Part shown: piece after piece, positions 1 to 64,000 of the stretch
How positions within the stretch are numbered: position 1 is the first letter of the stretch
How the letters are laid out: the number at the start of each line of letters is the position of its first letter
Assembly (NCBI GenBank): GCA_014654775.1
Contig: JACVZW010000009.1
Coordinates: 44,165-108,164 of the forward strand
Length of the DNA stretch: 64,000 nt
Origin: Paracoccaceae bacterium
GTDB lineage: Bacteria > Pseudomonadota > Alphaproteobacteria > Rhodobacterales > Rhodobacteraceae
Reading direction: 5' to 3'
The notes under the pieces: model-generated
Told to the model about the DNA's origin: nothing
Databases searched by the model: none
Seen by the model: only the letters and a program-made list of their open reading frames with translations
Made by a program: the position numbers and the translations under genes

Positions 1-274
1 TTTCGGATGGGATCGGGTTTTCCACGCTTTTCCCGGTGGAAAACTGCGTCATGGAAAACGGCTTGGGGCGGAAAAGCACCCGCCCGGATGGACCCCGCCC
101 ATACGGATGGGTCCGACCCCGGCGATGGTCGTGTCGGGATTCCGAAACCTCGGCGCGCGGGGTGCGAGAGGGTGTCGGAAGCGCCCATGAAGCCGGGGCA
201 TGTCAGGGAAAACGGCGGGGGCTGAAGGCGTTTTAGCGGGGGCTGGCGAAGATTTTTCGTCAGCGCGCGGCGGC
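1..274 (+). promoter_or_regulatory. Upstream regulatory region of the fleT operon
   Basis: There is no convincing gene here; the short ORFs at 7..225 and 36..236 have no recognisable domain. The stretch has a perfect 9-bp inverted repeat, GTTTTCCAC (17-25) and GTGGAAAAC (36-44). It also has three copies of CGGATGG (4-10, 85-91, 104-110). Because it lies upstream of a sigma-54 promoter, it is a plausible place for activator (FleQ) binding. That function is an inference from position and repetition only. Confidence 0.35.
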
Positions 275-289
275 TGGCACGGTTCCTGC
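275..289 (+). promoter_or_regulatory. Sigma-54 promoter of fleT operon
   Basis: TGGCACGGTTCCTGC matches the -24/-12 consensus TGGCAC-N5-TTGC, with the GG and GC dinucleotides at the right spacing. It lies 43 bp before the fleT start codon. In Rhodobacter sphaeroides the fleT operon is transcribed by RpoN2 holoenzyme activated by FleQ, and both genes are in this window. Confidence 0.8.
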
Positions 290-332
290 CTCTTCCCTTC
301 CAGACTGCGTTTCCATCACCCGGAGCAAGACC

Positions 333-1469
333 ATGGCCCTGATCCACATCCTTGACGACGCTTTCGAAGCCGGTGCCGCCGTGGCGCAGCTTCTGTCCCG
401 CCGCCGGATCGCGGCGGAGCGAGGCGCCAAGCCCGTGGCGGGGACGCAGGTCCTGGTGGCCTCGGCGGCGGCGGAGGCAGGTCTGGGTGGCGCGCGTGGT
501 CTGACGGACCTTGCCCGGGCGGCGGGTGCGAAGTCGATCATCGTGGTGTCGGAAGGGGCGGCGTCCTTTGCAGTGGCGGAAGAGATGGGCGGGCGCGTGC
601 TGCGCGTTGCCCTGCCCCGCAGCGGCCAGCCCGCGCTGCGCGATGCCGGGCTGATGACGCTGGTCGACATGATCGGCGGGCAGGTGCAGGGGATGGTGGC
701 TGCCGATCCGGCGACGGGAGAGTTGATCGATCTGGCGAACCGGGTGGCGCGCACGGATGTGACGGTCTTCATCAACGGGCCGACGGGATCGGGCAAGGAA
801 GTGCTGGCGCGCACCGTGCATGCCGCAAGCCGCCGGGCGGGGGCACCCTTCGTGGCGATCAACTGCGCGGCGATCCCCGAGAACATGCTGGAAGCCATCC
901 TTTTCGGCCATGAGAAGGGCGCCTTCACTGGCGCGTCGAATGCCAACAAGGGCATCATCCGGGCGGCCGAAGGTGGCACGCTGATGCTGGACGAGATTTC
1001 GGAAATGCCGATGGGCCTGCAGTCGAAGCTCTTGCGGGTGCTGCAGGAGCGGGCGCTGACGCCGATCGGGGCGCAGGCCGAAGTGGCCGTGGATATCCGC
1101 GTGATCGCCACGTCGAACCGCGACATGGAAGAGGAAGTGCGCGAGCGCCGCTTCCGCGAAGACCTGTTCTATCGCCTGAACGTCTTCCCGTTGGCCACCC
1201 GCGCGCTGTGCGAGCGGCCGGAGGACATTCCGGTTCTGGCCTGCGCGATGGTGCGGCGTCATGCGCCGGAAGGCCAGCCCCTGCCGATGCTGACGCCCGA
1301 GGCGCTGGCCGCGCTGGCCGCGCATGACTGGCCGGGCAATGTGCGCGAGCTGGAGAATGTCATCCAGCGTGCGCTGGTGATGCAGGAGGGCGGCAAGATC
1401 ACGCCGTCCGACCTGCTGATCCGGGCGGCGACGCCCACGGTGACGCGGTTGATGGCGCGCGCGGTCTGA
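333..1469 (+). CDS. fleT: Sigma-54 flagellar activator FleT (AAA+, no DNA-binding domain)
   Basis: This 378-aa protein has an N-terminal region of about 120 residues without a recognised fold, then a sigma-54 AAA+ domain. The Walker A motif GPTGSGKE is at 149-156, the sigma-54 loop GAFTGA at 196-201 and a Walker B GGTLMLDE follows. It ends shortly after the AAA+ C-terminal subdomain and has no Fis-type helix-turn-helix. That architecture matches R. sphaeroides FleT, which works with FleQ to drive later flagellar genes and does not bind DNA itself. GGAG at 321-324 supports the ATG at 333. It is the first gene of a sigma-54-driven operon running into fliE. Confidence 0.85.
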   Translation: MALIHILDDAFEAGAAVAQLLSRRRIAAERGAKPVAGTQVLVASAAAEAGLGGARGLTDLARAAGAKSIIVVSEGAASFAVAEEMGGRVLRVALPRSGQPALRDAGLMTLVDMIGGQVQGMVAADPATGELIDLANRVARTDVTVFINGPTGSGKEVLARTVHAASRRAGAPFVAINCAAIPENMLEAILFGHEKGAFTGASNANKGIIRAAEGGTLMLDEISEMPMGLQSKLLRVLQERALTPIGAQAEVAVDIRVIATSNRDMEEEVRERRFREDLFYRLNVFPLATRALCERPEDIPVLACAMVRRHAPEGQPLPMLTPEALAALAAHDWPGNVRELENVIQRALVMQEGGKITPSDLLIRAATPTVTRLMARAV

Positions 1470-1479
1470 GGCAGACGCG

Positions 1480-1878
1480 ATGAGCATCGGATCGGTGAAC
1501 GGGTTTTCGCCCTTCGCTGCCGGATTGATCCGGCCGGAGGGGCCGCAGGTCGGCCAGCAGGCGGGCCTTCAGACGGGCCAGCAGTTGGGTCAGCAGACCG
1601 GGGGCATCCAGACGCCCTTCGCGCCACAGGTCATGCCGGGGATCGGTGAGGCCAAGGGGCCGGGGTTCGGCGAGCGTGTCGCGGGCGCGGTGGACAACCT
1701 TGCCCAAGCGCAGAACACGGCGTCGCAGCGGGCGCGGGATTTCGAGATGGGTCTGGAGACGGACCTCGCCTCGGTGATGATCGATCAACAGATCTCGTCC
1801 CTCGGTTTCCAGTTCGCGCTGAACGTGCGGAACAAGGCGCTGGGCGCCTACCGCGACATCATCAACATGCCGGTCTGA
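1480..1878 (+). CDS. fliE: Flagellar hook-basal body protein FliE
   Basis: FliE joins the MS ring to the proximal rod and helps open the export gate. The C-terminal half has the family signature, with IDQQISSLGFQFALNVRNK leading to the end. The protein is 132 aa, longer than the usual about 105. The extra length is an N-terminal Gly/Gln-rich stretch with repeated GQQ units (around residues 25-45). It sits 10 bp after fleT and 23 bp before fliF, the canonical fliEFGHIJ order. Confidence 0.9.
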   Translation: MSIGSVNGFSPFAAGLIRPEGPQVGQQAGLQTGQQLGQQTGGIQTPFAPQVMPGIGEAKGPGFGERVAGAVDNLAQAQNTASQRARDFEMGLETDLASVMIDQQISSLGFQFALNVRNKALGAYRDIINMPV

Positions 1879-1901
1879 GACAGCGAGAGGATTGACGCAA
1901 G

Positions 1902-3611
1902 ATGGCGATGACCCCCATTCCGGTCGGCAGCGGCAACCCCATGGTGGCGCAGGTGAAGGGCGCGGTGAGCAATGTGATGCGCATGGGCAACCAGCCCGCG
2001 CTGCGCCGCGCCATGCCCGCGATCCTGATCCTGTCGGTGGCGGTGCTGGCGGTGGGCGGTTGGCTGATCCTGCGGGAACCGGCGCGGATGGTGCTGTTTC
2101 CGGGGATGGCCGAGGCGGACAAGGCGCAGGTGATCGAAGCGCTGAACGCGGCGGGGATCAATGCGGCGGTCGACAGCCTGACGGGCGAGATCGAAGTGGC
2201 GACGGCGGAATATCACCGCGCACGGATGCAGCTGGCCGCGCAGGGTCTGCCGACGTCGATGCCCGATGCGAACGCCGTGCTGACCGATCTGCCGATGGGG
2301 GCGAGCCGGTCGGTCGAAGGGGCGCGGCTGCGGCAGGCGCAGGAATTGGAACTGGCGCGGTCGATCACCGAAATCTCGGCCGTGTCGCAGGCGCGGGTGC
2401 ATCTGGCGCTGCCGGAAAAGTCGGCCTTTCTGCGCGACACGCAGCCGCCGCGGGCGTCGGTCTTTTTGCAGCTTGCGCCGGGGCGGATGCTGGAAGCCTC
2501 GCAGGTGGAGGCGATCGTGAACCTTGTGTCCACTTCGGTGCCCGGGATGGCGCGGGGCGATGTGACGGTGGTGGATCAGATGGGGCGGCTGTTGTCGCGC
2601 GGGTCGGATGATCCGGCGGCGGTGGTGTCGGACCGCCAGTTGCAGCATCGACTGGAGGTGGAGCAATTGTACCGCGAGCGGATCGAGGCGCTGCTGACGC
2701 CGATCGCGGGACCGGGCAACCTGTCGGTGCAGGTGACGGTGGACATGGATTTCACCCAAAGTCAGATCACCGAGGAACGAGTGGACCCAGAGGCGACTGC
2801 GCTGCGGTCAGAGCAATCTGAACTGGTGGAATCGAGCGAACCGCCCGCGCGGGGCGTGCCCGGCGCGGTGGCGAACCAGCCCCCGAACCAAGCCGAGTTG
2901 CAGGAGGCAGGGCAAGTGCCCGCACAGGGCGGGTTGCAGCCCTTGGCCGGGGTGATCACCAACCGGTCGACGGGGACGACGAAGAATTACGAGGTGAGCC
3001 GCACGGTGGAGACCACGCAGCCCGCCAGCGCCCGTGTCATGAAGATCAGCGCGGCGATCCTACTGCGCGCCACGCCGCAGGCCCCGGCGGAAGAGGGGGC
3101 AGAGCCGCCCCCGCTGCTGCCCGAGGCGCTTAAGGCCGATCTGGAGCGGCTGGCGCAGACGGCCATCGGCTTTGACGCGGAGCGCGGCGACACCATCACC
3201 ATCGCGGCGCAGCCCTTCATGGACGAGATGGTGATGGAGGTGCCGACCGATCTGTCTTGGGTGCCCGAAGTGCTGCGGCAGGTGGGGATGATCGCGCTGG
3301 TGGCCATCGTGGCGCTGGGGATCATCCGCCCGCTGCTGACGCGGGTGGTGCTGCCGGGCGCGGCGGCGGCCGGTTCCCTGCAGATGGGCGGCGTGGCCGG
3401 GGTCGAAGTGGCGGCAGGCGACAGTCTGGACGATGTGCAGGCCCGGCTAGAGGCGCGGCGGTCAAAGCTGACCAATGCCGCCTTGGGCGCGAATGTCAGC
3501 CGCGAGGAAAAATTCGCCGTGCTGCGCCAGATCGTTTCGGAAGACCCGGCGCGCATCGCCTCGGTCTTGCAGAAGATGATGAAGGACGATCCGTCCGCCC
3601 CGAAAGCCTGA
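1902..3611 (+). CDS. fliF: Flagellar MS-ring protein FliF
   Basis: FliF forms the membrane MS ring on which the flagellum is built. The 569-aa length is standard. A first membrane segment lies at about 42-58 and a second at about 455-475, enclosing the large periplasmic ring-building region. The cytoplasmic C-terminal tail (residues about 480-569) would bind FliG. It is followed after 16 bp by fliG, its direct partner. No anomalies were seen. Confidence 0.95.
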   Translation: MAMTPIPVGSGNPMVAQVKGAVSNVMRMGNQPALRRAMPAILILSVAVLAVGGWLILREPARMVLFPGMAEADKAQVIEALNAAGINAAVDSLTGEIEVATAEYHRARMQLAAQGLPTSMPDANAVLTDLPMGASRSVEGARLRQAQELELARSITEISAVSQARVHLALPEKSAFLRDTQPPRASVFLQLAPGRMLEASQVEAIVNLVSTSVPGMARGDVTVVDQMGRLLSRGSDDPAAVVSDRQLQHRLEVEQLYRERIEALLTPIAGPGNLSVQVTVDMDFTQSQITEERVDPEATALRSEQSELVESSEPPARGVPGAVANQPPNQAELQEAGQVPAQGGLQPLAGVITNRSTGTTKNYEVSRTVETTQPASARVMKISAAILLRATPQAPAEEGAEPPPLLPEALKADLERLAQTAIGFDAERGDTITIAAQPFMDEMVMEVPTDLSWVPEVLRQVGMIALVAIVALGIIRPLLTRVVLPGAAAAGSLQMGGVAGVEVAAGDSLDDVQARLEARRSKLTNAALGANVSREEKFAVLRQIVSEDPARIASVLQKMMKDDPSAPKA

Positions 3612-3627
3612 GGAGAGGAGACGCGCC

Positions 3628-4680
3628 ATGCCCGCCCCCCGCCCCGTATCCGGCCCCGCCCCGTCGGGCAACACCGTCCCTCTGGAACGGTTGACGCCTC
3701 TGCAGCGCGCGGCGGTGCTGATGATGCTGTTCGGTGAGCGGGCGGCGGCGGCTGTGCTGCGCAACCTAAGCCCGGCAGAGGTGCAGAATCTGGGCGCGGC
3801 GATGTATTCGGTCAGCGATGTGGACCAGCTGACGCTGGAGCATGTGGTCGAGGAATTCCTGATCGGGCTGAACCGCGAGACGGGCCTGAACCACGGCGCG
3901 CCGGTCTATATCCGGTCTGTGATGACCGAAGCACTGGGCGAGGACAAGGCGCAGTCGATCATCAGCCGGATCAACCCGTCTTCGGCGGAACGGCCGATCG
4001 AAATCCTTGATTGGATGGATGCACGATCCATCGCCGAGCTGATCATCGACGAACATCCGCAGATCATTGCGCTGGTGATCGCCTGCCTCGACTACAGCCT
4101 TGCGGCCGATGTGCTGATGCTGCTGCCGGAAGAGGTGCAGCCCGACATCATCCGCCGTATCGCCGACCTGACGTCGATCCAGCCCGAGGCGCTGCGCGAT
4201 CTGGAGCAGGTGATGCAGCGGAAGTTCAAGGCCTCGTCCACCTCGCGGGCAAGCCAGATCGGCGGCGTGAAGGCAGCGGCGCGGATCATGAACTTCACGC
4301 GGACGGCGATGGAACAGCGCATCCTGCGCGAGGTGAAGAAGGAGGATCGCGATCTGATGCAAGCCATCATGGACAACATGTTCGTCTTCGACAATCTGGA
4401 GCAGTCCGACGAGCGGTCACTGCAGACCCTGCTGCGCAGCGTGGACAACGAGCAGCTTGTGCTGGCGCTGAAGGGTGCGGGCGAGACGCTGCGCGACAAG
4501 CTTCTGGGCTGCATGTCGACCCGCGCGGCGGCGAACCTGCGCGACGAGATGGAGGCGCTGGGCCCGGTGCGCCTGACGGATGTGCAGGAGGCGCAAAAGG
4601 CGATCGTTGCCACGGCGCGCAAGCTGTCGGACGAGGGGGCCATCGTGCTTGCCGGTCGCGGCGGCGAGCAGATGGTCTAA
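3628..4680 (+). CDS. fliG: Flagellar motor switch protein FliG
   Basis: FliG is the rotor protein that couples MotAB ion flow to torque and carries FliM/FliN. The 350-aa protein has the middle-domain motif DEHPQIIALVIA and the charged C-terminal helix region (DEMEALGPVRLTDVQEAQ) that contacts the stator. Its N-terminal region would bind the FliF tail. The ATG at 3628 follows GAGGAGAGG, a strong ribosome-binding site. It is translationally close to fliF and fliH. Confidence 0.95.
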   Translation: MPAPRPVSGPAPSGNTVPLERLTPLQRAAVLMMLFGERAAAAVLRNLSPAEVQNLGAAMYSVSDVDQLTLEHVVEEFLIGLNRETGLNHGAPVYIRSVMTEALGEDKAQSIISRINPSSAERPIEILDWMDARSIAELIIDEHPQIIALVIACLDYSLAADVLMLLPEEVQPDIIRRIADLTSIQPEALRDLEQVMQRKFKASSTSRASQIGGVKAAARIMNFTRTAMEQRILREVKKEDRDLMQAIMDNMFVFDNLEQSDERSLQTLLRSVDNEQLVLALKGAGETLRDKLLGCMSTRAAANLRDEMEALGPVRLTDVQEAQKAIVATARKLSDEGAIVLAGRGGEQMV

Positions 4681-4683
4681 GCC

Positions 4684-5463
4684 ATGACCGATGGGGAACC
4701 CCCGCGCATGGGACATGCCGAGGTGATGGCGCTGATCCGCGCCTCGGCGCAGAAGGGATTTGCCGCCAAGGCTTCGGTGGTGGAGGGCGATGGAGTCTTT
4801 CGCCCGGCGCGGCTGGATGCTGTGCGGCGGATCGACCCGGACGCGACTGCGATGGTCGAGGCCGTGGTGGCGACTGAGGGCGGCGGGATCACAGTCGCGG
4901 CGGGCGAGGTGATGGGGCCTGCGCGGGCTGCGGCGGCGCAGGTGTCGATGGAGGAGATGGCGCAGCGGTTGGCCGAGGCGCGCGCCGAGGGCTATGCCCA
5001 AGGCCGAGCGGATGGGGCCGAGGCGGGCCATGCGGCGGGGCATGCCGAGGGCGTTGTCGCCGGGCGGGCCGAGGCGGAGGCCGCTTTGGGACCGGCGCGC
5101 GACGCGTTTCTGGCCGCCATGGCGCGGCTGGAAGAGGGCGCGGGGCTGGCCGACGGCTTGGCGGGGGTTCTGGCCGAGGCGGTAAGGAAACTGGCCGCCG
5201 AACGCGCAGGGCAGATGATCGAAGCGTTGCCGCAAGCCTTTGCGGCGCGGGTGGAGGCGATGGCCGACCGCGTGGCGCAGGGCGTGCGCGCGGTTTCCGT
5301 GCGGTTGAACCCCGAGGATCTAGAGGCGATCCGCCCGCATCTGGCGGGCTGCGAGGTGCTGGAAGGCGCGGCCCTGACGGCCGATGCGCGGCTGGCGCGG
5401 GGTGATGTGGAGGTGCGGGCGGAAGGCATCCGTCTGGCCGATCTGCTGGAGGTACGGGGATGA
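4684..5463 (+). CDS. fliH: Flagellar export ATPase regulator FliH
   Basis: FliH is the peripheral stator of the FliI ATPase in the flagellar type III export system. This 259-aa protein has the family's glycine-repeat helix, a run of AEG/ADG/AEG units near residues 97-125 (GxxxG-like), and an Ala/Glu-rich C-terminal half. Overall similarity in this family is low, so the assignment leans on the glycine repeat and on position between fliG and fliI. It overlaps fliI by 4 bp (ATGA), which suggests coupled translation. Confidence 0.85.
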   Translation: MTDGEPPRMGHAEVMALIRASAQKGFAAKASVVEGDGVFRPARLDAVRRIDPDATAMVEAVVATEGGGITVAAGEVMGPARAAAAQVSMEEMAQRLAEARAEGYAQGRADGAEAGHAAGHAEGVVAGRAEAEAALGPARDAFLAAMARLEEGAGLADGLAGVLAEAVRKLAAERAGQMIEALPQAFAARVEAMADRVAQGVRAVSVRLNPEDLEAIRPHLAGCEVLEGAALTADARLARGDVEVRAEGIRLADLLEVRG

Positions 5464-6794
5464 GTCTGCTGGAACGGATCGGGGCCGAAGTGAGACGTCA
5501 GACGGTGACGCTTGCGCCACGGGTCGAGGGGCGGGTGCTGCGCTATGACGGGCTGATCCTTGAGGCGACGGGATTTCCGGCTAGCCCCGGCAGCCTGTGC
5601 GAGATTGCGACGGAGACCGGCACTCCGGTGCAGGGCGAGGTGATCGGCTTTGCCCGCGGGCATGTGCTGATGTTCCTGAATCAGCCCGGAGCCGCGATCA
5701 TGGCGGGCGCGCGGGTGAAGGTGATCGACGGCGGCCAGATGGCCGAGGTGGGCGAGGCGCTGTTGGGCCGGGTGGTGGATGCCGAGGGGCACCCGCTGGA
5801 CGGGCTGCCAAGCCCGCGCTGCGAGGCGGTCTGGCCGTTGGCGGGGCGGTTGATGAACCCCTTGGCGCGGACGGGGGTGGACCGCCCGCTGGACGTGGGC
5901 GTGCGCATTCTGAACGCCGCGCTGACCGTGGGGCGGGGGCAGCGTCTGGGCATCATCGCGGGATCGGGCGTCGGGAAATCGGTGCTGATGGAGATGATGG
6001 CCCGCTATACCGAGGCCGATGTCATCGTGGTCGGCCTGATCGGCGAGCGGGCGCGCGAGGTGGGGGCCTTCGTGCGGTCGGTGATGCAGGGCGAGGCGGC
6101 AAAGCGCATCTGCATGGTGGCCGTGCCGGCCGACCGTTCCCCCTTGCTGCGTCTGCGCGCGGCGCGGCGGGCGACGGCGATTGCCGAACATTTCCGGGCG
6201 CAGGGCAAGCAGGTGCTGCTGATCATCGACAGCCTGACGCGCGTGGCCCATGCCCAGCGCGAGATCGGGCTGGCCTTGGGTGAGCAGCCGACGGCGAAGG
6301 GCTATCCGCCCTCTGTCGTGTCGCTGATCCCCGGGCTGATCGAACGGACGGGGCCTGGGCTGCCGGGCGAAGGGGCGATCACGGCGATCTACACGGTGCT
6401 GGCCGATGGCGACGACACGACCAATGACCCTGTCGTGGACACGGCGCGCGCGATTCTGGATGGGCATATCGTGCTGTCGCGGCGGCAGACGCAGATGGGC
6501 ATTTATCCGGCGGTGGACCTGCCGCAATCGGCAAGCCGCGTGATGATGGACATCACCGATGCCGCGCATCAGGCGGCGGCGCAAAAGCTGCGCCGGATGA
6601 TCACGCTGTATATGGACAACAGGGACCTGATGCTGATGGGCGGCTATGTGCCGGGGCAGGACCCCGATCTGGACGAAGCAATCCGGCTGTGGCCGCGCAT
6701 CCTCGACCTGATCCGGCAGGGTCCGCATGAACCTTCGGATTTCGCCGCAAGCCGTGAGGCCTTGATCGCGCTGGCCGGGACAGGTGTGGCATGA
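5460..6794 (+). CDS. fliI: Flagellum-specific ATP synthase FliI
   Basis: FliI is the ATPase of the flagellar export apparatus, homologous to F1-ATPase beta. The 444-aa protein has Walker A AGSGVGKS at 167-174 and a Walker B region VLLIIDSLTRV near 245-255. The catalytic Glu region GLIGERAREVG follows the P-loop. Length and motif order are standard. It overlaps fliH at the 5' end and fliJ at the 3' end, both by ATGA, so the three are probably translated together. Confidence 0.95.
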   Translation: MSLLERIGAEVRRQTVTLAPRVEGRVLRYDGLILEATGFPASPGSLCEIATETGTPVQGEVIGFARGHVLMFLNQPGAAIMAGARVKVIDGGQMAEVGEALLGRVVDAEGHPLDGLPSPRCEAVWPLAGRLMNPLARTGVDRPLDVGVRILNAALTVGRGQRLGIIAGSGVGKSVLMEMMARYTEADVIVVGLIGERAREVGAFVRSVMQGEAAKRICMVAVPADRSPLLRLRAARRATAIAEHFRAQGKQVLLIIDSLTRVAHAQREIGLALGEQPTAKGYPPSVVSLIPGLIERTGPGLPGEGAITAIYTVLADGDDTTNDPVVDTARAILDGHIVLSRRQTQMGIYPAVDLPQSASRVMMDITDAAHQAAAQKLRRMITLYMDNRDLMLMGGYVPGQDPDLDEAIRLWPRILDLIRQGPHEPSDFAASREALIALAGTGVA

Positions 6795-7198
6795 GCGGGA
6801 AGAGCAAGGTGCTGGGTCTGATGGCGTTGCAGGAAAAGGCGCGGATCGCCGGGACAATGGCCGACCTGCGCGCAGCGGCGCATCAGAAGGACGAGGCGGA
6901 GCGCATGGTCGCCCGCCTGAAGGAAGCCCTCGCGCGGCAGAGCAAGGGCGAGGGCGTCCGGCTTGCGGCCGAGGTGATGGCCGAACGGGCCATGACCGCG
7001 CAGATCCTGACCGAAGCGGAGCGGCACCGCCTGAAGCAAGAGGCCTTTGCTGCGAAGATGGCGGAGGAGCAGGCGAAGCTGGCACGGCAGGAACATCGCC
7101 ACCAGACGCTGACCGACAAGGCCAAGGCGGCGCGGCGCGGCGAGGCTGAGGAGAAGCTGGCCCTGCGCGAGGCGGCCCAGCCGCCGCGTCGTCGTTGA
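6791..7198 (+). CDS. fliJ: Flagellar export chaperone FliJ
   Basis: This small, highly charged, almost entirely helical protein (135 aa) is rich in Ala, Lys, Glu and Arg, consistent with the FliJ coiled coil that inserts into the FliI hexamer. Sequence conservation in this family is poor, so the call depends on size, coiled-coil composition and its place overlapping the end of fliI. It is the last gene before a new sigma-54 promoter. Confidence 0.75.
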   Translation: MSGKSKVLGLMALQEKARIAGTMADLRAAAHQKDEAERMVARLKEALARQSKGEGVRLAAEVMAERAMTAQILTEAERHRLKQEAFAAKMAEEQAKLARQEHRHQTLTDKAKAARRGEAEEKLALREAAQPPRRR

Positions 7199-7201
7199 GG
7201 T

Positions 7202-7217
7202 TGGCATTGCTTTTGCA
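7202..7217 (+). promoter_or_regulatory. Sigma-54 promoter before fliK
   Basis: TGGCATTGCTTTTGCA fits TGGCAY-N5-TTGCA with correct GG-GC spacing. It lies in the 58-bp gap between fliJ and fliK, about 40 bp before the fliK ATG. It would start a second transcription unit, fliKLMN. Confidence 0.75.
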
Positions 7218-7256
7218 AGCGGGGCGCAAAAGGCCCCTTTCAGGATCGAGAGCGCG

Positions 7257-8645
7257 ATGACCCTGCCCGTCACCCTTGCCGATACCCCTGCCCTGCCCCG
7301 CGTGACGGAGGCTGCGGTCTCTGGCCCTGCTGCAGGCGAGGGCGGCGAGGCGCGGTTCGCCGAGACGCTGGCCGGAGCGATGGGCGCTGCGCCTGTCCCT
7401 GCGGCAGGCAAGACGGGCGAGGCTGCCGCCCCCGTGGAGACGCAAGAGAGCCCCACGCTGGACCCCGAAGCGATGCTGGCCGATCTGGAACAGCGCGCGG
7501 TGACGGTGGAGGGCGAGGCATTGGCGGCAGGTCCGGGCATGCCGGGTGATCCGCTGGCGATCCCTGCCGTGCCGAGCGTCGGGCAGGATGCGGGGATGGT
7601 GCCGCCTGAGGGTGGCGAGGCCCTGCTGACCGAGATTGGTGCTGAGGCGCCGGGTGACGAACCGACCGGTGACGAGGTTGCGGGGGAAACACCGCCCGAG
7701 GAAGAGATTCCGTTGGACCTGCCGCTGACGGCGCTTTTGGCGGCAGCAGCGCTGCCGGTTTCGGCCACGGGAGAGGGCGCCGCGCCGCCGGTTCAGGCGG
7801 CGGATGCGGCGGTCGAAGCGGCGCGGCGGGCAATGGCCGCGACGATGGCGGTGCCGGGTCTGGCGAAGGCGGAAAAGGGCGGGAAAGGGCCGCTCGACGG
7901 GCCGGAGTCAACGGAGACTGCGCCCGAGGGCGAGGTTGCGATGGCCAAGGACGACGAGATCGGTCCGGCGAAGGCCGCGCAGGCTGCCGAGTTGCGGACC
8001 CCTGCCAGCGGTGTGCCGACCGTTACAACCGAACTGCGCATCGCCGCCGAGGCGCGGCGCGAGGCGGTGGCCGAGATCACGCTGGCCGCGCTGGGTGGCG
8101 AGGCGGCGGAAGCCGCTGGTACGACAGCGACGCCGACGGGCACAGCCAGCGTACAGGTGGGGACGCAGGCACTGTCGCAGGGGCTGGGCGGGCCGATCCA
8201 GACCGCCCGACCGGGCTGGGAAGGGGTGCTGGCGGACCGGATCGCAGCGGAACTGTCGGGGGATGGCAAGGAGATCGAGCTTGATCTTGCGCCCGAGACG
8301 CTGGGCCAGCTGAAGATCAAGCTGGAAGTGGTGGACGGTCTGGCGCAGGTGCGGATCGTGACAGAGACGACCGAAGCCGCGCGGCTGTTCCAGCAGGCCG
8401 AACACCGTCTGTCGGAAAGCCTGTCGCGCGCGGGGCTGAGCCTTGGCGGACAGGACACGATGAGCCGCGATGCCGAGAGTGGGCAGACACAGGGGCAAGG
8501 GCTAACCGGACAGGGCGGAAACGGCCCCGGTGACCGGGGCGCCCGTCCGCGCGGCATCGAGATGCATTTTGACCGTCAGGGCGCTGTCGCTCTGGCTGAA
8601 CAGGCCGGTCGCGCGGGGCGCGGGCTGGTCAATCTGATTGCCTGA
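7257..8645 (+). CDS. fliK: Flagellar hook-length control protein FliK
   Basis: FliK is the secreted molecular ruler that switches export from hook to filament proteins. The first about 310 residues are low-complexity, rich in Ala, Gly, Pro and Glu, as is usual. The C-terminal Flg_hook domain (about 320-390) has the recognisable pattern LDLAPETLGQLKIKLEV followed by VRIVTET. The 462-aa size is in range. A sigma-54 promoter lies just upstream and fliL follows 12 bp downstream. Confidence 0.88.
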   Translation: MTLPVTLADTPALPRVTEAAVSGPAAGEGGEARFAETLAGAMGAAPVPAAGKTGEAAAPVETQESPTLDPEAMLADLEQRAVTVEGEALAAGPGMPGDPLAIPAVPSVGQDAGMVPPEGGEALLTEIGAEAPGDEPTGDEVAGETPPEEEIPLDLPLTALLAAAALPVSATGEGAAPPVQAADAAVEAARRAMAATMAVPGLAKAEKGGKGPLDGPESTETAPEGEVAMAKDDEIGPAKAAQAAELRTPASGVPTVTTELRIAAEARREAVAEITLAALGGEAAEAAGTTATPTGTASVQVGTQALSQGLGGPIQTARPGWEGVLADRIAAELSGDGKEIELDLAPETLGQLKIKLEVVDGLAQVRIVTETTEAARLFQQAEHRLSESLSRAGLSLGGQDTMSRDAESGQTQGQGLTGQGGNGPGDRGARPRGIEMHFDRQGAVALAEQAGRAGRGLVNLIA

Positions 8646-8657
8646 GGAAACTGAAGC

Positions 8658-9218
8658 ATGAGCAGCGAAACCGTCGATATCGTCGCGCCGCGCAAGAAGG
8701 GGCGCATTCTGGGCCTTCTGGGAAAGCTTGTCGGGTCGGTCATCTTGTTGGGGGCGGGCTTTGGCGGGGGCTATGTCTATTTCGCCAATCCCTTTTCGCC
8801 CACGCAGGACATGCTGCGCCTGATCGAGCCGGAACAGGCCGCAGCAGCCGACGCCGATGGGCGCGAGAAGGTGCCGAAGGACACGCCGGACGAGACATTG
8901 TTCCAGACGTTGTATTTCACTTTTCCCGACCCGATCACGTCTAACCTCAAGGAGTCTCGGTCTTTTCTGCAGGTGCAGATCGGCGTGTCGACGCAATATG
9001 ACGAGCAGGTCATCACGAATGTGGAGACCCACAAGCTTGCCCTGCAATCGGACATGCTGGCCGTGATTGCGACCTTCACCGAGGAGGACATCGCGGGGCC
9101 GAACGGGCGAGCGCGGTTGGCGGATGCGTTGAAGGATGCGGTGAACATGCGGCTGGAGCGGATGGAAGGCTTCGGCGGCGTGGAGGACGTGTTCTTTTCG
9201 TCCTTCATGATGCAGTAA
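8658..9218 (+). CDS. fliL: Flagellar basal body-associated protein FliL
   Basis: FliL is a single-pass membrane protein near the stator that supports motor function. The 186-aa protein has a basic N-terminus, a membrane segment at about 17-38 (LLGKLVGSVILLGAGFGGGY) and a periplasmic C-terminal domain ending in FFSSFMMQ, a typical FliL ending. In R. sphaeroides FliL is needed for swimming. It sits in the expected fliKLMN order. Confidence 0.9.
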   Translation: MSSETVDIVAPRKKGRILGLLGKLVGSVILLGAGFGGGYVYFANPFSPTQDMLRLIEPEQAAAADADGREKVPKDTPDETLFQTLYFTFPDPITSNLKESRSFLQVQIGVSTQYDEQVITNVETHKLALQSDMLAVIATFTEEDIAGPNGRARLADALKDAVNMRLERMEGFGGVEDVFFSSFMMQ

Positions 9219-9229
9219 GGGGCCGCGCG

Positions 9230-10198
9230 ATGGCGAGTACACCGCGCAAGCTTTCCGCCAATGAGGTGGCCGCCCTTGTTGGCGGCCTGATGGACACCAC
9301 AAGCTTCGGCCAGTCGGCGGACGGGGTCGAGGTTCGGCCCTATACCTTTGGTTCCAATGATCTTTCCCTGATGGGCGACTATCACGCCCTGCGGATGATC
9401 AACGAAAGGTTCTGCCGGATTGCGCGGTCCGTCTTTCTGCCGATGCTGCGCATCCAACCGCGGATTTCGGCCTTTCCGGCCGAGATGCGGAGTTTCGACG
9501 ACTATCGCAACAGTCAGGACAATTTTGTTTCGCTGACCAATACGCGGATCGAAGAGTTGCGGGGCAACCATCTGTTCGTGATCCCGCCGCCGTTCATCAG
9601 CCTGCTGACGGACGCCTATTACGGAGGGTCGATCCGCTATGTGAAGAACGGGCGGAACGAGTTCACCGCGACCGAGCAGCGGGTGATCGAGATTGTCACC
9701 GACCGGCTGAACAGCGCGCTGCAACTGGCCTGGCGCGATTTGATGCAGTTGACCTTCAGCGTCCAGAGCCGGGAAGAGAACATGCAGTTCGCCGCCTTCG
9801 TGGATGGCGACGACATGATCGTTAACTGTTCCTTCATGGTTCAGTTGCCCGATGCCGAACCGGCAAGTTTCGATATTCTCTATCCACTTCAGACACTTAA
9901 GCCAATCTCCAGCCAGCTTCGGTCGCGCACGCAGTCGGATTCCTTGGAAGATGACGCCAGTTGGCGCGAACGGCTGGAGCGGGCGGTGCTGTCTATCCCG
10001 CTGGATCTGCGGACACGGCTTTGCGAGCCGGAGATCCCGCTGAAGCGGCTGGCGTCTTTGAAGGAAGGGGATGTTGTACCTGCCAAGGTGACCGATGCGG
10101 TTGAAATCCTGATCGACGGGAAAGTTTTTTTCGAGGCGGTGCCGGGCGAGTTGGGGGGGAAGTCGGCCCTGAGCATCAGGAAACGGGTGAAAGGATAA
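9230..10198 (+). CDS. fliM: Flagellar motor switch protein FliM
   Basis: FliM is the C-ring protein that receives CheY-P and sets rotation direction. The 322-aa protein begins with the short conserved CheY-binding segment (KLSANEVAALVGG, residues 6-18). The FliM middle domain follows, with VIPPPFISLLTDAYYGG, and a SPOA-like C-terminal domain (about 245-320) with DVVPAKVTDAVEILIDGK. GC content dips slightly from 9900 to 10150 but the frame is intact. fliN starts 6 bp later. Confidence 0.92.
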   Translation: MASTPRKLSANEVAALVGGLMDTTSFGQSADGVEVRPYTFGSNDLSLMGDYHALRMINERFCRIARSVFLPMLRIQPRISAFPAEMRSFDDYRNSQDNFVSLTNTRIEELRGNHLFVIPPPFISLLTDAYYGGSIRYVKNGRNEFTATEQRVIEIVTDRLNSALQLAWRDLMQLTFSVQSREENMQFAAFVDGDDMIVNCSFMVQLPDAEPASFDILYPLQTLKPISSQLRSRTQSDSLEDDASWRERLERAVLSIPLDLRTRLCEPEIPLKRLASLKEGDVVPAKVTDAVEILIDGKVFFEAVPGELGGKSALSIRKRVKG

Positions 10199-10204
10199 GG
10201 AAAG

Positions 10205-10489
10205 ATGACCGAAGCGGCGACATCGGCGGGCAGCGAAGGGCTGCGGCTGCTGGAGAATATCGGCGTGAAGCTGACGGTCGAGGTCGGCCGGGCCGAGCTG
10301 ACGATCCGGGATTTGCTAAGGCTTTCAGAGGGTTCCGTGATCGAACTGGACCGTCTGGCGGGTGATCCGCTGGATGTGCTGGTGAACGGCACGCTGATCG
10401 CCAAGGGCGAGGTGGTGATGGTGGGCGAACGCTTTGGCATCCGCTTTGGCCAGATCATCGACCCGGAAAAACGGGCGGAAAGCCTGTAA
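10205..10489 (+). CDS. fliN: Flagellar motor switch protein FliN
   Basis: This 94-aa SPOA-domain protein forms the base of the C ring with FliM. Typical features are VKLTVEVGRAELTIRDLL and the central GSVIELDRLAGDPLDVLVNG, followed by LIAKGEVVMVGERFGIR. The length is normal for the short FliN form. It ends 1 bp before the 62-bp dispersed repeat. Confidence 0.93.
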   Translation: MTEAATSAGSEGLRLLENIGVKLTVEVGRAELTIRDLLRLSEGSVIELDRLAGDPLDVLVNGTLIAKGEVVMVGERFGIRFGQIIDPEKRAESL

Positions 10490-10490
10490 C

Positions 10491-10552
10491 GGCTGTGCCC
10501 TGTTTTGTGCCGCAAACTGTGCAGCAAACTGTGGGCACAGAGCGCGCGGTGG
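10491..10552. repeat. 62-bp dispersed structured repeat, copy 1
   Basis: This segment recurs at 54161-54222 with 59 of 62 identical bases, in the same orientation. An 8-bp inverted repeat, CTGTGCCC (10493-10500) and GGGCACAG (10533-10540), encloses a loop with two direct GCAAACTGTG copies 12 bp apart. It lies between fliN and the minus-strand gene ending at 10573. It may be a REP-like element, an RNA structure or a protein-binding site; nothing in the sequence decides which. Confidence 0.85.
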
Positions 10553-10572
10553 CGTGACGGTTCGTCAGGGGT

Positions 10573-10794
10573 TCAGGCGGCGTCGAGGGCCGCGAGGATG
10601 ATGCGGAAGGACTTGCTGCCGACCTTGGGCAGAAGCCGCAATTCGCGGATCAGCGCGGGCTGGGACATGGTGCGCACCTCTTCGACCGCGAGATCGAAGA
10701 AAGGGTGTTCGAGGGCGCGGCTGCTGGGAAGGCCGTCGATGCGGCGGGGGGCGATCAGGTCGCGCAAGGTGGGGGTGTGACGGGTTTTGGGCAT
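10573..10794 (-). CDS. Conserved-looking small hypothetical protein (73 aa)
   Basis: I do not recognise this gene. Codon third positions are overwhelmingly G or C, as in the surrounding genes, so it is probably real. The C-terminal half (about residues 48-73) reads LIRELRLLPKVGSKSFRIIL, vaguely reminiscent of a helix-hairpin-helix. There are no membrane segments or cysteines. It is on the opposite strand inside an otherwise co-oriented flagellar region, and its 3' end faces the 62-bp repeat. Its start lies about 165 bp from the fliO promoter, so the two are divergent. Confidence 0.65.
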   Translation of the reverse strand: MPKTRHTPTLRDLIAPRRIDGLPSSRALEHPFFDLAVEEVRTMSQPALIRELRLLPKVGSKSFRIILAALDAA

Positions 10795-10887
10795 AGGTCT
10801 TACTCACGATCAGGGTACTGGAGCGGAAGGTAGCGCCTGCAGGACGCGGTGGTCAGACAGACGGAGGTCTGGGCCTTGCTGACGTCC

Positions 10888-10948
10888 GGATGGAATCGCG
10901 GCGGGTTCAACCGGCGCTTGTGAGAAATAGTGCGGTTTCGTTCCATCC
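10888..10948 (+). promoter_or_regulatory. Possible enhancer sites upstream of the fliO promoter
   Basis: An 8-bp perfect inverted repeat, GGATGGAA (10888-10895) and TTCCATCC (10941-10948), is separated by 45 bp. The distal arm lies 66-73 bp and the proximal arm 13-20 bp before the -24 element of the fliO promoter. GGATGG is also repeated upstream of the fleT promoter. Binding of FleQ or FleQ/FleT is an inference from position. Confidence 0.3.
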
Positions 10949-10960
10949 CCGGGCATGGGG

Positions 10961-10976
10961 CGGCACGGGGCTTGCA
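10961..10976 (+). promoter_or_regulatory. Sigma-54 promoter before fliO
   Basis: CGGCACGGGGCTTGCA matches the -24/-12 pattern (only the leading T differs) with the invariant GG and GC at the correct spacing. It starts the fliOPQR-flhB unit. It also rules out the ORF-track start at 10955, which would lie upstream of the transcript start. Confidence 0.72.
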
Positions 10977-11017
10977 GAGAAACGGGCAACTGTCGCCTTT
11001 CTGACGGAGTGCCCGCT

Positions 11018-11302
11018 TTGGACGTGATCCGACCTGACCAGATCCTGACCCTTGTGCTGTTCATGGCCGTGCTTGGCCTTGGCTGGCTGGTGGTGAAGAT
11101 GAACCGCGGCGGCATCGCGCGGCGGATCGCGGGCGACCGCCGGATGCGGCTGGTGGAGGTGGCAGCGCTGTCGCCCACCGACCGGGCGATGATCCTGCAG
11201 GTGGATGCGCGCGAGTTCCTGATCCTGCGCTGTCGGGGCGAGGCCCCGGTGGTGACGGCGCTGGAAACGGCCGCGGCTCCGAAGGTGGAGGGCGCGGCAT
11301 GA
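11018..11302 (+). CDS. fliO: Flagellar biosynthesis protein FliO
   Basis: FliO is a small membrane protein that assists assembly of the FliP ring in the export gate. I chose the TTG start at 11018 because GGAG lies at 11006-11009 and the sigma-54 promoter lies between it and the longer ORF start. The resulting 94-aa protein has one membrane segment at about residues 8-24 and a cytoplasmic domain with MRLVEVAALSPTDRAMILQ, typical of FliO. It overlaps fliP by 4 bp. Confidence 0.82.
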   Translation: MDVIRPDQILTLVLFMAVLGLGWLVVKMNRGGIARRIAGDRRMRLVEVAALSPTDRAMILQVDAREFLILRCRGEAPVVTALETAAAPKVEGAA

Positions 11303-12045
11303 TGCGGTTTCTGCCCTTCCTTCTGCCCCTGCTGCTGGTGGTGCTGCCCGAGGGCGCGCTGGCGCAGGGTCTGCCCGCGCTGACCATGACTGAGACGGAC
11401 GGGGGAACGACCTATTCCCTGTCCTTGCAGATCGTGGCGCTGATGACGGCGCTGACAGTGCTGCCGTCGATCGTGCTGGGCATGACGGCCTTCACGCGGA
11501 TCATCATCGTGCTGTCGATCCTGCGGCAGGCACTGGGCACGATGCAGACGCCGCCCAACCAAGTGCTGATCGCGCTGGCGCTGTTCCTGACCTTTTTCGT
11601 GATGCAGCCCACCATGACCGCCTTTTATGAACAGGCGCTGTCGCCCTATCTGGACGGGCAGATGCCTGCCGAGCAGGCGATTGAGATCGGCAGCGGCATT
11701 CTGCGCGCCTTCCTGATCGAGAACACGCGGCAGAACGATCTGATGATGTTCCAGCAACTGGCGGGGGATGGCCCCTATGCCACGCAGGACGATGTGCCGA
11801 TGTCGGTGCTGCTGCCTGCCTTCATCACATCGGAACTGAAGACGGCGTTCCAGATCGGGTTCCTGATCTTTCTGCCCTTCCTCGTGATCGACATGGTGGT
11901 GGCGTCGATCCTGATGGCGCTGGGGATGATGATGCTGTCGCCGATGCTGGTGTCGCTGCCGATCAAGCTGCTGCTGTTCGTGCTGGTGGATGGCTGGGCT
12001 TTGACCGTGGGATCGCTGGCCGCGACCTATGGCGTGGGGGGATAG
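11299..12045 (+). CDS. fliP: Flagellar export gate protein FliP
   Basis: FliP is the main ring-forming subunit of the export gate. The 248-aa protein has a cleavable signal peptide (MMRFLPFLLPLLLVVLP to about residue 22) and four membrane segments. The family signature FTRIIIVLSILRQALGTMQT is followed by PPNQVLIALALFLTFFVM. The length is standard and fliQ begins directly after the stop codon. Confidence 0.96.
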   Translation: MMRFLPFLLPLLLVVLPEGALAQGLPALTMTETDGGTTYSLSLQIVALMTALTVLPSIVLGMTAFTRIIIVLSILRQALGTMQTPPNQVLIALALFLTFFVMQPTMTAFYEQALSPYLDGQMPAEQAIEIGSGILRAFLIENTRQNDLMMFQQLAGDGPYATQDDVPMSVLLPAFITSELKTAFQIGFLIFLPFLVIDMVVASILMALGMMMLSPMLVSLPIKLLLFVLVDGWALTVGSLAATYGVGG

Positions 12046-12312
12046 ATGGATTTCGACGGGAATATCGAGCAGCTGCGGCTGGCTTATTGGAACATCCTTC
12101 TGGTGGCGGGGCCGGTGCTGACCGTGGCGCTGATCACCGGTCTGGTGATCGGGATCGTGCAGGCGGCCACGTCGATCAACGAGCAGACGCTGAGTTTCGT
12201 GCCGAAGCTGGCGATTTCGATGCTGACCATGGCGCTGGCGTCGGGGTTCATGCTGACGGTGATGACAGACTACTTCGCCTATGTCTTTGAGACGATCCGG
12301 GCGATCCGGTGA
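12046..12312 (+). CDS. fliQ: Flagellar export gate protein FliQ
   Basis: This 88-aa protein has two membrane segments (about 16-37 and 55-75), the normal FliQ layout. The conserved TSINEQTLSFVPK lies between them. FliQ packs around the FliP-FliR core of the type III export gate. It starts immediately after the fliP stop. Confidence 0.95.
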   Translation: MDFDGNIEQLRLAYWNILLVAGPVLTVALITGLVIGIVQAATSINEQTLSFVPKLAISMLTMALASGFMLTVMTDYFAYVFETIRAIR

Positions 12313-12322
12313 GGGCAGGCTG

Positions 12323-13132
12323 ATGGGAGGCGAGTTTCCGCTGCCGGGCATGGGGTTGGAGGCCATCACCGGATGGCTGACGCAATACCTGTTTGCCATG
12401 CTGCGGATCGGGGCCTTTCTTCTGGCTGCGCCGTTCTTCGGTGGGCGGTTCGTGTCGCTGCCGGTGCGGATCATGGTGACGGCGGTGCTGGCGCTGCCCG
12501 TGATGGCGGGGGGCGTGGAACTGCCGGAGCCGGACGAGTTGGCCGGGCTGTCGGCGGTGCCGATGATCCTGAACGAATTGGCGATCGGGCTGGTGGCGGG
12601 GCTGGTGCTGATGATCCTGTTCAGTGCGGCGGCACTGGCCGGGGACCGGATCGCGGCGACGGCGGGCCTTGGCTTTGCGGCGCAGTTCGACCCGGCGGCG
12701 GGCGGACAGACGCCTGTGGTGGCGCAGATCTTCGGTCTGTTCATGACGGTGATCTTCTTTTCCGTGGACGGGCACCTGACGGCGATCCGGATCGTTCTGG
12801 AAAGCTATCAGGCGATGCCGCCGGGCAGCCCGATCGGGTTCGACCGGATGGTTCTGGCGGGGATCACGGCGGGGTCGCAGATGTTCGCCTTGGGCTTTGC
12901 GGTGATGATGCCGGTGATCGCGGTGCTGCTGCTGTTGAACATCGCGGTGGGGGTGGTGACGCGGTCTGCGCCCACCCTGAACATCTTTTCCTTCGGCTTT
13001 CCGCTGACGATGACGGTGACGCTGCTGCTTTTGTACCTGACCGCGCCGGGGACGGCTGCGTCGATGGAAGAAGTGGTGTCGGCGGGGCTGTCGCTGATCA
13101 GCGACCTTCTGTTGGGAGGTGGCGGTGGCTGA
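12323..13132 (+). CDS. fliR: Flagellar export gate protein FliR
   Basis: FliR is the single-copy core subunit of the export gate. I chose the ATG at 12323, with a GAGGGCAGG ribosome-binding site. The upstream extension to 12281 overlaps fliQ and adds a non-conserved basic tail. The 269-aa product has multiple membrane segments and the motif GFAAQFDPAAGGQTPVVAQ typical of FliR. It overlaps the flhB start by 8 bp. Confidence 0.93.
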   Translation: MGGEFPLPGMGLEAITGWLTQYLFAMLRIGAFLLAAPFFGGRFVSLPVRIMVTAVLALPVMAGGVELPEPDELAGLSAVPMILNELAIGLVAGLVLMILFSAAALAGDRIAATAGLGFAAQFDPAAGGQTPVVAQIFGLFMTVIFFSVDGHLTAIRIVLESYQAMPPGSPIGFDRMVLAGITAGSQMFALGFAVMMPVIAVLLLLNIAVGVVTRSAPTLNIFSFGFPLTMTVTLLLLYLTAPGTAASMEEVVSAGLSLISDLLLGGGGG

Positions 13133-14282
13133 GGAGAATGACGGCGCCGAAAAGTCACATGAGCCGACGCAGAAACGGTTGGATGACGCGCGGGAGGAAG
13201 GGAATGTCCTGACCTCGAAAGAGGCGATGGTCTTTGCCGGGATGGCGGTGGGGACGGGCGTGCTGGCGCTGTCGGCGCAGGCGATGCCGTCGCTTCTGCC
13301 GCGGTTTCAGGCCTATTTCCTGCTGGAGCCGGGGGCCAATCTGGATCAGGTCGTTGCGGCGCGCATCTGGGGGGCCTTCTGGGATGTCCTTGGTCTGGCG
13401 GTACTGGTGGCGGTGCCGATCATCCTTGCGACCATCGCGGTGCAGGTGGCGATGGGCGGGATACACTGGTCGATCAAGGCGGCGGGGATGAAGTGGAGCC
13501 GGATCGACCCGCTGGCCGGGATCAAGCGGATGGTGTCTGCGACCGCGCTGGTGGAACTGGGCAAGGCCATCGCCAAGGTTCTGGTTCTGGGCGCGGTGGG
13601 CTGGGCGATGCTGTCAGCGGCGCTGCCCACGCTGGAGCGGCTGTGGCAGGTGGGGCCTGCGGCGGGGGCGGCGGTTCTGGGCGATGTCACGCTGCGGATG
13701 ATGTGGGGGATGGTGCTGGGCCTGGCCGCCGTGGCGGTGCTGGACGTGGCATGGCAGTGGTACAGCCTGCGGCAGAAGATGATGATGACGCTGCAGGAGG
13801 TGAAGGAAGAGAGCAAGGAGCAGAACGGGTCGCCCGAGGTGAAGGGCCGCATCCGGCAATTGCAGATGGAGGTGAGCCGTCAGGCGTCGCAACGGCGCAA
13901 GGCGCTGGACGACGTGCCGCGGGCGACGGCGATCGTGACCAACCCGACGCACTTTGCCGTGGCGATCCGCTATGTGCCGGGCGAGACGCGGGCGCCCATG
14001 ATCCTTGCCATGGGCAAGGGGCCGATGGCGTTGGAGATCATGGCGCGGGGGCGGAAGGCGGGGCTGGCGCCGGTGCAGATTCCGGTTCTGGCGCGGGCTT
14101 TGTATTTCACCGGGGATATCGGGATGGAGATCAACGAGCAGCTTTACGCCGCGGTGGCGGCGGTGCTGGCGCATGTCTACCGGCTGGATCGCGGCGAGGG
14201 ATCGGTCCTGCCCGATGTCGAGCTGCCGCCGGAGCTGCGGTTCAGCGAATTCGGGCAACCTGAAGCGCGGAGGTACGGATGA
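13125..14282 (+). CDS. flhB: Flagellar export switch protein FlhB
   Basis: FlhB controls export substrate specificity by self-cleavage. This 385-aa protein has a hydrophilic N-terminus (EKSHEPTQKRLDDAREEG), four membrane segments, and a cytoplasmic domain with the autocleavage motif NPTH at residues 273-276. The GTG at 13125 is preferred because GGAGG lies 6 bp upstream; a GTG at 13119 is also possible. It overlaps fliR upstream and the next small ORF (ATGA) downstream. Confidence 0.95.
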   Translation: MAEENDGAEKSHEPTQKRLDDAREEGNVLTSKEAMVFAGMAVGTGVLALSAQAMPSLLPRFQAYFLLEPGANLDQVVAARIWGAFWDVLGLAVLVAVPIILATIAVQVAMGGIHWSIKAAGMKWSRIDPLAGIKRMVSATALVELGKAIAKVLVLGAVGWAMLSAALPTLERLWQVGPAAGAAVLGDVTLRMMWGMVLGLAAVAVLDVAWQWYSLRQKMMMTLQEVKEESKEQNGSPEVKGRIRQLQMEVSRQASQRRKALDDVPRATAIVTNPTHFAVAIRYVPGETRAPMILAMGKGPMALEIMARGRKAGLAPVQIPVLARALYFTGDIGMEINEQLYAAVAAVLAHVYRLDRGEGSVLPDVELPPELRFSEFGQPEARRYG

Positions 14283-14479
14283 CAAAACGCAGTCAGAAGA
14301 CGACCGGCGAGATGATCTCGACAGTGGTTTTTGCCGGGGGTGGGTTCCTGCTGCTGACCGGGGCGCTGGACTCGGAACTTTCGGTGGGAGAGCGGCTGGC
14401 GTTGGGCTTTGGCGCGCTGGGCGGGTTCGCGGCGGCGGCGCGGTTCCTGATCGCCGCGCTCTGGGCGCGGTGGCGGTGA
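14279..14479 (+). CDS. Small membrane protein downstream of flhB
   Basis: This 66-aa unrecognised protein starts within the flhB stop codon (ATGA overlap), so it is probably translated together with flhB. It has two hydrophobic stretches (about 10-27 and 40-60) joined by a short acidic loop, and a basic C-terminus. Its membrane character and coupling to flhB hint at a role in export-gate or motor assembly. No family match can be named from sequence alone. Confidence 0.65.
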   Translation: MTKRSQKTTGEMISTVVFAGGGFLLLTGALDSELSVGERLALGFGALGGFAAAARFLIAALWARWR

Positions 14480-14525
14480 TGGCACGGGATTTGCTGTGAT
14501 GCCGGGTAGAAAGAAGGAGAAGGCC

Positions 14526-15308
14526 ATGAGCAGCGCCGAGACGCCGGAAATGGATGCCGGGAAAGCCGCGGGCGACAGCACGACGGAGGGCATCCGCCGC
14601 GCGCTGGAAGCTGCCGAGGTGGCCAATGATGCGGCGCAGGAACTGGCCGATCTGTCTGCGGCGCATCGGGCCTTTGCCGAGGCCGTGATCAAGGGCCAGC
14701 GGCGGAACACGATGATCGCTTCGGGTGCGCTGGCCGGGTCCGTGCTTGCGGTGGCGCTGGGCGGTCTGGTTTATTTCCGGTCGGTCGCCGATCTGCGGAT
14801 GGCGGCCGGGGTTCAGGCCGAGGCAGCGACCTTGCTGGTCGAAGAGGTCAAGCAGATCGATGGCATCAGTGACCGGGTGGATGAGCAGCAGGCGAAGATG
14901 GCGACCGACCTACTGGCTTTGCTGGAGCAGGTGAAGGACGAGATCCGCATCGCCGGGGCTGCGGCCTTGACGCCGCCCGAGCCCGAGCCTGAACCCGAAG
15001 CTGAAACGATTGACCCGCAGCTCGTCGAGGCGATCCGGGCCGGGGTCAAGACGGACCTCGACGCGGCGAAGGCCGAACTGATGACCGCGCTGGCCGAGAT
15101 CGAAGTGAATGGCGGGGGCGCGCATATGGATGAGTTGAAGGCGCTGATCACCGAACTGTCGCTGCGCGGCGCGGTGGGGGGGCGCGAGACGGCATCCCCA
15201 GCACAAGCCGCGCCTGCCCCGGCAGCGCAGAGCAGCCCCGCGCGCAACACGCGCCCCGCGACGCGGGCGGCGAGCGCGCCGGAGCCCAATCCCTTTGTCT
15301 ATCCGTGA
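14526..15308 (+). CDS. Bitopic membrane protein in Fla1 cluster, candidate MotF
   Basis: This 260-aa protein has a helical, Ala/Glu-rich cytoplasmic N-terminus, one membrane segment at about 63-84, and a probably periplasmic part. That part contains a coiled-coil-like stretch (about 95-145), a PEPEPEPE linker and a Pro/Ala-rich C-terminus. The ATG at 14526 has an AAGGAG site. R. sphaeroides Fla1 rotation needs MotF, a single-pass membrane protein encoded in the flagellar cluster. Topology and position make this gene the better candidate than its neighbour, but I cannot align them here. Confidence 0.55.
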   Translation: MSSAETPEMDAGKAAGDSTTEGIRRALEAAEVANDAAQELADLSAAHRAFAEAVIKGQRRNTMIASGALAGSVLAVALGGLVYFRSVADLRMAAGVQAEAATLLVEEVKQIDGISDRVDEQQAKMATDLLALLEQVKDEIRIAGAAALTPPEPEPEPEAETIDPQLVEAIRAGVKTDLDAAKAELMTALAEIEVNGGGAHMDELKALITELSLRGAVGGRETASPAQAAPAPAAQSSPARNTRPATRAASAPEPNPFVYP

Positions 15309-15315
15309 CCGTGGC

Positions 15316-16044
15316 ATGAGCCAGCTGGGCGGAGAGGGCGGCATCGGTGCGGAGGACACCCCCTCTGGCCCCATGACCTTGCGGTTGCGCGAAGGATCGG
15401 TCACGCCCGAAGGGCGGCGGCTGGGTCTGACCGGGGGCGAGGTGCTGCTGTCGGTGAATGGCGTGGCCTTTTCCGGCAAGGAGACGGCGCTGACGGCGCG
15501 GCTTCTGATGCGGCGCGGCAAGCCTTTAGCGCTTACTTTTGCGCGCGAGGGGGGCAACCTTCTGGTGCTGGCCGGGACGACGGCGCTGGGCCGTTGGGAG
15601 CAGGTGCCCGCCCTGCCCGCCCCCGAGGGCGACGCGGCGCGGATCGATCCGGACGGGTTGCGGAATTACGAGGTGATGCGGGGCCCGGAAGGGCAGTATG
15701 ACCTTTATGCGGTGGAGGTGCCGCTGCTTGCAGTGATAGCACCGCCGCTGTGGCTGTTTCAAATGCGGGTCTGGGCACCGGGCGCGACGCTGTTGGTGGG
15801 GATGGTGGCTGCGGCTATCGTGACGCCGTGGCTGTCTTTGGTGGTGTGGCTGTCGGCGGCGCTGTGGATACGCGGGGCAGCGCTGCCGCTGCTGCGGATG
15901 GATCGGCAGGCGCGGGGTCTGGGCTTTGCGGGCGTGGTTGCAGCGCGCAGCGAGACGGAGGCGCATAAGCTGCATCAGGCGCGGTCGCCGGGGGATCGCT
16001 GCATCTTTTGCCCCGAAAAGGAGACGGCGGCGCAGGCGGCGTGA
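15316..16044 (+). CDS. Membrane protein with PDZ-like N-terminus and CxxC tail
   Basis: This is an unrecognised 242-aa protein. Residues about 20-75 resemble a PDZ-like fold (GEVLLSVNGVAFSGKE, then KPLALTFAREG). Two adjacent hydrophobic segments follow at about 130-190. The C-terminal tail contains RCIFCPEKE, a CxxC that could bind metal or redox partners. The ATG at 15316 lies 7 bp after the previous stop but has no clear ribosome-binding site. It is the last gene before a bidirectional terminator, so it belongs to the flhB unit. It could alternatively be the MotF counterpart. Confidence 0.6.
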   Translation: MSQLGGEGGIGAEDTPSGPMTLRLREGSVTPEGRRLGLTGGEVLLSVNGVAFSGKETALTARLLMRRGKPLALTFAREGGNLLVLAGTTALGRWEQVPALPAPEGDAARIDPDGLRNYEVMRGPEGQYDLYAVEVPLLAVIAPPLWLFQMRVWAPGATLLVGMVAAAIVTPWLSLVVWLSAALWIRGAALPLLRMDRQARGLGFAGVVAARSETEAHKLHQARSPGDRCIFCPEKETAAQAA

Positions 16045-16072
16045 TCTGCCCGTGAAAGGTTTGAAGGGAAAG

Positions 16073-16102
16073 AAAAAGGCCCGCCGATCCGGCGGGCCTT
16101 TT
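16073..16102. terminator. Bidirectional terminator between the flhB unit and rpoN
   Basis: AAGGCCCGCC and GGCGGGCCTT form a perfect GC-rich stem flanked by A-runs on the left and T-runs on the right. It lies between convergent genes (plus-strand gene ending 16044, rpoN ending 16165), so it can serve both strands. Confidence 0.85.
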
Positions 16103-16164
16103 CCCTTGTGTGAGCAGGAGACCTGACTTCCCTTTCACAAGTGCATGTATCTTTCGCAGTCCCC

Positions 16165-17523
16165 TCAGGCCTTTGTCATCAGGGCGCGGCGGCGACGATC
16201 GACCGAAGAGGCGATGCGGAGCTGATCGCGATACTTTGCTACCGTCCGTCTTGCAAGCTGGATGCCATCTTCCTGCCCGATGATGCGAGCGATGATATCA
16301 TCCGACAGCGGCTCTTCGGGGTTTTCGGCGGCGATGAGTTTCTGGATGCGGTGGCGGATGGCGGCGGCGGAACCCGCCTCGCCCCCTTCGCCTTCGCGCG
16401 CGGCGAGGGCGGCGCTGAAAAAGCTTTTCAGCGGGAAGGTGCCCTGCGGCGTGGCGATGAGGATGCCCGAGCAGACGCGCGAGACGGTGCTTTCATGCAC
16501 GCCGATCGCTTCGGCCACTTCGCGCAGGACCATGGGGCGCAGGCGCGAGGGGCCGTGTTCAAGGAATTCGGTCTGGCGGCGGACGACTTCGGCGCCGACC
16601 TTGAGCGTGGTCTGGTTGCGGTGTTCCACCGCACGCGAGAGCCAGCGGGCGACCGAGAGGCGTTCGGAGACATAGGCGTTCGCCTCGATCCGGCGCAGGG
16701 CAAGGCGGCGGGCCTCGCCTTCGCGGACGACAACGGTGGGCAGGGTGGAACGGTTGAGATCCACGCGCCAGCCATCGGCCCCACGGGTGATGAGCAGATC
16801 GGGCGCGCGCTGCGGCATGGGCGTGCCGTCGAAGGTGGCGCCCGGCTTGGGGTTGAAGCTGCGGAGTTGGCGCAGCATCGCCTTGAGGTCTTCCATCGCC
16901 ACGTTGCAGACGCGGCAGAGGCCGCGCAGATCGGCCTGCGCCAGCATCGGCAGATTGTCGAGGAGCGCCGAGAAGGCCGGGGTGAGCAGGCCCTGATCGC
17001 GCGCCTGAAGGCGCAGACATTCCGCGAGGTTGCGGGCGAAGAGACCTGCGGGTTCCACCTGCTGCAGGCGGCGGAGGAGCGCCTCCACTTCTGCCTCGTC
17101 GACGAAGAGGCGGTCGGCGATGGCGGAAAGCGGCTGGCCGAGCCAGCCCGACGGTTCCAGCGCATCGAGGAAGGCTTCGGCCATCATCGACTCGCGCTGG
17201 GAGAGGCCGAGGCGGGCCACTTCGGCGGCGGCATGGGCATAAAGCGAGGGGCCGGGATCGGCAGCGAGTTGGCCGAGCTTGTCCCAGTCATCATCGCCGG
17301 AGCGGAGTTGGGACGGAAGGGTCAGATCGCGGGCGGGGCCAGCGGCGCGCGGCTGGGCCGAGCGGGCCCCGAGATCGAGGAAGGGATTTTCCTCGGCCTG
17401 GGATTCGATGAAGGAGGCAAGGTCGGTATTGCCCATCTGCAGAAGCTGGATCGCCTGCTGAAGCTGGGCGGTCACGACGACCGATTGGCGCTGGCCGATG
17501 GACTGGGACGTGAAAAGCTGCAT
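16165..17523 (-). CDS. rpoN: RNA polymerase sigma-54 factor RpoN (flagellar copy)
   Basis: This 452-aa sigma-54 has the N-terminal Gln/Leu-rich activator region (TAQLQQAIQLLQMGN, about 18-32), a core-binding domain, an HTH region with GVHESTVSR, and the RpoN box ARRTVAKYRDQL at about 424-435. I chose the ATG at 17523, which has an AAGGAG site; the ORF extends further without support. R. sphaeroides has several rpoN copies, and the one in the flagellar cluster (RpoN2) serves flagellar promoters. Its position here suggests the same specialisation. Confidence 0.92.
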   Translation of the reverse strand: MQLFTSQSIGQRQSVVVTAQLQQAIQLLQMGNTDLASFIESQAEENPFLDLGARSAQPRAAGPARDLTLPSQLRSGDDDWDKLGQLAADPGPSLYAHAAAEVARLGLSQRESMMAEAFLDALEPSGWLGQPLSAIADRLFVDEAEVEALLRRLQQVEPAGLFARNLAECLRLQARDQGLLTPAFSALLDNLPMLAQADLRGLCRVCNVAMEDLKAMLRQLRSFNPKPGATFDGTPMPQRAPDLLITRGADGWRVDLNRSTLPTVVVREGEARRLALRRIEANAYVSERLSVARWLSRAVEHRNQTTLKVGAEVVRRQTEFLEHGPSRLRPMVLREVAEAIGVHESTVSRVCSGILIATPQGTFPLKSFFSAALAAREGEGGEAGSAAAIRHRIQKLIAAENPEEPLSDDIIARIIGQEDGIQLARRTVAKYRDQLRIASSVDRRRRALMTKA

Positions 17524-17650
17524 GGTGAATGTCTCCTTGCAGCGAACATGACTCACGGCCTGCCGGGCGCGCAAAATTTTGGTTTGACACCCCTAAAATG
17601 GCCGATGGCAGGGTATTTCAGCGGGTTTCCGACGCATTAACCAATTGAAA

Positions 17651-17684
17651 ATAAAAGAAACCCCCGGTCCGTATGGACCGGGGG
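17651..17684 (-). terminator. Rho-independent terminator after flagellin
   Basis: CCCCCGGTCC and GGACCGGGGG form a 10-bp stem with a 4-base loop. On the minus strand it is followed by TTTCTTTTATTTT. It lies 26 bp after the flagellin stop and separates fliC from rpoN, consistent with a highly expressed monocistronic gene. Confidence 0.9.
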
Positions 17685-17709
17685 CATCCTTTCGTCTGTC
17701 GGGCTTTCG

Positions 17710-19182
17710 TCAGCCGCGGAGGAGACTCAGCACGTTCTGCTTGGACGAGTTCGCCTGAGCGAGCATCGCAGTGGCAGCCTGCGAGAGGATCTGGCCACGG
17801 GCGAGGTTCGTCGATTCCTTGGCGAAGTCGGCGTCCACAACCTGCGAGCGAGCGGTCTGAACCGAGACCGAGATGTTGGTCAGGTTCGAGATCGTCGAGT
17901 CGAGGCGGTTGGACAGAGCACCGAGGTCACCGCGGGACTGGCTGATCTTCTGCAGGGCGACGTCGATGACTTCGATCGCCTTCGCCGAGGATTCAGCGGT
18001 GGACAGGTCAATGTCGGCCACCGATTCAAGTTCCGAGGTGAAGGATGCCGCCGCCGCGTTCCCGAAGAAGCCGGTCGCCGCTGCCGTCGCGCTGATCGCG
18101 AAGGATTCGGTCGAGGTGAAGCTGACCTGACCGGTGACCGTGGTTGCCGCACCCACTGCGAGGGTCGAGGTGACCGCCGCCGTCGCCGGATCGCCGTCGG
18201 CGTCGATCGACAGGGTGATGCCCGGGGTGGTGGCGGTATGGGCGTAGTCGTCGATGGTGATGTTGGTGCCGTTGGCATCGGTCATCACGATCGAGGTGTT
18301 GTCGTCGCCCATCGTCGCGGTCACGCCGGTCGAGGCCGACTTGCTGTTGATCGCGTCACGCAGCGAGGTCAGGTCGATCGCGCCACCAGCATCGGTGGAG
18401 ATCGCGACGCCGGTCCCGATGGAGGTGCCGTTGATCGTGAAGCTGACCGTGCCGGCTGCAGCCGCGCCACCGGTGAAGGACAGCGTCGCCTGCGTCTTGG
18501 CCGTGGCGCCGACACCGGTCATCGACGACGCGGCGTTGACGGCGGCGGCCAGCTCTTCGGCCGACTGGCCTGCGGTCGCGGCGATTTCGGCGCTACCGGC
18601 GCTGCCGGTGATGACGATGTCTTGCGCGGCGACGCCGGTCGCAGAGGCCGAAGCCAGGGTCGACTGCTTGTAGGCACCGATCTGGGTGGCCGCGGTCGAG
18701 TCGATGGAGATGTTCAGGGTCTGGCCCGCATCGGCACCGATCTGGAACTGCTTGTTGGTGAAGGAGCCGTCCATCACCTTCATACCGTTGAAGGTGGTGT
18801 TTTCGGCGACGCGGTTGATTTCCGACAGCAGCTGGCGGACTTCGGCCGTGATGTTGCCGCGGTCAGAGCTGGTGTTGGTGTCGGAGGCGGACTGCACGGC
18901 CAGTTCGCGGACGCGCTGCAGCATGTTCGAAACTTCGACATGCGCGCTTTCCGTCGTGTCGAGCAGGTTCTTGCCGTCGGCAGCGTTCCGGATAGCTTGG
19001 TTGATGCCCATCACCTGCGAGGTCATCTTTTCCGCGATGGCCATGCCGGCCGCGTCGTCCTTGGCGCCGTTGATGCGCAGACCGGACGAGAGGCGGGTCA
19101 TCGCCGTGTTGAAGTCGTTGTTGACCTTGTTCATGTTGGCCTGTGCCGAGATGGCACCGATGTTGGTATTGATCGTCGTCAT
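17710..19182 (-). CDS. fliC: Flagellin FliC
   Basis: This is the 490-aa filament subunit. The N-terminal D0/D1 region carries INTNIGAISAQANM and LSSGLRINGAKDDAAG. The C-terminal D0/D1 carries DADFAKESTNLARGQIL and ends in SSKQNVLSLLRG, the export-related terminus. The middle (about 165-390) is a variable Thr/Ala/Ser-rich surface region. AGGAGG lies 9 bp before the ATG. It has its own terminator, and a FliA-like promoter may lie upstream. Confidence 0.97.
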   Translation of the reverse strand: MTTINTNIGAISAQANMNKVNNDFNTAMTRLSSGLRINGAKDDAAGMAIAEKMTSQVMGINQAIRNAADGKNLLDTTESAHVEVSNMLQRVRELAVQSASDTNTSSDRGNITAEVRQLLSEINRVAENTTFNGMKVMDGSFTNKQFQIGADAGQTLNISIDSTAATQIGAYKQSTLASASATGVAAQDIVITGSAGSAEIAATAGQSAEELAAAVNAASSMTGVGATAKTQATLSFTGGAAAAGTVSFTINGTSIGTGVAISTDAGGAIDLTSLRDAINSKSASTGVTATMGDDNTSIVMTDANGTNITIDDYAHTATTPGITLSIDADGDPATAAVTSTLAVGAATTVTGQVSFTSTESFAISATAAATGFFGNAAAASFTSELESVADIDLSTAESSAKAIEVIDVALQKISQSRGDLGALSNRLDSTISNLTNISVSVQTARSQVVDADFAKESTNLARGQILSQAATAMLAQANSSKQNVLSLLRG

Positions 19183-19230
19183 GGTTTCAGCCTCCTGATA
19201 CCCTTTCGCGCCCCAAATGCGCTCGGCATT

Positions 19231-19258
19231 GACAACGGCCTGTTACGCAGATGTTTAG
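19231..19258 (-). promoter_or_regulatory. Possible FliA (sigma-28) promoter of fliC
   Basis: Reading the minus strand, CTAAA is followed after 14 bases by GCCGTTGT, near the sigma-28 pattern TAAA-N15-GCCGATAA. The spacing is one short and the -10 box is imperfect. The GCCGTT core also occurs upstream of motA and fliD. R. sphaeroides fliC is known to depend on FliA. Confidence 0.45.
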
Positions 19259-19344
19259 CGCCGTGTGAAAGATTCAGGATTTACCCTTGATTTCCGTAGC
19301 TTCGCCGTCGGGCGCAGGAAGCGTACTGGTTAATCCGCGCATTG

Positions 19345-19369
19345 CGCGGGGGGGCGCGGGGGGGCGCGG
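19345..19369 (+). repeat. Tandem CGC-G7 tract
   Basis: Two perfect copies of CGCGGGGGGG followed by CGCGG lie in the fliC-motA intergenic region. The two seven-G runs could slip during replication or form a G-quadruplex. The rest of the 341-bp gap (19183-19523) holds the fliC and motA promoter candidates and no gene. Confidence 0.6.
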
Positions 19370-19460
19370 AGTCCGCGCGCGGGATGTGCGAGCGGGATGC
19401 GCAGGCGAGGGGGCGCTGAAAGGAAATTGCGCGATCACGCAGATTTTGCACTGCGGCGTA

Positions 19461-19487
19461 TATAGGTGGCGGGATACCTGCCGTTCC
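19461..19487 (+). promoter_or_regulatory. Possible promoter of motAB (FliA-like)
   Basis: GCCGTTCC (19480-19487) is identical to the box upstream of fliD and similar to that upstream of fliC. Fifteen bases before it is TATA rather than the expected TAAA, so the -35 is weak. The same stretch also contains a sigma-54-like TGGCGG-N5-CTGC (19467-19481). Sequence alone does not decide between the two. Confidence 0.35.
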
Positions 19488-19523
19488 TAGGGACTGAAGC
19501 ACAGCAGTCTCTGGAGCGGCGCG

Positions 19524-20285
19524 ATGGATATCGCTACCCTTGTCGGCCTTGTGGGCGCGGTCGTCATGATCATCGGGTCGATGATGTATGCGGGCGGCGT
19601 GTCACCTTTTGTCGACGTGGCGTCCGTCGTGATCGTGTTCGGCGGGACCTTCTTCATCGTGATGATGAAGATGCCGATGGGCGTATTCATCGGGCATTTC
19701 AAGGCGATGGGAAAAGCCTTCAAGCCATCCACCTTCGACATGCCTGCCGTGGTGGAGCGGATGGTCGAGTTGGCCACCGTGGCGCGCAAGGACGGGATGA
19801 TGGCGCTGGAAGGCCAGCAGGTGCCCGACCGGTTTTTTGAGCGTGGCTTGCAGATGCTGATCGACGGGGCGGATGAGGCGAAGCTTGTCAAGGCGATGAA
19901 ACAAGAGATCAAGGCGATGAAGTCGCGCCATGAGGGCAACCAAAGCGCGCTGAAGGCTTGGATCGATTATGGCCCCGCGATGGGCATGGTGGGGACGCTG
20001 ATCGGTCTGGTGCTGATGCTGGGCAACATGTCGGACCCGAAATCCATCGGTCCGGCCATGGCTGTGGCGCTGCTGACGACGCTTTATGGCGCGCTGATCG
20101 CCAACGTGATCTACGGGCCGATCCTGTCGAAACTGGAAGGCTATACCGCGGATGAAGTGGCCTATCGGGAATTGGTGATCGAAGGGCTGCGCGGGATCGC
20201 GCGCGGGGACAGCCCGCGCAACGTGCAGGAACAGATGGTGACGGTGCTGCCCCCGAAGGAGCAGGCGCGGCTGATGGCCGCCTGA
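19524..20285 (+). CDS. motA: Flagellar motor stator protein MotA
   Basis: MotA with MotB forms the stator that converts ion flow into rotation. The 253-aa protein has the MotA/PomA layout: two N-terminal membrane segments (about 4-24 and 31-50), a cytoplasmic loop, and two C-terminal segments beginning WIDYGPAMGMVGTLIG and PAMAVALLTTLYGALI. The conserved prolines are present. motB starts 10 bp later. Confidence 0.93.
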   Translation: MDIATLVGLVGAVVMIIGSMMYAGGVSPFVDVASVVIVFGGTFFIVMMKMPMGVFIGHFKAMGKAFKPSTFDMPAVVERMVELATVARKDGMMALEGQQVPDRFFERGLQMLIDGADEAKLVKAMKQEIKAMKSRHEGNQSALKAWIDYGPAMGMVGTLIGLVLMLGNMSDPKSIGPAMAVALLTTLYGALIANVIYGPILSKLEGYTADEVAYRELVIEGLRGIARGDSPRNVQEQMVTVLPPKEQARLMAA

Positions 20286-20295
20286 GGACGCAATC

Positions 20296-21495
20296 ATGGC
20301 CGCCGCAAAAGTCGTCGCATTGAAGGTGGTCCCCGTCCCTCCGGAGGAGGATGACGAGGATCAGAAGGCCTGCCCACCGGTCGGCGCACCCGCCTGGCTT
20401 GCGACCTTTGCCGATATCGCCACCAACCTGATGGCGTTCTTCGTGCTGATCCTTGGCTTTGCGAAGTTCGACGAGGTCAGCTTCAAGAAGATGGCCGGGT
20501 CGATGCGCGAAACCTTCGGCACGGAAATGGTGGCGCCCCTGCTGGAAAATCCCGAAGGCGGCACGGTTCTTGAAATGAGCTTTGAGCCGCAGGGGAAGCC
20601 GCCGGATTCTGTCGAGGGCGAGGAGCCGCCGAAAGGCGACGAAGGGCCTTGGCAGGATCGGGATGGCGAAAGCGACAGCCGCAGCCCGGCGGAGCAATTG
20701 CAGGAGAAGGTGGCGCAAGCCGCCGCGAAGGCGTTGATGGATGCACTGGCATCCGGCGAGGTGAAGGTGGAGCAGGGCAAGTCGCAGGTGACGATCCGCC
20801 TGCCGGAGGGCGAGAACCAGCCGACCGCCGAAGAGGTGGCGGAGGCGTTGGCACGTCTGGCCAAGACCGATCCCGAGCCGGTGGAAGAGCCGACATCAGG
20901 TGCAACGAATGACAGTGCCGAGCAGGTGGCCGAAGCCACGACCCCGCCGGATCAGCCCGCCGAGGAAGGTACGGGCGAGGCCGCGCCGGGAACAGGCGGC
21001 GCAGGTGGCACTGCCGAAGCAGGGCGTGGCACCAGCCCGGGCTTTGCCGAGGCCAAGCTGGGCGTGGCGCTGCGGGATCAAAGCGCGCAGGGGCTTGTCG
21101 AGGTGGAACGCCGGGATGGATCGGTCTTTGTGACCGTGGGCGCGGGCGGGGCCTTCACCTCGGGGTCTGCGGAACTGACGGATGATGCAAGACGCATCCT
21201 TGATGAGATCGCGCAGAACGGGCTGGCGCCGGGTGCGAAGGTGACGATCACGGGTCATACGGACAACGTGCCTTTGGCCAATTCGCCCTTCGGCGACAAT
21301 TTCGGGCTGGGTGCCGCGCGGGCTTCGGCCGTGGCGCAAGAGATGGTGCGGAGCGGGCTGGTGCGGCCCGACCAGATCAGCGTGGTGTCCAAGGGCGAAA
21401 CCGCGCCCGTGGCCGATAACCTGACGGATGAGGGCCGGGCCAAGAACCGGCGGATCGAGATTGAGATCGACTATGATGGCAAGGCGGGCGAGTGA
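20296..21495 (+). CDS. motB: Flagellar motor stator protein MotB
   Basis: The 399-aa protein has one membrane segment (about 34-55) with the ion-binding aspartate in FADIATNLMAFF (Asp40). The C-terminal OmpA-like peptidoglycan-binding domain (about 275-390) has VTITGHTDNVPLANSPF and NRRIEIEID. Between them is a long acidic, Pro/Glu-rich linker (about 90-255), longer than in enteric MotB (about 308 aa in total). It is co-transcribed with motA. Confidence 0.93.
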   Translation: MAAAKVVALKVVPVPPEEDDEDQKACPPVGAPAWLATFADIATNLMAFFVLILGFAKFDEVSFKKMAGSMRETFGTEMVAPLLENPEGGTVLEMSFEPQGKPPDSVEGEEPPKGDEGPWQDRDGESDSRSPAEQLQEKVAQAAAKALMDALASGEVKVEQGKSQVTIRLPEGENQPTAEEVAEALARLAKTDPEPVEEPTSGATNDSAEQVAEATTPPDQPAEEGTGEAAPGTGGAGGTAEAGRGTSPGFAEAKLGVALRDQSAQGLVEVERRDGSVFVTVGAGGAFTSGSAELTDDARRILDEIAQNGLAPGAKVTITGHTDNVPLANSPFGDNFGLGAARASAVAQEMVRSGLVRPDQISVVSKGETAPVADNLTDEGRAKNRRIEIEIDYDGKAGE

Positions 21496-21518
21496 AGCTG
21501 GCCCTTTGGGCCGATCGC

Positions 21519-21545
21519 TAAGACACGCGGCGGTTGTGCCGTTCC
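21519..21545 (+). promoter_or_regulatory. Possible FliA (sigma-28) promoter of fliD
   Basis: TAAG, 15 bases, then GCCGTTCC fits the sigma-28 spacing. The -10 box is identical to the one upstream of motA. It lies in the 76-bp motB-fliD gap, about 27 bp before the fliD start. Confidence 0.4.
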
Positions 21546-21571
21546 TGTTTGCACAAGATGAGGTCTGACCG

Positions 21572-23218
21572 ATGACCGTGGACATCCTTTCGTCGCTGAA
21601 CAAGAACGGCTCGGGGTTGAACCTGCGGGAGCTGACGACATCGCTTGTTTCGGCGGAGATCGAACCGCAGAAGGCGCGGCAGACCGCGCGGGTGGAGACG
21701 GCGAACACGCAGATCTCGGCCTTGGGAGAGGTGCGGGCGCAATTCGGCGTTCTGAACACTGCCGTGGATATTCTGCGGCAAAACCCCGTCCTGCGGGCCA
21801 CATCGGGCAATGCCGGGGTGGGCGTGACAATCACCGATCCGTCGAAAATCTCTAGCCAAACGATGACGGTTGGTGTGCAGCAGATCGCGCAGCGGCAGGT
21901 GCTGGAATTCAAGGGTTTCACCTCGCAGAGCCAGACGGTGGGGGCCGGGGCGATGCAGATCGCCTTCGGGACCTGGGCGGACGATGCTTTGGGCAATCCG
22001 CAGTTCACGGTGGACCCGTCGAGCACGGTGCGCACGCTGAACATTCCCGCCGGGGCCACGCTGAGCATGCTGGCCGAGACGATGAACAGCATTCCGGGCC
22101 TGTCGGCGCGGGTGCTGGACAAGGGGGATGGGACCTTCTCTCTGGGTGTGGTGTCCGAGATGGGCGCGGCGTCGAGCATGAACATCACGGTGACCCAGAC
22201 CGCGCCGGGGCTGTCGGCCTTTGACACCAATACCACCATCGACACGGTGCAGATTCAGGCGGCGCAGGATGCGCTGATCTCGGTCGACGGGATCACGGTG
22301 TCGCGGCAGACGAATGTGATCGATGACCTGATCCCGGGCGCGCGGCTGGATATCACGGCACCGCAGGGAACGACCACGACGGTGAATTTCGCGCGCAACA
22401 TCGAGACGGCCAGACTGAATATGGAGGCGCTGGTCGAGCAGGTGAACAACACGCGCAACCTGTTGAACGACCTGTCGGCGCGGGGTGTCGCGGGGGCGGA
22501 GGCAGGGGCGCTTGCTGGCGATCTGCTGGTCGAGAAGCTAAAATCCCAAATGACGGCGCTGATCGCCGCGCCGATCGCGGGGTTTGGCAGCGAGGCGAAA
22601 CGGTTGTCGGATTTTGGGGTGGTGACGAACCGCGACGGATCGCTGCGGTTGGATTCGCTGCGCTTTGAGCGGGCCTTCAATCAGGACCCGACGTCTTTCG
22701 ACATGGTGTTCAGCGACCGTCTGTCGGCAAGCGATTCACGGGTGACCGTGGGCGGGGCGCCCGGCGCTGCGGCGCAGGGCGGCAGTTTCGCCTTCCGGCG
22801 CGATGTGGCGACGGGGGTGGCGACGCTGGACGGAACGCCCGTCTTCCGCGTGCCGCAGCCAACCGGGCAGGATCAGTATTTCGCCTTTGGGGGGCGGCTG
22901 GCCGGGATGAACGTGACGGTGCCTGCGGACCTGACGGAAACCCAAGTGCGCTATGGCAAGAGCTTCCTGTCCACGCTGGAGAATATGCTGGATGGCGCCT
23001 TGGCGAGCGGGGCGAACAGCCTTGGGGAACGGGAAACGCAGTTGACCAGCCGGGTGACCGAGGCGACAGAGCGGCTGGAGGCGCTGGATGCGCGGGCGGA
23101 ACTGCTGGAGAAGCGGTATCTGTCGCGGTTCACGGCGATGGAGACAGCGATTGCCGGGCTGCGCAGCACGGGCACCTATCTGGATAACCTTGTCGCGCAG
23201 TGGAACAAGCCGGATTAA
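21572..23218 (+). CDS. fliD: Flagellar filament cap protein FliD
   Basis: FliD caps the filament tip and folds exported flagellin. The 548-aa protein has the N-terminal FliD domain with LTTSLVSAEIEPQKARQ and a family-typical hydrophobic C-terminus with RYLSRFTAMETAIAGL followed by TGTYLDNLVAQWNK. The length is within the family range. No fliS follows; the gene ends at a terminator. Confidence 0.92.
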   Translation: MTVDILSSLNKNGSGLNLRELTTSLVSAEIEPQKARQTARVETANTQISALGEVRAQFGVLNTAVDILRQNPVLRATSGNAGVGVTITDPSKISSQTMTVGVQQIAQRQVLEFKGFTSQSQTVGAGAMQIAFGTWADDALGNPQFTVDPSSTVRTLNIPAGATLSMLAETMNSIPGLSARVLDKGDGTFSLGVVSEMGAASSMNITVTQTAPGLSAFDTNTTIDTVQIQAAQDALISVDGITVSRQTNVIDDLIPGARLDITAPQGTTTTVNFARNIETARLNMEALVEQVNNTRNLLNDLSARGVAGAEAGALAGDLLVEKLKSQMTALIAAPIAGFGSEAKRLSDFGVVTNRDGSLRLDSLRFERAFNQDPTSFDMVFSDRLSASDSRVTVGGAPGAAAQGGSFAFRRDVATGVATLDGTPVFRVPQPTGQDQYFAFGGRLAGMNVTVPADLTETQVRYGKSFLSTLENMLDGALASGANSLGERETQLTSRVTEATERLEALDARAELLEKRYLSRFTAMETAIAGLRSTGTYLDNLVAQWNKPD

Positions 23219-23221
23219 AAA

Positions 23222-23255
23222 GGGCCGCCCCTGAGAACTTCTCTTAGGGCGGCCC
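23222..23255. terminator. Bidirectional terminator between fliD and fleQ
   Basis: GGGCCGCCC and GGGCGGCCC arms with inner CTGAGA/TCTCTTAG pairing form a long hairpin. A-runs lie on the left and CCTTTT on the right. It lies between convergent fliD and fleQ. Confidence 0.85.
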
Positions 23256-23303
23256 GAGACCTTTTCCATCGCGAAGGGGAAGACGCGGGAAAAGGAGATT
23301 GCG

Positions 23304-24410
23304 TCAGGCCACGAGGCCGCGGCGGATGCCGAATTTCTTCATCTTTTCGATCAGGGTCGTGCGGCGCAGGCGCAGCGCATCGGCGGCCTGCGCGACATTG
23401 CCTTGCCGTTTGTCCAGCGCGGCCTCGATCAGAGCGACTTCAATATCGCGGATGTAGCCGCGCAGGTCGATGTCGCCCAGACGCTGCAGCGCGTCGTGGA
23501 ACTGCGAGGGATCGGGCAGATCACCCTTGGCCTGCGGAGCGGGCGGTTCGGGCATCGCCACATCGGCGGTTTCCGGGTCGGGCATTTCCATGCCGAGCAG
23601 GTTGTCGCGAACATGGCGCGCGGTGACCATGCGGCCCGGCAGCATGACGAAGGCGCGCATCAGGACATTCTTCAGCTCGCGGATATTGCCCGGCCACGGA
23701 TGGGCCGAAAGCGCGCGAATGGCGCCCAGATCGAAATGCGGGGGTTCGGCGGCGGGGTTGGCGCTGCTGTATTCTTCGATCAGGCGGGCGAGGATGAGGG
23801 GGATATCGGCGGTGCGTTCGGCAAGGCTGGGCACCGAGAGCGGGAAGACCGAGATGCGGAAGAAGAGGTCGGCGCGGAAGGTGCCCGCGGCCACGGCGGC
23901 GGTGAGGTCGCGGTGCGTGGCGGTGACAAGGCGGAAGTCGACGGTCTGTTCGGAGCTGGCCCCCAGACGCTGAATGCGGCGGCTTTCGAGGACGCGCAGA
24001 AGCTTGGCCTGCAGGGCGAGGGGCATGTCGCCGATCTCGTCCAGAAAGAGGGTGCCGCCGGCGGCCTGTTCGATGCGGCCCGGGCGGGCACGTTCGGCAC
24101 CGGTGAAAGCGCCCTTCTCATGGCCGAAGAGTTCGCTTTCCAGAAGCTCGGCCGGGATGGCGGCGCAGTTGACGGCGATCAGCGCGCCCTTGCGGCCAGA
24201 GGCGCGGTGCAGCGCCTCGGCCACCAGTTCCTTGCCGGCCCCGGTGGGACCCCGGACGAGGACGGCGGCATCCGAGACGGCGACAGCGGCGATCATCCGC
24301 TTGAGCTGACGCATCGGGGCGGTTTCTCCGACGATGATGCGATCGACCATGGTTACGGGAACGGGAAGGGCTTGGGCAGAAACATCACGGTCAATCCAGT
24401 GCGTCGTCAT
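23304..24410 (-). CDS. fleQ: Sigma-54 flagellar master activator FleQ
   Basis: This 368-aa NtrC-family activator has only about 25 residues before its AAA+ domain. Walker A GPTGAGKE is at 54-61, GAFTGA at 100-105 and Walker B GGTLFLDE follows. A C-terminal Fis-type HTH (about 335-368) contains [17 protein letters not shown]. It lacks the N-terminal receiver-like domain of pseudomonad FleQ. I chose the ATG at 24410, with an AGGAG site on the minus strand. In R. sphaeroides FleQ sits at the top of the Fla1 hierarchy and acts with FleT. Confidence 0.88.
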
Positions 24411-24595
24411 AAGAAATCTCCTACGGTTCACGAGGGTCAATTCATAGTGGCAATTGGGACGATTCAATGACGCGGCGGCGCGAGTTGGATTTGGAAACGT
24501 ATGCCAGGTGATCGGGCGTATAGGTATGGGCCATACTTACGGATGGTCAATTTCGATATAAACTACAATGCGTTAACAGGCGTTAGACAAATGGT
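24411..24595 (-). promoter_or_regulatory. fleQ upstream region with repeated ATTGACC and a palindrome
   Basis: This 185-bp stretch is AT-richer than its surroundings and contains no gene. GGTCAAT (ATTGACC on the fleQ strand) occurs at 24435-24441 and 24545-24551, and again just inside the gene at 24389-24395. GTATGG-G-CCATAC at 24524-24536 is a perfect 6-bp inverted repeat. CGGATGG occurs at 24540-24546. These are plausible operator elements for fleQ control; none has been tested. Confidence 0.4.
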
Positions 24596-25540
24596 TTATG
24601 GGTCATTTGCCAGCAGTTCACGCATTGCTTCGACTTCGGACCAGCGGTGGCGCAGGCGCGGGGGCAGATTTTCGGGCAGAGCAAGGGTCGTGGCGGCGGC
24701 GGCAAGGACCATGGGCAGGTCGGGCGCGGGGCGCGGGATCACCGGGGCCGCAGCGGGGGTCGGGCGTGGCGGCGGGGCACGGTCGGGCCGGGGTTCGGGC
24801 AAGTCGGAGGGGGCTGCGGCAAGCGTGTCTGGCGCGGGGGCGTCGGGCGCGGGCTCTTCGAGGCTGTCGAAGGGGGTTTCGCCTTCCCAGCCATCGGCGG
24901 GCGGCGCGGAGGCCAGCGCGATGAGGGGGGACCCGCCATGCGCGAGGATGCCGTCGAGTTCGGTTGGGATCGCGGTGAGAAGCGTGCCGCCTTCGGCGGC
25001 GGCCTCACCCCCCTCTTCCGGGGTAAAGCGGAAGGAAGAACGGGCGGCCATGACCTTTTCGAGATAGCGTTGTCCACGTTCGGGATCGGTGGAGTGATAG
25101 GCGGAGGCCGCCACTTCCCACGATCCGAGGCGGTTGTGCAGTTCGGTCATGAAGCGGGCGGCGTAGCGGGTGTTGCGGACCGGATCGATCATCTCTTCCG
25201 GCGAGGCGAAACCTGCGGAGTGCCATTTCCAGTTCAACTGCATACAGCCGATGTCGATATTGGTGACGCCACGGGCAAGCGCCTCGGCCAGATAGGCGAG
25301 CGCCTCTTCGCGGGTGTCGAAATACATTCCCTTGCCGCCTTCGTTCAGCGTCCAGGGCCAGGGCGCGATGCCGCCATTGCCCGTTCCGCGCCCAGCTTCG
25401 ACCAGTGAGATGGCGGGGAGAAGGCCGTCGGGGATGCCAGCTTCGGCCCCGGCCTCGGCGGCGAGGCGGGCGCAATCCTGCGCCGCGGCAAGGCCGGGGG
25501 CAAGGAGCGCGAGGCAGAGGGCAAGGGCACGGCGGATCAT
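24596..25540 (-). CDS. sltF: Flagellar lytic transglycosylase SltF
   Basis: This 314-aa exported protein has a signal peptide (about 1-20, ending LAAAQ) and an SLT-type domain. The catalytic Glu48 lies in ISLVEAG, and the conserved IDIGCMQLNWKWH follows. The Pro/Ala-rich C-terminus (about 185-314) has no recognised fold. In R. sphaeroides SltF opens the cell wall for the rod because FlgJ there lacks a muramidase domain, and the same is true here. It lies 38 bp downstream of flgL, so it probably belongs to the flg transcript. Confidence 0.85.
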   Translation of the reverse strand: MIRRALALCLALLAPGLAAAQDCARLAAEAGAEAGIPDGLLPAISLVEAGRGTGNGGIAPWPWTLNEGGKGMYFDTREEALAYLAEALARGVTNIDIGCMQLNWKWHSAGFASPEEMIDPVRNTRYAARFMTELHNRLGSWEVAASAYHSTDPERGQRYLEKVMAARSSFRFTPEEGGEAAAEGGTLLTAIPTELDGILAHGGSPLIALASAPPADGWEGETPFDSLEEPAPDAPAPDTLAAAPSDLPEPRPDRAPPPRPTPAAAPVIPRPAPDLPMVLAAAATTLALPENLPPRLRHRWSEVEAMRELLANDP

Positions 25541-25578
25541 GCCCGCCCTTCTGCAAGGGGCGGGCCAGATGCGCCGGA

Positions 25579-26850
25579 TCAGCGGATATAGTCGAAGAGG
25601 GTGGACCCGTTGATCTTGACGAAGGTCTGCTGCGATGCCTGTTCGGTGAGGAGGAGTTGCTGCACCCGTGTGATGGCGGCGGCGACGTCCAGATCCTCTA
25701 GCCCCGCGACGGCCTTGTCGACGCGCAGCTTGCGGTCGGCGAGGACGGCGGCGTGATCTTCGGCAAGGCGGCCCAGCGCACCCACCTCGGCCCGTTGGGC
25801 GGCGGCGTGGGTGACAGCATCGCCGAAGGCCCCGACGAGGCGGGTGGCAGAGATGGCATCGTTGCGCAAAAGGATGCCGCTGCGGATCGGCTGCAGCGAC
25901 TGGTCGAGGGCGACGAGGCTGGCGACGGGCGCGCGCGGGCTGTCGGGCTGCGAGAAGTTGGACAGGTGGATGTCGCCGATAGAGGAGAGGATGAAGCTTT
26001 GCCCATCCGGCGCGAGCGTCGCGGTGACACCCGTCTGGGGCGTGGCCGCGTTGATGGCGGCGAGCATGGAGTCGGGGGCGCCAGTCATCACCTCGGCCGA
26101 GATGCGGGTGCTGCCGTTGGGGCCGGTGAGATCGAAGCTGAGCGTCGCGGGGTTGCGGGTGGTGATGGGCGAAAAGAGGGCCTGCCCTGCGACCGTGCTG
26201 TCGGGGCGGGCGGTCTGCAGCGGTATGGTGAGCGAGGCGATGAGGTCATCCACCATTTCGAACAGGCTTTTCGCTTCGCCACTATCTGTCGGGACGGACA
26301 TAAAGACTTCGGACCCGTTCAGGCCCGTGGCCAGCGTGGCGGTTTCGGTGAGCCGGAGCGTCGGTCGGCCGCCATCGCCGCGATATTCGACGCCGTTCGG
26401 ACCATCGGTGAAGGGTTCGCCGCTGCCGAAGCCCGCGAAGAGGGGCAGGCCGAAGGTGTCGCGCGCATTCGCGACGGTGAGGAGCGAGGTGCGCAGCGAT
26501 TCCGCCTCGGACCGCAGACCGGCGAAGCCCTCTTCGGTCAGCGTGTCGTTGGCGGCCTGCAGCGAGATCTGCTGGAAGGCGCGGATGATGTTGCCAAGCT
26601 CTCCCATCTGGAGATCGGCCTGATCGAGGCGGTCGGTGGCGAGCTGCGCATTTTCGGTGAAGCGGTCGATCGCGCCGCGCTGTTCGGTGACGGCGGACAG
26701 CTTGGCCGCGCGCATCGGATCGGCCGAAGGGCGGGGGTCGTTCTTGCCGGAGGAGATCTGCGCCTGCAGGTCGGAGATTTCGCCCGAGAGGCGGTTGAAA
26801 TTCTCCATCGTGATCTTGCCGAAGAGGGCGTTGCCGATGCTGCCGGCCAT
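25579..26850 (-). CDS. flgL: Hook-filament junction protein FlgL
   Basis: This 423-aa flagellin-related protein (HAP3) links hook and filament together with FlgK. The N-terminal helix has LSGEISDLQAQISSGK and the C-terminal helix has VQQLLLTEQASQQTFVK, both typical of FlgL. The central part (about 130-340) is variable. It follows flgK by 23 bp and precedes sltF. Confidence 0.88.
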   Translation of the reverse strand: MAGSIGNALFGKITMENFNRLSGEISDLQAQISSGKNDPRPSADPMRAAKLSAVTEQRGAIDRFTENAQLATDRLDQADLQMGELGNIIRAFQQISLQAANDTLTEEGFAGLRSEAESLRTSLLTVANARDTFGLPLFAGFGSGEPFTDGPNGVEYRGDGGRPTLRLTETATLATGLNGSEVFMSVPTDSGEAKSLFEMVDDLIASLTIPLQTARPDSTVAGQALFSPITTRNPATLSFDLTGPNGSTRISAEVMTGAPDSMLAAINAATPQTGVTATLAPDGQSFILSSIGDIHLSNFSQPDSPRAPVASLVALDQSLQPIRSGILLRNDAISATRLVGAFGDAVTHAAAQRAEVGALGRLAEDHAAVLADRKLRVDKAVAGLEDLDVAAAITRVQQLLLTEQASQQTFVKINGSTLFDYIR

Positions 26851-26873
26851 AGGTTGGACCTTTCAGAAAAGGG

Positions 26874-29800
26874 TCAGAGCGAGGAGATGAGGGTATCGAA
26901 GAGTTCCTGCGCCACGCGCATGATCTGGGCGGCGGCGTTGTAGTTCTGTTGCAGTTCCAGAAGGCGGGCGGCCTCGGCATCCAGATCGACGGCGCCCTGT
27001 TCGGCATCGGCGCGGCGGATGGTGTCGTGGACAGCCTCGCGGGCCGAGACGCGCTGGCCTGCGGCGGCGGCGCGGGTGCCGACTTCGGATTGCAGGTTGG
27101 AGAGGATGGAGGCAAAGCCGCCCCGGCCCGTGGTGACATCGGCGAAGCGCAGGCCGAGGATGGCGTCGAGCGCGCGTCCGTCATTGCGGCCGTCGGTGTT
27201 GGGGGTAAGGCGGAAGCTGTCGCCCGTGGCCGGGTTGCCGGTGACTGAGATTGAAAGGCCGTCGATCACGGTGCCGCCCGTCGAATCGAGGACGCGGGTG
27301 CCGATGGAATGGCCCGTGGCGATGTCGAAGAGGCCGACGCGGTTGGCGGTGGCATCAAGGACGCGCAATTCGACAGAAGGTAGGATGCTGGGCGGCGGGC
27401 CTGCGGTGATGGAGCCTGCAAGGCGCAGGTTGCTGGCCCCGGTCATCACCACGATCAGGTCTTCGGGGGGCAGGTTGGTGAGGTTGATCCGCTGTCCAGC
27501 CAGCGAGGAGGTCGTGACGGGGATGTTTAGCGCGCTGCCGTTGGAGGACAGGGCGGTGAGGCTGGCCCCTGTGACCGAGACAGCGGCGCCGAGAGAGGAG
27601 AAGCCTGCGGCCTGTGCACCCGGCAGGATGCGGGCATTGGCCGAAGTGGCAGGGAGCAACAGGGTGATCGCGCCTGTACCATCGACAGAGGCTGTGCCGG
27701 GGAAGCCGGGGGGAAGGGTAACGGTCGGGCCGCCATTGACGGTGAGGGTGTAGAGGGTGCTGCCCACCTCGACCTGCATCGGCACCGGGTAGGGGCCGGT
27801 GGCGGGCTGGCCCGTCAGGCGCGACTGCGGCAGTTGCGCGGGGGCAAGGCCGAAAGCAGCGACGGAAGAGGTGTTGGGGATGGAGAGGAAGCCCGCCTCC
27901 GTGCTGCCGCCGTTGACGGTGAGTTGCAGGCGGTTGGAGGCATCGAAACTGGCCGAGAGGCGGCCGGTTTCCGGGCCGCTGACCTGCACGGCACCGCCTT
28001 GCATGCGCAGGACGTAATCCTGCCCGTCGAGGCGGACGATGGTGGAGGTGCCATCGGCGGGCAGGCTGCCGAGGGCTGCGCCGGAGAGGCTGGCAGTCGG
28101 CATGTCTTCGCGCAGGAGCGTGGCAAGGCCTGCGGCCACATCGGCGGCAGAGCTGGCCGCGCCAGTGGCGGTGTTGAAGGTGACGCTGCGCCCGCCCAAG
28201 GTGAGGCCGTAATCGGTGGGGCCGGCCAAGGCCCCGGTGGCGGCGGCGGTGGAGCCGTCGATGGCGGGATCGAAGGCGAAGGTGAGCGTGCGCCCTGCCC
28301 CGGCGGCAGTGGCGGTGGAGGTGACCAGCCCGCCCTGCAGGGCATCGGCGGTGGAGTCGATGCGGGTCGCGTCGATGGTGACGGTGAAGCCCTGCGACTG
28401 GGACAAGGTGACCTGACCGGACAGGCGCGCGGCATCCACCCCGGCCCCAAGGGTGACGCCTGCGGCAAGCGTCTGCCCGTTGGCCGTGGCCGGGGTCAGT
28501 GTGACCGTGCCTGCGCCGGCATGAGTGAGGTTGGTGATGCGCAGATCCGCGCCACCCGGGTGGGTGAGCAGGAGGCGCGTGCCATCGGGCGACAGTTGCG
28601 CCGCGACACCGGTGGAGCCTGTCAGGGCGTTGACCGACAGGAGCAGCGAATCCAGCCGACCGCCCGCGACATCGCCCGTCACGGTGAGTGGCGTGCCATT
28701 GCTGCCTTCAAGCAGGAAGGACACGCGCCCGTCACCCGCGACAGTGAGTTGGGCAGAGGTGGAGGCGCGCGCCTCGAGCCCCGGATAGATGTCGTTCATC
28801 ATCTGGGCGAGGCGCTGCGCGCTGCTGCCGGGGGGCAGGGTCAGCGGGATGGGCGATGCGCCGGGTTCTTCGAGAAGGATGCTGCGGGCGGGGGAGGCGG
28901 CTGCTTCGATCGAGCCCGACCACGTGACGGGGGCATGCGGGGCGAAGGTCGCGGTCTGCAGGCCGCTGGCCTGATCGCTGTTGAGCGTGAGGCCGCGATA
29001 GCCGACGCCGCCCGGTCCTTCGAGATAGTCGGTGACGTATTCCGCGCCGGGGAGGAAACCGTTCGCCTCGGTGAAGAGCAGCGCGATCTCGGCAGCGGAG
29101 AGGGGGGTGCCCGCGATCTGGCGGCCCTCGCGGGTGAAGATCTGCAGCGTGCCGCCCTGTGCCGCGCCGGGGGTGATGGCCGCCCCTGCGCCGTCAAGCG
29201 TGGCAGAGGTGATGTTGCCCGTGTTGCGCGACAAGGTCAGCGCGCCGTCGGTGCCTGCGGCGGCAAGGCCGAGGGAGGCGAAGGTTTCGCCCGCGCCGGT
29301 TTCGAACTGCCCGGAGGTCAGGGCGGCGGCGAGTTGCGCGACGGTCCAGCCCGCGGGGCGGGGGCCGCCCCCGGCCAGCGTGGTGAGGTTGAAGGTGTGG
29401 GGCGTGCCGTCCAGCGTGACGGTCAGGCTGCTGGTGCCATCGACGGCGGCATCGGCCAGCGCAAATTCGGCCGAGGATTGCGCGCCGAGGCTGGCGAAGC
29501 TGGCCGCTGTCGCGCCGGCGGGGATGTAGCCCACGACACCGGAGGACAGCAGCGTGACCGCGCCCGCCGCCGTGTTCGCGCCGGTGAGGAGGGTGGAAAG
29601 TTCCGGCACGGTCGGGGGGGCGACGGTTGTCGCCGCCATGGCAACGGAGCCGGAGCCGGTATTGCCCGGGGCGGGGGCCACGAGGGTGGCGACGGCGGCG
29701 GCAAGGCGTTCGGGCACTTCGGGCAGGAAGCGCATGTTGATCGCCAGTCCCGTCGTGGGGTTGAAGGTGAGGCGGTCGCCATTGGCGGGTTCGCCGTCGA

Positions 29801-30977
29801 TCTCAATCGTGACGCCGGGCAGGACGAGCAGGCGATCGGCGCTGCCCAGCACGGTGCCGCCTGCGTCTTCGGCGCGCCAGACGCCTGCGGCCTGATCGCG
29901 GATCAGGGTGATGGGGCCGGTTGTTGCCGGGCCCGTGGGCGTGATGACGGCGCGGGCATAGCCCTGATTGCCAGCGGCGCGGGTCATGGCCCAGCCATCG
30001 AGCGAGAACATATCGCCGCCGGGTGCCCCGGTCAGGTCGAGCCCTGCGGAATGGACGGCGTTCATTTCGCCCGCCATCTTGCGGGCAAGGGCGTCCACTT
30101 CTTGCAGGGCGGTGCCGATGGCGCCAAGCGCGATGGCATAGCCGCCCAAGCCACCTGTGCCGAGCATGCGGGTGTCGCGGGTGGTGCCTTCGCGATCGAT
30201 CGTCAGGGTGAGGTCGGTGGTGCCGGAGACGGAGAGGGTGGCAGGGCCACCCGGGCCGAGAAGGAGGGGGCCGCCGCCATCCACGCCCAGCGTGACGGTG
30301 GCGCGTCCGGCAGGATCGAGCGAGACGGAGATACCGATGTTTTCGGCCAGTTGCCCGAGCAGGCGGTCGCGTTCATCATGCAGCGGGTTAAGTGCGCCGA
30401 CATTGCCCGCGTTCGAGGTGAAACGAAGCTGGAGTTCGTGCAGATCGGCCAGATCGCGGGTGGCCTGTGCGGCGGCGGCCTCGGCGGCGTTGTAGGTGTC
30501 TTCGCGCAGGCGGATCAGACCCGCCGCGATGCCCTGAAAAGCGGAGGCAAGGGTATTGCCTGCCTCAAGCGTCACACGCCGCAGCGAGGTATCGGCAGGG
30601 GAGGCGGCAAGGCTGCCGACGGCGGCGAAGAAATCCTCGAGCGCGGCGTCGATGCCGCCCGTGCGCGGCAGCAGCACGGTTTCCACGGCGAGGGCCGCGT
30701 CGTGATGCACTTCGGCCGAGGAGAGATCAGCGGAGGCGGTGCGGAGCCGCTGGGCGAGCAATTCGTCAAAGGCGCGGCGGATCTGATCGATCTCCACCCC
30801 CTGCCCGCCGGTGGCAAGCGTGGTGACGGTGGTGCGCGCGCCGCCGATCTGTTCGGTGGTGACATCCCGGCGGCGATAGCCTTCGGTGTTCACGTTGGCG
30901 ATGTTCTCGCCCGTGACGCCCAGCGCGGTGCGATAGACACCGATCGCCGACTTGGCGATGTCCATGATGTTCGACAT
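26874..30977 (-). CDS. flgK: Hook-filament junction protein FlgK (very large)
   Basis: FlgK (HAP1) sits between hook and FlgL. The N-terminus has the rod/hook-type motif GVYRTALGVTGENIANVNTE, and the C-terminus has ARLLELQQNYNAAAQIMRVA. At 1367 aa it is well over twice the usual length of about 550. The extra is a Gly/Thr/Ala-rich, beta-strand-type central region (about 330-1200), presumably exposed at the surface. The reading frame is continuous, so this is not a fusion artefact. R. sphaeroides FlgK is, from memory, also unusually long. Confidence 0.93.
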   Translation of the reverse strand: MSNIMDIAKSAIGVYRTALGVTGENIANVNTEGYRRRDVTTEQIGGARTTVTTLATGGQGVEIDQIRRAFDELLAQRLRTASADLSSAEVHHDAALAVETVLLPRTGGIDAALEDFFAAVGSLAASPADTSLRRVTLEAGNTLASAFQGIAAGLIRLREDTYNAAEAAAAQATRDLADLHELQLRFTSNAGNVGALNPLHDERDRLLGQLAENIGISVSLDPAGRATVTLGVDGGGPLLLGPGGPATLSVSGTTDLTLTIDREGTTRDTRMLGTGGLGGYAIALGAIGTALQEVDALARKMAGEMNAVHSAGLDLTGAPGGDMFSLDGWAMTRAAGNQGYARAVITPTGPATTGPITLIRDQAAGVWRAEDAGGTVLGSADRLLVLPGVTIEIDGEPANGDRLTFNPTTGLAINMRFLPEVPERLAAAVATLVAPAPGNTGSGSVAMAATTVAPPTVPELSTLLTGANTAAGAVTLLSSGVVGYIPAGATAASFASLGAQSSAEFALADAAVDGTSSLTVTLDGTPHTFNLTTLAGGGPRPAGWTVAQLAAALTSGQFETGAGETFASLGLAAAGTDGALTLSRNTGNITSATLDGAGAAITPGAAQGGTLQIFTREGRQIAGTPLSAAEIALLFTEANGFLPGAEYVTDYLEGPGGVGYRGLTLNSDQASGLQTATFAPHAPVTWSGSIEAAASPARSILLEEPGASPIPLTLPPGSSAQRLAQMMNDIYPGLEARASTSAQLTVAGDGRVSFLLEGSNGTPLTVTGDVAGGRLDSLLLSVNALTGSTGVAAQLSPDGTRLLLTHPGGADLRITNLTHAGAGTVTLTPATANGQTLAAGVTLGAGVDAARLSGQVTLSQSQGFTVTIDATRIDSTADALQGGLVTSTATAAGAGRTLTFAFDPAIDGSTAAATGALAGPTDYGLTLGGRSVTFNTATGAASSAADVAAGLATLLREDMPTASLSGAALGSLPADGTSTIVRLDGQDYVLRMQGGAVQVSGPETGRLSASFDASNRLQLTVNGGSTEAGFLSIPNTSSVAAFGLAPAQLPQSRLTGQPATGPYPVPMQVEVGSTLYTLTVNGGPTVTLPPGFPGTASVDGTGAITLLLPATSANARILPGAQAAGFSSLGAAVSVTGASLTALSSNGSALNIPVTTSSLAGQRINLTNLPPEDLIVVMTGASNLRLAGSITAGPPPSILPSVELRVLDATANRVGLFDIATGHSIGTRVLDSTGGTVIDGLSISVTGNPATGDSFRLTPNTDGRNDGRALDAILGLRFADVTTGRGGFASILSNLQSEVGTRAAAAGQRVSAREAVHDTIRRADAEQGAVDLDAEAARLLELQQNYNAAAQIMRVAQELFDTLISSL

Positions 30978-31291
30978 CAGTCAGCCTTGTATGCGTTGGT
31001 GGCCGCCGAGGGCGAGACGAAGCGCGAGAATTGCCGTTCCACGGCATCGGCGATGCCAAAGCCGGTGCGGCCTGCGGAGGCGCGGGCGATTTCGGCATCA
31101 AAGAGGTCGCGCGTCTTGTCGACGGCGCTGCTGCCCATGATGTCTTCGCCCAACGAGCTGGCGCGGGCGGATTTGAGGAAGAGGCCGAGGAAAAGCTCCT
31201 CGAACCCTTCGGCGGCCTTGCGCAGTTCGGCCTGCTGGTCCTTTAGCGGCGGGGTCAGCGAGACGGGGGTGGAGATGGGTTTGAAGTCCAT
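30977..31291 (-). CDS. flgJ: Rod-capping protein FlgJ, muramidase-less form
   Basis: This 104-aa protein matches only the N-terminal rod-cap domain of FlgJ (KAAEGFEELFLGLFLKSAR). The C-terminal peptidoglycan hydrolase domain of enteric FlgJ (about 316 aa) is absent, as in other alphaproteobacteria. SltF, encoded a few genes away, probably supplies that activity. Its stop overlaps the flgK start (TGATG). Confidence 0.88.
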   Translation of the reverse strand: MDFKPISTPVSLTPPLKDQQAELRKAAEGFEELFLGLFLKSARASSLGEDIMGSSAVDKTRDLFDAEIARASAGRTGFGIADAVERQFSRFVSPSAATNAYKAD

Positions 31292-31292
31292 G

Positions 31293-32411
31293 TCAGATCA
31301 CCACGAGTTCGGCTCGAAGAGCGCCCGCTTCGCGCAGCGCTTCGAGGATGGCGACAAGGTCGGAGGGAGAGGCGCCGACGGCGTTGATCGCGTCGACGAG
31401 AGAGGTCAGTGAGACGCCGGGATCGAAGACGAAGGCGCGGTTGGCCTCTTCGGTGGCGGTGATGGTGCTGTCGGGCGTGACGGTGGTTTCACCGGGGACA
31501 ACGACGGTACCGTCGCCGTTCACGACGGTCGCGCTTTGATTCACCTGCGGGTCTTCGGAGATGGAGACGGTGAGCGAGCCATGGGTGATGGCGGCGGGGG
31601 TCACGCGGACATGGCCGCCGATGACGACGGTGCCGGTGCGGGAATTGACCACGACACGGGCGGCGGGGGCATCGGGGGTGACCTCGATATTCTCGAGCAT
31701 CCCCATGAAGGTGACGCGCTGGTTCGGATCGTAGGGTGCGCGGACGGCAACGGATGTGCCGTCGAGCGCGGTGGCGATGTCGGGACCGAACACCTCGTTG
31801 ATGGCCTTGGCGACGGCGGCGGCGGTGGAGAAGTCGGGGCGGTTCAGGTTGAGGACGAGCGAGTCGGTGTCCTGAAAGGGGGCATCAACGGCGCGTTCGA
31901 CGGTGCCGCCGCGCGGGATGCGGCCCACTGTCGGAACATTGACGGTGAGGGAGGAGCCGTCCTGCCCTTCGACACCCAGACCGCCGACGATGAGATTGCC
32001 TTGTGCGATGGCGTAGATTTCGCCATCCGCGCCCATGAGGGGCGTCATCAGCAGCGTGCCGCCCTTGAGCGACTTGGCCGAGCCGACGGTGGAGACGGTG
32101 ACGTCGAGCACCTGCCCTTCCTTCATGAAGGGGGCCAGTTCGGCGGTGACCATGACGGCGGCGGCATTGCGGGCGTTTAGGTCGGAAGCCTCGACCGTAA
32201 GGCCGAGGCGGGAGATAAGCGATTGCAGCGACTGGAGCGTGAGGCCGGAATTGCCGTCACCGCTGCCCGACAGACCCACGACGACGCCATAGCCCACAAG
32301 CGGGTTCGACCGGACCCCGGCCACCGAGGTGATGTCCTTCAGCCGGTCGGCGCTGGCCGGGGGGGCCAGCGCGACGAGCAGAAGCAGGGTGACGAGGGCG
32401 AAGCGGATCAC
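31293..32411 (-). CDS. flgI: Flagellar P-ring protein FlgI
   Basis: FlgI builds the periplasmic P ring around the rod. The 372-aa protein has a signal peptide (about 1-21, ending PPASA) and the family-typical mature start [20 protein letters not shown]. The C-terminus [22 protein letters not shown] is also typical. It overlaps flgH by 4 bp and precedes flgJ by 1 bp. FlgA, its chaperone, is not in the window. Confidence 0.96.
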
Positions 32412-33073
32412 AGCGGCGACACCGCATCAAGGCCGCGGCGCAGCCAGCCCGGGCGCGCGGTGTCATGCACCGAGCCTGCGCCGACATATTTGATCGAGGC
32501 ATGGGCGATGCGGTCGGAGGCGACCACGTTCTGGGCGTTGATGTCCTCGGGGCGGACGACGCCCGTGAGGCGGACATATTCGTTGCCGTTGTTCAGGGTC
32601 AGGCGCTTTTGGCCCATGATTTCGAGCTGCCCGCCGGGCAGGACGCGGACGACCTGCACGGAAAGACGGCCGGTGAGCGAGTTCGACTGCTGCGCCTGCC
32701 CGCGACCGGCGAAGGACTGGTCGGTGCCGTTCTCGAGCACCCCGTCATCAAGGCCGAGGGTCAGGATATCGGGCATGTCGAGCGAATAGTCGTTGGAGCG
32801 CGAGCCCGAGGCGGATTGCGTCTTTGACGCCTGGAAGCGTTCGGTGAATTGCACGGTGAGGATGTCGCCCACCCGCGCCGCGCGGCGGTCCGAGGCGAAG
32901 AGGCCCGCCGACGAGGCGGTGTAGATGCCGCCCGTGGGCAGGGCATCGCTGTCGGTATAGGCCAGTTCCGGGTAGACCGGGGCGTAGGCTTCGCTTTCCT
33001 TTTCCTCGATATAGGTGGGCGTGCAGGCCGCAGCGGCGAGGATCAGGCAAAGGGCGAGAGGAGCGGATTTCAT
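32408..33073 (-). CDS. flgH: Flagellar L-ring lipoprotein FlgH
   Basis: FlgH forms the outer-membrane L ring. The 221-aa protein has a lipoprotein signal with lipobox LAAAAC, so Cys17 would be lipidated. The conserved region [18 protein letters not shown] and the C-terminal [14 protein letters not shown] are characteristic. It overlaps flgI and follows flgG by 9 bp. Confidence 0.95.
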
Positions 33074-33082
33074 CGGTCAGCC

Positions 33083-33871
33083 TCAGAGATTGTTGGACAG
33101 GAAGCGCATCATTTCGTCGGATGCGGAGATGGTTTTGGAGTTCACTTCGTAGGCGCGCTGCGTCTCGATCATGTCGACCAGTTCCTGAACGACATTGACG
33201 TTCGAGGATTCGAGCGTGCCCTGCACCAGCTTGCCCATGCCATCGGCATAGGGGTTGCCGACGATGGCGGGGCCGGAGGCGGCGGTTTCGACGAGGAAGT
33301 TCTCGCCGATGGGTTCAAGGCCGCGCGGGTTGGAGAAGGTGGCCAGCGTGATTTGACCGATTTCCTGCGGTTCAATCTCGCCCGGCAGGGTGACGTTGAC
33401 GATCCCGTCGCCTGAGATTGAAACGGAGAGGGCACCGTCGGGGATCTGCATTTCGGGCTGCACGACATAGCCCGAGGCGGTGGTCAGCGTGCCTTCGGCA
33501 TTGCGCGAGAGGGTGCCGTCTCGGGTGTAGCCGATGCGGCCATCGGGGAGCAGGACCTGAAAGAAACCCTGCCCGTCGATCGCCACGTCGAAGGCGTTGT
33601 CGGTGGTGACGAGGCTGCCTTGGGTGTAGAGCTTTTCCGTATTCACCACGCGGACCCCGGTGCCGACGGCGAGCGGCGTGGTCAGCTGCGTGCCTTCGGA
33701 GGTGGGGGACCCGGCGGGGCGGATGTTCTGATAAAGCAGGGTTTCGAAATTCGCGCGGTCGCGCTTGAACCCCGTGGTGTTCACGTTCGCCAGGTTGTTG
33801 GCGATGACCTGCATCCGGGTCTGCTGGGCATCCAGCCCGGTTTTGGCCACGTGCATCGCATCGGTTGTCAT
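33083..33871 (-). CDS. flgG: Distal rod protein FlgG
   Basis: The 262-aa distal rod subunit starts at MTTDAMHVAKTGLDAQ (ATG at 33871), the family's usual N-terminus; the ORF-track start 9 bp upstream adds MPQ and is unlikely. The rod motif ANNLANVNTTGFKRDRANF and the C-terminal ELVDMIETQRAYEVNSK are present. An AAAGG site lies upstream. A sigma-54 promoter occurs in the unusual 121-bp gap before it. Confidence 0.95.
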   Translation of the reverse strand: MTTDAMHVAKTGLDAQQTRMQVIANNLANVNTTGFKRDRANFETLLYQNIRPAGSPTSEGTQLTTPLAVGTGVRVVNTEKLYTQGSLVTTDNAFDVAIDGQGFFQVLLPDGRIGYTRDGTLSRNAEGTLTTASGYVVQPEMQIPDGALSVSISGDGIVNVTLPGEIEPQEIGQITLATFSNPRGLEPIGENFLVETAASGPAIVGNPYADGMGKLVQGTLESSNVNVVQELVDMIETQRAYEVNSKTISASDEMMRFLSNNL

Positions 33872-33908
33872 CTGGGGCACCTTTGGATGTGTCTGTCATC
33901 CTGTCTGG

Positions 33909-33924
33909 TGCAAGGGGCGTGCCA
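33909..33924 (-). promoter_or_regulatory. Internal sigma-54 promoter before flgG
   Basis: On the minus strand, TGGCACGCCCCTTGCA is a perfect match to TGGCAC-N5-TTGCA. It lies in the 121-bp gap between flgF and flgG, about 38 bp before the flgG ATG. It would let flgGHIJKL be transcribed independently of flgBCDEF. Confidence 0.8.
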
Positions 33925-33992
33925 TCCCCGGTTGCGATGCGCGCGAATTCAGGGCCTTGGCCGAGAGCGGGCCAGGGGACCATGCGCCAAGA

Positions 33993-34757
33993 TCAGGATT
34001 CGGGCATCCGCAGAAGGCGGGTGCCAGCCTCGTCCAGTTCCTTGGCCGAGGTGATCAGACGCAGATTGAGTTCGAAGCTGCGCTGGATGTCGATGGAGGT
34101 GATGAGTTCCTCGGTCGAGTTGACGTTCGATCCTTCGAGGACGCCTTGCAGCACCTTGCCGCCTTGATCGGGGGCGGGGACGGGGCGGCCATCGACGGGG
34201 CGGATCTGGCCGTCGAGGCCTTTGGTCAGCACCGCACCTGCGGCGAGGGTGGTGGCTATGGTGGCGATCTCGACCCGTTCGCCCGGTTCGCCATCGAGGG
34301 GTTCGATGGAGATGGTGCCGATCTCGTTGACCGTGAGGCTGCGGAAGGGTGGCACGGCGATGGGCTGGAGCGCCTGATTGAGGATGGCATCGCCCGCCCC
34401 GGTGCGCAGGATGCCGTCGGAGGCGACCTGAAGATCGCCGCGTCGGGTGAGGGCGGGGGCGCCGCCGGTTTCGGGACGGATGTAGAACCAGCCCTTGTCG
34501 GCCAGCGCGATGTCGAGCGGCTGGTCGGTTTGGTTGAGGAACCCCGCCTGCCGCGAGAAGGCGGCATTCTCTTCGGGAACCTGAAAGGCGCGGGCCTGCA
34601 GATCGCCCTGTTCTTCCAGCACGAAGGCCTGCCCTTCCGGCAGATAGTCCCGGCGGAAACCCGGGACATTCTGGTTGGCAAGGTTCTGGGCGGTGGCGAT
34701 ATGCGCGCCGCGCAGATTGGCAAGGCTGTTGAGTGCCGTGTAGATCAGGCGATCCAT
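33993..34757 (-). CDS. flgF: Proximal rod protein FlgF
   Basis: This 254-aa rod subunit has the N-terminal rod motif ATAQNLANQNVPGFRRDY and the C-terminal LITSIDIQRSFELNLRLI shared by rod and hook proteins. It sits between flgE and flgG as usual. After its stop there is a 121-bp gap containing the flgG promoter. Confidence 0.92.
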   Translation of the reverse strand: MDRLIYTALNSLANLRGAHIATAQNLANQNVPGFRRDYLPEGQAFVLEEQGDLQARAFQVPEENAAFSRQAGFLNQTDQPLDIALADKGWFYIRPETGGAPALTRRGDLQVASDGILRTGAGDAILNQALQPIAVPPFRSLTVNEIGTISIEPLDGEPGERVEIATIATTLAAGAVLTKGLDGQIRPVDGRPVPAPDQGGKVLQGVLEGSNVNSTEELITSIDIQRSFELNLRLITSAKELDEAGTRLLRMPES

Positions 34758-34766
34758 TCAGGGGCC

Positions 34767-36038
34767 TCAGGTGCGGATGTTCATGATCGTCTGCATCAGC
34801 GAGGTGGAGGTTTCCATCGCCTTGGCAGAGGCCTGATAGTTGCGCTGGGCAGAGATCAGGTTCACCAATTCCTCGGTCAGTTCGACGTTGGAGCGTTCCA
34901 GCGCGCCCGAGCGCAGGAGGCCGAAGCCCGAAGTGCCGGGCGTGCCGGTCAGCGGCATGCCGGATTCGGCGGTGGCCGAGAAGGTGGCGTTGCCGTTGAT
35001 CTTGAGCCCGCCGGGGTTGGTGAAGGTGGCCAGCACGATCTGGCCCATCGGCATGCGGCCGGCGTTGCCGTAGGTGGCCCAGACGCCGCCTGTGCCATCA
35101 AGCTCTAGGTTCGTGAGGCGGCCTGCGGAGGCACCGTTATGGGTGGCGGTCTGCACCGCGAAGGGCGACGTGGTGAGGGTGGAGCCGCCCAGATCGACGA
35201 CAAGGCCATTCGTGCCGAAGGGCAGGGTCTGGCCTGCGGTGATGGCACCGGTGGCGTCGAAGGTGATGGTGTTCTGGGTGGCTGGGGCGGTGGGTGCCAT
35301 CTCTGCCCCTTGGACGAGGAGGCGGATTTCGAAGACCGTATCGGTGGAAAGGGCGTTGGGTTCGGCGATCTTGATGAGATAGGCCTCGGCCTCGACCGGG
35401 GTGCCGGAGGACCCGAAGAGCGGGATCGGCGTGCGGGTGGCATAGGTCGTGGGATCGGCGGGGTTGAAGGCGGCGACCGGCGGGATGGCCGATTGCTGGC
35501 CCAACATGCCGTTGTCAGAGGGGAAGTTGAGTTCAAGGTTCACTTCCGTCGAGGCGACGGGGGTGCCCATTTCCAGAGGGATGGTGAGTGGCTGCGCCTG
35601 CGCCATGTCGAAGGTGAGCGGGCGGCCATCGGCCCCCACGGGCCAAGAAAGAAGCGCGCTGCCCGCGGCGTTCACCACGTTTCCGGCGGCATCCATGGTA
35701 AAGGCCCCGGCGCGGGTATAGCGCATCTCGCCCGCCGCCGTGTTCGGGTCGCCAAAGGACTGGATGGCGAAGAAGCCCTGCCCTTCGATTGCGATGTCGA
35801 GGAGGTTGCCCGTCGTCACCACGTTGCCTTGGGTGAAGTCCTGCGCGACGCGCTGGACCTGCACGCCCGAGCCGATGGCGGTGCGCTGGTTCGCGAAGGG
35901 CGAGGAGGAGAAGACGTCGGCGAATTCGACGCGGCTGGAACGGAAGCCCATGGTGCCGACGTTGGCGATGTTATGCGAGGTGGCGGAGATGTCGCTTTGC
36001 GCGGCCATCAGGCCGGAGAGGGCGGTGCTCATGGACAT
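34767..36038 (-). CDS. flgE: Flagellar hook protein FlgE
   Basis: FlgE is the subunit of the curved hook. The 423-aa protein begins with STALSGLMAAQSDISATSHN, and its motif NIANVGTMGFRSSRVEFADVF is the hook/rod signature. The C-terminus ELVNLISAQRNYQASAKAME is also typical. Either ATG (36038 or 36032) could be used; AAGGAT favours the first. FlgD, the cap for hook assembly, is upstream. Confidence 0.95.
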   Translation of the reverse strand: MSMSTALSGLMAAQSDISATSHNIANVGTMGFRSSRVEFADVFSSSPFANQRTAIGSGVQVQRVAQDFTQGNVVTTGNLLDIAIEGQGFFAIQSFGDPNTAAGEMRYTRAGAFTMDAAGNVVNAAGSALLSWPVGADGRPLTFDMAQAQPLTIPLEMGTPVASTEVNLELNFPSDNGMLGQQSAIPPVAAFNPADPTTYATRTPIPLFGSSGTPVEAEAYLIKIAEPNALSTDTVFEIRLLVQGAEMAPTAPATQNTITFDATGAITAGQTLPFGTNGLVVDLGGSTLTTSPFAVQTATHNGASAGRLTNLELDGTGGVWATYGNAGRMPMGQIVLATFTNPGGLKINGNATFSATAESGMPLTGTPGTSGFGLLRSGALERSNVELTEELVNLISAQRNYQASAKAMETSTSLMQTIMNIRT

Positions 36039-36074
36039 GGGGGCGTATCCTTACCTTTACGTTTCTTTGCTGCC

Positions 36075-36779
36075 TTAACGGACGGTTTCGACTTCGAGCG
36101 CATTGAGCGCGCCGTAATCCTCGACCTGAAGGGTCATGTCGGCGGCGGTCGTGCCGGTGGAGGCGGACAGCACGCGGGCGAAGACGGAGGGGCCGACCTG
36201 TGCGGTGCCGTCGGCAGTGGTGGCCGAGACGGTGATGCGGACAGGGCTGCGGGCATCGGCCATGCCGGGGGGCAGATCGGACCAGGAGAAGCCCATCAGG
36301 CCCTTGGGTTGGTCGGCAAAGGTCTGGGAATGCAGCAGGGCACCGGTGGTGGCATTGGAATAGCTGACGACGACGGAGCTGGCATTGGCGGGCAGGTCCA
36401 CGACGCCGTTCACGCTGCCGTCCTTGCTGGGGCGAGCGATGTTGCCGGGAACAAGCACCTCGTGCCCCAGAAGGTTGGCGGCGGTGGCGATGCGGAAATC
36501 ACCGCCCATGCCTTCGCCCATGCTGGCGAGGGTGTCGTTGACCTTCTCGATCCCCGAGACGGTGGAGAATTGCGCAAGCTGAGCGAGGAATTCGCCGTTC
36601 TCCATGGGCTGGAGCGGGTCCTGATTGCGCAGCTGCGCGAGCATCAGGGTGAGGAAATCCTGCTGGCCCAGGGCGCCGGAAAAATCGGTGGCCGTGGCGG
36701 ATTGCGCCGTAGCCGGGGTGCTGGGCGCGCGGGTGGCGTTCAGATTGACGTTGCCGGTGGTGGCGTCGATGCTGATCAT
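36075..36779 (-). CDS. flgD: Hook-capping protein FlgD
   Basis: FlgD forms the scaffold at the tip of the growing hook. This 234-aa protein has the N-terminal export and assembly motif GQQDFLTLMLAQLRNQDPLQ followed by MENGEFLAQLAQFSTV. The C-terminal half has the FlgD Ig/Tudor-type region. Its size is normal. The order flgB-C-D-E on the minus strand is canonical. Confidence 0.95.
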   Translation of the reverse strand: MISIDATTGNVNLNATRAPSTPATAQSATATDFSGALGQQDFLTLMLAQLRNQDPLQPMENGEFLAQLAQFSTVSGIEKVNDTLASMGEGMGGDFRIATAANLLGHEVLVPGNIARPSKDGSVNGVVDLPANASSVVVSYSNATTGALLHSQTFADQPKGLMGFSWSDLPPGMADARSPVRITVSATTADGTAQVGPSVFARVLSASTGTTAADMTLQVEDYGALNALEVETVR

Positions 36780-36818
36780 GGCGTTCCTTCCGGGTGTCGG
36801 TCGCGGGCCGGGCTGGCG

Positions 36819-37235
36819 TTACTGGCCCATCTGCATGGTTCGTGCCATGAGGGCGCGCAGCGTGGACATGGTTTCGAGCGTGTTTTGGTATTGGCGGCTG
36901 GCTTCGACCATTTCGACCATCTCTTCTTCCGTGTTCACCGCTGCGGCGTAGACGAAGCCTTCGGGATCGGCGTCGGGGTGATCGGGGCGGAAGATCTTTT
37001 GCGGTTCGCGGTCGAGCATCACCACATCAGCGACATTGGCGGTCGAAAGCCCCTCTTCGGCGCGGGCATATTCGGTTTCGAAGATGGGGCGCATCGCCTT
37101 GTAGGCATCTTCGGGCGAGCCAGCGACCGAGCCCGCATTGGCAAGGTTGGAGGCCACGGTGTTCATGCGGACCATCTGGGCCGACAAGGCGCGGGCCCCG
37201 ACGTCGAAGACATTGCGAATCTCGGTCATCGTCAT
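36819..37235 (-). CDS. flgC: Proximal rod protein FlgC
   Basis: This 138-aa rod subunit has [19 protein letters not shown] near the N-terminus and [19 protein letters not shown] near the C-terminus, the FlgC signatures. The start overlaps the flgB stop by 4 bp, which indicates translational coupling. Confidence 0.95.
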
Positions 37236-37615
37236 TCTCCCTTGATGGCGGACATCAGGCCGGAGATGCGGCGGTTGAGGAAGGTGAGGCTGGATTGGTA
37301 GCGGACGGTGTTTTCCGCGAATTCCATCTGTTCGACGCCAAGTTCGACCGTATTGCCATCAAGCGAGGCGGTGACAGGCACACGATAGCCGAGATTGCCA
37401 TCAGCCAGCGTGCCGGCGAGGTGCCCCGAGGCGGTGCGGGCCGGGCCGGTGGTGCCGCGGGCGCGGGCGAGTTCGGCTTCGAAGTCGAAATCGCGCGCCT
37501 TGAAGCCCGGGGTCGCGGCATTGGCGATGTTGGAGGCAAGTATCTCGCCGCGCTTTTCGCGCAGGACGAGGGCTTGGGCATGCAGGCCTATCGATTCAGC
37601 GAAACCAACCGTCAT
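37232..37615 (-). CDS. flgB: Proximal rod protein FlgB
   Basis: This 127-aa rod subunit is the first gene of the flg operon. The ATG at 37615 gives a normal FlgB ([35 protein letters not shown]). The longer ORF to 37807 would begin upstream of the sigma-54 promoter and is rejected. A GAGGA site lies 9 bp before the start. Confidence 0.95.
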
Positions 37616-37684
37616 TGAGTCTGTCCTCTGGCGATGGGCGGCCCCCGCCCGCAGACGGAGTGGCCCCTTGATCGGGGAGAACAG

Positions 37685-37700
37685 TGCAAGCCGCGTGCCA
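37685..37700 (-). promoter_or_regulatory. Sigma-54 promoter of the flgB operon
   Basis: On the minus strand, TGGCACGCGGCTTGCA is a perfect -24/-12 element, about 70 bp before flgB. It would drive flgBCDEFGHIJKL and perhaps sltF. It lies in the gap shared with the divergent FAAM-repeat gene. Confidence 0.85.
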
Positions 37701-37732
37701 AGTGCCTGCGGCGGCGATGGCGGGAGCGGGAG

Positions 37733-38857
37733 ATGGCGGCGGCGCGGAAGAAACGGGCGCATCGGGTGGTGGCCAAGGCCTTGCTGAAGGCGGTGGCAGA
37801 CCTGCATCCGGAAGAAGCGCTGGAGGCGCTGGACCCGTTCTATATGCGTGAGCGTGACGGAATACGTCGGCGGGCGCTCCGTGCGGCGCGGATCACACTG
37901 ATGCGGAAGGCAGTCGAGACGCCGCCGCGCCTGATCGTGCCCATCGTGGAAGCAATCCCCGAACCGGAACCCGAGCCGGAACCCGTGGTGGTGACAGAGC
38001 CGCCTGCCCCGAAGCCGATCCCGAAAGGAAAGCTTCTGTCGGTCAGTCTTGAGGATGCCGCGAAACTGCTGATGACAGCGCCGGAACCTGTGGCAGAGGC
38101 CGCGCCTGCGCCCGAAACACCCGCTGCGGAGGACGTGCCGGAATTTGCGCCGATCGACTGGGCGGCGGCGGCGGCGGGGCTGTCGGCCTTTGACATGCCG
38201 GACGAGCCCGAGGTGGTGGCGGCAGACCTGCCCATCATGATGGTGGCGCCTGCCCCTGCTCCGATCCTTGAGATGCTGGACGCGGCGGAGGCGGCTGCCG
38301 TGGAGGACAGCGCCCTGCCCAGCGCGACGGCGGCCCCGGCCCCGCCCAAACGCGCGAAAAAGGTCGCGAAACCCCCATGGCCGGATCTTTCCGCCCAGTT
38401 CGCTGCGATGTCGGGTGACGGGATGGAGGCGCTGGCCGATGTCGCATTGGCAAAGCCGGTGCCGGGGCTGGATGAGGGATTGCGCGCGCTGGAGGCGCTG
38501 GACGAAGTGGCTCCGGTTGCGGCCCCGGCCCTGATGGTTGATCCGATGGCGGCCTTTGCCGCCATGGCCGAAGAGGAACCGGCCCCGACAAGTGCGGGGA
38601 CGAAGGCGCAGATGGTCGATCCGGGTGCGGCCTTCGCGGCGATGGACGCGGCGGAGAGCCCTGCCCCGCCCGCCCCCAAGGCAAGCGGATTGATGGCCGA
38701 TCCGGCGGCGGCCTTCGCGGCGCTGGAGGCGGCCGAGGACGAAGCCGCGCAGGCCGTGGGCAAGGGCACGGGGAAGCCGAAGCCCTTGGCCTTTGACCTG
38801 TCGGCGCAGTTCGCGGCGATGGCGGATGAGGATGACGAGCAGAAGAAGGCGGTCTAG
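37733..38857 (+). CDS. FAAM-repeat protein divergent from flgB (unknown function)
   Basis: This 374-aa protein does not belong to a family I know. It has a basic helical N-terminal domain (about 1-65), a PEPEPEPE linker, and a mostly disordered acidic Ala/Pro-rich body. Five copies of D[LP]xAxFAA[ML] are at 218-226, 270-278, 296-304, 323-331 and 355-363. They look like short linear binding motifs spaced by flexible linkers. No signal peptide or membrane segment is present. The ATG at 37733 follows GGGAGCGGGAG. Its position opposite the flgB promoter suggests a flagellar or cell-pole role, which is an inference only. Confidence 0.75.
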
Positions 38858-38859
38858 GC

Positions 38860-41496
38860 CTATTCCGCCGCCGCACGCGGCGCAGAGAGGGACAGGCCGT
38901 TTTCGCGCAGCGCGCTGATCGTGCGGGGCAGGACGGCGCGCAGGGCGCCCAGCGCCGCCGCCTCGCCCGCCGTATCGGCGGATTGGGCGGCTGTCTCGAA
39001 GGCCACGAGCGCGCCGTGCAGGCCTGCAAGGCCAATGGCGGCAGCGGCGCCCGCCGTCTTGTGCGCAACCTTCGCCGCCTCGTCATGCCGTCCGGCGGCG
39101 GAAAGATCGGAGAGCTGTGCCGCGACGGATTCGGTTTCGCCGATCAGCTTGTCGGCCAGACGTTCGACGAAATCGCGGCCCATCTCTTCCAGCGTTTCGC
39201 GGAACACGTCGGGACTGAGGACCGGGGTTTCGGCAGGGGCGGCGGGCAGCGCCGGGCGTTGCCGGTTGCGGACAATGCCGCGCGAATAGGTGGCGAGGAT
39301 GCCCATCAGCGCGGCGCGGGTGATCGGCTTGACCAGCACGTCGGTCATGCCCGCGCCGAGGAATTCGGGCATCTTGTCGGGGCTGGCATTGGCGGTGACG
39401 CCGATGATCGGCACGTTGCGACACGCTCCTTCGCGACGGATGTGGCGCGTGGCTTCCAGCCCGTCCATGCGGGGCATGGAGATATCGGTCAGGATCATGT
39501 CGAAGGCGGTGATGGTGGCCTTTTCCACCGCTTCGATCCCGTCGGCGGCGTTGGTGACGGTGTGGCCGCGCAGGCGCAGCATTTCGGTCAGCAGAAGGCT
39601 GTTGATCGGGTTGTCTTCGACGACGAGGATGTTGAGGACGGGCTGTTCCTCTTCGGGGGTGGACTCTTCGGCGGCGGCCCCGGCGCGGGCTTCGGCTGCC
39701 ACGGGCAGGGTGACTTCGAAGGTGAAGGTGCTGCCCTTGCCCAGTTCAGAGGTGACGCGGATGGTGCCCCCCATCGCCTCGGCCGAGAGCTTGGCGATGC
39801 CGAGACCGAGACCTGTGCCTTCGCGCATGCGGGCATAGGAGGCATCAAGCGTCTCGAAGTTGTGGAAGATGCGTTCAAGATCGTGTTCGGCGATGCCGAT
39901 GCCGGTGTCGATGACCGAGATGGACAGGCCAAGCTGGCGGCCATCTTCGTGCAATGTCGGCATGATTCGCACTTTGACGGAGCCTGCATCGGTGAATTTG
40001 ATCGCATTGCCGATGAGGTTGTAGAGCACGCGCAGGAAAAGCTGGCGCGGGGCTTTGACGCGGGGAAGCTGCTGCTTGGGTTCTTCGAAATGCAGGAGGT
40101 TGCCGCGCTTGCCCGCTTGCGGCTGGTTCTGGAGCATAAGGTCGCGGACCACCTGCACGGGCGAGAAGTCGGAGACCTGATAGCTGGCGGACTGATCAGA
40201 GCCGAGGCGGGTAAGCTCCAGCACGTTGTTGACCTGATCGAGCGCTGCAAGGCCGCAAGACAGGACGATTTCCGACAGCCAGCTTTGGCGTTGGTCAAGG
40301 TCAGTGGAGGTTTGCAACAGTTCCGTCGCGGCGATGAGGCCGTTCAGGGGCGTGCGCATTTCATGCGACATGACGGCGAGGAAGCGCGACTTCGCCTCTT
40401 CGCCCTTGAGCGCGTCATTGCGGGCCTTGCGCAGGCTTTCCTCGCGTTCGATGCGTTCGGAAATGTCGCGGACAAAGGCGATGAACATGGGTTCGCCGCC
40501 CGCACCCTGCGCCTCGGCCAAGGCGACTTCGACCGGGGTTTCGCTGCCATCGGCGCGGCGGCCATGCATGAGAAGGCGGCCATCCTGCAGTTCGGGGGAA
40601 TCGGACCGGTAGAGGCTGCGCAGGAGGGTGAGCGGATCGTCGGTGCCTTCATGGTGCAGCAGGCGGTCGACGGGGATGCCACGCAGATCGTCGCGCGAGA
40701 GGCCGAACAGCTGTTCGGCGGCGCTGTTGCAATCGGTGATGGCCCCTTGGGCATCGGCGATAACGAGCGCGTCGAGCGAGCTTTCGATCACGGCGCGCAG
40801 GTTGTGGACGGCGCGTTCTGTGGTTTCGGAGCGGCGGCTTTGCGCGCGATTCTGCAGGATGATGACGAGGGACAGCGCGGCCATCAGCCCCAGCAGGCCA
40901 AGCGCGGCGGCGGCGAAGACCTGCAGCGAGCGGCGCAATTCGTTGCGGCGCAGATCGCCATTGGCCATCAGCGATTGCAGGGAGGAGACGACCTGCGCGC
41001 GCACGCTGTCGGCGACGGTGACCATCTCGTCCTGTAGGGCGGGAAGGGCGGCACTGAGTGAGGCATCATCGGAATCGATGATGGGCGTCACGCGGTCGAA
41101 GAAAGCGCCCTGCGACCAGAGTTCCTTGCGCAGCGATTCGTTGATCGGCAGGAAATTCAACTCGTCGGATTTCGACAGGACGCTGAAGCGGCTGTAGAAG
41201 ATGTCGAAGGCAAGCCGGAGATCGTCGAGCCGCTTGGGATCATCAGGCCGCTGTGCGGCAACGATGACGGCGCGCTGGAGTTTGAGCGTGTCAACCTCGA
41301 CCTGAGCCATGGTCCAGGTGACGTTGTCGGAGTTCACCGAGGAGGACCGCTCAAGCTCCCCGTCGATCTGGAGGAAGACATAGCCCATCGCAGCGAGCGT
41401 CACGACGAAGGTGAAGGCGAGGGTGATGTGCCGGACGCGCACCGCAGCGCGATGGATGCGGCCTTCTTCAAGAGCTTCGTCGAAGAACTTCGTCAT
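38860..41496 (-). CDS. Hybrid sensor histidine kinase (PAS-HisKA-HATPase-REC-Hpt)
   Basis: This is an 878-aa tripartite kinase. It has a membrane segment at about 23-43, a periplasmic helical region, and a second segment at 192-215. A PAS domain spans about 230-350. HisKA has His378 in [11 protein letters not shown], the HATPase has N-box [10 protein letters not shown] and [11 protein letters not shown], the receiver has Asp671, and a C-terminal Hpt has His812 in AHKTAGAA. It is an ArcB/BarA-like phosphorelay. I used the ATG at 41496; a GTG at 41526 is possible and neither has a strong ribosome-binding site. It follows the exported 173-aa protein by about 50 bp and probably partners the nearby response regulator. 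Confidence 0.88.
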
Positions 41497-41550
41497 CGCA
41501 CGGGTCCGGGTGGTGGCTGCCGGCACCCGTCTGGAGTGCCGGCGCCGGGA

Positions 41551-42072
41551 TCATTCAGAGATCGTCAGCTTGGATAATTGCCAGATGCTCCAGCCATAGA
41601 CCAGTTCGGTTTGATAGTCGGGGCTGGAATCGTAGGGGAAAACGATCCAGAGCGGGCCCTTGTCGCGGCGCGAGAAGGTTTCGCCGTCGATGTGATAGGT
41701 GACGATCGGGACATTCTCTTCGATCGCTTCCATCGGGATTTCGACAGCGTAGTCGTTCAGCGCGGTGGCGATGATCTTGGTGCCCTCGCCGCCGACGGCA
41801 TCGAGCAGGGCCTTGAGCGGCACGCCCTCGAAACGGTGCATGCCATCGGTCCAGGTCGTGGTCGTGTCGAAGCCCGAGGCGGGCATGGCCATCAGCATGT
41901 CGAGGTCGAACTGGGCGCTGCCTTCGGCGTTCGTGTTGGTGATGGCCCCATCGATGGTGAGGATCACCTCACCCGTGGGCGCGGCCATTTCCGCGACGCT
42001 GGCCGTGGCGCCGAGGAAAAGAAATGCAAAAGCCGCCGAAAGGCGGCCGGTCGAGACAGAAAGTTGGGGCAT
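41551..42072 (-). CDS. Exported molybdopterin-oxidoreductase-fold protein without cysteines
   Basis: This 173-aa protein has a signal peptide (about 1-28). Its mature part resembles the oxidoreductase molybdopterin-binding fold (HRFEGVPLKALLDAVGG, then RRDKGPLWIVFPYD). It contains no cysteine, so it lacks the residue that ligates molybdenum in sulfite-oxidase-type enzymes. A ligand-binding or accessory role is therefore more likely than catalysis. The ATG at 42072 has a GGAG site. It is upstream of the hybrid kinase on the same strand, so it may be the periplasmic input of that kinase. Confidence 0.7.
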   Translation of the reverse strand: MPQLSVSTGRLSAAFAFLFLGATASVAEMAAPTGEVILTIDGAITNTNAEGSAQFDLDMLMAMPASGFDTTTTWTDGMHRFEGVPLKALLDAVGGEGTKIIATALNDYAVEIPMEAIEENVPIVTYHIDGETFSRRDKGPLWIVFPYDSSPDYQTELVYGWSIWQLSKLTISE

Positions 42073-42151
42073 CTGAAGCTCCGCTACAGGGACAATGGCG
42101 GAGAAGATAGCAAAACAAGGCTTTTTCTCCATTCCAATTCTGGATGCCATC

Positions 42152-42167
42152 CCATACAAAAGTATGG
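42152..42167. promoter_or_regulatory. Palindrome between the divergent signalling genes
   Basis: CCATAC-AAAA-GTATGG is a perfect 6-bp inverted repeat with a 4-bp spacer. It lies in the 256-bp gap between the exported protein (-) and the response regulator (+). It is a good candidate for a NarL/LuxR-type binding site. The rest of the gap is AT-richer and holds no gene. Confidence 0.45.
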
Positions 42168-42328
42168 CACTCTTTCAACTTAGTCGGGATTGGTCACCGT
42201 TCTATTTGTTTTAGAAAGTGTAAGACGTATTCTTGCAGGTATGTGCTGCTGCGTAAGGCGGGCGGCGGGTGATCCATTGGCCCGCATATTGCACGGCGAT
42301 GGACGGAAGAATTGGAGGTCAGGGGCGA

Positions 42329-42976
42329 ATGGCTATGCTGGGTGGTGCGGGAAGCGGAAAGGTTCGTATCCTGATCGCGGATGACCATGAAATGGTCTTG
42401 GACGTTTTTGCAATGTATCTTTCGTCTGCCCCCGACATGGAGGTGAGCACGGCGAAGACACTGGACGAGGCGGTGGATTTCATCACCTCGGAGGGGCCCT
42501 ATGATGTGGTTCTTCTGGACCTGAACATGCCAGGAATGAACGGCGTGGCGGGGCTGCGCAAGGCGATCAAGTCGAATGGCGGCAAGCCTGTGGCGATCAT
42601 CACCGGAAACCCCACGCCGCGCATGCTGGACGAGATCATGAATGCCGGGTCTTCGGGGATCGTGCTGAAGACGACGGGGGTGCGGTCGCTGGCCAATGCC
42701 ATCCGGTTCATGCATGCGGGCGAGCATTACATGCCGCTGGAACTGGTGCGCGAGCGGCACAATGCCGGGCGGCAGACCAAGAACGGGCGGCTGTCGGACA
42801 AGGAGATGATGGTCCTGTCCTATCTGGCCGAGGGCAAGCAGAACAAGGAAATCGCCAACGATCTGAAGCTGGCGGAGCCGACGATCAAGATGCATGTGAC
42901 CAGCATCTGCAAGAAGCTGGCGGCGTCGAACCGGACGCAGGCGGTGATCGTGGCGCGGGATCTGGGGCTGATCTGA
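42329..42976 (+). CDS. NarL/LuxR-family response regulator
   Basis: This 215-aa regulator has a receiver domain (acidic pair Asp18-Asp19, phosphoacceptor Asp64 in VVLLDLNMPGMNG, and the conserved Thr/Lys in ITGNP and VLKTTG). It has a C-terminal LuxR-type HTH (LSDKEMMVLSYLAEGKQNKE, then TIKMHVTSICKKL). GGAGG at 42314-42318 favours the ATG at 42329. It is divergent from the kinase operon, which also ends in an Hpt domain, so phosphotransfer to this regulator is plausible. Confidence 0.88.
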   Translation: MAMLGGAGSGKVRILIADDHEMVLDVFAMYLSSAPDMEVSTAKTLDEAVDFITSEGPYDVVLLDLNMPGMNGVAGLRKAIKSNGGKPVAIITGNPTPRMLDEIMNAGSSGIVLKTTGVRSLANAIRFMHAGEHYMPLELVRERHNAGRQTKNGRLSDKEMMVLSYLAEGKQNKEIANDLKLAEPTIKMHVTSICKKLAASNRTQAVIVARDLGLI

Positions 42977-43074
42977 GGCCTGTGAAGGGTGGCGGGCGCG
43001 GACTGGGACCTGTCTGCCCCCCAAGGATTGCCCGCAGTGATCCCGACCCCGAGAGGATGTTGCCAAGATGAGGA

Positions 43075-43968
43075 TCAGGCCACCTTGGGATCGGGTGGTG
43101 GCTGCGCTTTGCGTTCGCGCAGCGAAATGTAGGTCGCGCAGGCGATGAGGATGGCGGTGCCGAGGAATGTCCAGCCATCGGGGAAATCGCCGAAGAACCA
43201 CCAGCCTACCACGGTCGCCATCACCATTTCCGTATAGGCGAGGGGGGCGAGAAGCGAGGCTTCGGCGTGGTCGTAGGCGCGAACGATCAGGTAATGGCCC
43301 AACGCGGCGATGAAGCCGATGAGGAAGAGCAGCCCCCACTGCGCGGGCGTCGGCGGTTCCCAGATCAGGATTGTGAAGGGCGTGATCAGAAGGGTGCCCA
43401 GAAGGCCGGTGTGGAAGGTGGTGACCATGGCCGGGGCCTGGCCCGCGATGCGGCGGGTCATGGCGAAATAGACGGCGAGCGCCGCCCCTGCGCCAAGGGC
43501 GAAGAAGGTGCCGGGGTTCACTTCGGCAAAGCCGGGGCGGATGATGATGAGCGTGCCGATGAAGCCCACGGCGACCGCGGCCCAGCGGCGGGGGCCGACC
43601 CGTTCCTTCAGGAGGACGGGCGAGATGGCGGTCAGGATCAGCGGCTGGACGAAGAAGATGGCCAATGCGTCAGCGATGGGCAGGTATTTCAGGGCCGAGA
43701 AGAAGAGGAAGGTCGCAGCCATAAGGAGCGTGGCGCGCAGGGCGTGATAGAAGGGCCGGTCGGGCCGGATCGCGGCAATGCCGCCATGTTGCAGGGTGAA
43801 GGGCAGGGTCAGCAGCGCGCCGAACGCCATACGGGCCCAGACGATCTGCAGGATGGGCATGCCCTGATTGCCCAGCATCTTGGCCACCACGTCGAGGAAG
43901 GGCAGCACCGCCATCGCGGCCAGCATCAGGGCAACTCCGATCAGGGTGCGGGGGCGATGGGGTTCCAT
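43075..43968 (-). CDS. EamA/DMT-family transporter
   Basis: This 297-aa inner-membrane protein has about ten hydrophobic segments and two EamA repeats. Examples are ALKYLPIADALAIFFVQPLI in the first half and AEASLLAPLAYTEMVMATVV in the second. Such proteins usually export amino acids or metabolites; the substrate cannot be read here. Its ATG overlaps the stop of the upstream LysR gene (TGATG), so the pair is an operon. The ORF-track start at 44292 is too far upstream. Confidence 0.85.
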   Translation of the reverse strand: MEPHRPRTLIGVALMLAAMAVLPFLDVVAKMLGNQGMPILQIVWARMAFGALLTLPFTLQHGGIAAIRPDRPFYHALRATLLMAATFLFFSALKYLPIADALAIFFVQPLILTAISPVLLKERVGPRRWAAVAVGFIGTLIIIRPGFAEVNPGTFFALGAGAALAVYFAMTRRIAGQAPAMVTTFHTGLLGTLLITPFTILIWEPPTPAQWGLLFLIGFIAALGHYLIVRAYDHAEASLLAPLAYTEMVMATVVGWWFFGDFPDGWTFLGTAILIACATYISLRERKAQPPPDPKVA

Positions 43969-44870
43969 CAGGGATGGGTAGCGGGTGGGGCGGGCGAAGC
44001 CAAGGGCGCACGCCGCAACCAGTCGGCCACAAAGCGTGGAGCCGTGCCGGGGCGCAGCGGGCGGTCGGACCAGAGGCGCAGGCCACCGGACAGGGTCAGG
44101 CGCTGCGGGAAGGGCGCGACAAGGCGGCCATCGGCCAGATGGCCCGCAACCAGCGCTTCGTGGCCGATGAGGAGGCCCGCTCCGTTGACCGTCTCTTCGA
44201 CCGCGAGGGCGTAGAGCGAGAAGGTGGGACCCTGCGGAATGGTGGGCGGGACCGAGAGCGTCTGCGCCCAGAGGTCCCAGTCTTCGGTCCAAGTGGCATC
44301 CGCGAGGCAGGGGAAGCCGGAAATGCAGTGCGGCGTCGTCAGGCGGGCGGCAAATGCCGGGGCGCAGACCGGAAAGATCACATCGGGGCAGAGGCGGCCC
44401 TGCGGCTCTTCGCTGAAGAAGAGCGACAGGTCGTAGGGGCTGCGCTTGAGGTTCGGGGGCTGTTCCAGTGCGGTGATCGACACGGTGATGTCGGGGGCTG
44501 CGGCGCGTAGGGCGGGCAGGCGCGGCGAGAGCCAGAGCTGCGCGATGGCGGGAAGCGTGGCGATATGGACGGTGCGGGGGGCGGCGGCGGCGCGCAGGTC
44601 GCCCACGGCGATGCCGAGCGCATCAAAGGCGGCGGTGAAGGCGGGCAGGGACTGCTGGCCGAGCGGCGTGAGGCGGACGCCGCGCGGGGTGCGGGCGAAG
44701 AGCGGCGCGCCAAGCGTCTGTTCCAGTTGCTTGACATGCGCGGTGATCGCGCCGGGGGTGACGCCCAGTTCCTGCGCGGCGGCGGCGAACCCGCCGAGGC
44801 GGGCGGCAGCCTCGAAGGCGCGGAGTGCGGTCAGGGGCAGGTCTTTCGGGCGGGGCGGGGCGACGGGCAT
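43968..44870 (-). CDS. LysR-family transcriptional regulator (GcvA-like)
   Basis: This 300-aa regulator has an N-terminal winged HTH (about 10-68) with FAAAAQELGVTPGAITAHVK and a LysR substrate-binding domain. The N-terminal pattern LPLTALRAFEAAARLGGF resembles GcvA-type regulators. The ATG at 44870 is chosen over 44906 because it begins the conserved part. It is divergent from the SHMT-like gene, a common layout for a LysR protein and its target. Effector unknown. Confidence 0.87.
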   Translation of the reverse strand: MPVAPPRPKDLPLTALRAFEAAARLGGFAAAAQELGVTPGAITAHVKQLEQTLGAPLFARTPRGVRLTPLGQQSLPAFTAAFDALGIAVGDLRAAAAPRTVHIATLPAIAQLWLSPRLPALRAAAPDITVSITALEQPPNLKRSPYDLSLFFSEEPQGRLCPDVIFPVCAPAFAARLTTPHCISGFPCLADATWTEDWDLWAQTLSVPPTIPQGPTFSLYALAVEETVNGAGLLIGHEALVAGHLADGRLVAPFPQRLTLSGGLRLWSDRPLRPGTAPRFVADWLRRAPLASPAPPATHP

Positions 44871-44874
44871 ATAA

Positions 44875-44918
44875 GGCTCATTTTTTCTGAGCCTAGATTT
44901 TCGCAAATCTGATTTGCG
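44875..44918. promoter_or_regulatory. Two inverted repeats between LysR and the SHMT-like gene
   Basis: GGCTCA-N7-TGAGCC (44875-44893) and CGCAAAT-CTG-ATTTGCG (44902-44918) are both perfect inverted repeats in a 101-bp divergent intergenic region. They are candidate LysR operator sites for autoregulation and for control of the PLP enzyme. Confidence 0.45.
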
Positions 44919-44971
44919 GGCAAGGGGGGCAGGTGGTTTCCTTGCGAGGAACCAACCGGGAGTGACCGCCG

Positions 44972-46294
44972 ATGACCCGCCTTGACCGCCGTGACTGGGT
45001 GCCTGCGCCCTGCGAGGACCATGTGATGACGTTGGCCGCCGCTGCCGCCAAGGGCAGTGATGCGGAGGTGGAGGCGCGGGTGGCGGCGCTGATCGACTGG
45101 AATGCAGATATCCATGACCGGGAGTGTTTCAACCTGAACCCGGCCACCAATGTGATGAACCCGCGGGCAGAGGCGGTCTTGGCGCGGGGCCTCGGGTCGC
45201 GGCCATCGCTGGGATATCCGGGTGACAAGTATGAGATGGGGTTGGAAGCGATCGAGGAGATCGAGGTCATCGCGGCGGAACTGGCGGCGGAGGTGTTCGA
45301 TGCCTCTTATGCCGAAATCCGGGTCGCATCGGGCGCGATGGCGAACCTCTATGGCTTTATGGCGCTGGCGGAGCCGGGGGATGCGATCATCGCGCCGCCG
45401 CCTGCGGTGGGCGGGCATGTGACGCATCACAAGGCGGGCTGTGCGGGGCTTTATGGGCTGTTCACCCATGACGCGCCGGTGAATGCGGATGGGTTCACGG
45501 TGGATCTGGAGGGGATGCGCGCTTTGGCATGGCAGGTGCGGCCAAAGATCATCACCATCGGGGGCAGTTTGAACCTGTTCCCCCATCCGGTGCGCGAGTT
45601 GCGGGCGATTGCCGATGAGGTGGGGGCGTGGCTTCTGTTCGATGCGGCGCATCAATGCGGGATCATCGCGGGGGGTGTCTGGGCCAATCCCTTGGACGAA
45701 GGGGCGCATCTGATGACGATGTCGACCTACAAGTCGCTGGGTGGACCTGCGGGCGGTTTGATCGTGACGCGCGAGGCAGAGATTGCCAAGCGTTTGGATC
45801 ATATTGCTTTTCCCGGGATGACGGCGAATTTCGATGCGGCGAAATCGGCGGCTTTGGCCATCAGCCTGCTGGATTGGCGGGCGCATGGTCGGGCCTATGC
45901 ACAGGCGATGGTGGACCTGTCGCAGGCCTTGGCGCGGGAATTGCATGGCTTGGGTCTGCCGGTCTTTGCAGCCGGGCGGGGGATGACGGAAAGCCATCAG
46001 TTCGCGGTGGAGGCGGCGGGCTTTGGCGGGGGACAGACGGCGTCGAAGACGCTGCGAAAGGCCGGGTTTCTGGCCTGCGGGATTGGCCTGCCCATCGCGG
46101 CGGTGGAGGGCGATCTGAACGGGCTGCGGATCGGGACGCCGGAGCTGGTGCGGCGGGGCGTGACGGTGACGGATGCGCCCGCGCTGGCCGCGCTGATCGC
46201 CGAAGGGCTGCGCGGCAACGATCCGGGCGCGGTGGCAGGACGGGTACGCGAGATGCGCGCGCGGTTCACCGGGGTGCACTACGTGCGGGCCTGA
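44972..46294 (+). CDS. SHMT-like PLP-dependent enzyme
   Basis: This 440-aa fold-type I PLP enzyme resembles serine hydroxymethyltransferase. It has SLGYPGDKYEMG (80-91), IRVASGAMANL (116-126), the cofactor-binding LLFDAAHQCGIIAGG with Asp224, and the likely PLP lysine Lys254 in STYKSLGGPAGG. In GlyA the corresponding lysine motif is TTTTHKTLRGPRGG, so this is a divergent paralogue with unknown substrate, possibly an aldolase or an alpha-methylserine-type enzyme. It is divergent from the LysR-EamA pair. Confidence 0.7.
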   Translation: MTRLDRRDWVPAPCEDHVMTLAAAAAKGSDAEVEARVAALIDWNADIHDRECFNLNPATNVMNPRAEAVLARGLGSRPSLGYPGDKYEMGLEAIEEIEVIAAELAAEVFDASYAEIRVASGAMANLYGFMALAEPGDAIIAPPPAVGGHVTHHKAGCAGLYGLFTHDAPVNADGFTVDLEGMRALAWQVRPKIITIGGSLNLFPHPVRELRAIADEVGAWLLFDAAHQCGIIAGGVWANPLDEGAHLMTMSTYKSLGGPAGGLIVTREAEIAKRLDHIAFPGMTANFDAAKSAALAISLLDWRAHGRAYAQAMVDLSQALARELHGLGLPVFAAGRGMTESHQFAVEAAGFGGGQTASKTLRKAGFLACGIGLPIAAVEGDLNGLRIGTPELVRRGVTVTDAPALAALIAEGLRGNDPGAVAGRVREMRARFTGVHYVRA

Positions 46295-46372
46295 TCCGGT
46301 AAACCACTGTTCTGAATAGAATTTCAGGTTATTCTCTGCGGTGCCGGGACGGCATCCGCAGGGGCGCGCGGG

Positions 46373-46906
46373 TCAATCCGCGCGCCAGGTTGATTGCACG
46401 AGACCGGAGGGGAAGGCGCGGGTGCCTTCGTGGCGCAGGGGAATATCCTGCGGCAGCGCGCCGAAAAGCGGGCGGCCCTGACCGATCAGGACGGGGGCGG
46501 TGGTGATCGTCAGGCTGTCGATCAGCCTTGCGCACAGGAAGGATTGCACGATCTGGCCGCCATCGACATAGGCGTTGAGGTGGCCTTGGGCTGCGAGGTG
46601 CTGCATCGCCTGTTCGGGGGTGTGGGCGGCGAAGGTGACCTTTCCGGCAAGGTCTTCTGGCACGCTTTGGCCGGAAAGCTGGTGTGACAGCACCAGAACC
46701 GGACGCGTGTAGGGCCATTCGGGAAAGGCACGGACGGCCTCATAGCAGCCGCGGCCCATGACGATGCAATCCATCCGGGCGATGAAGGCGTCATAGCCGT
46801 GGTCTTCGTCCGGGGCGTCGCGCGACAGAAGCCAGTCGAGCGTGCCGTCGGGGCGGGCGATGAAGCCGTCGAGGCTGGTGGCGATGAAGACATGGCCGCG
46901 GGTCAT
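46373..46906 (-). CDS. Dihydrofolate reductase-family (RibD C-terminal domain) protein
   Basis: This 177-aa protein has the RibD/DHFR-like fold: the N-terminus HVFIATSLDGFIARPDG, the central MGRGCYE and the C-terminal TITTAPVLIGQGRPLFG. Such proteins are NADPH-dependent reductases of uncertain substrate and are rarely true folate reductases. The ATG at 46906 is preferred because the upstream extension to 47059 is only a translated DNA repeat. It converges with the SHMT-like gene. Confidence 0.82.
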   Translation of the reverse strand: MTRGHVFIATSLDGFIARPDGTLDWLLSRDAPDEDHGYDAFIARMDCIVMGRGCYEAVRAFPEWPYTRPVLVLSHQLSGQSVPEDLAGKVTFAAHTPEQAMQHLAAQGHLNAYVDGGQIVQSFLCARLIDSLTITTAPVLIGQGRPLFGALPQDIPLRHEGTRAFPSGLVQSTWRAD

Positions 46907-46930
46907 GGTTCGGTTCCGTAGAATTGTGAT

Positions 46931-46980
46931 CCGGTTTCGAACAAGGCGGGTGGTCCGGTTGCGAAGCGGTCGGTCCGGTA
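46931..46980 (-). repeat. Imperfect tandem repeats upstream of the DHFR-like gene
   Basis: Three copies of a CCGGTTnCGAA-type unit start at 46931, 46955 and 46975, with spacings of 24 and 20 bp. A weaker fourth lies at about 46912. They sit 25-75 bp upstream of the start codon, so they may be operator sites. They explain the repeated Arg-Asn-Arg pattern in the ORF-track extension. Confidence 0.45.
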
Positions 46981-47061
46981 TCGGACGATTTGCTTCGATC
47001 TCGAAGATCAGGACCGTCCCTTTCCCTGAACAGGGTCCCGATACAGCAGGATCGCGCAAGA

Positions 47062-47089
47062 GAAAACCCGCCGGGAGGCCCCGGCGGGT
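47062..47089 (-). terminator. Rho-independent terminator after gmaS
   Basis: ACCCGCCGGG (47066-47075) and CCCGGCGGGT (47080-47089) form a 10-bp stem with loop AGGC. On the minus strand it is followed by TTTTC. It lies 28 bp after the gmaS stop and ends the mgsABC-gmaS unit. Confidence 0.85.
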
Positions 47090-47117
47090 GGAGTTGCGCC
47101 TTCAGGGGGAAGGCGGA

Positions 47118-48425
47118 TCAGATATCGAGGGTGTTTTCGTGTTCCCAGCGCGAGAAATGGGAGACGAAGCTGTTCCATTCCTGATGCTTGAGCTTCAGGT
47201 AGGCGGAGGAGAATTCGTCGCCCATCATGGATTTCAGCGTCTTGTCCTTGTCGTATTCGCGCAGCGCATCGAGCAGGTTCAGCGGCAGTTTCGGCGCGCC
47301 CTTCACGGTATGGCCCTGCTGATACATGTCGATGTCGTAGCGGCGGCCCGGATCGGCCTGCGTGCGCACGCCATCAAGGCCAGCGGCGATGATCACGGCC
47401 TGCAGGAGGTAGGGGTTCGCGGCCCCATCGGGCAGGCGAAGTTCGAACCGGCCGGGGCCGGGGACGCGCACCATGTGGGTGCGGTTGTTGCCCGTCCAAG
47501 TGACGGTGTTCGGCGCCCATGTCGCGCCCGAGGTGGTGCGGGGCGCGTTGATGCGCTTGTAGCTGTTCACCGTCGGGTTGGTGATCGCGGCCAAGGCCGA
47601 GGCGTGCTTCATGATGCCGCCGAGGAAGTTGCGGCCCTGGTCCGAGAGGGACAGTTCCTTCGCTGGGTCGGAGAAGGCGTTCTTCTTGCCATCCAGCGAC
47701 CAGACCGAGATGTGGGCGTGGCAGCCCGACCCGGTGAGGCCCTTGAAGGGTTTGGGCATGAAGGTGGCGCGGAAGCCGTGCTTTTCCGAGACCGACTTCA
47801 CCATGAACTTGAAGAAGCTGTGCTTGTCGGCCGTCTGCAGCGCGTCGTCGTACTTCCAGTTCATCTCGAACTGGCCGATCGCGTCTTCATGGTCGTTCTG
47901 GTAGGGCTCCCAGCCCATTTCCAGCATGTAGTCGCAGATTTCGCTGATGACGTCATAGCGGCGCATCACGGCCTGCTGGTCATAGCAAGGCTTTTCGGCG
48001 GTGTCGTAGATGTCAGAGGCGGCGGTGCCTTCGGCGTTGAGGATGAAGAATTCGGGTTCCACCCCGGTCTTGACGCGCAGGCCATCCTTGGCGGCATCGG
48101 CAATCAGCTTTTCCAGCACGTTGCGGGGGGCCTGATCGACGAGGCTGCCTTCCATCGTGGCGCGCGCGGCGACCCATGCCACGTCCTTTTTCCACGGCAA
48201 CTGGATCGCGGAAGAGGGATCGGGAACGGCCATCAGATCGGGATGGGCGGGCGTCAGGTCAAGCCAAGTCGCGAAACCGGCGAAGCCTGCGCCTTCCTCG
48301 GCCATGTCGTTGATCGCCTGTGTCGGCACGAGTTTCGCGCGCTGACCACCGAAGAGATCGGTGTAGGAGATCATGAAGTATTTGACGCCCTTTTCCTTGG
48401 CCCATTTGGCAAGATCTTTGGCCAT
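47118..48425 (-). CDS. gmaS: Gamma-glutamylmethylamide synthetase (type III glutamine synthetase-like)
   Basis: GmaS joins methylamine to glutamate using ATP, the first step of the N-methylglutamate pathway. The 435-aa protein is a glutamine-synthetase homologue with the ATP-binding GSGCHAHISVWS, the GVEPEFFIL metal-site segment and the conserved Arg region PGPGRFELRLPDGAANPY. Size and context (mgs and mgd genes, amt) favour GmaS; an ordinary type III glutamine synthetase (glnT) is the alternative. The ATG at 48425 has a GGGAG site and lies 44 bp after mgsC. Confidence 0.8.
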   Translation of the reverse strand: MAKDLAKWAKEKGVKYFMISYTDLFGGQRAKLVPTQAINDMAEEGAGFAGFATWLDLTPAHPDLMAVPDPSSAIQLPWKKDVAWVAARATMEGSLVDQAPRNVLEKLIADAAKDGLRVKTGVEPEFFILNAEGTAASDIYDTAEKPCYDQQAVMRRYDVISEICDYMLEMGWEPYQNDHEDAIGQFEMNWKYDDALQTADKHSFFKFMVKSVSEKHGFRATFMPKPFKGLTGSGCHAHISVWSLDGKKNAFSDPAKELSLSDQGRNFLGGIMKHASALAAITNPTVNSYKRINAPRTTSGATWAPNTVTWTGNNRTHMVRVPGPGRFELRLPDGAANPYLLQAVIIAAGLDGVRTQADPGRRYDIDMYQQGHTVKGAPKLPLNLLDALREYDKDKTLKSMMGDEFSSAYLKLKHQEWNSFVSHFSRWEHENTLDI

Positions 48426-48469
48426 GACAAACTCCCTGTCCTTTTTCAGATCGGCTTTGTGCCGTTGGT

Positions 48470-49795
48470 TCAGAAACCGTTGCGCCCGGGGATCCAGTTG
48501 GTGCCCGCCAGCGGAACACCCGCCATGGCGGCGGATTCGATGGTGAGGGCGCAAAGATCCTCGGGTTCGAGGTTGTGGAGGTGATTCTTGCCGCAAGCGC
48601 GGGCGATGGTCTGCGCTTCCAGCGTCATCACCTTGAGGTAATTCTTCAGGCGGCGGCCCCCGAGGATGGGGTCGAACCGCTTGAACAGTTCGGGGTCCTG
48701 GGTGGTGATCCCGGCCGGGTCCTTGCCTTCGTGCCAATCGTCATAGGCACCGGCGGTGGTGCCGAGCTTTTTGTACTCGGCCTCGAGCGCGGGGTCGTTG
48801 TCGCCCAGCGCGATCAGGGCAGCCGTGCCGATGGCGACCGCGTCAGCGCCCAGCGCCATGGCCTTGGCCACATCCGCGCCCGAGCGGATGCCGCCCGACA
48901 CGATCAGTTGCACCTTGCGGTGCATGCCGAGGTCCTGCAGCGCCTTCACCGCCTGCGGGATGCAGGCGAGGATGGGCATGCCGACGTTTTCGATGAAGAC
49001 GTCCTGCGTGGCGGCGGTGCCGCCCTGCATGCCGTCAAGCACCACCACGTCAGCGCCTGACTTCACCGCGAGCGCCGTGTCGTAATAGGGGCGTGCGCCG
49101 CCGACCTTGATGTAGATCGGCTTTTCCCAGTTCGTGATTTCGCGCAGTTCGAGGATCTTGATCTCCAGATCATCCGGCCCGGTCCAGTCCGGATGGCGGC
49201 AGGCGGAGCGCTGGTCGATGCCCTTGGGCAGGTTGCGCATCATGGCGACGCGGTCGGAGATTTTCTGCCCCAGAAGCATGCCGCCGCCGCCGGGTTTGGC
49301 CCCCTGCCCCACCACGACCTCGATCGCGTCGGCGCGGCGGAGGTCATCGGGGTTCATGCCGTAGCGGGACGGAAGATATTGATATACAAGAGTTTTCGAG
49401 TGGCCGCGTTCCTCTTCCGTCATGCCGCCATCGCCCGTGGTGGTGGACGTACCTGCGGCGGAGGCCCCGCGACCCAAGGCTTCCTTGGCCGGCCCCGAAA
49501 GCGCGCCGAAGGACATGCCCGCGATGGTGATCGGGATATCCAGATGGATCGGGTTCTTGGCGAAGCGGGTGCCGAGCCAGACGTCGGTGGCGCATTTTTC
49601 GCGGTAGCCTTCCAGCGGGTAGCGGCTGATGGAGGCCCCAAGGAACAGGAGGTCATCGAAATGCGGCAGGCGGCGTTTGGAGCCACCCCCGCGAATGTCG
49701 TAGATGCCGGTCGCGGCGGCGCGGCGAATTTCGGCGTTGGTGTCGTTGGAGAAGGTCCACGACATCTTGGGCGGCGTATGGGGGAAATCGGACAT
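48470..49795 (-). CDS. mgsC: N-methylglutamate synthase subunit C (FMN glutamate synthase domain)
   Basis: This 441-aa protein matches the FMN-binding central domain of glutamate synthase (ITIAGMSFGALSGPAKEALG, then QGAKPGGGGMLLGQKISD, and IVSGGIRSGADVAKAMALGA). In the pathway it would use gamma-glutamylmethylamide to make N-methylglutamate with MgsA and MgsB. Homologues are also named GlxD or GltB2. The ATG at 49795 begins MSDFPHTPPK; the ORF-track start is too long. It follows mgsB by 13 bp. Confidence 0.83.
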   Translation of the reverse strand: MSDFPHTPPKMSWTFSNDTNAEIRRAAATGIYDIRGGGSKRRLPHFDDLLFLGASISRYPLEGYREKCATDVWLGTRFAKNPIHLDIPITIAGMSFGALSGPAKEALGRGASAAGTSTTTGDGGMTEEERGHSKTLVYQYLPSRYGMNPDDLRRADAIEVVVGQGAKPGGGGMLLGQKISDRVAMMRNLPKGIDQRSACRHPDWTGPDDLEIKILELREITNWEKPIYIKVGGARPYYDTALAVKSGADVVVLDGMQGGTAATQDVFIENVGMPILACIPQAVKALQDLGMHRKVQLIVSGGIRSGADVAKAMALGADAVAIGTAALIALGDNDPALEAEYKKLGTTAGAYDDWHEGKDPAGITTQDPELFKRFDPILGGRRLKNYLKVMTLEAQTIARACGKNHLHNLEPEDLCALTIESAAMAGVPLAGTNWIPGRNGF

Positions 49796-49808
49796 TCTTC
49801 TGACGGCC

Positions 49809-50498
49809 TCAGTAGGACGACGCGTTGTCGATATTGAAGGTGTAAAGCTTGCGGGCAGAGCCGTAGCGCTTGAAGTCCTCGGGCTTGGCCAGATGATCGG
49901 CCTCACCGCGCTTCAACAGATCGGCCAGCAGGGCGAGGTGTTCAGGGCGCATCTCTTTCTCGATGCAGTCGGCCCCGAGGGATTTCACCGAACCGCGGAC
50001 GAAAAGGCGGGCCTCGTAGAGGCTGTCGCCCAGCGCCTCGCCCGCGTCACCCAGAACCACGAGGTTGCCGGATTGGGCCATGAAGGCGGACATGTGGCCG
50101 ATGTTGCCATGCACGACGATGTCGATGCCTTTCATCGAGATGCCGCAGCGCGACGACGCGTTGCCCTTGATGACGAGAAGGCCGCCGCGCCCGGTGGCGC
50201 CCGCATATTGGCTGGCGTCGCCGTCGATGATCACGGTGCCGGACATCATGTTTTCCGCTACGCCGGGGCCTGCGGAGCCTTTCACACGGACGGTGGCCTG
50301 CTTGTTCATGCCCGCGCAGTAATAGCCAGTGGAGCCGCGCACGGTAACGTCGACCGGGGCGTCGAGGCCGACGGCGATGGCATGGGCGCCCTTGGGATTG
50401 ATGACCTCCCACGAGGTCATGTTCGTCTGGCCCTTGAGGCCGTGGAGCGTCGAGTTTAGCGCGCGCAGGCCTTGGGCGGCGAGGTCGAAAGTCTGCAT
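49809..50498 (-). CDS. mgsB: N-methylglutamate synthase subunit B (GXGXG domain)
   Basis: This 229-aa protein consists of the glutamate synthase C-terminal GXGXG beta-helix, with repeated glycine turns such as DGDASQYAGATGRGGLLVIKG and HGNIGHMSAFMAQSGNLVV. In bacterial glutamate synthase it links the amidotransferase and FMN sites; here it is a separate chain (also called GlxC). It starts 3 bp after the mgsA stop. Confidence 0.85.
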   Translation of the reverse strand: MQTFDLAAQGLRALNSTLHGLKGQTNMTSWEVINPKGAHAIAVGLDAPVDVTVRGSTGYYCAGMNKQATVRVKGSAGPGVAENMMSGTVIIDGDASQYAGATGRGGLLVIKGNASSRCGISMKGIDIVVHGNIGHMSAFMAQSGNLVVLGDAGEALGDSLYEARLFVRGSVKSLGADCIEKEMRPEHLALLADLLKRGEADHLAKPEDFKRYGSARKLYTFNIDNASSY

Positions 50499-50501
50499 GG
50501 A

Positions 50502-51398
50502 TCAGCGTTCCCAGAAGTAGACGGTGGCGGGTTCGGGTTCCCAGACGCGGGCAGAGTCGATGCCCGGCAGGTTGACCATCGCACGGTATTCCGAGCCGAA
50601 GGCGACGTATTGGTCGGTTTCGGCCATGACGGCGGGTTTGCAGGCGATCGGGTCGCGGACGACGCCGAAGCCGTTCTTGGTGCCGACGACGAAGGTGAAG
50701 AAGCCGTCCAGATCGGTCAGCGTGGCCTCCATCGCCTCGCCCAGTTTGGCGCCTTCCTGCAGCTTGTGGCTGATGAAGGCGGCGGCAACTTCGGTGTCGT
50801 TTTCCGTCTCGAACGTCATGCCCGCCTGACGCAGCACGCGGCGGACGGAGTTGTGGTTGGAGAGCGAGCCGTTGTGGACGAGGCACTGGTCGGCCCCGGT
50901 GGAGAAGGGATGCGCGCCCATGGTGGTGACGGCGGATTCGGTGGCCATGCGGGTGTGGCCGATGCCGTGGGTGCCGGACATGCGGGCCACGTCGAAGCGC
51001 GAGGCGACATCCTTGGGAAGGCCGACTTCCTTATAAATTTCAATACCTTCCCCTGCCGACATGACGCGCGCCTTGGGGCGCAGGTCACGCATGGCGTGGC
51101 GCGCGGCATCCAGCCGATCTTCGGGCAGTTCAAGGACCATATGCGTGTCCTTGACGGTGCCCGTGACCTTGGCCGCGATCGCCTTGCCGAGATCTTCGGT
51201 CAGGGTGGCAAAGTCGGCTTCGGGGGCCGGGGATTGGACGGTCAGCTTGGCCTTGCCCTTTTCGGGGCGGCCGTAGATGGCGATGCCCGCGCTGTCGGGG
51301 CCGCGATCCGTCATGGTGATGAGCATGTCGGTGAGCAGGGCACCGAGTTGCGGTTCCAGCTTGGGGTCTTTCAGGAAAAGACCGACGATTCCGCACAT
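50502..51398 (-). CDS. mgsA: N-methylglutamate synthase subunit A (class II amidotransferase)
   Basis: This 298-aa protein is a class II (Ntn-type) glutamine amidotransferase domain. The nucleophile is Cys2 in MCGIVGLF, exposed after Met removal, so the ATG at 51398 is the correct start. Further motifs are GIGHTRMATESAVT and FSTGADQCLVHNGSLSNHN. It would release methylamine or ammonia from the glutamyl amide for the synthase. Also known as GlxB. It is the first gene of mgsABC-gmaS. Confidence 0.87.
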   Translation of the reverse strand: MCGIVGLFLKDPKLEPQLGALLTDMLITMTDRGPDSAGIAIYGRPEKGKAKLTVQSPAPEADFATLTEDLGKAIAAKVTGTVKDTHMVLELPEDRLDAARHAMRDLRPKARVMSAGEGIEIYKEVGLPKDVASRFDVARMSGTHGIGHTRMATESAVTTMGAHPFSTGADQCLVHNGSLSNHNSVRRVLRQAGMTFETENDTEVAAAFISHKLQEGAKLGEAMEATLTDLDGFFTFVVGTKNGFGVVRDPIACKPAVMAETDQYVAFGSEYRAMVNLPGIDSARVWEPEPATVYFWER

Positions 51399-51463
51399 GG
51401 CGTCGACTCCTCTGTTCTTCGTTGAGGGCACGCTAGCACCGAAGAAATCGACGCTCAACTGGG

Positions 51464-51532
51464 AAGAAACTTTTTTTCCTTAGCGGGAAAACTTTTCAAA
51501 GTGCCTAAAGTTTCGGCAGGTTTTTCTTGACA
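51464..51532. promoter_or_regulatory. Control region between mgsA and amt
   Basis: The 243-bp divergent gap (51399-51641) has no gene. It is AT-rich and contains related elements: GAAACTTTTTTTCC (from 51466), the palindrome-like GAAAACTTTTC (51486-51496), and CTAAAGTTTC. TTGACA lies at 51527-51532 as a possible -35. The XRE-cupin regulator encoded nearby is the obvious candidate to bind here. This is an inference. Confidence 0.35.
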
Positions 51533-51641
51533 GGTTGTCGCAGGGCGTTTTCCTCTCAGAAAAGAAAGTTGCCGGACAGAGAAATGGCGTCGGGGCCCAG
51601 CCAACAGCGGCAGTGCAAAAAGGCCCACGGGAGGGAAAACG

Positions 51642-53072
51642 ATGGGTGACAATGTAAGTACGCTGAACGTCATATTTACCGAGTTCTACTACTGGGTAAC
51701 CGTGGTGTTCATGTTCCTGATTCACGTCGGCTTCTGCATGTACGAAGTGGGTGCATCAAGGCGGCGCAACCACATGCACACGCTGATGAAGAACACGATG
51801 GCCATTCCGCTGATCACGGTCACGTTCTTCTTCTTTGGCTGGTGGATCTACTTTGCCTTCCCCAGTGGTCTTTACTGGTTCAATTTCGTGGAAGACCCGC
51901 TTTTCTACGACCCCAATCTGGTCGCAGGGCCGGCCAGCCCGCTGATGGGCACCCATCTGTCGGGCGTGAACGAAACCGACATTGCCGCAGGCATAACCGC
52001 AGACGGGCTGAATGGAGCGGCGATCTGGCATCGTCTGAACGGTGTGTTCTGGGCGGCCTTCCTTCTGTTCTCGATCACCACGGCGTCGATCGTTTCGGGC
52101 GCGGTGATCGAGCGGATCAAGATGGGCGCGTTCTGGATGATCGCTGTCCTGCTGGGGTCGGTCCTCTGGATCACAGATGCCGCATGGGGCTGGAGCGCAG
52201 GCGGCTGGATGGTCAAGTATCTGGGCTATCATGATGCCTATGCCTCGGGTGTGGTGCACGGCATCGCCGGAGGCGCGGCGCTGGCTACGCTGATCGTGCT
52301 TGGGCCGCGTCTGGGGAAATTCCGCCCTGATGGCACCCCGCGTGACATCCCTCCGCATAACCCGTGGCTGGTGACGATCGGGCTGTTCCTGATCTATACC
52401 GGTTTCTGGGGGTTCTATGCCGCCTGCAACATTCCGATGATTTCCCCCGGCTCCATCGCCGGGCAGATCACCGGAGAAACCTGGACCACGACCAACATCT
52501 ACCTGACACCGACGACCCTGTCGGCGATCACGATGAACTTCCTCATGGCGCTTTCGGGCGGGATGATGGCGGGTTACATCTTCTCAAAAGGGGATGCGTT
52601 CTGGACCTATTCGGCGGGCCTTTGCGGCATCATCGGCGCGTCTGCGGGCAATGATCTGTACCATCCGAATCAGGCGATGTTCATCGGCGCGATCGTGCCC
52701 TATGTGGCCTACAAGCTGCATTTCTGGGTCGAACGGACCTTCAAGATCGATGATGCCGTCGGGGCGGTGGCCGTGCACGGCTATGGCGGTTTCATGGGGG
52801 TCGTGATCGCGGGCTTCGTTCTATGGGGCGCGCCGTCGTCACCCTATGAGGGCTATGCGGTCATCACCCCATGGGGGAACTTCATCGGGGGCTGCATCAT
52901 GGTCCTGTTGGGCTTTGTTCCGGTCTACATCCTCTGCAAGATCCTGAACAGCTTCGGGCTTTTGCGGATCCCGGCGAAGATCGAACTTGAAGGGCTCGAT
53001 TTCAAAGGCCGCGCGGCCTATGAGGCGGCCGTCGCCGAAATCACCGCCGCCGAACGCGCGATGCTGAAGTAG
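51642..53072 (+). CDS. amt: Ammonium/methylammonium transporter (Amt family)
   Basis: This 476-aa inner-membrane protein has about eleven membrane segments. The twin histidines of the pore lie in VVHGIAGGAAL and AVHGYGGFMGV, and the family motif GWSAGGWMV is present. GGGAGGG precedes the ATG. Its place between mgs and mgd genes suggests methylammonium uptake for the N-methylglutamate pathway, although Amt proteins also carry ammonium. A 72-aa membrane protein follows 16 bp later. Confidence 0.9.
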   Translation: MGDNVSTLNVIFTEFYYWVTVVFMFLIHVGFCMYEVGASRRRNHMHTLMKNTMAIPLITVTFFFFGWWIYFAFPSGLYWFNFVEDPLFYDPNLVAGPASPLMGTHLSGVNETDIAAGITADGLNGAAIWHRLNGVFWAAFLLFSITTASIVSGAVIERIKMGAFWMIAVLLGSVLWITDAAWGWSAGGWMVKYLGYHDAYASGVVHGIAGGAALATLIVLGPRLGKFRPDGTPRDIPPHNPWLVTIGLFLIYTGFWGFYAACNIPMISPGSIAGQITGETWTTTNIYLTPTTLSAITMNFLMALSGGMMAGYIFSKGDAFWTYSAGLCGIIGASAGNDLYHPNQAMFIGAIVPYVAYKLHFWVERTFKIDDAVGAVAVHGYGGFMGVVIAGFVLWGAPSSPYEGYAVITPWGNFIGGCIMVLLGFVPVYILCKILNSFGLLRIPAKIELEGLDFKGRAAYEAAVAEITAAERAMLK

Positions 53073-53088
53073 GGAAAGGAAAAATCCA

Positions 53089-53307
53089 ATGTCCACAATT
53101 GGTTACGCAAGCTGGGCTGTCGATCTGAAGGATGTCGGCGCGATCTATCCCTTTCAGGGCACCGAAACCATTATGGTGGTTCTGGGGGTTGCTTTCTGGA
53201 TCGGGTGGCACGTGTTGCAGATCCGGCAGGAAGAGGCCGAAATCGCCGCAGAGATGAAAGCCGAAAGGCGCGATGACGTCGCGCGCAAGCTGATCGACGA
53301 CTATTGA
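53089..53307 (+). CDS. Small membrane protein co-transcribed with amt
   Basis: This 72-aa unrecognised protein has one membrane segment (about 27-45, TIMVVLGVAFWIGWHVLQ) and a charged helical C-terminus rich in Glu, Arg and Lys. GGAAAGGAAAA precedes the ATG. Its tight link to amt and its single membrane span suggest an accessory subunit of the transporter, but no family can be named. It ends before a hairpin at 53326. Confidence 0.7.
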   Translation: MSTIGYASWAVDLKDVGAIYPFQGTETIMVVLGVAFWIGWHVLQIRQEEAEIAAEMKAERRDDVARKLIDDY

Positions 53308-53325
53308 GCGGCGTCTGAAATGCGG

Positions 53326-53353
53326 AACGGGGCTGGCTGTGGCCGGCCCCGTT
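53326..53353. terminator. Probable terminator after the amt unit
   Basis: AACGGGGC-TGGC pairs with GGCC-GGCCCCGTT in a strong hairpin with one mismatch, followed by only TTT. It lies between the small membrane protein gene (+) and the XRE-cupin regulator (-), so it may serve either or both. Confidence 0.6.
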
Positions 53354-53394
53354 TGCCATGTGCACGGCCTTTGGGGACCGGCGATATCCTCCCC

Positions 53395-54072
53395 TCAGCC
53401 TTGCGGGTAAGAGATCACTGACAGATAGCGGGCGGGCAGCTTGATGAGCACCTCGGGCCCGTGGGGGGCGTCGGCGTCGAAGAAGAGGCTGTCGCCCGGT
53501 TCGAGGTGATAGAGGGCGTCGCCGTGGCGATAGGTGACCTCGCCCTCCAGCATGTAGAGAAGTTCGATGCCGTCATGCTGAAAGGCGGGGAAGGTGTCGG
53601 ATTCCGCTGTCAAAGTAATGACATAGGGTTCGACCACCACGCCGGAGCTGTTTGATCCGATATGGCCGAGGAGGTGGTATTGATGGCCAGCGCGGGTGCC
53701 GCGGCGTTCGATTTCCAGATGCTCGCCTGCCTTCACATGCTGGCATTCGCGGCGTTCCTCATAGCCCCGGAAGAAAGAGGTGATGGGGGTGGAGAAGGCA
53801 TGCGACAGGATCTGGAGGGTGGTGAGCGAGGGCGAGGTGATGCCGTTCTCGATCTTGGACAGCATGCCGATGGAGAGGCCGGTGACAGCTGCGAGATCGG
53901 CCACGGTCATGCCTTGCTGACGTCGGAAGGCGCGGACGGAGCGGCCGATGGCCATTTCCAGATTGCGTTCGGCGAGTTCGCGGACGCGGTGGGGATCTTG
54001 GCTGAAAACGGGTTTGGATTTGGGGAGGACGGTGTCTGCTGTGGTGTCGGCAGCGCTGTCGAGTTCTTCCAT
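53395..54072 (-). CDS. XRE-cupin transcriptional regulator of the methylamine cluster
   Basis: This 225-aa regulator has an N-terminal HTH_XRE domain (about 42-98) with LAAVTGLSIGMLSKIENG and ITSPSLTTLQILSHAF. A C-terminal cupin (about 150-222) has GIELLYMLEGEVTYRHGD and LEPGDSLFFDADAPHGPE. The cupin probably senses a small ligand. It lies between the two halves of the methylamine cluster, so it likely controls them. A regulator of this type also heads glxABCD operons in rhizobia, from memory. Confidence 0.85.
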   Translation of the reverse strand: MEELDSAADTTADTVLPKSKPVFSQDPHRVRELAERNLEMAIGRSVRAFRRQQGMTVADLAAVTGLSIGMLSKIENGITSPSLTTLQILSHAFSTPITSFFRGYEERRECQHVKAGEHLEIERRGTRAGHQYHLLGHIGSNSSGVVVEPYVITLTAESDTFPAFQHDGIELLYMLEGEVTYRHGDALYHLEPGDSLFFDADAPHGPEVLIKLPARYLSVISYPQG

Positions 54073-54160
54073 CGATTTCCCCCATAGTGAACATACACGA
54101 ATTCTTTTTTACTATAGGGAAAAATGGGCGCGGGACAAGTCGGCAAGGCTGCCCGGAATC

Positions 54161-54222
54161 GGTTGTGCCCTGTGTTGTGCCGCAAACTGTGCAGCAAACT
54201 GTGGGCACAGAGCGGGCGGTGG
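54161..54222. repeat. 62-bp dispersed structured repeat, copy 2
   Basis: It is identical in 59 of 62 positions to 10491-10552 and in the same orientation. The inverted repeat here is TGTGCCC (54164-54170) and GGGCACA (54203-54209); the outermost pair changed from C-G to T-G, which an RNA stem would tolerate. The two GCAAACTGTG copies are unchanged. It lies 42 bp after the mgdD stop and before the XRE regulator. Confidence 0.85.
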
Positions 54223-54263
54223 GTTCGGGATTTCTTTAAGGGGCGGTGGGGTGGAACCCCACC

Positions 54264-54830
54264 CTAGAAGGCCGACAGCGCGGCGGTTTCGAGCGCGTGG
54301 AAGACCGAGGCCGCCGAAGAGCGGGGGCCGATGACCGACAGATGACCGGGGGCGCGGATCACGATGTAGCAGCCCAGATGTTCGATCACCGTGCGGGTCG
54401 CCGCACCGGGGCCGTGGGCGCGCAGGTCGAAGGCGCAGAGGCGTTCAAACATCACGGGCAGGTCTTCGCCGGTCACGTCGAAGCGGGCCCAGGCGTCGGT
54501 CTGTTCGGTGAGGCTGGCCGCTTCGCCGAAATGGGGCTTGAGGCGGGCGACGATGTCTTCATGCGTGGCGAAGGGGGCCTCGACCATCCACATGTCGGGC
54601 GACAGCCAGAAGGCAGCGTAGGTCGCGCCTTGCGCGGCCTTGCCGGGGCCGGGGAGCGGGATGCCTGCGGCATCCGCGATATCGGTGATAGCCTTCGCTT
54701 CGCCCTGCCGCGCGGCGAGGGAGGCAAGTGCGGTGTCCGTGACTTCGGTGATTGTCACGGGGCCGAGGGTGACGCTGTGGGGGGCGTCATGTCCGAGCGG
54801 CGTGATGGGTTTCAGGCGGTGGTCAGCCAC
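54264..54830 (-). CDS. mgdD: N-methylglutamate dehydrogenase subunit D (SoxG-like)
   Basis: This 188-aa protein resembles the gamma subunit of heterotetrameric sarcosine oxidase, a GcvT-like truncated fold. Supporting segments are AAFWLSPDMWMVEAP and LEQTDAWARFDVTG-type spacing (here TEQTDAWARFDVTGEDL). Its C-terminus GCYIVIRAPGHLSVIGPRSS is typical. It overlaps mgdC by 8 bp and is the last mgd gene. Confidence 0.8.
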   Translation of the reverse strand: MADHRLKPITPLGHDAPHSVTLGPVTITEVTDTALASLAARQGEAKAITDIADAAGIPLPGPGKAAQGATYAAFWLSPDMWMVEAPFATHEDIVARLKPHFGEAASLTEQTDAWARFDVTGEDLPVMFERLCAFDLRAHGPGAATRTVIEHLGCYIVIRAPGHLSVIGPRSSAASVFHALETAALSAF

Positions 54831-57774
54831 GGAGGCGGTCTCCTTCCGGGTCGAAGAAGTGGGGCGAGACGATCTCGACCTCCACCTCTGTCTTGGCGAG
54901 CAGGTTCACGGCGCGCATGCGTTGGCCGATGCGGGCGTGGCCGTTCTTGAGGTAGCCCAGCGCGATGGAACTGCCGAGGTGGGGCGAGTAGACGACGGAA
55001 GTGAGCCAGCCGCCATCGTTGGCCGCCACCGGGGTCGCGCCGATGTCGAGGAAGTGGGAGCCTGCGGTGAGGGGTTTGGCAGGGTCCACGGGGCGGACGC
55101 CGACGAGGCGGAGGCCGTCCTCGGCGGTCAGCCCTTCGCGTTGGGACAGGACCATGCCGATGCTGTCCTTCTTCTTGGACACCATCTTGCCGAGGCCCAT
55201 GTTGAGCGCGGTGGTCTGGCCGTTCAATTCGTTCCCTGCGACATGGCCCTTTTCCACGCGCATGACGCCCAAGGATTCCGTCCCATAGGCGACGGCGCCG
55301 AATTCTTCGCCCTGCTTCATCAACTCGCGGATCATGGCGTCGCCATAGCGGGTGGGGACGGCGATTTCATAGGCAAGTTCGCCCGAGAAGGAGATGCGGA
55401 AGAGGCGCGCGCGGAGGCCGCCCGCGACGGTGATGTTTCCGCAAGCCATGTAGGGGAAGGCGGCATCGGAAATGTCTTGATCGACGATCTTCTGCAGGAG
55501 TTTGCGGGCGTTCGGCCCGGCGACGGAGAACTGCGCCCAAGCTTCGGTCGTGGAGATCAGTTGGACATCCATGTCGGGGTAGAGGCACTGGCGCACATAT
55601 TCGAGGTGGCGGAAGACGGGGACGGCATTGGCCGTGGTCGTGGTCATCACCCATTCGTTTTCGCCCATACGGGCGGTGGTACCGTCATCCATGACGATCC
55701 CATCTTCGCGCAGCATCAGGCCGTAGCGGACCTTGCCGATGGGAAGGGTGGAGAAGGTGTTGGCATAGACCTTGTCGAGGAAGGCGGCGGCGTCGCGGCC
55801 CTGAATGTCGATCTTGCCCAAGGTGGTGACGTCGCAGATGCCGACGGAGGCGCGGGTTTGCAGCACTTCGCGGTCTACCGACTGCCGCCATGTGGTTTCG
55901 CCCGCTTTGGGGAACCATTGGGCGCGGAGCCACATGCCGACCTCGACGAAGATCGCGCCCTGTTCGGAGGCCCATTTGTGGCTGGGCGTCAGGCGGGTGG
56001 GTTTGAATTCGTGACCACGGGAGCGGCCTGCCAGCGCGCCCATGGCGACGGGGGTATAGGGCGGGCGGTAGATTGTGGTGCCTGTCTGCGGAATCGTGCG
56101 ATCCGTGAGTTCGGCCATGATGGCAAGGCCGAGGATATTGCCGGTTTTCCCCTGGTCGGTGGCCATGCCGAGGGTGGTGTAGCGTTTGAGGTGTTCGACC
56201 GAGGTGAAGTTTTCCTGTTTGGCAAGTTTGACGTCCTTCACCGTGACGTCGTTCTGCTGATCGATCCAGGCGCGGCCCTTGCCTTCGGGGACATACCAGA
56301 AAGGGGTCAGGTTGAGGGGGGCGTCTTCGGCCTTTGGCAGGTCGGGGGTGTGGGGGTTGAGGCCCAAGGCTTCGAGCGCGGCGTTGGCCTGCTGCGCGCC
56401 TGTGGTCAGGGCGGCGTGGGTGGAGAGGTGGCCTGCTGCCGCGCCTGCGGCGGTGAGGTTGGCGGGGCCGTCGGTGGGTGGGGTGAAGGCGTGGATGCCG
56501 TCGTTCCAGACGGGGCGGCCCCGGTGGTGGCTGGCGATGTTGAGGTTGGGGTTCCAGCCGCCCGACACGCCGAGGGCGGTGACGGAGAGGGTTTCCGACT
56601 TGCCGTTCGCGTGGCGGATGGTGATGGATTTCAGGCCCAGTCGGCCTGCGCTGTTGATCACCTGCGCGCCCTTGAGGTGGCGGATGCCGGGGAGAAGGTC
56701 ACCTTCCTGACGGGTGTCGATGACAGCGGCGACGTCGATGCCCTTGGCCTGCAGGTCGGTGGCGGTGCGCAGGCCGTCATCGTTGTTGGTGAAGACGGCG
56801 ACGCGGTCACCCACGGTTACGGCATAGCGGTTGGCATAGGCGCGGAGGGCGCCTGCGAGCATGATGCCCGGGCGGTCGTTGTTCTCAAAAGCGATCGGGC
56901 GTTCGGTGGCCCCGCCTGCGAGGATCGCGTGGCAGGAGTAGATGCGCCAGAGGATCTGGCGCGGCTTGCCTTCGGGTGGCACGGGGAGGTGGTCGGAGAC
57001 GCGTTCGACGGCGGAATAGATGCCGTGATCCATCGCGCCCAGCACGGTGGTGCGGGGCATGAGGCGAACGTTGGGCATTTGGCGCAGGGTGCGGAGGGTG
57101 TCTTCGGCCCAGTCGGCCCCGGCGTGGTTGCCGATGGTCAGGGTTTCGGCGTTGAGGCGGCCGCCCATGCGGAAATCCTCATCCGCGAGGAGGACGCGGG
57201 CGCCTGCGCGGCCAGCGGTGAGCGCGGCCATCAGGCCAGCGGGGCCTGCGCCGATGATGAGGATGTCGCAGTGGAGGAAGCCCTTATCGTAGGCGTCGGG
57301 GTCTTCGTGATGGGTCAGGGTGCCGAGGCCAGCGGCGCGGCGGATGATGGGTTCGTAAAGCTTTTCCCAGAAGGCGGCGGGCCACATGAAGGTCTTGTAG
57401 TAGAAGCCTGCCGCGAAGAAGGGGGAGAGGCGGTCGTTGATCCCCATCAGATCGAATTTGAGCGAGGGGAAGCGGTTCTGGCTACTGGCTTCCAGACCGT
57501 CGAACAGCTCGGCCACGGTGGCGCGGGTGTTGGGTTCCTGCCGCGCGCCCGTCCGCAATTCGACGATGGCGTTGGGTTCTTCGGAGCCTGCAGAGATCGG
57601 GCCGCGCGGGCGGTGGTATTTGAAGCTGCGCCCCATGAGGCGGACGCCATTGGCGAGGAGGGCCGAGGCCAGCGTGTCGCCGGGGTGACCCGTGTAGGGC
57701 AGGCCGTCGAAGGTGAAGCGGAAGGTACGGGTGCGGTCGATCTGGCCGCCCTTGATGCGGTTCTCTTGCGTCAT
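54823..57774 (-). CDS. mgdC: N-methylglutamate dehydrogenase subunit C (SoxA-like)
   Basis: This 983-aa protein has the sarcosine oxidase alpha layout. An N-terminal 2Fe-2S-like/Fer2 fold (about 15-105, PGDTLASALLANGVRLMG) is followed by a pyridine-nucleotide binding domain with GAGPAG at 175-180 and a C-terminal GcvT/tetrahydrofolate domain (about 600-970). The folate domain would trap the C1 unit released during oxidation. It overlaps mgdB and mgdD by 4 and 8 bp. Sarcosine oxidase alpha is the alternative; context favours MgdC. Confidence 0.82.
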   Translation of the reverse strand: MTQENRIKGGQIDRTRTFRFTFDGLPYTGHPGDTLASALLANGVRLMGRSFKYHRPRGPISAGSEEPNAIVELRTGARQEPNTRATVAELFDGLEASSQNRFPSLKFDLMGINDRLSPFFAAGFYYKTFMWPAAFWEKLYEPIIRRAAGLGTLTHHEDPDAYDKGFLHCDILIIGAGPAGLMAALTAGRAGARVLLADEDFRMGGRLNAETLTIGNHAGADWAEDTLRTLRQMPNVRLMPRTTVLGAMDHGIYSAVERVSDHLPVPPEGKPRQILWRIYSCHAILAGGATERPIAFENNDRPGIMLAGALRAYANRYAVTVGDRVAVFTNNDDGLRTATDLQAKGIDVAAVIDTRQEGDLLPGIRHLKGAQVINSAGRLGLKSITIRHANGKSETLSVTALGVSGGWNPNLNIASHHRGRPVWNDGIHAFTPPTDGPANLTAAGAAAGHLSTHAALTTGAQQANAALEALGLNPHTPDLPKAEDAPLNLTPFWYVPEGKGRAWIDQQNDVTVKDVKLAKQENFTSVEHLKRYTTLGMATDQGKTGNILGLAIMAELTDRTIPQTGTTIYRPPYTPVAMGALAGRSRGHEFKPTRLTPSHKWASEQGAIFVEVGMWLRAQWFPKAGETTWRQSVDREVLQTRASVGICDVTTLGKIDIQGRDAAAFLDKVYANTFSTLPIGKVRYGLMLREDGIVMDDGTTARMGENEWVMTTTTANAVPVFRHLEYVRQCLYPDMDVQLISTTEAWAQFSVAGPNARKLLQKIVDQDISDAAFPYMACGNITVAGGLRARLFRISFSGELAYEIAVPTRYGDAMIRELMKQGEEFGAVAYGTESLGVMRVEKGHVAGNELNGQTTALNMGLGKMVSKKKDSIGMVLSQREGLTAEDGLRLVGVRPVDPAKPLTAGSHFLDIGATPVAANDGGWLTSVVYSPHLGSSIALGYLKNGHARIGQRMRAVNLLAKTEVEVEIVSPHFFDPEGDRLRG

Positions 57775-58070
57775 TTGCTGCGCCCCCGGCGGCGGGCCAC
57801 ATCGCGGGCGAATTCGACCTTGGTGATTTCATGCGTGACGGTGTTGCGGGTGACGACGAGCCATGAGCGGTCGCCCTGTTCGTGGAACCAAAGCTCTCGG
57901 TGTTCGCCTGCCGGGTTGTCGCGCAGGTAGAGGTAGTCGTGGAAGGCGTCCTGCGCGGCCTCTGCCGAGGGGAAGGCCATGCCATCAGGGCGGTCCATCA
58001 GGGCGGCGTCGCCGAGATAGGTGAATTCCTGTGCGTCGCGGGGGCCGAGGAGGGGGTGGTTGATGATCAT
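57771..58070 (-). CDS. mgdB: N-methylglutamate dehydrogenase subunit B (SoxD-like, cysteine-free)
   Basis: This 99-aa protein resembles the delta subunit of sarcosine oxidase (GPRDAQEFTYLGDA, then YLRDNPAGEHRELWFHEQG, then TRNTVTHEITKVEF). In true sarcosine oxidase delta a Cys-x2-Cys near the N-terminus helps bind zinc. This protein has no cysteine at all, so that site is lost. It overlaps mgdC and follows mgdA by 10 bp. Confidence 0.83.
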   Translation of the reverse strand: MIINHPLLGPRDAQEFTYLGDAALMDRPDGMAFPSAEAAQDAFHDYLYLRDNPAGEHRELWFHEQGDRSWLVVTRNTVTHEITKVEFARDVARRRGRSK

Positions 58071-58080
58071 GATGCGCCCT

Positions 58081-59331
58081 TCAGTGCAGGTTGGGCTGCG
58101 CGCCCTGCCCTTTTTCGTCGATCATCAGCCCCTTGCGGAAGCGATCGAAGCGATAGGCGGTGGCGGTGGGATGGGGTTGGTCGGTGGTCATCAGATGCGC
58201 GAAGCACCAGCCGGAGGCGGGGGTGGCCTTGAAGCCGCCATAGCACCAGCCGCCGTTGAAATAGAGACCGTCGATATCGGTCTTGTCGATGATGGGCGAG
58301 CCGTCCATCGACATGTCCATAATCCCGCCCCATGAGCGGAGGAGGCGGGCGCGGCCGATCAAGGGCATGAGGGACATGCCGCCTTCGGCCACGTCTTCGA
58401 CCACGGGCATGTTGCCGCGTTGGGCATAGGAATTGTAGCCGTCGATGTCGCCGCCGAAGACGAGACCGCCCTTGTCGGACTGGCTGACGTAGAAGTGGCC
58501 CGCGCCATAGGTCATGACACCGTCGATCAGGGGTTTGAGGCCTTCGGAGACGAAGGCCTGCAGGACGTGGGATTCCATGGGCAGGCGCATGTTCACATGC
58601 GACATCACCTTGGAGGAGGAGCCTGCGACGGCGACGCCCACCTTTTTCGCGCCGATGAAGCCTCGGGTCGTGTCGACCCCGGTGACGCGGCCACCTCCGG
58701 TCCGGATTCCGGTGACTTCACAGTTCTGGATCAGGTCAACGCCGCGCATGTCGGCCCCGCGCGCATAGCCCCATGCGACGGCGTCATGGCGGACGGTGCC
58801 GCCGCGCCGCTGCATCAGCGCACCCTTGATGGGGAAGCGGGCATTGTCGAAGTTCAGGAAGGGATACATCGCGCGGACCTGATCGCGGTTCAGGAGTTCG
58901 GCATCCGCGCCGTGCAGGATCATGGCATTGCCGCGCCGCGTATAGGCGTCGCGCTGGGCGTCGGTGTGGTAGAGGTTGATGATCCCGCGCTGGGATACCA
59001 TGGCATTGTAGTTGAAGTCCTGCTCCAGCCCTTCCCACAGTTTCAGCGAGAATTCGTAGAAGGGTTCGTTGCCATCAAGCAGGTAGTTGGAGCGGATGAT
59101 GGTGGTGTTGCGCCCCACATTGCCGCCGCCGAGATAGCCCTTTTCCAGCACCGCGATGCGGGCCTGTTTGAATTCCTTGGCAAGGTAATAGGCCGTGGCA
59201 AGGCCGTGGCCGCCGCCGCCTACGATGATGTAGTCGTAGGAGGATTGCGGTTCGGGGTCGCGCCATGCGGGTTTCCACCCTTTGTGGCCTGTCAGAGCCT
59301 CGGCGATCACGCGGAAGCCGGAATAGCGCAT
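58081..59331 (-). CDS. mgdA: N-methylglutamate dehydrogenase subunit A (SoxB-like flavoprotein)
   Basis: This 416-aa FAD-dependent amine oxidoreductase resembles sarcosine oxidase beta. The dinucleotide-binding motif VGGGGHGLATAYYL is at about 37-50. His182 in GGTVRHDAVAW aligns with the residue that binds FMN covalently in sarcosine oxidase. Its role is to oxidise N-methylglutamate to glutamate plus formaldehyde. It is the first gene of mgdABCD, preceded by a GGAAAC-type inverted repeat. Confidence 0.83.
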   Translation of the reverse strand: MRYSGFRVIAEALTGHKGWKPAWRDPEPQSSYDYIIVGGGGHGLATAYYLAKEFKQARIAVLEKGYLGGGNVGRNTTIIRSNYLLDGNEPFYEFSLKLWEGLEQDFNYNAMVSQRGIINLYHTDAQRDAYTRRGNAMILHGADAELLNRDQVRAMYPFLNFDNARFPIKGALMQRRGGTVRHDAVAWGYARGADMRGVDLIQNCEVTGIRTGGGRVTGVDTTRGFIGAKKVGVAVAGSSSKVMSHVNMRLPMESHVLQAFVSEGLKPLIDGVMTYGAGHFYVSQSDKGGLVFGGDIDGYNSYAQRGNMPVVEDVAEGGMSLMPLIGRARLLRSWGGIMDMSMDGSPIIDKTDIDGLYFNGGWCYGGFKATPASGWCFAHLMTTDQPHPTATAYRFDRFRKGLMIDEKGQGAQPNLH

Positions 59332-59381
59332 GGTCGGTTCCCCTGCCTTGTCTTGGCGCCGAATATGGCCGCGGCGGCGCG

Positions 59382-59400
59382 GGAAACACCATCCGTTTCC
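59382..59400. promoter_or_regulatory. Inverted repeat upstream of mgdA
   Basis: GGAAAC-N7-GTTTCC is a perfect 6-bp inverted repeat 51-69 bp before the mgdA start, in the 122-bp gap after the RND gene. Related G(G)AAAAC/GAAAC elements lie between mgsA and amt, so the XRE-cupin protein may bind both. This is an inference. Confidence 0.35.
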
Positions 59401-59453
59401 GCCATCGGCCCTTTCGGAACCGACATGACGCGTGGTTGGTTCCGCTGCGACCG

Positions 59454-62400
59454 TCAGGCGGGGACAGCGCGACGCAGGCGGGTGGAGAGGGCCGCGCCTG
59501 CGCGGTGGGCCTGAAGCGACAGGACCGGGACGATCAGCAGGCTGAGCAGGGTGGACAGGGCGGTGCCCGAGATCACCGCGATGGCGAGCGGTTGGCGGAA
59601 GCCCGCGCCTTCGCCCCAGCCTGCAAGGGAGGGGAGCATCCCACCGATGATGGCGGCGGAGGTCATCAGCACGGGGCGCGCGCGCAGGCGGGCGGCGGTG
59701 AGCAGCGCTGCGGCAGCGTCTTCCCCGCGGGCGATACGGGAGAGGCCTTCATCCACGATCAGGATGGCGTTCTTGGCGACGATCCCCAAGAGGAGCAGCA
59801 TGGCGAGGATCGCGGGGAGCGAGAGGCCCTGCCCGGTGGCGGCCAGACCCATCATCGCGCCACCAAGCGCGAGCGGCAGGGTAAGCAGGATCACCAGCAC
59901 TTGGCCCACAGAGCGGTAGAGGGCGAAGAGCACGGCGGCGAGCAGCAGGAGGGCGGAGGCGAGGGCCGTCTTGAGCGCCTGCATCAGATCGCCGCGCTGC
60001 GCGGCATCCCCGGTGGCGAGGGGCTGGATGCCGAAGGCGGCAGCCTCAGTCGTGGCGAGGGCGGCGGTGAGGGCGGCGCGCGCCTCGGCGGCATCCTGCC
60101 CTGCGGCACGGTCGGCCATCACGCGCAGGACGGGTTGGCCATCCTGACGGTCAAGGCGGGCCGGGATGAGGGCGAGTTCGACACGCGTGACGGCGGCGAG
60201 CGGCAGAAGGGGGCCGTCGCCCGCGTGGAGCAGCAGGCTGCGCGCGGGGCCGGGATCCAGGATCAGCGGCAGGCCTGCGCGGCCCAGTTGCGGCAGGCGG
60301 GCCAGAGGCGCGCTGCTGCGGGTGAGGAGGGCGAGGCTGCGGTCTGCCTCGTCACGCGAGAGGGAGAGGGCATCGGTGGCGGCGGGGTCGAGGATCAGGC
60401 GCTGTTCCGGGATCAGCGCGCGGTCGACGGCGGCGTTGGGCAGCGCGCCGCTGCGGTGCAGGGCGGCGGCGGTGTCGGCGGCGATGCGGTCAAGGGCGAC
60501 GGGATCGGGGCCGGTGAGCAGGAGTTCGGCCTGCGGACGACCGGTTTCGCCCAAGGGGCGGGCGCGGAGGTCGGGTTCGGCAGCAAGGAAAGCCTGCACA
60601 TCCGCCATGATTTGCGTCGCCGGGGCGCGGTCGCCGCGCGGGGCGAGATCGAGGATCAGGCGGAGGCGGGTCGGGTCTTCCTCGGGGCGGATGGCGGCGG
60701 CGTGGCGGATGCCGTCGAGGGCAAGGAGGTTGCGGGTGAGGGTGGCGAGGCGGGACTCGGCGGTGGCGGCGTCATCGGCGCGGGGCAGTTCCAGTGCGAA
60801 GGTGAGACGGCCCGTGTCTTCAGCCGGGATGAAATCGCCTTCCGCGCGGAAGACGGCGGTGACCGAGAGGGTGATGAGGGCGACAGTCGCCAGCATCACG
60901 AGCAGCGGGTGGCGGAAGGAGAGCGTGAGCGCGCGGGTATGGGCGCGGGCAAGCCGGGGCGGCGGCGGCGGCGGGAGGGTGAGGTTGGCCGCACCGGTGG
61001 TGGGGGTTACGGGGCGGGCGGGCGTGTCGATCCAGCGCGCGGCAAGGGGGGGCAGGACAAGGCGGACGACGGCGAGCGACGCCAGCGCCGCGATGGCGAT
61101 GGTCCCGCCGAATTCGAGGAAGTAGCGCCCGGCCATGCCGGGGATCAGAGCGACCGGCAGGAAGACGGCGACGATGGCCAGCGTGGTGGCGATGACGGCG
61201 CGGCCAATGCGGCGGGTCGCGGCGAGCGTGGCCTGCCAGCGGGATTGGCCAAGGGCGAGGTGGCGGTGGATGTTCTCCACCTCGACGATGGCGTCATCGA
61301 CGACGATCCCGGTGGCCAGCGTCAGCGCCATGAGGGTGATGATGTTGAGCGAGAAGCCCAAGGTCTGCATGGCAAGCAGCGCGGGCAGGAGCGAGAGCGG
61401 CAGGACGATCATAGCGAGCGCGACGGAGCGCCAACTGCGCAGCGCGGCCCAGACGACGGCGAGGACGAGGAGGGCGCCTTCGAGCAGGGCGAAGGTCGTG
61501 GCGCGGGCCTGAGCGATGACACTGTCGGCGCGGCGGTCGATCAGGCGGGTGGCGATGCCGTGATCGCGCGAGAAGTTTGCAGCGGTGGTTTCGACGCGCT
61601 GGAGCAGGTCGGGCAGATCGGCGCGGGGCTGGGGATGCACGGCGATGAGGACCGCGGGCATGCCGTCCAGCCGGACGCGGCTGCTGTCGGGGCGGTGGGC
61701 GAGGCGGATTTCGGCCAGATCGGCCAGCGCGATGGTGGCGCCGGTGGGAAAGGTGACGGGGAGGCGACCCAAGGCTTCGGGCGTGGCGTCGGGCTGGGGT
61801 TCGATCAGCGCGATGGAGAGAGTGCCCTCGGTCGCGCTGTCGATGCGGCCACCGCCTGCCGGGGCGAGGCGGTCCTGCAGCGCGGCGGCGAGATCAGCCT
61901 GCGTGAGGCCGAGTTCGGCAAGGCGTGCAGGATGCGGGGTGAGGATCAGTTCCGGCAGGGTGAGGCCGTCGGCCTGTAGCCGATCCACGCCGGGCAGGCG
62001 GTGGAGGGCGGGCAGCAGGCGGTCATGGATGGCCTCCATCCCCGCGGCGTCGGGCGCGGTGAGGGCGATGCGGGCGGCGAGGCTTTGGCGCGAGGAACGG
62101 GGCGCGAGATTGGTCACGTCGAAGGCGACGTCGATGCTGCCATGGAGGGCGGCAAGGCGGTCGCGCAGGTCGGTTGTGACGGTATCGGCGAAGCCCGGAT
62201 CGGCAAGGGGAAGCGAGAGGGTGACGGCACCGGGGGTGACGGTCACGCCGACGGAGGTGATGCCCGCGATGGCGGTGACGCTGTCTTCGGCGGGGCGGGC
62301 GAGGAGGAGGTCGGTGTCGGACAGCGTCAGGCCGGGGGCGGTGAGCCGCGCTTCGACCATGTCATGGCCGATGTCGGGCAGGTGGCGCAAGGGCATCTGG

Positions 62401-62489
62401 CCCAAGGCGAGGACACCCATCAGGCTGCACAGGCCGATGGCCAGCAGGGGCAGGCAGGGGCGACGGATCGCCCGAAGGGCAAGCGTCAT
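59454..62489 (-). CDS. RND-family efflux permease
   Basis: This 1011-aa inner-membrane pump has the RND layout of two halves of six membrane segments with large periplasmic loops. The proton-relay aspartates are present in GIVVDDAIVEVENI and the second-half lysine in GIVAKNAILIVDEG, so it should be active. It overlaps the membrane-fusion gene by 4 bp. No outer-membrane factor is in the window. Substrate unknown. Confidence 0.9.
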   Translation of the reverse strand: MTLALRAIRRPCLPLLAIGLCSLMGVLALGQMPLRHLPDIGHDMVEARLTAPGLTLSDTDLLLARPAEDSVTAIAGITSVGVTVTPGAVTLSLPLADPGFADTVTTDLRDRLAALHGSIDVAFDVTNLAPRSSRQSLAARIALTAPDAAGMEAIHDRLLPALHRLPGVDRLQADGLTLPELILTPHPARLAELGLTQADLAAALQDRLAPAGGGRIDSATEGTLSIALIEPQPDATPEALGRLPVTFPTGATIALADLAEIRLAHRPDSSRVRLDGMPAVLIAVHPQPRADLPDLLQRVETTAANFSRDHGIATRLIDRRADSVIAQARATTFALLEGALLVLAVVWAALRSWRSVALAMIVLPLSLLPALLAMQTLGFSLNIITLMALTLATGIVVDDAIVEVENIHRHLALGQSRWQATLAATRRIGRAVIATTLAIVAVFLPVALIPGMAGRYFLEFGGTIAIAALASLAVVRLVLPPLAARWIDTPARPVTPTTGAANLTLPPPPPPRLARAHTRALTLSFRHPLLVMLATVALITLSVTAVFRAEGDFIPAEDTGRLTFALELPRADDAATAESRLATLTRNLLALDGIRHAAAIRPEEDPTRLRLILDLAPRGDRAPATQIMADVQAFLAAEPDLRARPLGETGRPQAELLLTGPDPVALDRIAADTAAALHRSGALPNAAVDRALIPEQRLILDPAATDALSLSRDEADRSLALLTRSSAPLARLPQLGRAGLPLILDPGPARSLLLHAGDGPLLPLAAVTRVELALIPARLDRQDGQPVLRVMADRAAGQDAAEARAALTAALATTEAAAFGIQPLATGDAAQRGDLMQALKTALASALLLLAAVLFALYRSVGQVLVILLTLPLALGGAMMGLAATGQGLSLPAILAMLLLLGIVAKNAILIVDEGLSRIARGEDAAAALLTAARLRARPVLMTSAAIIGGMLPSLAGWGEGAGFRQPLAIAVISGTALSTLLSLLIVPVLSLQAHRAGAALSTRLRRAVPA

Positions 62490-63772
62490 GGCAGGGTGTC
62501 CGGCAGGAGGGAGAGGGAGGCGGTGCGGCGGCGGCCGGGATCGCCGGGGAGAACAACGGCTTCGCCATCCTGCACGATGTCGGGTGCGCGGGCGACGATG
62601 ACATCGCCTTCGGAGAGGCCGGAGAGCACCTCGACCTTTCCATCTGCGCGGGGCGCGGCGAGGGTCACGGGCGTGGCCACGGCGCGGCCATCGACCACGC
62701 GCATCACGGCGGCGGTATCGCCCCGCAGGGTGAGGGCGGCGAGCGGCACTTCGATCGCGAGGCGGCGCTGCAGGACAAGATCGGCGGCAAGGGTCATGCC
62801 GGGGAGAAGCGCGCTGTCCTCGGGCAGGTCGAGGCGGAGCGTGGCTAGCCCGGTGCCACCTTCGGTGCCGAAGGGCAGGCTGATGAGGCGGGGGCGCAGG
62901 GTGGTGCCATCCGAGAGGGTGAGGGGCATATCCTGCCCCACGACAAGGCGCGACAGATGCGTGACCGGCAGGTCCATTTCCAGCGCGAGGCGGCCTTGGG
63001 CGGCGATGGTGGCGGCGCGCGTGCCGGGCGCGGGGCGGGTGCCGCGTTCAAGGGGCAGCGCAAGGATGCGGCCTGCCACGGGGGCGGTGAGGGTGGTGTC
63101 TTCGAGTGCGATGCGCGCCTCATCGACGGCCAGCTCCGCAAGCGCGAGTTCGTCCTGCGCGAGTTGCAGGGCAGAGGCGGCGAGGCTGTAGTCGGTTTCG
63201 GCGCGGTCCACCTCGAGCGCGGCGGTTTCGCGGCGGGTTTCGGCGGCGGCCCCGTTTTCAGCCAGTTGCGAAACGCGGGCGAGGGTGTCGCGGTTGCGGG
63301 ACAGCGCGGCTTCGGACAGCTGCAACCTGTCCGACGCGCTGATCGCGGTGCTTTGGGCGGTGGCGACGCGCAATTCGGCCTCGCGCAAGGCGCGTTCGGC
63401 CATGCGCGGGTCGAGGCGGGCGATGATCTCGCCTGCCTCGACCCAGTCTCCGATGGCTGCGGGGAGATGGGAAACAAGGCCATCGGATACAGGCATGGTC
63501 ACGGCGACGGGATCGCGCGCCGCGACACGGGCGAAGACATGGGTCCGCTCCTCGACCACGGCGCGGCGGACAGTTTCCACGCTGACGGGACGGGGGGATA
63601 TGGCGGCTTCGCCTTGGGTTCCTGCCACCTCGCCATGGGCGGCGAGGCTGTCGTGCAGGACAAGAATGGCCACGGTGCAGAGCCAGACCAGCGTCCCGCG
63701 CGAGAGCAGACGGAGAAGGACTCCGGTCTTGCCCCTTTCTGCGGGAATGGCTGCGATGTCTGGCGCGTGCAT
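62486..63772 (-). CDS. RND efflux membrane-fusion protein (HlyD/AcrA family)
   Basis: This 428-aa periplasmic adaptor is anchored by an N-terminal membrane segment (about 25-42). It has a lipoyl-like half (GDWVEAGEIIARLDPRMAER), a helical hairpin (about 125-220), then the second lipoyl and beta-barrel parts with DTTLTAPVAGRILALPLERG. GGAGGG precedes the ATG. It is translationally coupled to the RND permease. Confidence 0.9.
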   Translation of the reverse strand: MHAPDIAAIPAERGKTGVLLRLLSRGTLVWLCTVAILVLHDSLAAHGEVAGTQGEAAISPRPVSVETVRRAVVEERTHVFARVAARDPVAVTMPVSDGLVSHLPAAIGDWVEAGEIIARLDPRMAERALREAELRVATAQSTAISASDRLQLSEAALSRNRDTLARVSQLAENGAAAETRRETAALEVDRAETDYSLAASALQLAQDELALAELAVDEARIALEDTTLTAPVAGRILALPLERGTRPAPGTRAATIAAQGRLALEMDLPVTHLSRLVVGQDMPLTLSDGTTLRPRLISLPFGTEGGTGLATLRLDLPEDSALLPGMTLAADLVLQRRLAIEVPLAALTLRGDTAAVMRVVDGRAVATPVTLAAPRADGKVEVLSGLSEGDVIVARAPDIVQDGEAVVLPGDPGRRRTASLSLLPDTLP

Positions 63773-63902
63773 TCGGTGACCCTCCTTCCCCGGCAGGATC
63801 GGCCGGGGCTTGGGGTCAGCATGTCAGGGCGGCGTGGCTCTGTGGTCTACGCTTGGTCCGGCGAAGTTTTGGACGAAGGTCTGAAAGGCGGGATGCGCCA
63901 TG

Positions 63903-63930
63903 AAAAGCGGGGGCCGCCTGGGCGGCCCCC
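63903..63930 (-). terminator. Orphan terminator 5' of the efflux operon
   Basis: GGGGGCCGCC (63909-63918) and GGCGGCCCCC (63921-63930) form a strong hairpin. On the minus strand it is followed by TTTTC. It would end a minus-strand gene lying to its right, but within 17 bp the sequence changes to an IS-like end. The rest of 63773-63946 holds no gene. Confidence 0.65.
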
Positions 63931-63946
63931 GTGAAGGTGCAGGGAC

Positions 63947-64000
63947 GGCTTTGTTGCACAAATCCTGTGAGGGATTCATCTCGTGAATCCAGCGTGGTAG
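63947..64000. mobile_element. Probable end of an IS5-like element, cut by the window edge
   Basis: GGCTTTGTTGCACAAATC closely resembles the terminal inverted repeats of IS5/IS903-type elements (for example GGCTTTGTTGAATAAATC of IS903). It is followed by GGATTCA-N5-TGAATCC, an inner inverted repeat. No transposase reading frame is visible before the window ends, so this rests on the terminus alone. Confidence 0.5.

Follow-up and report, generated by a model that had tools for sequence, protein, structure and literature searches.

Dispersed repeats in bacterial genomes are mostly regarded as mobile debris. Among the closest described systems, REP/BIME sequences with their RAYT transposases are intergenic, enriched at gene ends and present as species-specific variants, and have been proposed to be protein-binding sites (PMC2817692). 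The STAR elements of staphylococci consist of short direct repeats, separated by variable spacers and clustered at interspersed intergenic sites, and their locations vary among species (PMC3532100). Orientation with the leading strand is a property of AIMS, including KOPS, which are octamers whose number and bias rise towards the terminus (PMC5993296), while IS200/IS605-type elements insert into the lagging-strand template (PMC6006769). The DNA uptake sequences of the Neisseriaceae are one signal with species-specific spelling, short and present in thousands of copies (PMC3630211).

Here we describe intergenic arrays of 12-bp direct repeats, two of which lie in the window, the whole stretch of 64,000 nucleotides that was analysed. 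The host genome (4.52 Mb, 93 contigs) belongs to the same genus group as Fuscovulum ytuae (Paracoccaceae). Like REP/BIME, the arrays combine about 100 intergenic copies (at least 71 in the host) with gene-end enrichment and species-specific variants. However, they are not palindromic as a family, do not alternate in orientation and have a strict GC-skew polarity, and no Y1 transposase was found in the two best genomes, nor was insertion polymorphism seen. They resemble STAR elements in being intergenic short direct repeats with variable spacers, but lie at the same sites across species (44 of 44, and 7 of 7 more) and have a fixed 12-bp period with usually four units. The leading-strand bias of AIMS and KOPS is shared by the arrays (71/71 copies, and 52/58 in agreement with GC skew, where the leading strand is assumed from skew), although each is a roughly 60-bp intergenic array, present in about 75-100 copies, rather than an octamer. 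Their copy number is far below that of uptake sequences. IS200/IS605-type elements also show replication polarity, which there comes from insertion into the lagging-strand template, but the arrays lack a transposase and conserved subterminal hairpins, and no mobility was seen. Searches of open-access papers found no repeat family described in these genera.

Two arrays in the window

The 62-mer at 10491-10552 has a second copy at 54161-54222, and the two differ at exactly three bases (C/T, T/G and C/G), in line with the three differences that the initial annotation had reported. Its description of the sequence also held: the 62-mer contains an inverted repeat (CTGTGCCC/GGGCACAG) and two copies of GCAAACTGTG, the C-to-T stem change between the two copies retains a G-U pair, and each copy is situated past the 3' end of a minus-strand ORF (10573-10794 for copy 1 and 54264-54830 for copy 2). 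The settings of the two copies differ, with copy 1 between convergent genes, a FliN-like gene on the plus strand that ends at 10489 and a 73-aa ORF on the minus strand (10573-10794), and copy 2 flanked on both sides by minus-strand genes, one at 54264-54830 and an HTH/cupin gene at 53395-54072. The 73-aa ORF, which adjoins the flagellar FliM- and FliN-like genes, is without a Pfam match. The features of the two copies, read from the sequence together with the comparisons named, are:

10493 to 10504, plus strand: copy 1, unit 1 (CTGTGCCCTGTT), with the 12-bp period seen across aligned copies
10505 to 10516, plus strand: copy 1, unit 2 (TTGTGCCGCAAA), its spacer being the fast-changing part of the family in the orthologue comparison
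10517 to 10528, plus strand: copy 1, unit 3 (CTGTGCAGCAAA)
10529 to 10540, plus strand: copy 1, unit 4 (CTGTGGGCACAG)
10541 to 10552, plus strand: copy 1, GC-rich tail, also from aligned copies
54163 to 54174, plus strand: copy 2, unit 1 (TTGTGCCCTGTG)
54175 to 54186, plus strand: copy 2, unit 2 (TTGTGCCGCAAA)
54187 to 54198, plus strand: copy 2, unit 3 (CTGTGCAGCAAA)
54199 to 54210, plus strand: copy 2, unit 4 (CTGTGGGCACAG)
54211 to 54222, plus strand: copy 2, GC-rich tail
54236 to 54239, no strand assigned: copy 2, TTAA box, 36 bp past the TGTG of the last unit, also from family-wide spacing peaks

Anatomy of the array

The unit is a 12-bp direct repeat beginning TGTG (mostly TGTGC), and the usual array has four units and then a GC-rich tail. 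In aligned copies the consensus units follow one another in 12-bp steps as CTGTGCCCTGTT, TTGTGCCGCATT, CTGTGCAGCAAA and CTGTGGGCAC, before the tail. Four units are found in 67/71 host copies and 47/58 F. ytuae copies, the remainder having two, three or five, and some orthologous copies of the two species differ by one whole 12-bp unit. Across 109 copies from two species, TGTG recurs exactly every 12 bp, and many of the blocks do not vary while the spacers do. Of 129 copies, 89 have a TTAA box 3' of the array, most often 30, 35 or 41 bp from the start of the last unit, and a second TTAA is often found 21 bp upstream; TTAA density at the box positions reaches 0.62 per copy per 10 bp, compared with 0.014 in other F. 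ytuae intergenic DNA.

Some arrays are paired in the same orientation, about 115-137 bp apart (host loci L008, L017 and L021; F. ytuae loci L182, L192, L208 and L257), and several of these are paired in both the host and F. ytuae. A sub-type common to both species has the end GTGTACATACAAATT in place of GTGGGCACGC, followed by GGTTAAGGGTGCG and GCACAG (host loci L064, L033 and L034; F. ytuae chromosome positions 959189, 3121731, 3269261 and 3400026).

The inverted repeat had been read initially as a structured stem. In 62 copies, no pair of this stem is changed on both sides, so there is no compensatory change, and pairing is lost at the outermost position in 46 copies and at one inner position in 21. 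Up to 60 host copies were folded as either strand, under RNA as well as DNA parameters, and their energies average near those of dinucleotide-shuffled controls (mean z between +0.4 and -0.8). Copy 2 has a minus strand that folds more stably than expected by chance (z -2.6), which is not general across the family. With these stem-pair counts and folding controls, the structural reading of the 62-mer fails. Rfam gave no match for the 62-mer, and the aligned copies have no conserved hairpin and no T-run. The array unit is a set of direct repeats, not a hairpin.

A family of intergenic arrays in the host and its relatives

A BLAST search of the host genome with the 62-mer gave at least 43 matches (40 of 98 candidates scored), with E-values for the other copies from 4e-24 to 5e-14, and a 19-mer taken from it occurs 91 times when up to three mismatches are allowed, compared with 10 for a reversed control. 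Recurrence of the 62-mer is therefore far beyond chance. Counted from the loci examined, the host has at least 71 distinct copies; a looser unit pattern gave 109 matches, with some arrays counted twice, and the copy number in F. ytuae is similar. The family comprises roughly 70-110 intergenic arrays per genome. With at least 71 copies in the host and conservation in relatives, the 62-mer is part of a genome-wide intergenic family, which supports the initial interpretation in part. A chance duplication, with two copies only and relatives without conservation, was rejected on the same copy number and on the conserved sites in relatives.

The relatives compared were G002, treated here as F. ytuae YMD61, and two further genus members, G009 and G012, which are apparently Tabrizicola sp. 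TH137 and Rhodobacter sp. CACIA14H1, respectively, since contigs recorded under these names contain the same sequences. Array matches also occur on the F. ytuae YMD61 plasmid NZ_CP124537.1 (169,107 bp), beyond which the plasmid records searched held none; the phage records searched had no match to the array. A pattern scan of genome contigs gave mostly chance matches in unrelated bacteria and true copies in TH137 and CACIA14H1, and in a set of 397 genomes, one for each genus of the bacterial family, only single matches were found outside the arrays' own genus.

Conserved sites and species dialects

Host copies were mapped onto F. ytuae. All 44 host copies with both flanks aligned to F. ytuae sequence (41 distinct pairs) have a counterpart of like orientation at the orthologous site, with no empty site among the 44 in the sequence examined. 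Seven arrays in aligned TH137 and CACIA14H1 contigs all coincide with F. ytuae arrays, again in the same orientation, and at one site, flanked by two genes that lie close together, an array is present in the host (G000), G002, G009, G006, G012 and G017. The Y1_Tnp domain (PF01797) is absent from the host and F. ytuae genomes, with a sub-threshold match only in G009. Without a Y1/RAYT transposase or empty sites, the REP-like option of the initial annotation finds no support.

In the 41 orthologous pairs from the host and F. ytuae, the TGTGC blocks are mostly 0.95-1.00 identical and the adjacent intergenic flanks about 0.70 identical, with higher identity in coding DNA further out, while two spacer positions are only 0.29 and 0.41 identical. 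The first spacer base, compared in 36 pairs, is G in 19 of the F. ytuae copies and in 0 of the host copies. Comparison of spacers and blocks at many fixed sites thus indicates that the spacers changed along one lineage and the blocks did not. We read this pattern as probable constraint on the TGTGC blocks together with some homogenisation among copies.

Other relatives have their own dialects: TGTGCCGGATGTTGTGCCGCAAACTGTG-like arrays in TH137 (156 matches), TGTGCCG.....TGTACCGCAAACTGT in CACIA14H1 (144 matches), TGTGCCGACGGTTGTACCGCAACCTGT in the genus member G006 (38 matches), and GGTGCAGACGGCTGTGCAGCAAAGTGTATGCACGCAGCG in the genus members G007, G018 and G017, with a similar form in G005; seven other genus members had no match to GGTGCAGACGGCTGTGCAGCAAAGTGTATGCACGCAGCG. 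Wherever checked, dialects in related species occupy the same sites. Dialects of this sort also occur in the Neisseriaceae uptake sequence (PMC3630211) and could point to a signal for uptake of self DNA, as in natural transformation. However, a family of about 100 copies rather than thousands, with a much longer unit and with a strict replication polarity and intergenic location that uptake does not need, makes this explanation very improbable.

Array orientation follows GC skew

Genomic context was analysed over 2.4 Mb (~62%) of the F. ytuae chromosome, with genes called by a codon-usage script. There, 57/58 copies are intergenic, and 29/58 lie between convergent genes, a class that makes up 94 of the 827 intergenic intervals with a length of 100 bp or more (Fisher p 7e-12). 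Another 10/58 copies lie between divergent genes and 19/58 in co-directional intervals, and many arrays begin within 10 bp of a stop codon. A transcription terminator or mRNA 3' element would fit these short distances and the half of the copies between convergent genes, but not the copies between divergent genes, the lack of a conserved hairpin or T-run, or the orientation in co-directional intervals, where 9 arrays point with the genes and 10 against them; we consider it quite unlikely. The small RNA or mRNA 3' element suggested initially is unlikely, because array orientation ignores the direction of flanking genes and follows GC skew.

GC skew of the surrounding 40 kb agrees with array orientation in 52/58 F. 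ytuae copies (binomial p 3e-10). In the host, the flanks of 71/71 copies show positive skew when read in array orientation, and in the window skew is positive throughout and both copies are on the plus strand. The skew is present in genes of both strands and in intergenic DNA, and therefore reflects replication, not transcription. Leading strands are as a general rule G-rich, and we infer that this holds in these genomes. Both dnaA and parB are inside the positive-skew arm, away from the skew switch; origin and terminus were placed from skew alone. Spacing of the arrays along the chromosome is slightly more even than random (CV 0.80, p 0.03), with fewer close neighbours than expected (p 0.004).

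Along the F. ytuae chromosome, local GC skew flips in an inversion-like manner in two regions (~0.3-0.4 Mb and ~1.43-1.46 Mb), and the arrays there flip too.

Putative directional binding sites

A directional binding array is the best account of the family, as it covers the phased invariant blocks and variable spacers, the fixed TTAA spacing, the polarity, an orientation that does not depend on transcription, and dialects that change while the sites stay fixed. We give an even chance to the proposal that the arrays are replication-oriented sites for a putative sequence-specific DNA-binding protein. Phased TGTGC units would be bound by this protein, acting at the DNA level, and their fixed orientation relative to the replication fork would give the site a direction; chromosome organisation, segregation or fork handling are examples of processes that could be served. 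From the nearly uniform orientation to replication, shared sites and species spellings, the arrays are probably landing sites for such a protein. We infer its binding, its co-evolution with the dialect and the process that it would serve. A protein-binding site is thus the best fit of the four options offered initially, with the binding protein itself putative.

The main rival is that the arrays are old non-autonomous mobile repeats. An ancestral element that used single-stranded DNA would have entered the lagging-strand template close to the ends of genes and later lost its transposase, with copies persisting through gene conversion. Insertion of this kind, known for IS200/IS605-type elements (PMC6006769), would yield the polarity, and small mobile repeats commonly favour gene ends and occur in pairs such as those seen here at about 115-137 bp, so that polarity and gene-end preference are accounted for without any function. 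The lineage-specific spacer variant suggests homogenisation, and the copy-to-copy homogenisation to which this F. ytuae variant points could preserve the blocks too, which counts against a binding array, as does the only mild evenness of spacing along the chromosome. However, 0/44 mapped sites are empty, neither the host nor F. ytuae has a Y1 transposase, and there is no conserved secondary structure. Gene conversion alone would not give near-invariant blocks beside variable spacers in the same 60 bp of one genome, and the preservation of those blocks at sites occupied before the species split is left unexplained. We regard the mobile origin as a serious but rather doubtful explanation.

The family holds its positions across species while its dialect changes, and takes its orientation from replication, not transcription. 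If the arrays are binding sites, an uncharacterised system would be reading the direction of the fork, at the DNA level, at about 100 places in each genome, and co-evolution with the dialects would offer a way to find the protein. More tentatively, the arrays may be an undescribed class of chromosomal signal in a genus group of Paracoccaceae, in which replication-oriented arrays of 12-bp sites stay at fixed positions while a putative DNA-binding protein changes specificity between species and the dialects change in step.

Three 50-kb blocks of the F. ytuae chromosome, at 1.20-1.25, 2.50-2.55 and 2.65-2.70 Mb, have a GC content of 0.57-0.58 compared with ~0.63 and are possible genomic islands. 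On the F. ytuae plasmid, the copy at 16936-17001 of NZ_CP124537.1 directly follows a ParB-like gene and precedes a convergent tyrosine recombinase gene.

Follow-up and report, generated by a model that had tools for sequence, protein, structure and literature searches.

A PDZ and DUF2628-like membrane protein encoded beside motF, and a small membrane protein beside flhB, in Fla1-type flagellar clusters of alphaproteobacteria

In R. sphaeroides, MotF is required for rotation of the Fla1 flagellum. MotF and FliL act on the plug of MotB, and MotF is recruited by FlgT; changes in the MotB plug suppress the loss of motF, and a GFP-MotF fusion served to follow the localisation of the protein, for which MotA/B, FliL, and FlgT are needed (PMC7277832). 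The published protein has a mass of 24 kDa, a transmembrane region at residues 54–74, and a large periplasmic C-terminal portion, and a review of the R. sphaeroides flagellum names its molecular role as an open question (PMC7277832). The Fla1 cluster of this organism (RSP_0032 to RSP_0083) is of the fla3 type in a Rhodobacterales-wide naming, a type reported to spread horizontally and to include one non-chromosomal cluster (PMC12363192). The name MotF is also used in S. meliloti and Agrobacterium fabrum for a FliL paralogue, so described in the title of a work cited in PMC9812332.

Other accessory proteins are likewise encoded in flagellar clusters. MotE (COG3334) and MotK (AMIN-like domain) are needed for rotation of the second flagellum of C. 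sphaeroides (PMC10954123); both are periplasmic, secreted proteins, set apart from the proteins discussed below by their descriptions only. A literature search for PDZ proteins of flagellar motors returned only C. jejuni PflC, which combines a protease-like fold with two PDZ domains and belongs to the flagellar medial disk (PMC12222027).

The window, the whole stretch of 64,000 nucleotides from a Paracoccaceae bacterium that was analysed here, contains three open reading frames between flhB and a terminator. An earlier note, made from the sequence, had described them as three uncharacterised membrane genes of the export-gate operon, and their positions and sizes are as it claimed, with a convergent rpoN2 gene beyond. 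The locus is laid out as follows.

13119–14282, + strand: flhB, encoding the export-gate switch protein (Pfam PF01312, E = 1.2e-96)
14279–14479, + strand: SM66, encoding a 66-aa two-helix membrane protein, its ATG overlapping the flhB stop codon
14526–15308, + strand: motF orthologue by identity and synteny with R. sphaeroides and C. azotoformans, encoding a bitopic protein of 260 aa
15316–16044, + strand: gene for a PDZ plus DUF2628-like membrane protein of 242 aa, as modelled by AlphaFold; neighbour of motF
16069–16107, + strand: intrinsic terminator-like hairpin, an 18-nt inverted repeat (16069–16086 and 16090–16107)
16165–17574, − strand: rpoN2-type sigma-54 gene (Pfam Sigma54_DBD, 2.7e-58; CBD, 2.4e-39)

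The FlhB encoded here is of the Fla1 type and shares 27% identity with the second flagellar FlhB of the same genome. Coupling of the 66-aa gene to flhB, as the earlier note had it, is borne out by an ATGA overlap of start and stop codons, which GGAGG closely precedes. Between the operon and rpoN2, the hairpin has arms that are 89% complementary, a 3-nt loop, and a following TTTTCCC. Measured against two close relatives, dN/dS was 0.22 and 0.33 for the 66-aa gene, 0.18 and 0.29 for the 260-aa gene, and 0.18 and 0.21 for the 242-aa gene, about 0.17–0.33 overall, and the value for flhB was comparable (0.18). These low values, like that of flhB, together with the kept gene order, identify the three reading frames as real genes; purifying selection acts on each of them, and each is conserved. 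Searched singly against Pfam and NCBIfam, the three window proteins matched no family above its cut-off, and no family in either collection spans the 66-aa or the 242-aa protein whole. MotF and the PDZ protein carry the RefSeq product name "hypothetical protein" in one Octadecabacter plasmid record. Our literature search found no description of the 66-aa or the 242-aa protein and no interaction or phenotype data for either, in keeping with the impression that these two are undescribed.

The third protein, of 260 aa, can be placed by comparison with R. sphaeroides. The CheY6 of PDB entry 3kyj is from R. sphaeroides; the CheY6 of genome G051 is 100% identical to it over 133 residues, and G051 is therefore taken as R. 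sphaeroides. In that genome flhB is followed by a gene for a 239-aa, 24.8-kDa protein with a transmembrane peak at residues 54–72, which the MotF profile matches with an E-value of 1.1e-83. The window protein (26.8 kDa, transmembrane segment at about residues 62–87) is homologous to it over the full length, with 42% identity in a large alignment and 43% in a small one. The order flhB, motF, PDZ gene, rpoN2 is found both in R. sphaeroides (G051, locus L017, the Fla1 cluster) and in C. azotoformans (L073), and the window has this order with the 66-aa gene inserted behind flhB. RSP_0067 we take to be motF. The R. sphaeroides flhB is RSP_0066, and RSP_0067 has been recorded as an upregulated hypothetical gene of the motility cluster (PMC9779115).

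By sequence, then, the 260-aa protein is an orthologue of R. sphaeroides MotF, as had been suggested for one of the three: it shares the position behind flhB, an equivalent transmembrane site, and a long C-terminal part. It differs in being about 20 residues longer, and the family to which it belongs has a wider range than published, reaching well outside Rhodobacteraceae. It does not belong with the protein called MotF in S. meliloti and Agrobacterium, an unrelated FliL paralogue; what the two have in common is the name and being needed for motor function. The FliL family does not appear among the matches listed for 69 MotF members, and for the window protein there are none at all; the window also carries its own fliL-like gene, separate from motF.

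The prediction of a bitopic coiled-coil protein holds as well. MotF has a single transmembrane segment, and AlphaFold gives one helix, residues 11–148, running through the membrane, followed by shorter helices and a low-confidence tail; comparison with solved structures returned generic coiled coils only. Three parts of the protein stand out.

14580–14642, + strand: most conserved part of MotF by column information, in the N-terminal (cytosolic) helix, residues 19–39
14709–14780, + strand: transmembrane segment at the hydropathy peak, about residues 62–85
15288–15305, + strand: C-terminal motif NPFVYP-COOH, with a near-invariant [FY]P

Column information in the N-terminal helix reaches 4.3 bits (69 sequences). 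At the other end of the protein, [FY]P forms the last two residues in 82 of 85 MotF sequences. Since this pair is near-invariant and the tail preceding it is variable, the sequences point to a docking motif.

We surveyed 298 Rhodobacteraceae genomes, almost every one from a different genus, leaving out short matches to the PDZ profile, nearly all of which lie in proteins of more than 400 aa. A full-length PDZ protein was present in 20, a clear MotF in 21, and SM66 in 20. MotF and the PDZ protein occurred together in 20 genomes, with the two genes adjacent in every one; MotF occurred alone once, and the PDZ protein never (Fisher 3e-30, uncorrected for kinship). Scanning named genomes with an alignment of Fla1-type FlhB gave 80 loci, from Tabrizicola (nearest to the window, with 89% FlhB identity), Cereibacter (Luteovulum) azotoformans, Donghicola, Thalassococcus, and Nereida, and also from many SAR116 and several Hyphomicrobiales. 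Most neighbourhoods have the order flhB, SM66, motF, PDZ gene, which about 20 genera of the family and many other loci retain. The genes are thus retained in many Fla1-type clusters, and the lack of conservation that would have spoken against the earlier note was not found.

When the loci were pooled (some are near-duplicates), motF was present in 84, the PDZ gene in 82, and SM66 in 77. In 82 of the 84, R. sphaeroides included, the PDZ gene comes immediately after motF. In L085 the contig ends just past motF, and the metagenome-assembled genome shows no full-length PDZ protein; in L067 (G278) rpoN2 comes next after motF, and a full-length PDZ protein was found nowhere in the genome. G278, which retains MotF without a PDZ gene, shows that the requirement for the PDZ protein is not absolute. 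Even sampling across the class yielded eight further genomes with the PDZ protein, from four families; seven also have MotF, and in the eighth (G423), whose contig breaks off at the PDZ gene, MotF was not found. None of the three genes was found in loci with Sphingomonas-type or gammaproteobacterial FlhB, and neither MotF nor a full-length PDZ protein turned up when six genomes of this kind were searched whole. A plasmid of Octadecabacter arcticus carries flhB, SM66, motF, and the PDZ gene, and may be the non-chromosomal fla3-type cluster reported previously.

Many loci also have a gene for a small Cys4 protein between SM66 and motF. This protein is widespread outside alphaproteobacteria, where five such loci lie mostly in non-flagellar neighbourhoods. 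It was rejected as part of the core set, being missing from the genome of the window and mostly non-flagellar elsewhere.

The 242-aa protein was modelled by AlphaFold with 66 homologues (pLDDT 92.6, pTM 0.85). Its parts are listed below.

15373–15609, + strand: PDZ domain, residues 20–98 (profile, Foldseek, PDZ_6)
15661–15984, + strand: DUF2628-like domain, residues 116–223 (family matches, secondary structure of the model)
16000–16011, + strand: CxxC (CIFC) in the tail, residues 229–232, lineage-specific

Of the PDZ-like fold and CxxC tail originally noted for this protein, the PDZ domain is upheld by profile, Foldseek, and AlphaFold; the CxxC is present but is not a conserved feature. It occurs in the window protein and in its two closest relatives, L016 and L069, and the other rows of an eight-sequence alignment, distant members included, are without it. 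A functional metal or redox site in the tail was accordingly rejected, as the motif is unconserved beyond the nearest relatives.

The family profile of the PDZ domain matched DegP PDZ2 (E = 7.6e-13) and also the PDZ domains of RseP. Foldseek returned RseP PDZ2 with a probability of 1.00, yet none of its E-values was below 0.001, and PDZ_6 was matched in 44 of 66 members. For the second domain, 32 of the 66 members match DUF2628 (PF10947) at E ≤ 0.1, the best at 5e-6, with the window protein itself scoring 14.1 bits against a cut-off of 23. In the model this domain has strands before and after a helical transmembrane hairpin, and the strands and a helix lie on one side. The likeness to DegP PDZ2, the RseP PDZ domains, and the DUF2628 membrane domain thus rests on fold and profile over residues 20–98 and 116–223. 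Unlike DegP and RseP, the protein has no protease part, no protease family being matched outside the PDZ stretch, and its PDZ domain is fused to a DUF2628-like hairpin and encoded in a flagellar operon. We did not find this fusion in a flagellar operon described before, and none of the papers listed by a literature search for DUF2628 with PDZ or flagella names DUF2628. The protein probably lies at the cytoplasmic surface of the membrane: it lacks an apparent signal peptide, many members have a basic tail, and the hairpin brings its two ends out on the same side. PflC resembles it in being a PDZ protein, and PflC is part of a flagellar motor; PflC is periplasmic, derived from HtrA, and lattice-forming, whereas the 242-aa protein is a smaller one, anchored in the membrane and probably facing the cytosol.

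With protease PDZ domains as its closest folds and one candidate client with which it is almost always paired, the PDZ-DUF2628 protein might be an HtrA/RseP-like quality-control or assembly factor for MotF and not a structural partner in the motor. We think this unlikely for a protein with no detectable protease domain, and its tight linkage to motF would fit a structural partner too.

PDZ domains bind C-terminal peptides, and the [FY]P-COOH end of MotF, kept despite a variable, low-confidence tail and encoded next to a PDZ gene in nearly every locus, could be such a ligand if both lay on the same side of the membrane. A terminal proline is unusual in PDZ ligands, however, and the PDZ domain of this family resembles the DegP PDZ2 and RseP types. 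Moreover, the C-terminal part of MotF is periplasmic in published work (PMC7277832), and the missing signal peptide and basic tails would place the PDZ domain on the other side; with the predicted compartments opposite, a grip of the PDZ domain on the [FY]P end fails, and we regard it as improbable.

SM66 has hydrophobic segments at about residues 9–31 and 40–63 (positions in an 86%-identical orthologue). Neither FliO nor FliQ families were among the matches of 56 SM66 members, and a FliQ-like reading frame lies separately at 12046–12312. In four genomes with motF away from flhB (L059; L020 with L222; L223 with L082; L224 with L077), the PDZ gene is still behind motF and SM66 is still behind flhB. 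In Thalassovita autumnalis (L086) and G077, flhB and SM66 occur without MotF or a full-length PDZ protein, and Cereibacter and Hyphomicrobiales have motF and the PDZ gene without SM66. Since linkage and presence/absence split them in this way, flhB with SM66 (gate) and motF with the PDZ gene (stator) are separate units, and on the same basis the likeliest role of the 66-aa hairpin is that of an accessory to the FlhB gate. The earlier placement of all three genes in the export-gate operon therefore stands for their location behind flhB but not for one functional set. Mirror-tree partial correlations were 0.41 for MotF-PDZ, 0.10 for MotF-SM66, 0.36 for SM66-FliR, 0.52 for MotF-FlhB, and zero for SM66-FlhB; they agree in direction but are unspecific, because the MotF-FlhB value exceeds that of MotF-PDZ. 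Linkage in one operon may last without physical contact.

The position of the three genes directly behind flhB in most clusters would also suit a common role in the folding or gating of FlhB/FliPQR, with the rotation phenotype of MotF a secondary effect. This seems decidedly improbable given that MotB plug changes suppress the loss of motF, that MotF localisation needs MotA/B, FliL, and FlgT (PMC7277832), and that motF and the PDZ gene leave flhB in several genomes where SM66 stays. The reported horizontal movement of fla3-type clusters might further suggest that the PDZ and 66-aa genes, for which we know of no phenotype, are passengers with no role in motility, a reading made very hard to credit by purifying selection, presence across several orders, and retention of the pairs after clusters split.

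We consider it probable that two units lie behind flhB, a motF-PDZ pair for stator activation and SM66 as a gate accessory. MotF would be a long helical rod that starts with a cytosolic helix, crosses the membrane once, and continues in the periplasm as a coiled coil, with a tail rich in Pro and Ala that has [FY]P at its end. As the orthologue of the R. sphaeroides protein, it would be recruited to the motor via the FlgT H-ring and, with FliL, would help to reshape the MotB plug and so open the proton channel. The PDZ protein may hold or position MotF, and via MotF the stator, from the cytoplasmic side, by contacting either the conserved N-terminal helix of MotF or a cytosolic C-terminus, and loss of its gene would be predicted to leave filaments that do not turn. 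The SM66 hairpin would be co-translated with FlhB as a gate accessory and be dispensable for MotF function. The -AA end of MotA, considered as a ligand of the PDZ domain, is not discriminating, being kept in nearly all Fla1-type MotA proteins and also in a PDZ-less genome; it is a lead only.

More tentatively, MotF may normally not act alone. Its rod and a cytosolic PDZ protein anchored in the membrane could make up a two-protein activation device of the motor, bridging from the stator's cytoplasmic face to the H-ring/FliL layer in the periplasm. Release of the MotB plug would then be coupled to the stator reaching the rotor, and the PDZ partner would have gone unnoticed even in R. sphaeroides. 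As the PDZ gene lies beside motF in this laboratory organism, a single-gene deletion could help to explain the role of MotF, and the near-invariant [FY]P offers a short motif to mutate. The range across marine Rhodobacterales, SAR116, and Hyphomicrobiales makes MotF a broader alphaproteobacterial stator factor and not a local oddity.

Many of the compared loci contain a small gene (Cys4 gene) that is missing from the window, with two examples at the following positions:

L098:7375-7575, Cys4 gene
L064:6882-7091, minus strand, Cys4 gene

More than 60 further loci carry this gene, whose 60-90 aa product has four invariant cysteines (C-x2-C, C, C) and matched no Pfam or NCBIfam family. It is placed between motF and the gene for the 66-aa membrane protein that overlaps the flhB stop in marine Rhodobacterales and SAR116, and ahead of motF in Hyphomicrobiales. 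Relatives of the Cys4 protein occur in 76 of 249 genomes of the phylum, and their neighborhoods were mostly non-flagellar in the 5 examined. The entire block of flhB, the 66-aa gene, the Cys4 gene, motF, and the PDZ gene is carried by an Octadecabacter arcticus plasmid (NC_020909.1, L234), where the open reading frames of the 66-aa and Cys4 genes are present, yet neither appears in the annotation as listed.

Several genera carry another gene of about 190-205 aa on the opposite strand, which separates the 66-aa gene from motF or immediately precedes motF:

L007:698-1315, minus strand
L008:738-1319, minus strand
L009:759-1328, minus strand

Pfam and NCBIfam searches with the L009 protein gave no match. 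The window's genome also encodes a third FlhB-family fragment, apparently of the injectisome type (SctU) and not flagellar:

Contig C3, L025:3-536, at the contig start

The FliL of the window and related loci has a conserved C-terminal end, HFTSFVLQ, and in almost all genomes MotA of this flagellar type (Fla1) ends in Ala-Ala:

Window 19524-20285, MotA gene

MotA is more divergent in G278, the genome of locus L067, with 50% identity to the window MotA versus 64-72% for the other family members compared. In this locus the sigma-54 gene rpoN2 directly follows the MotF gene and the PDZ gene is missing, and this genome, with MotF but no PDZ gene, is a useful natural contrast.
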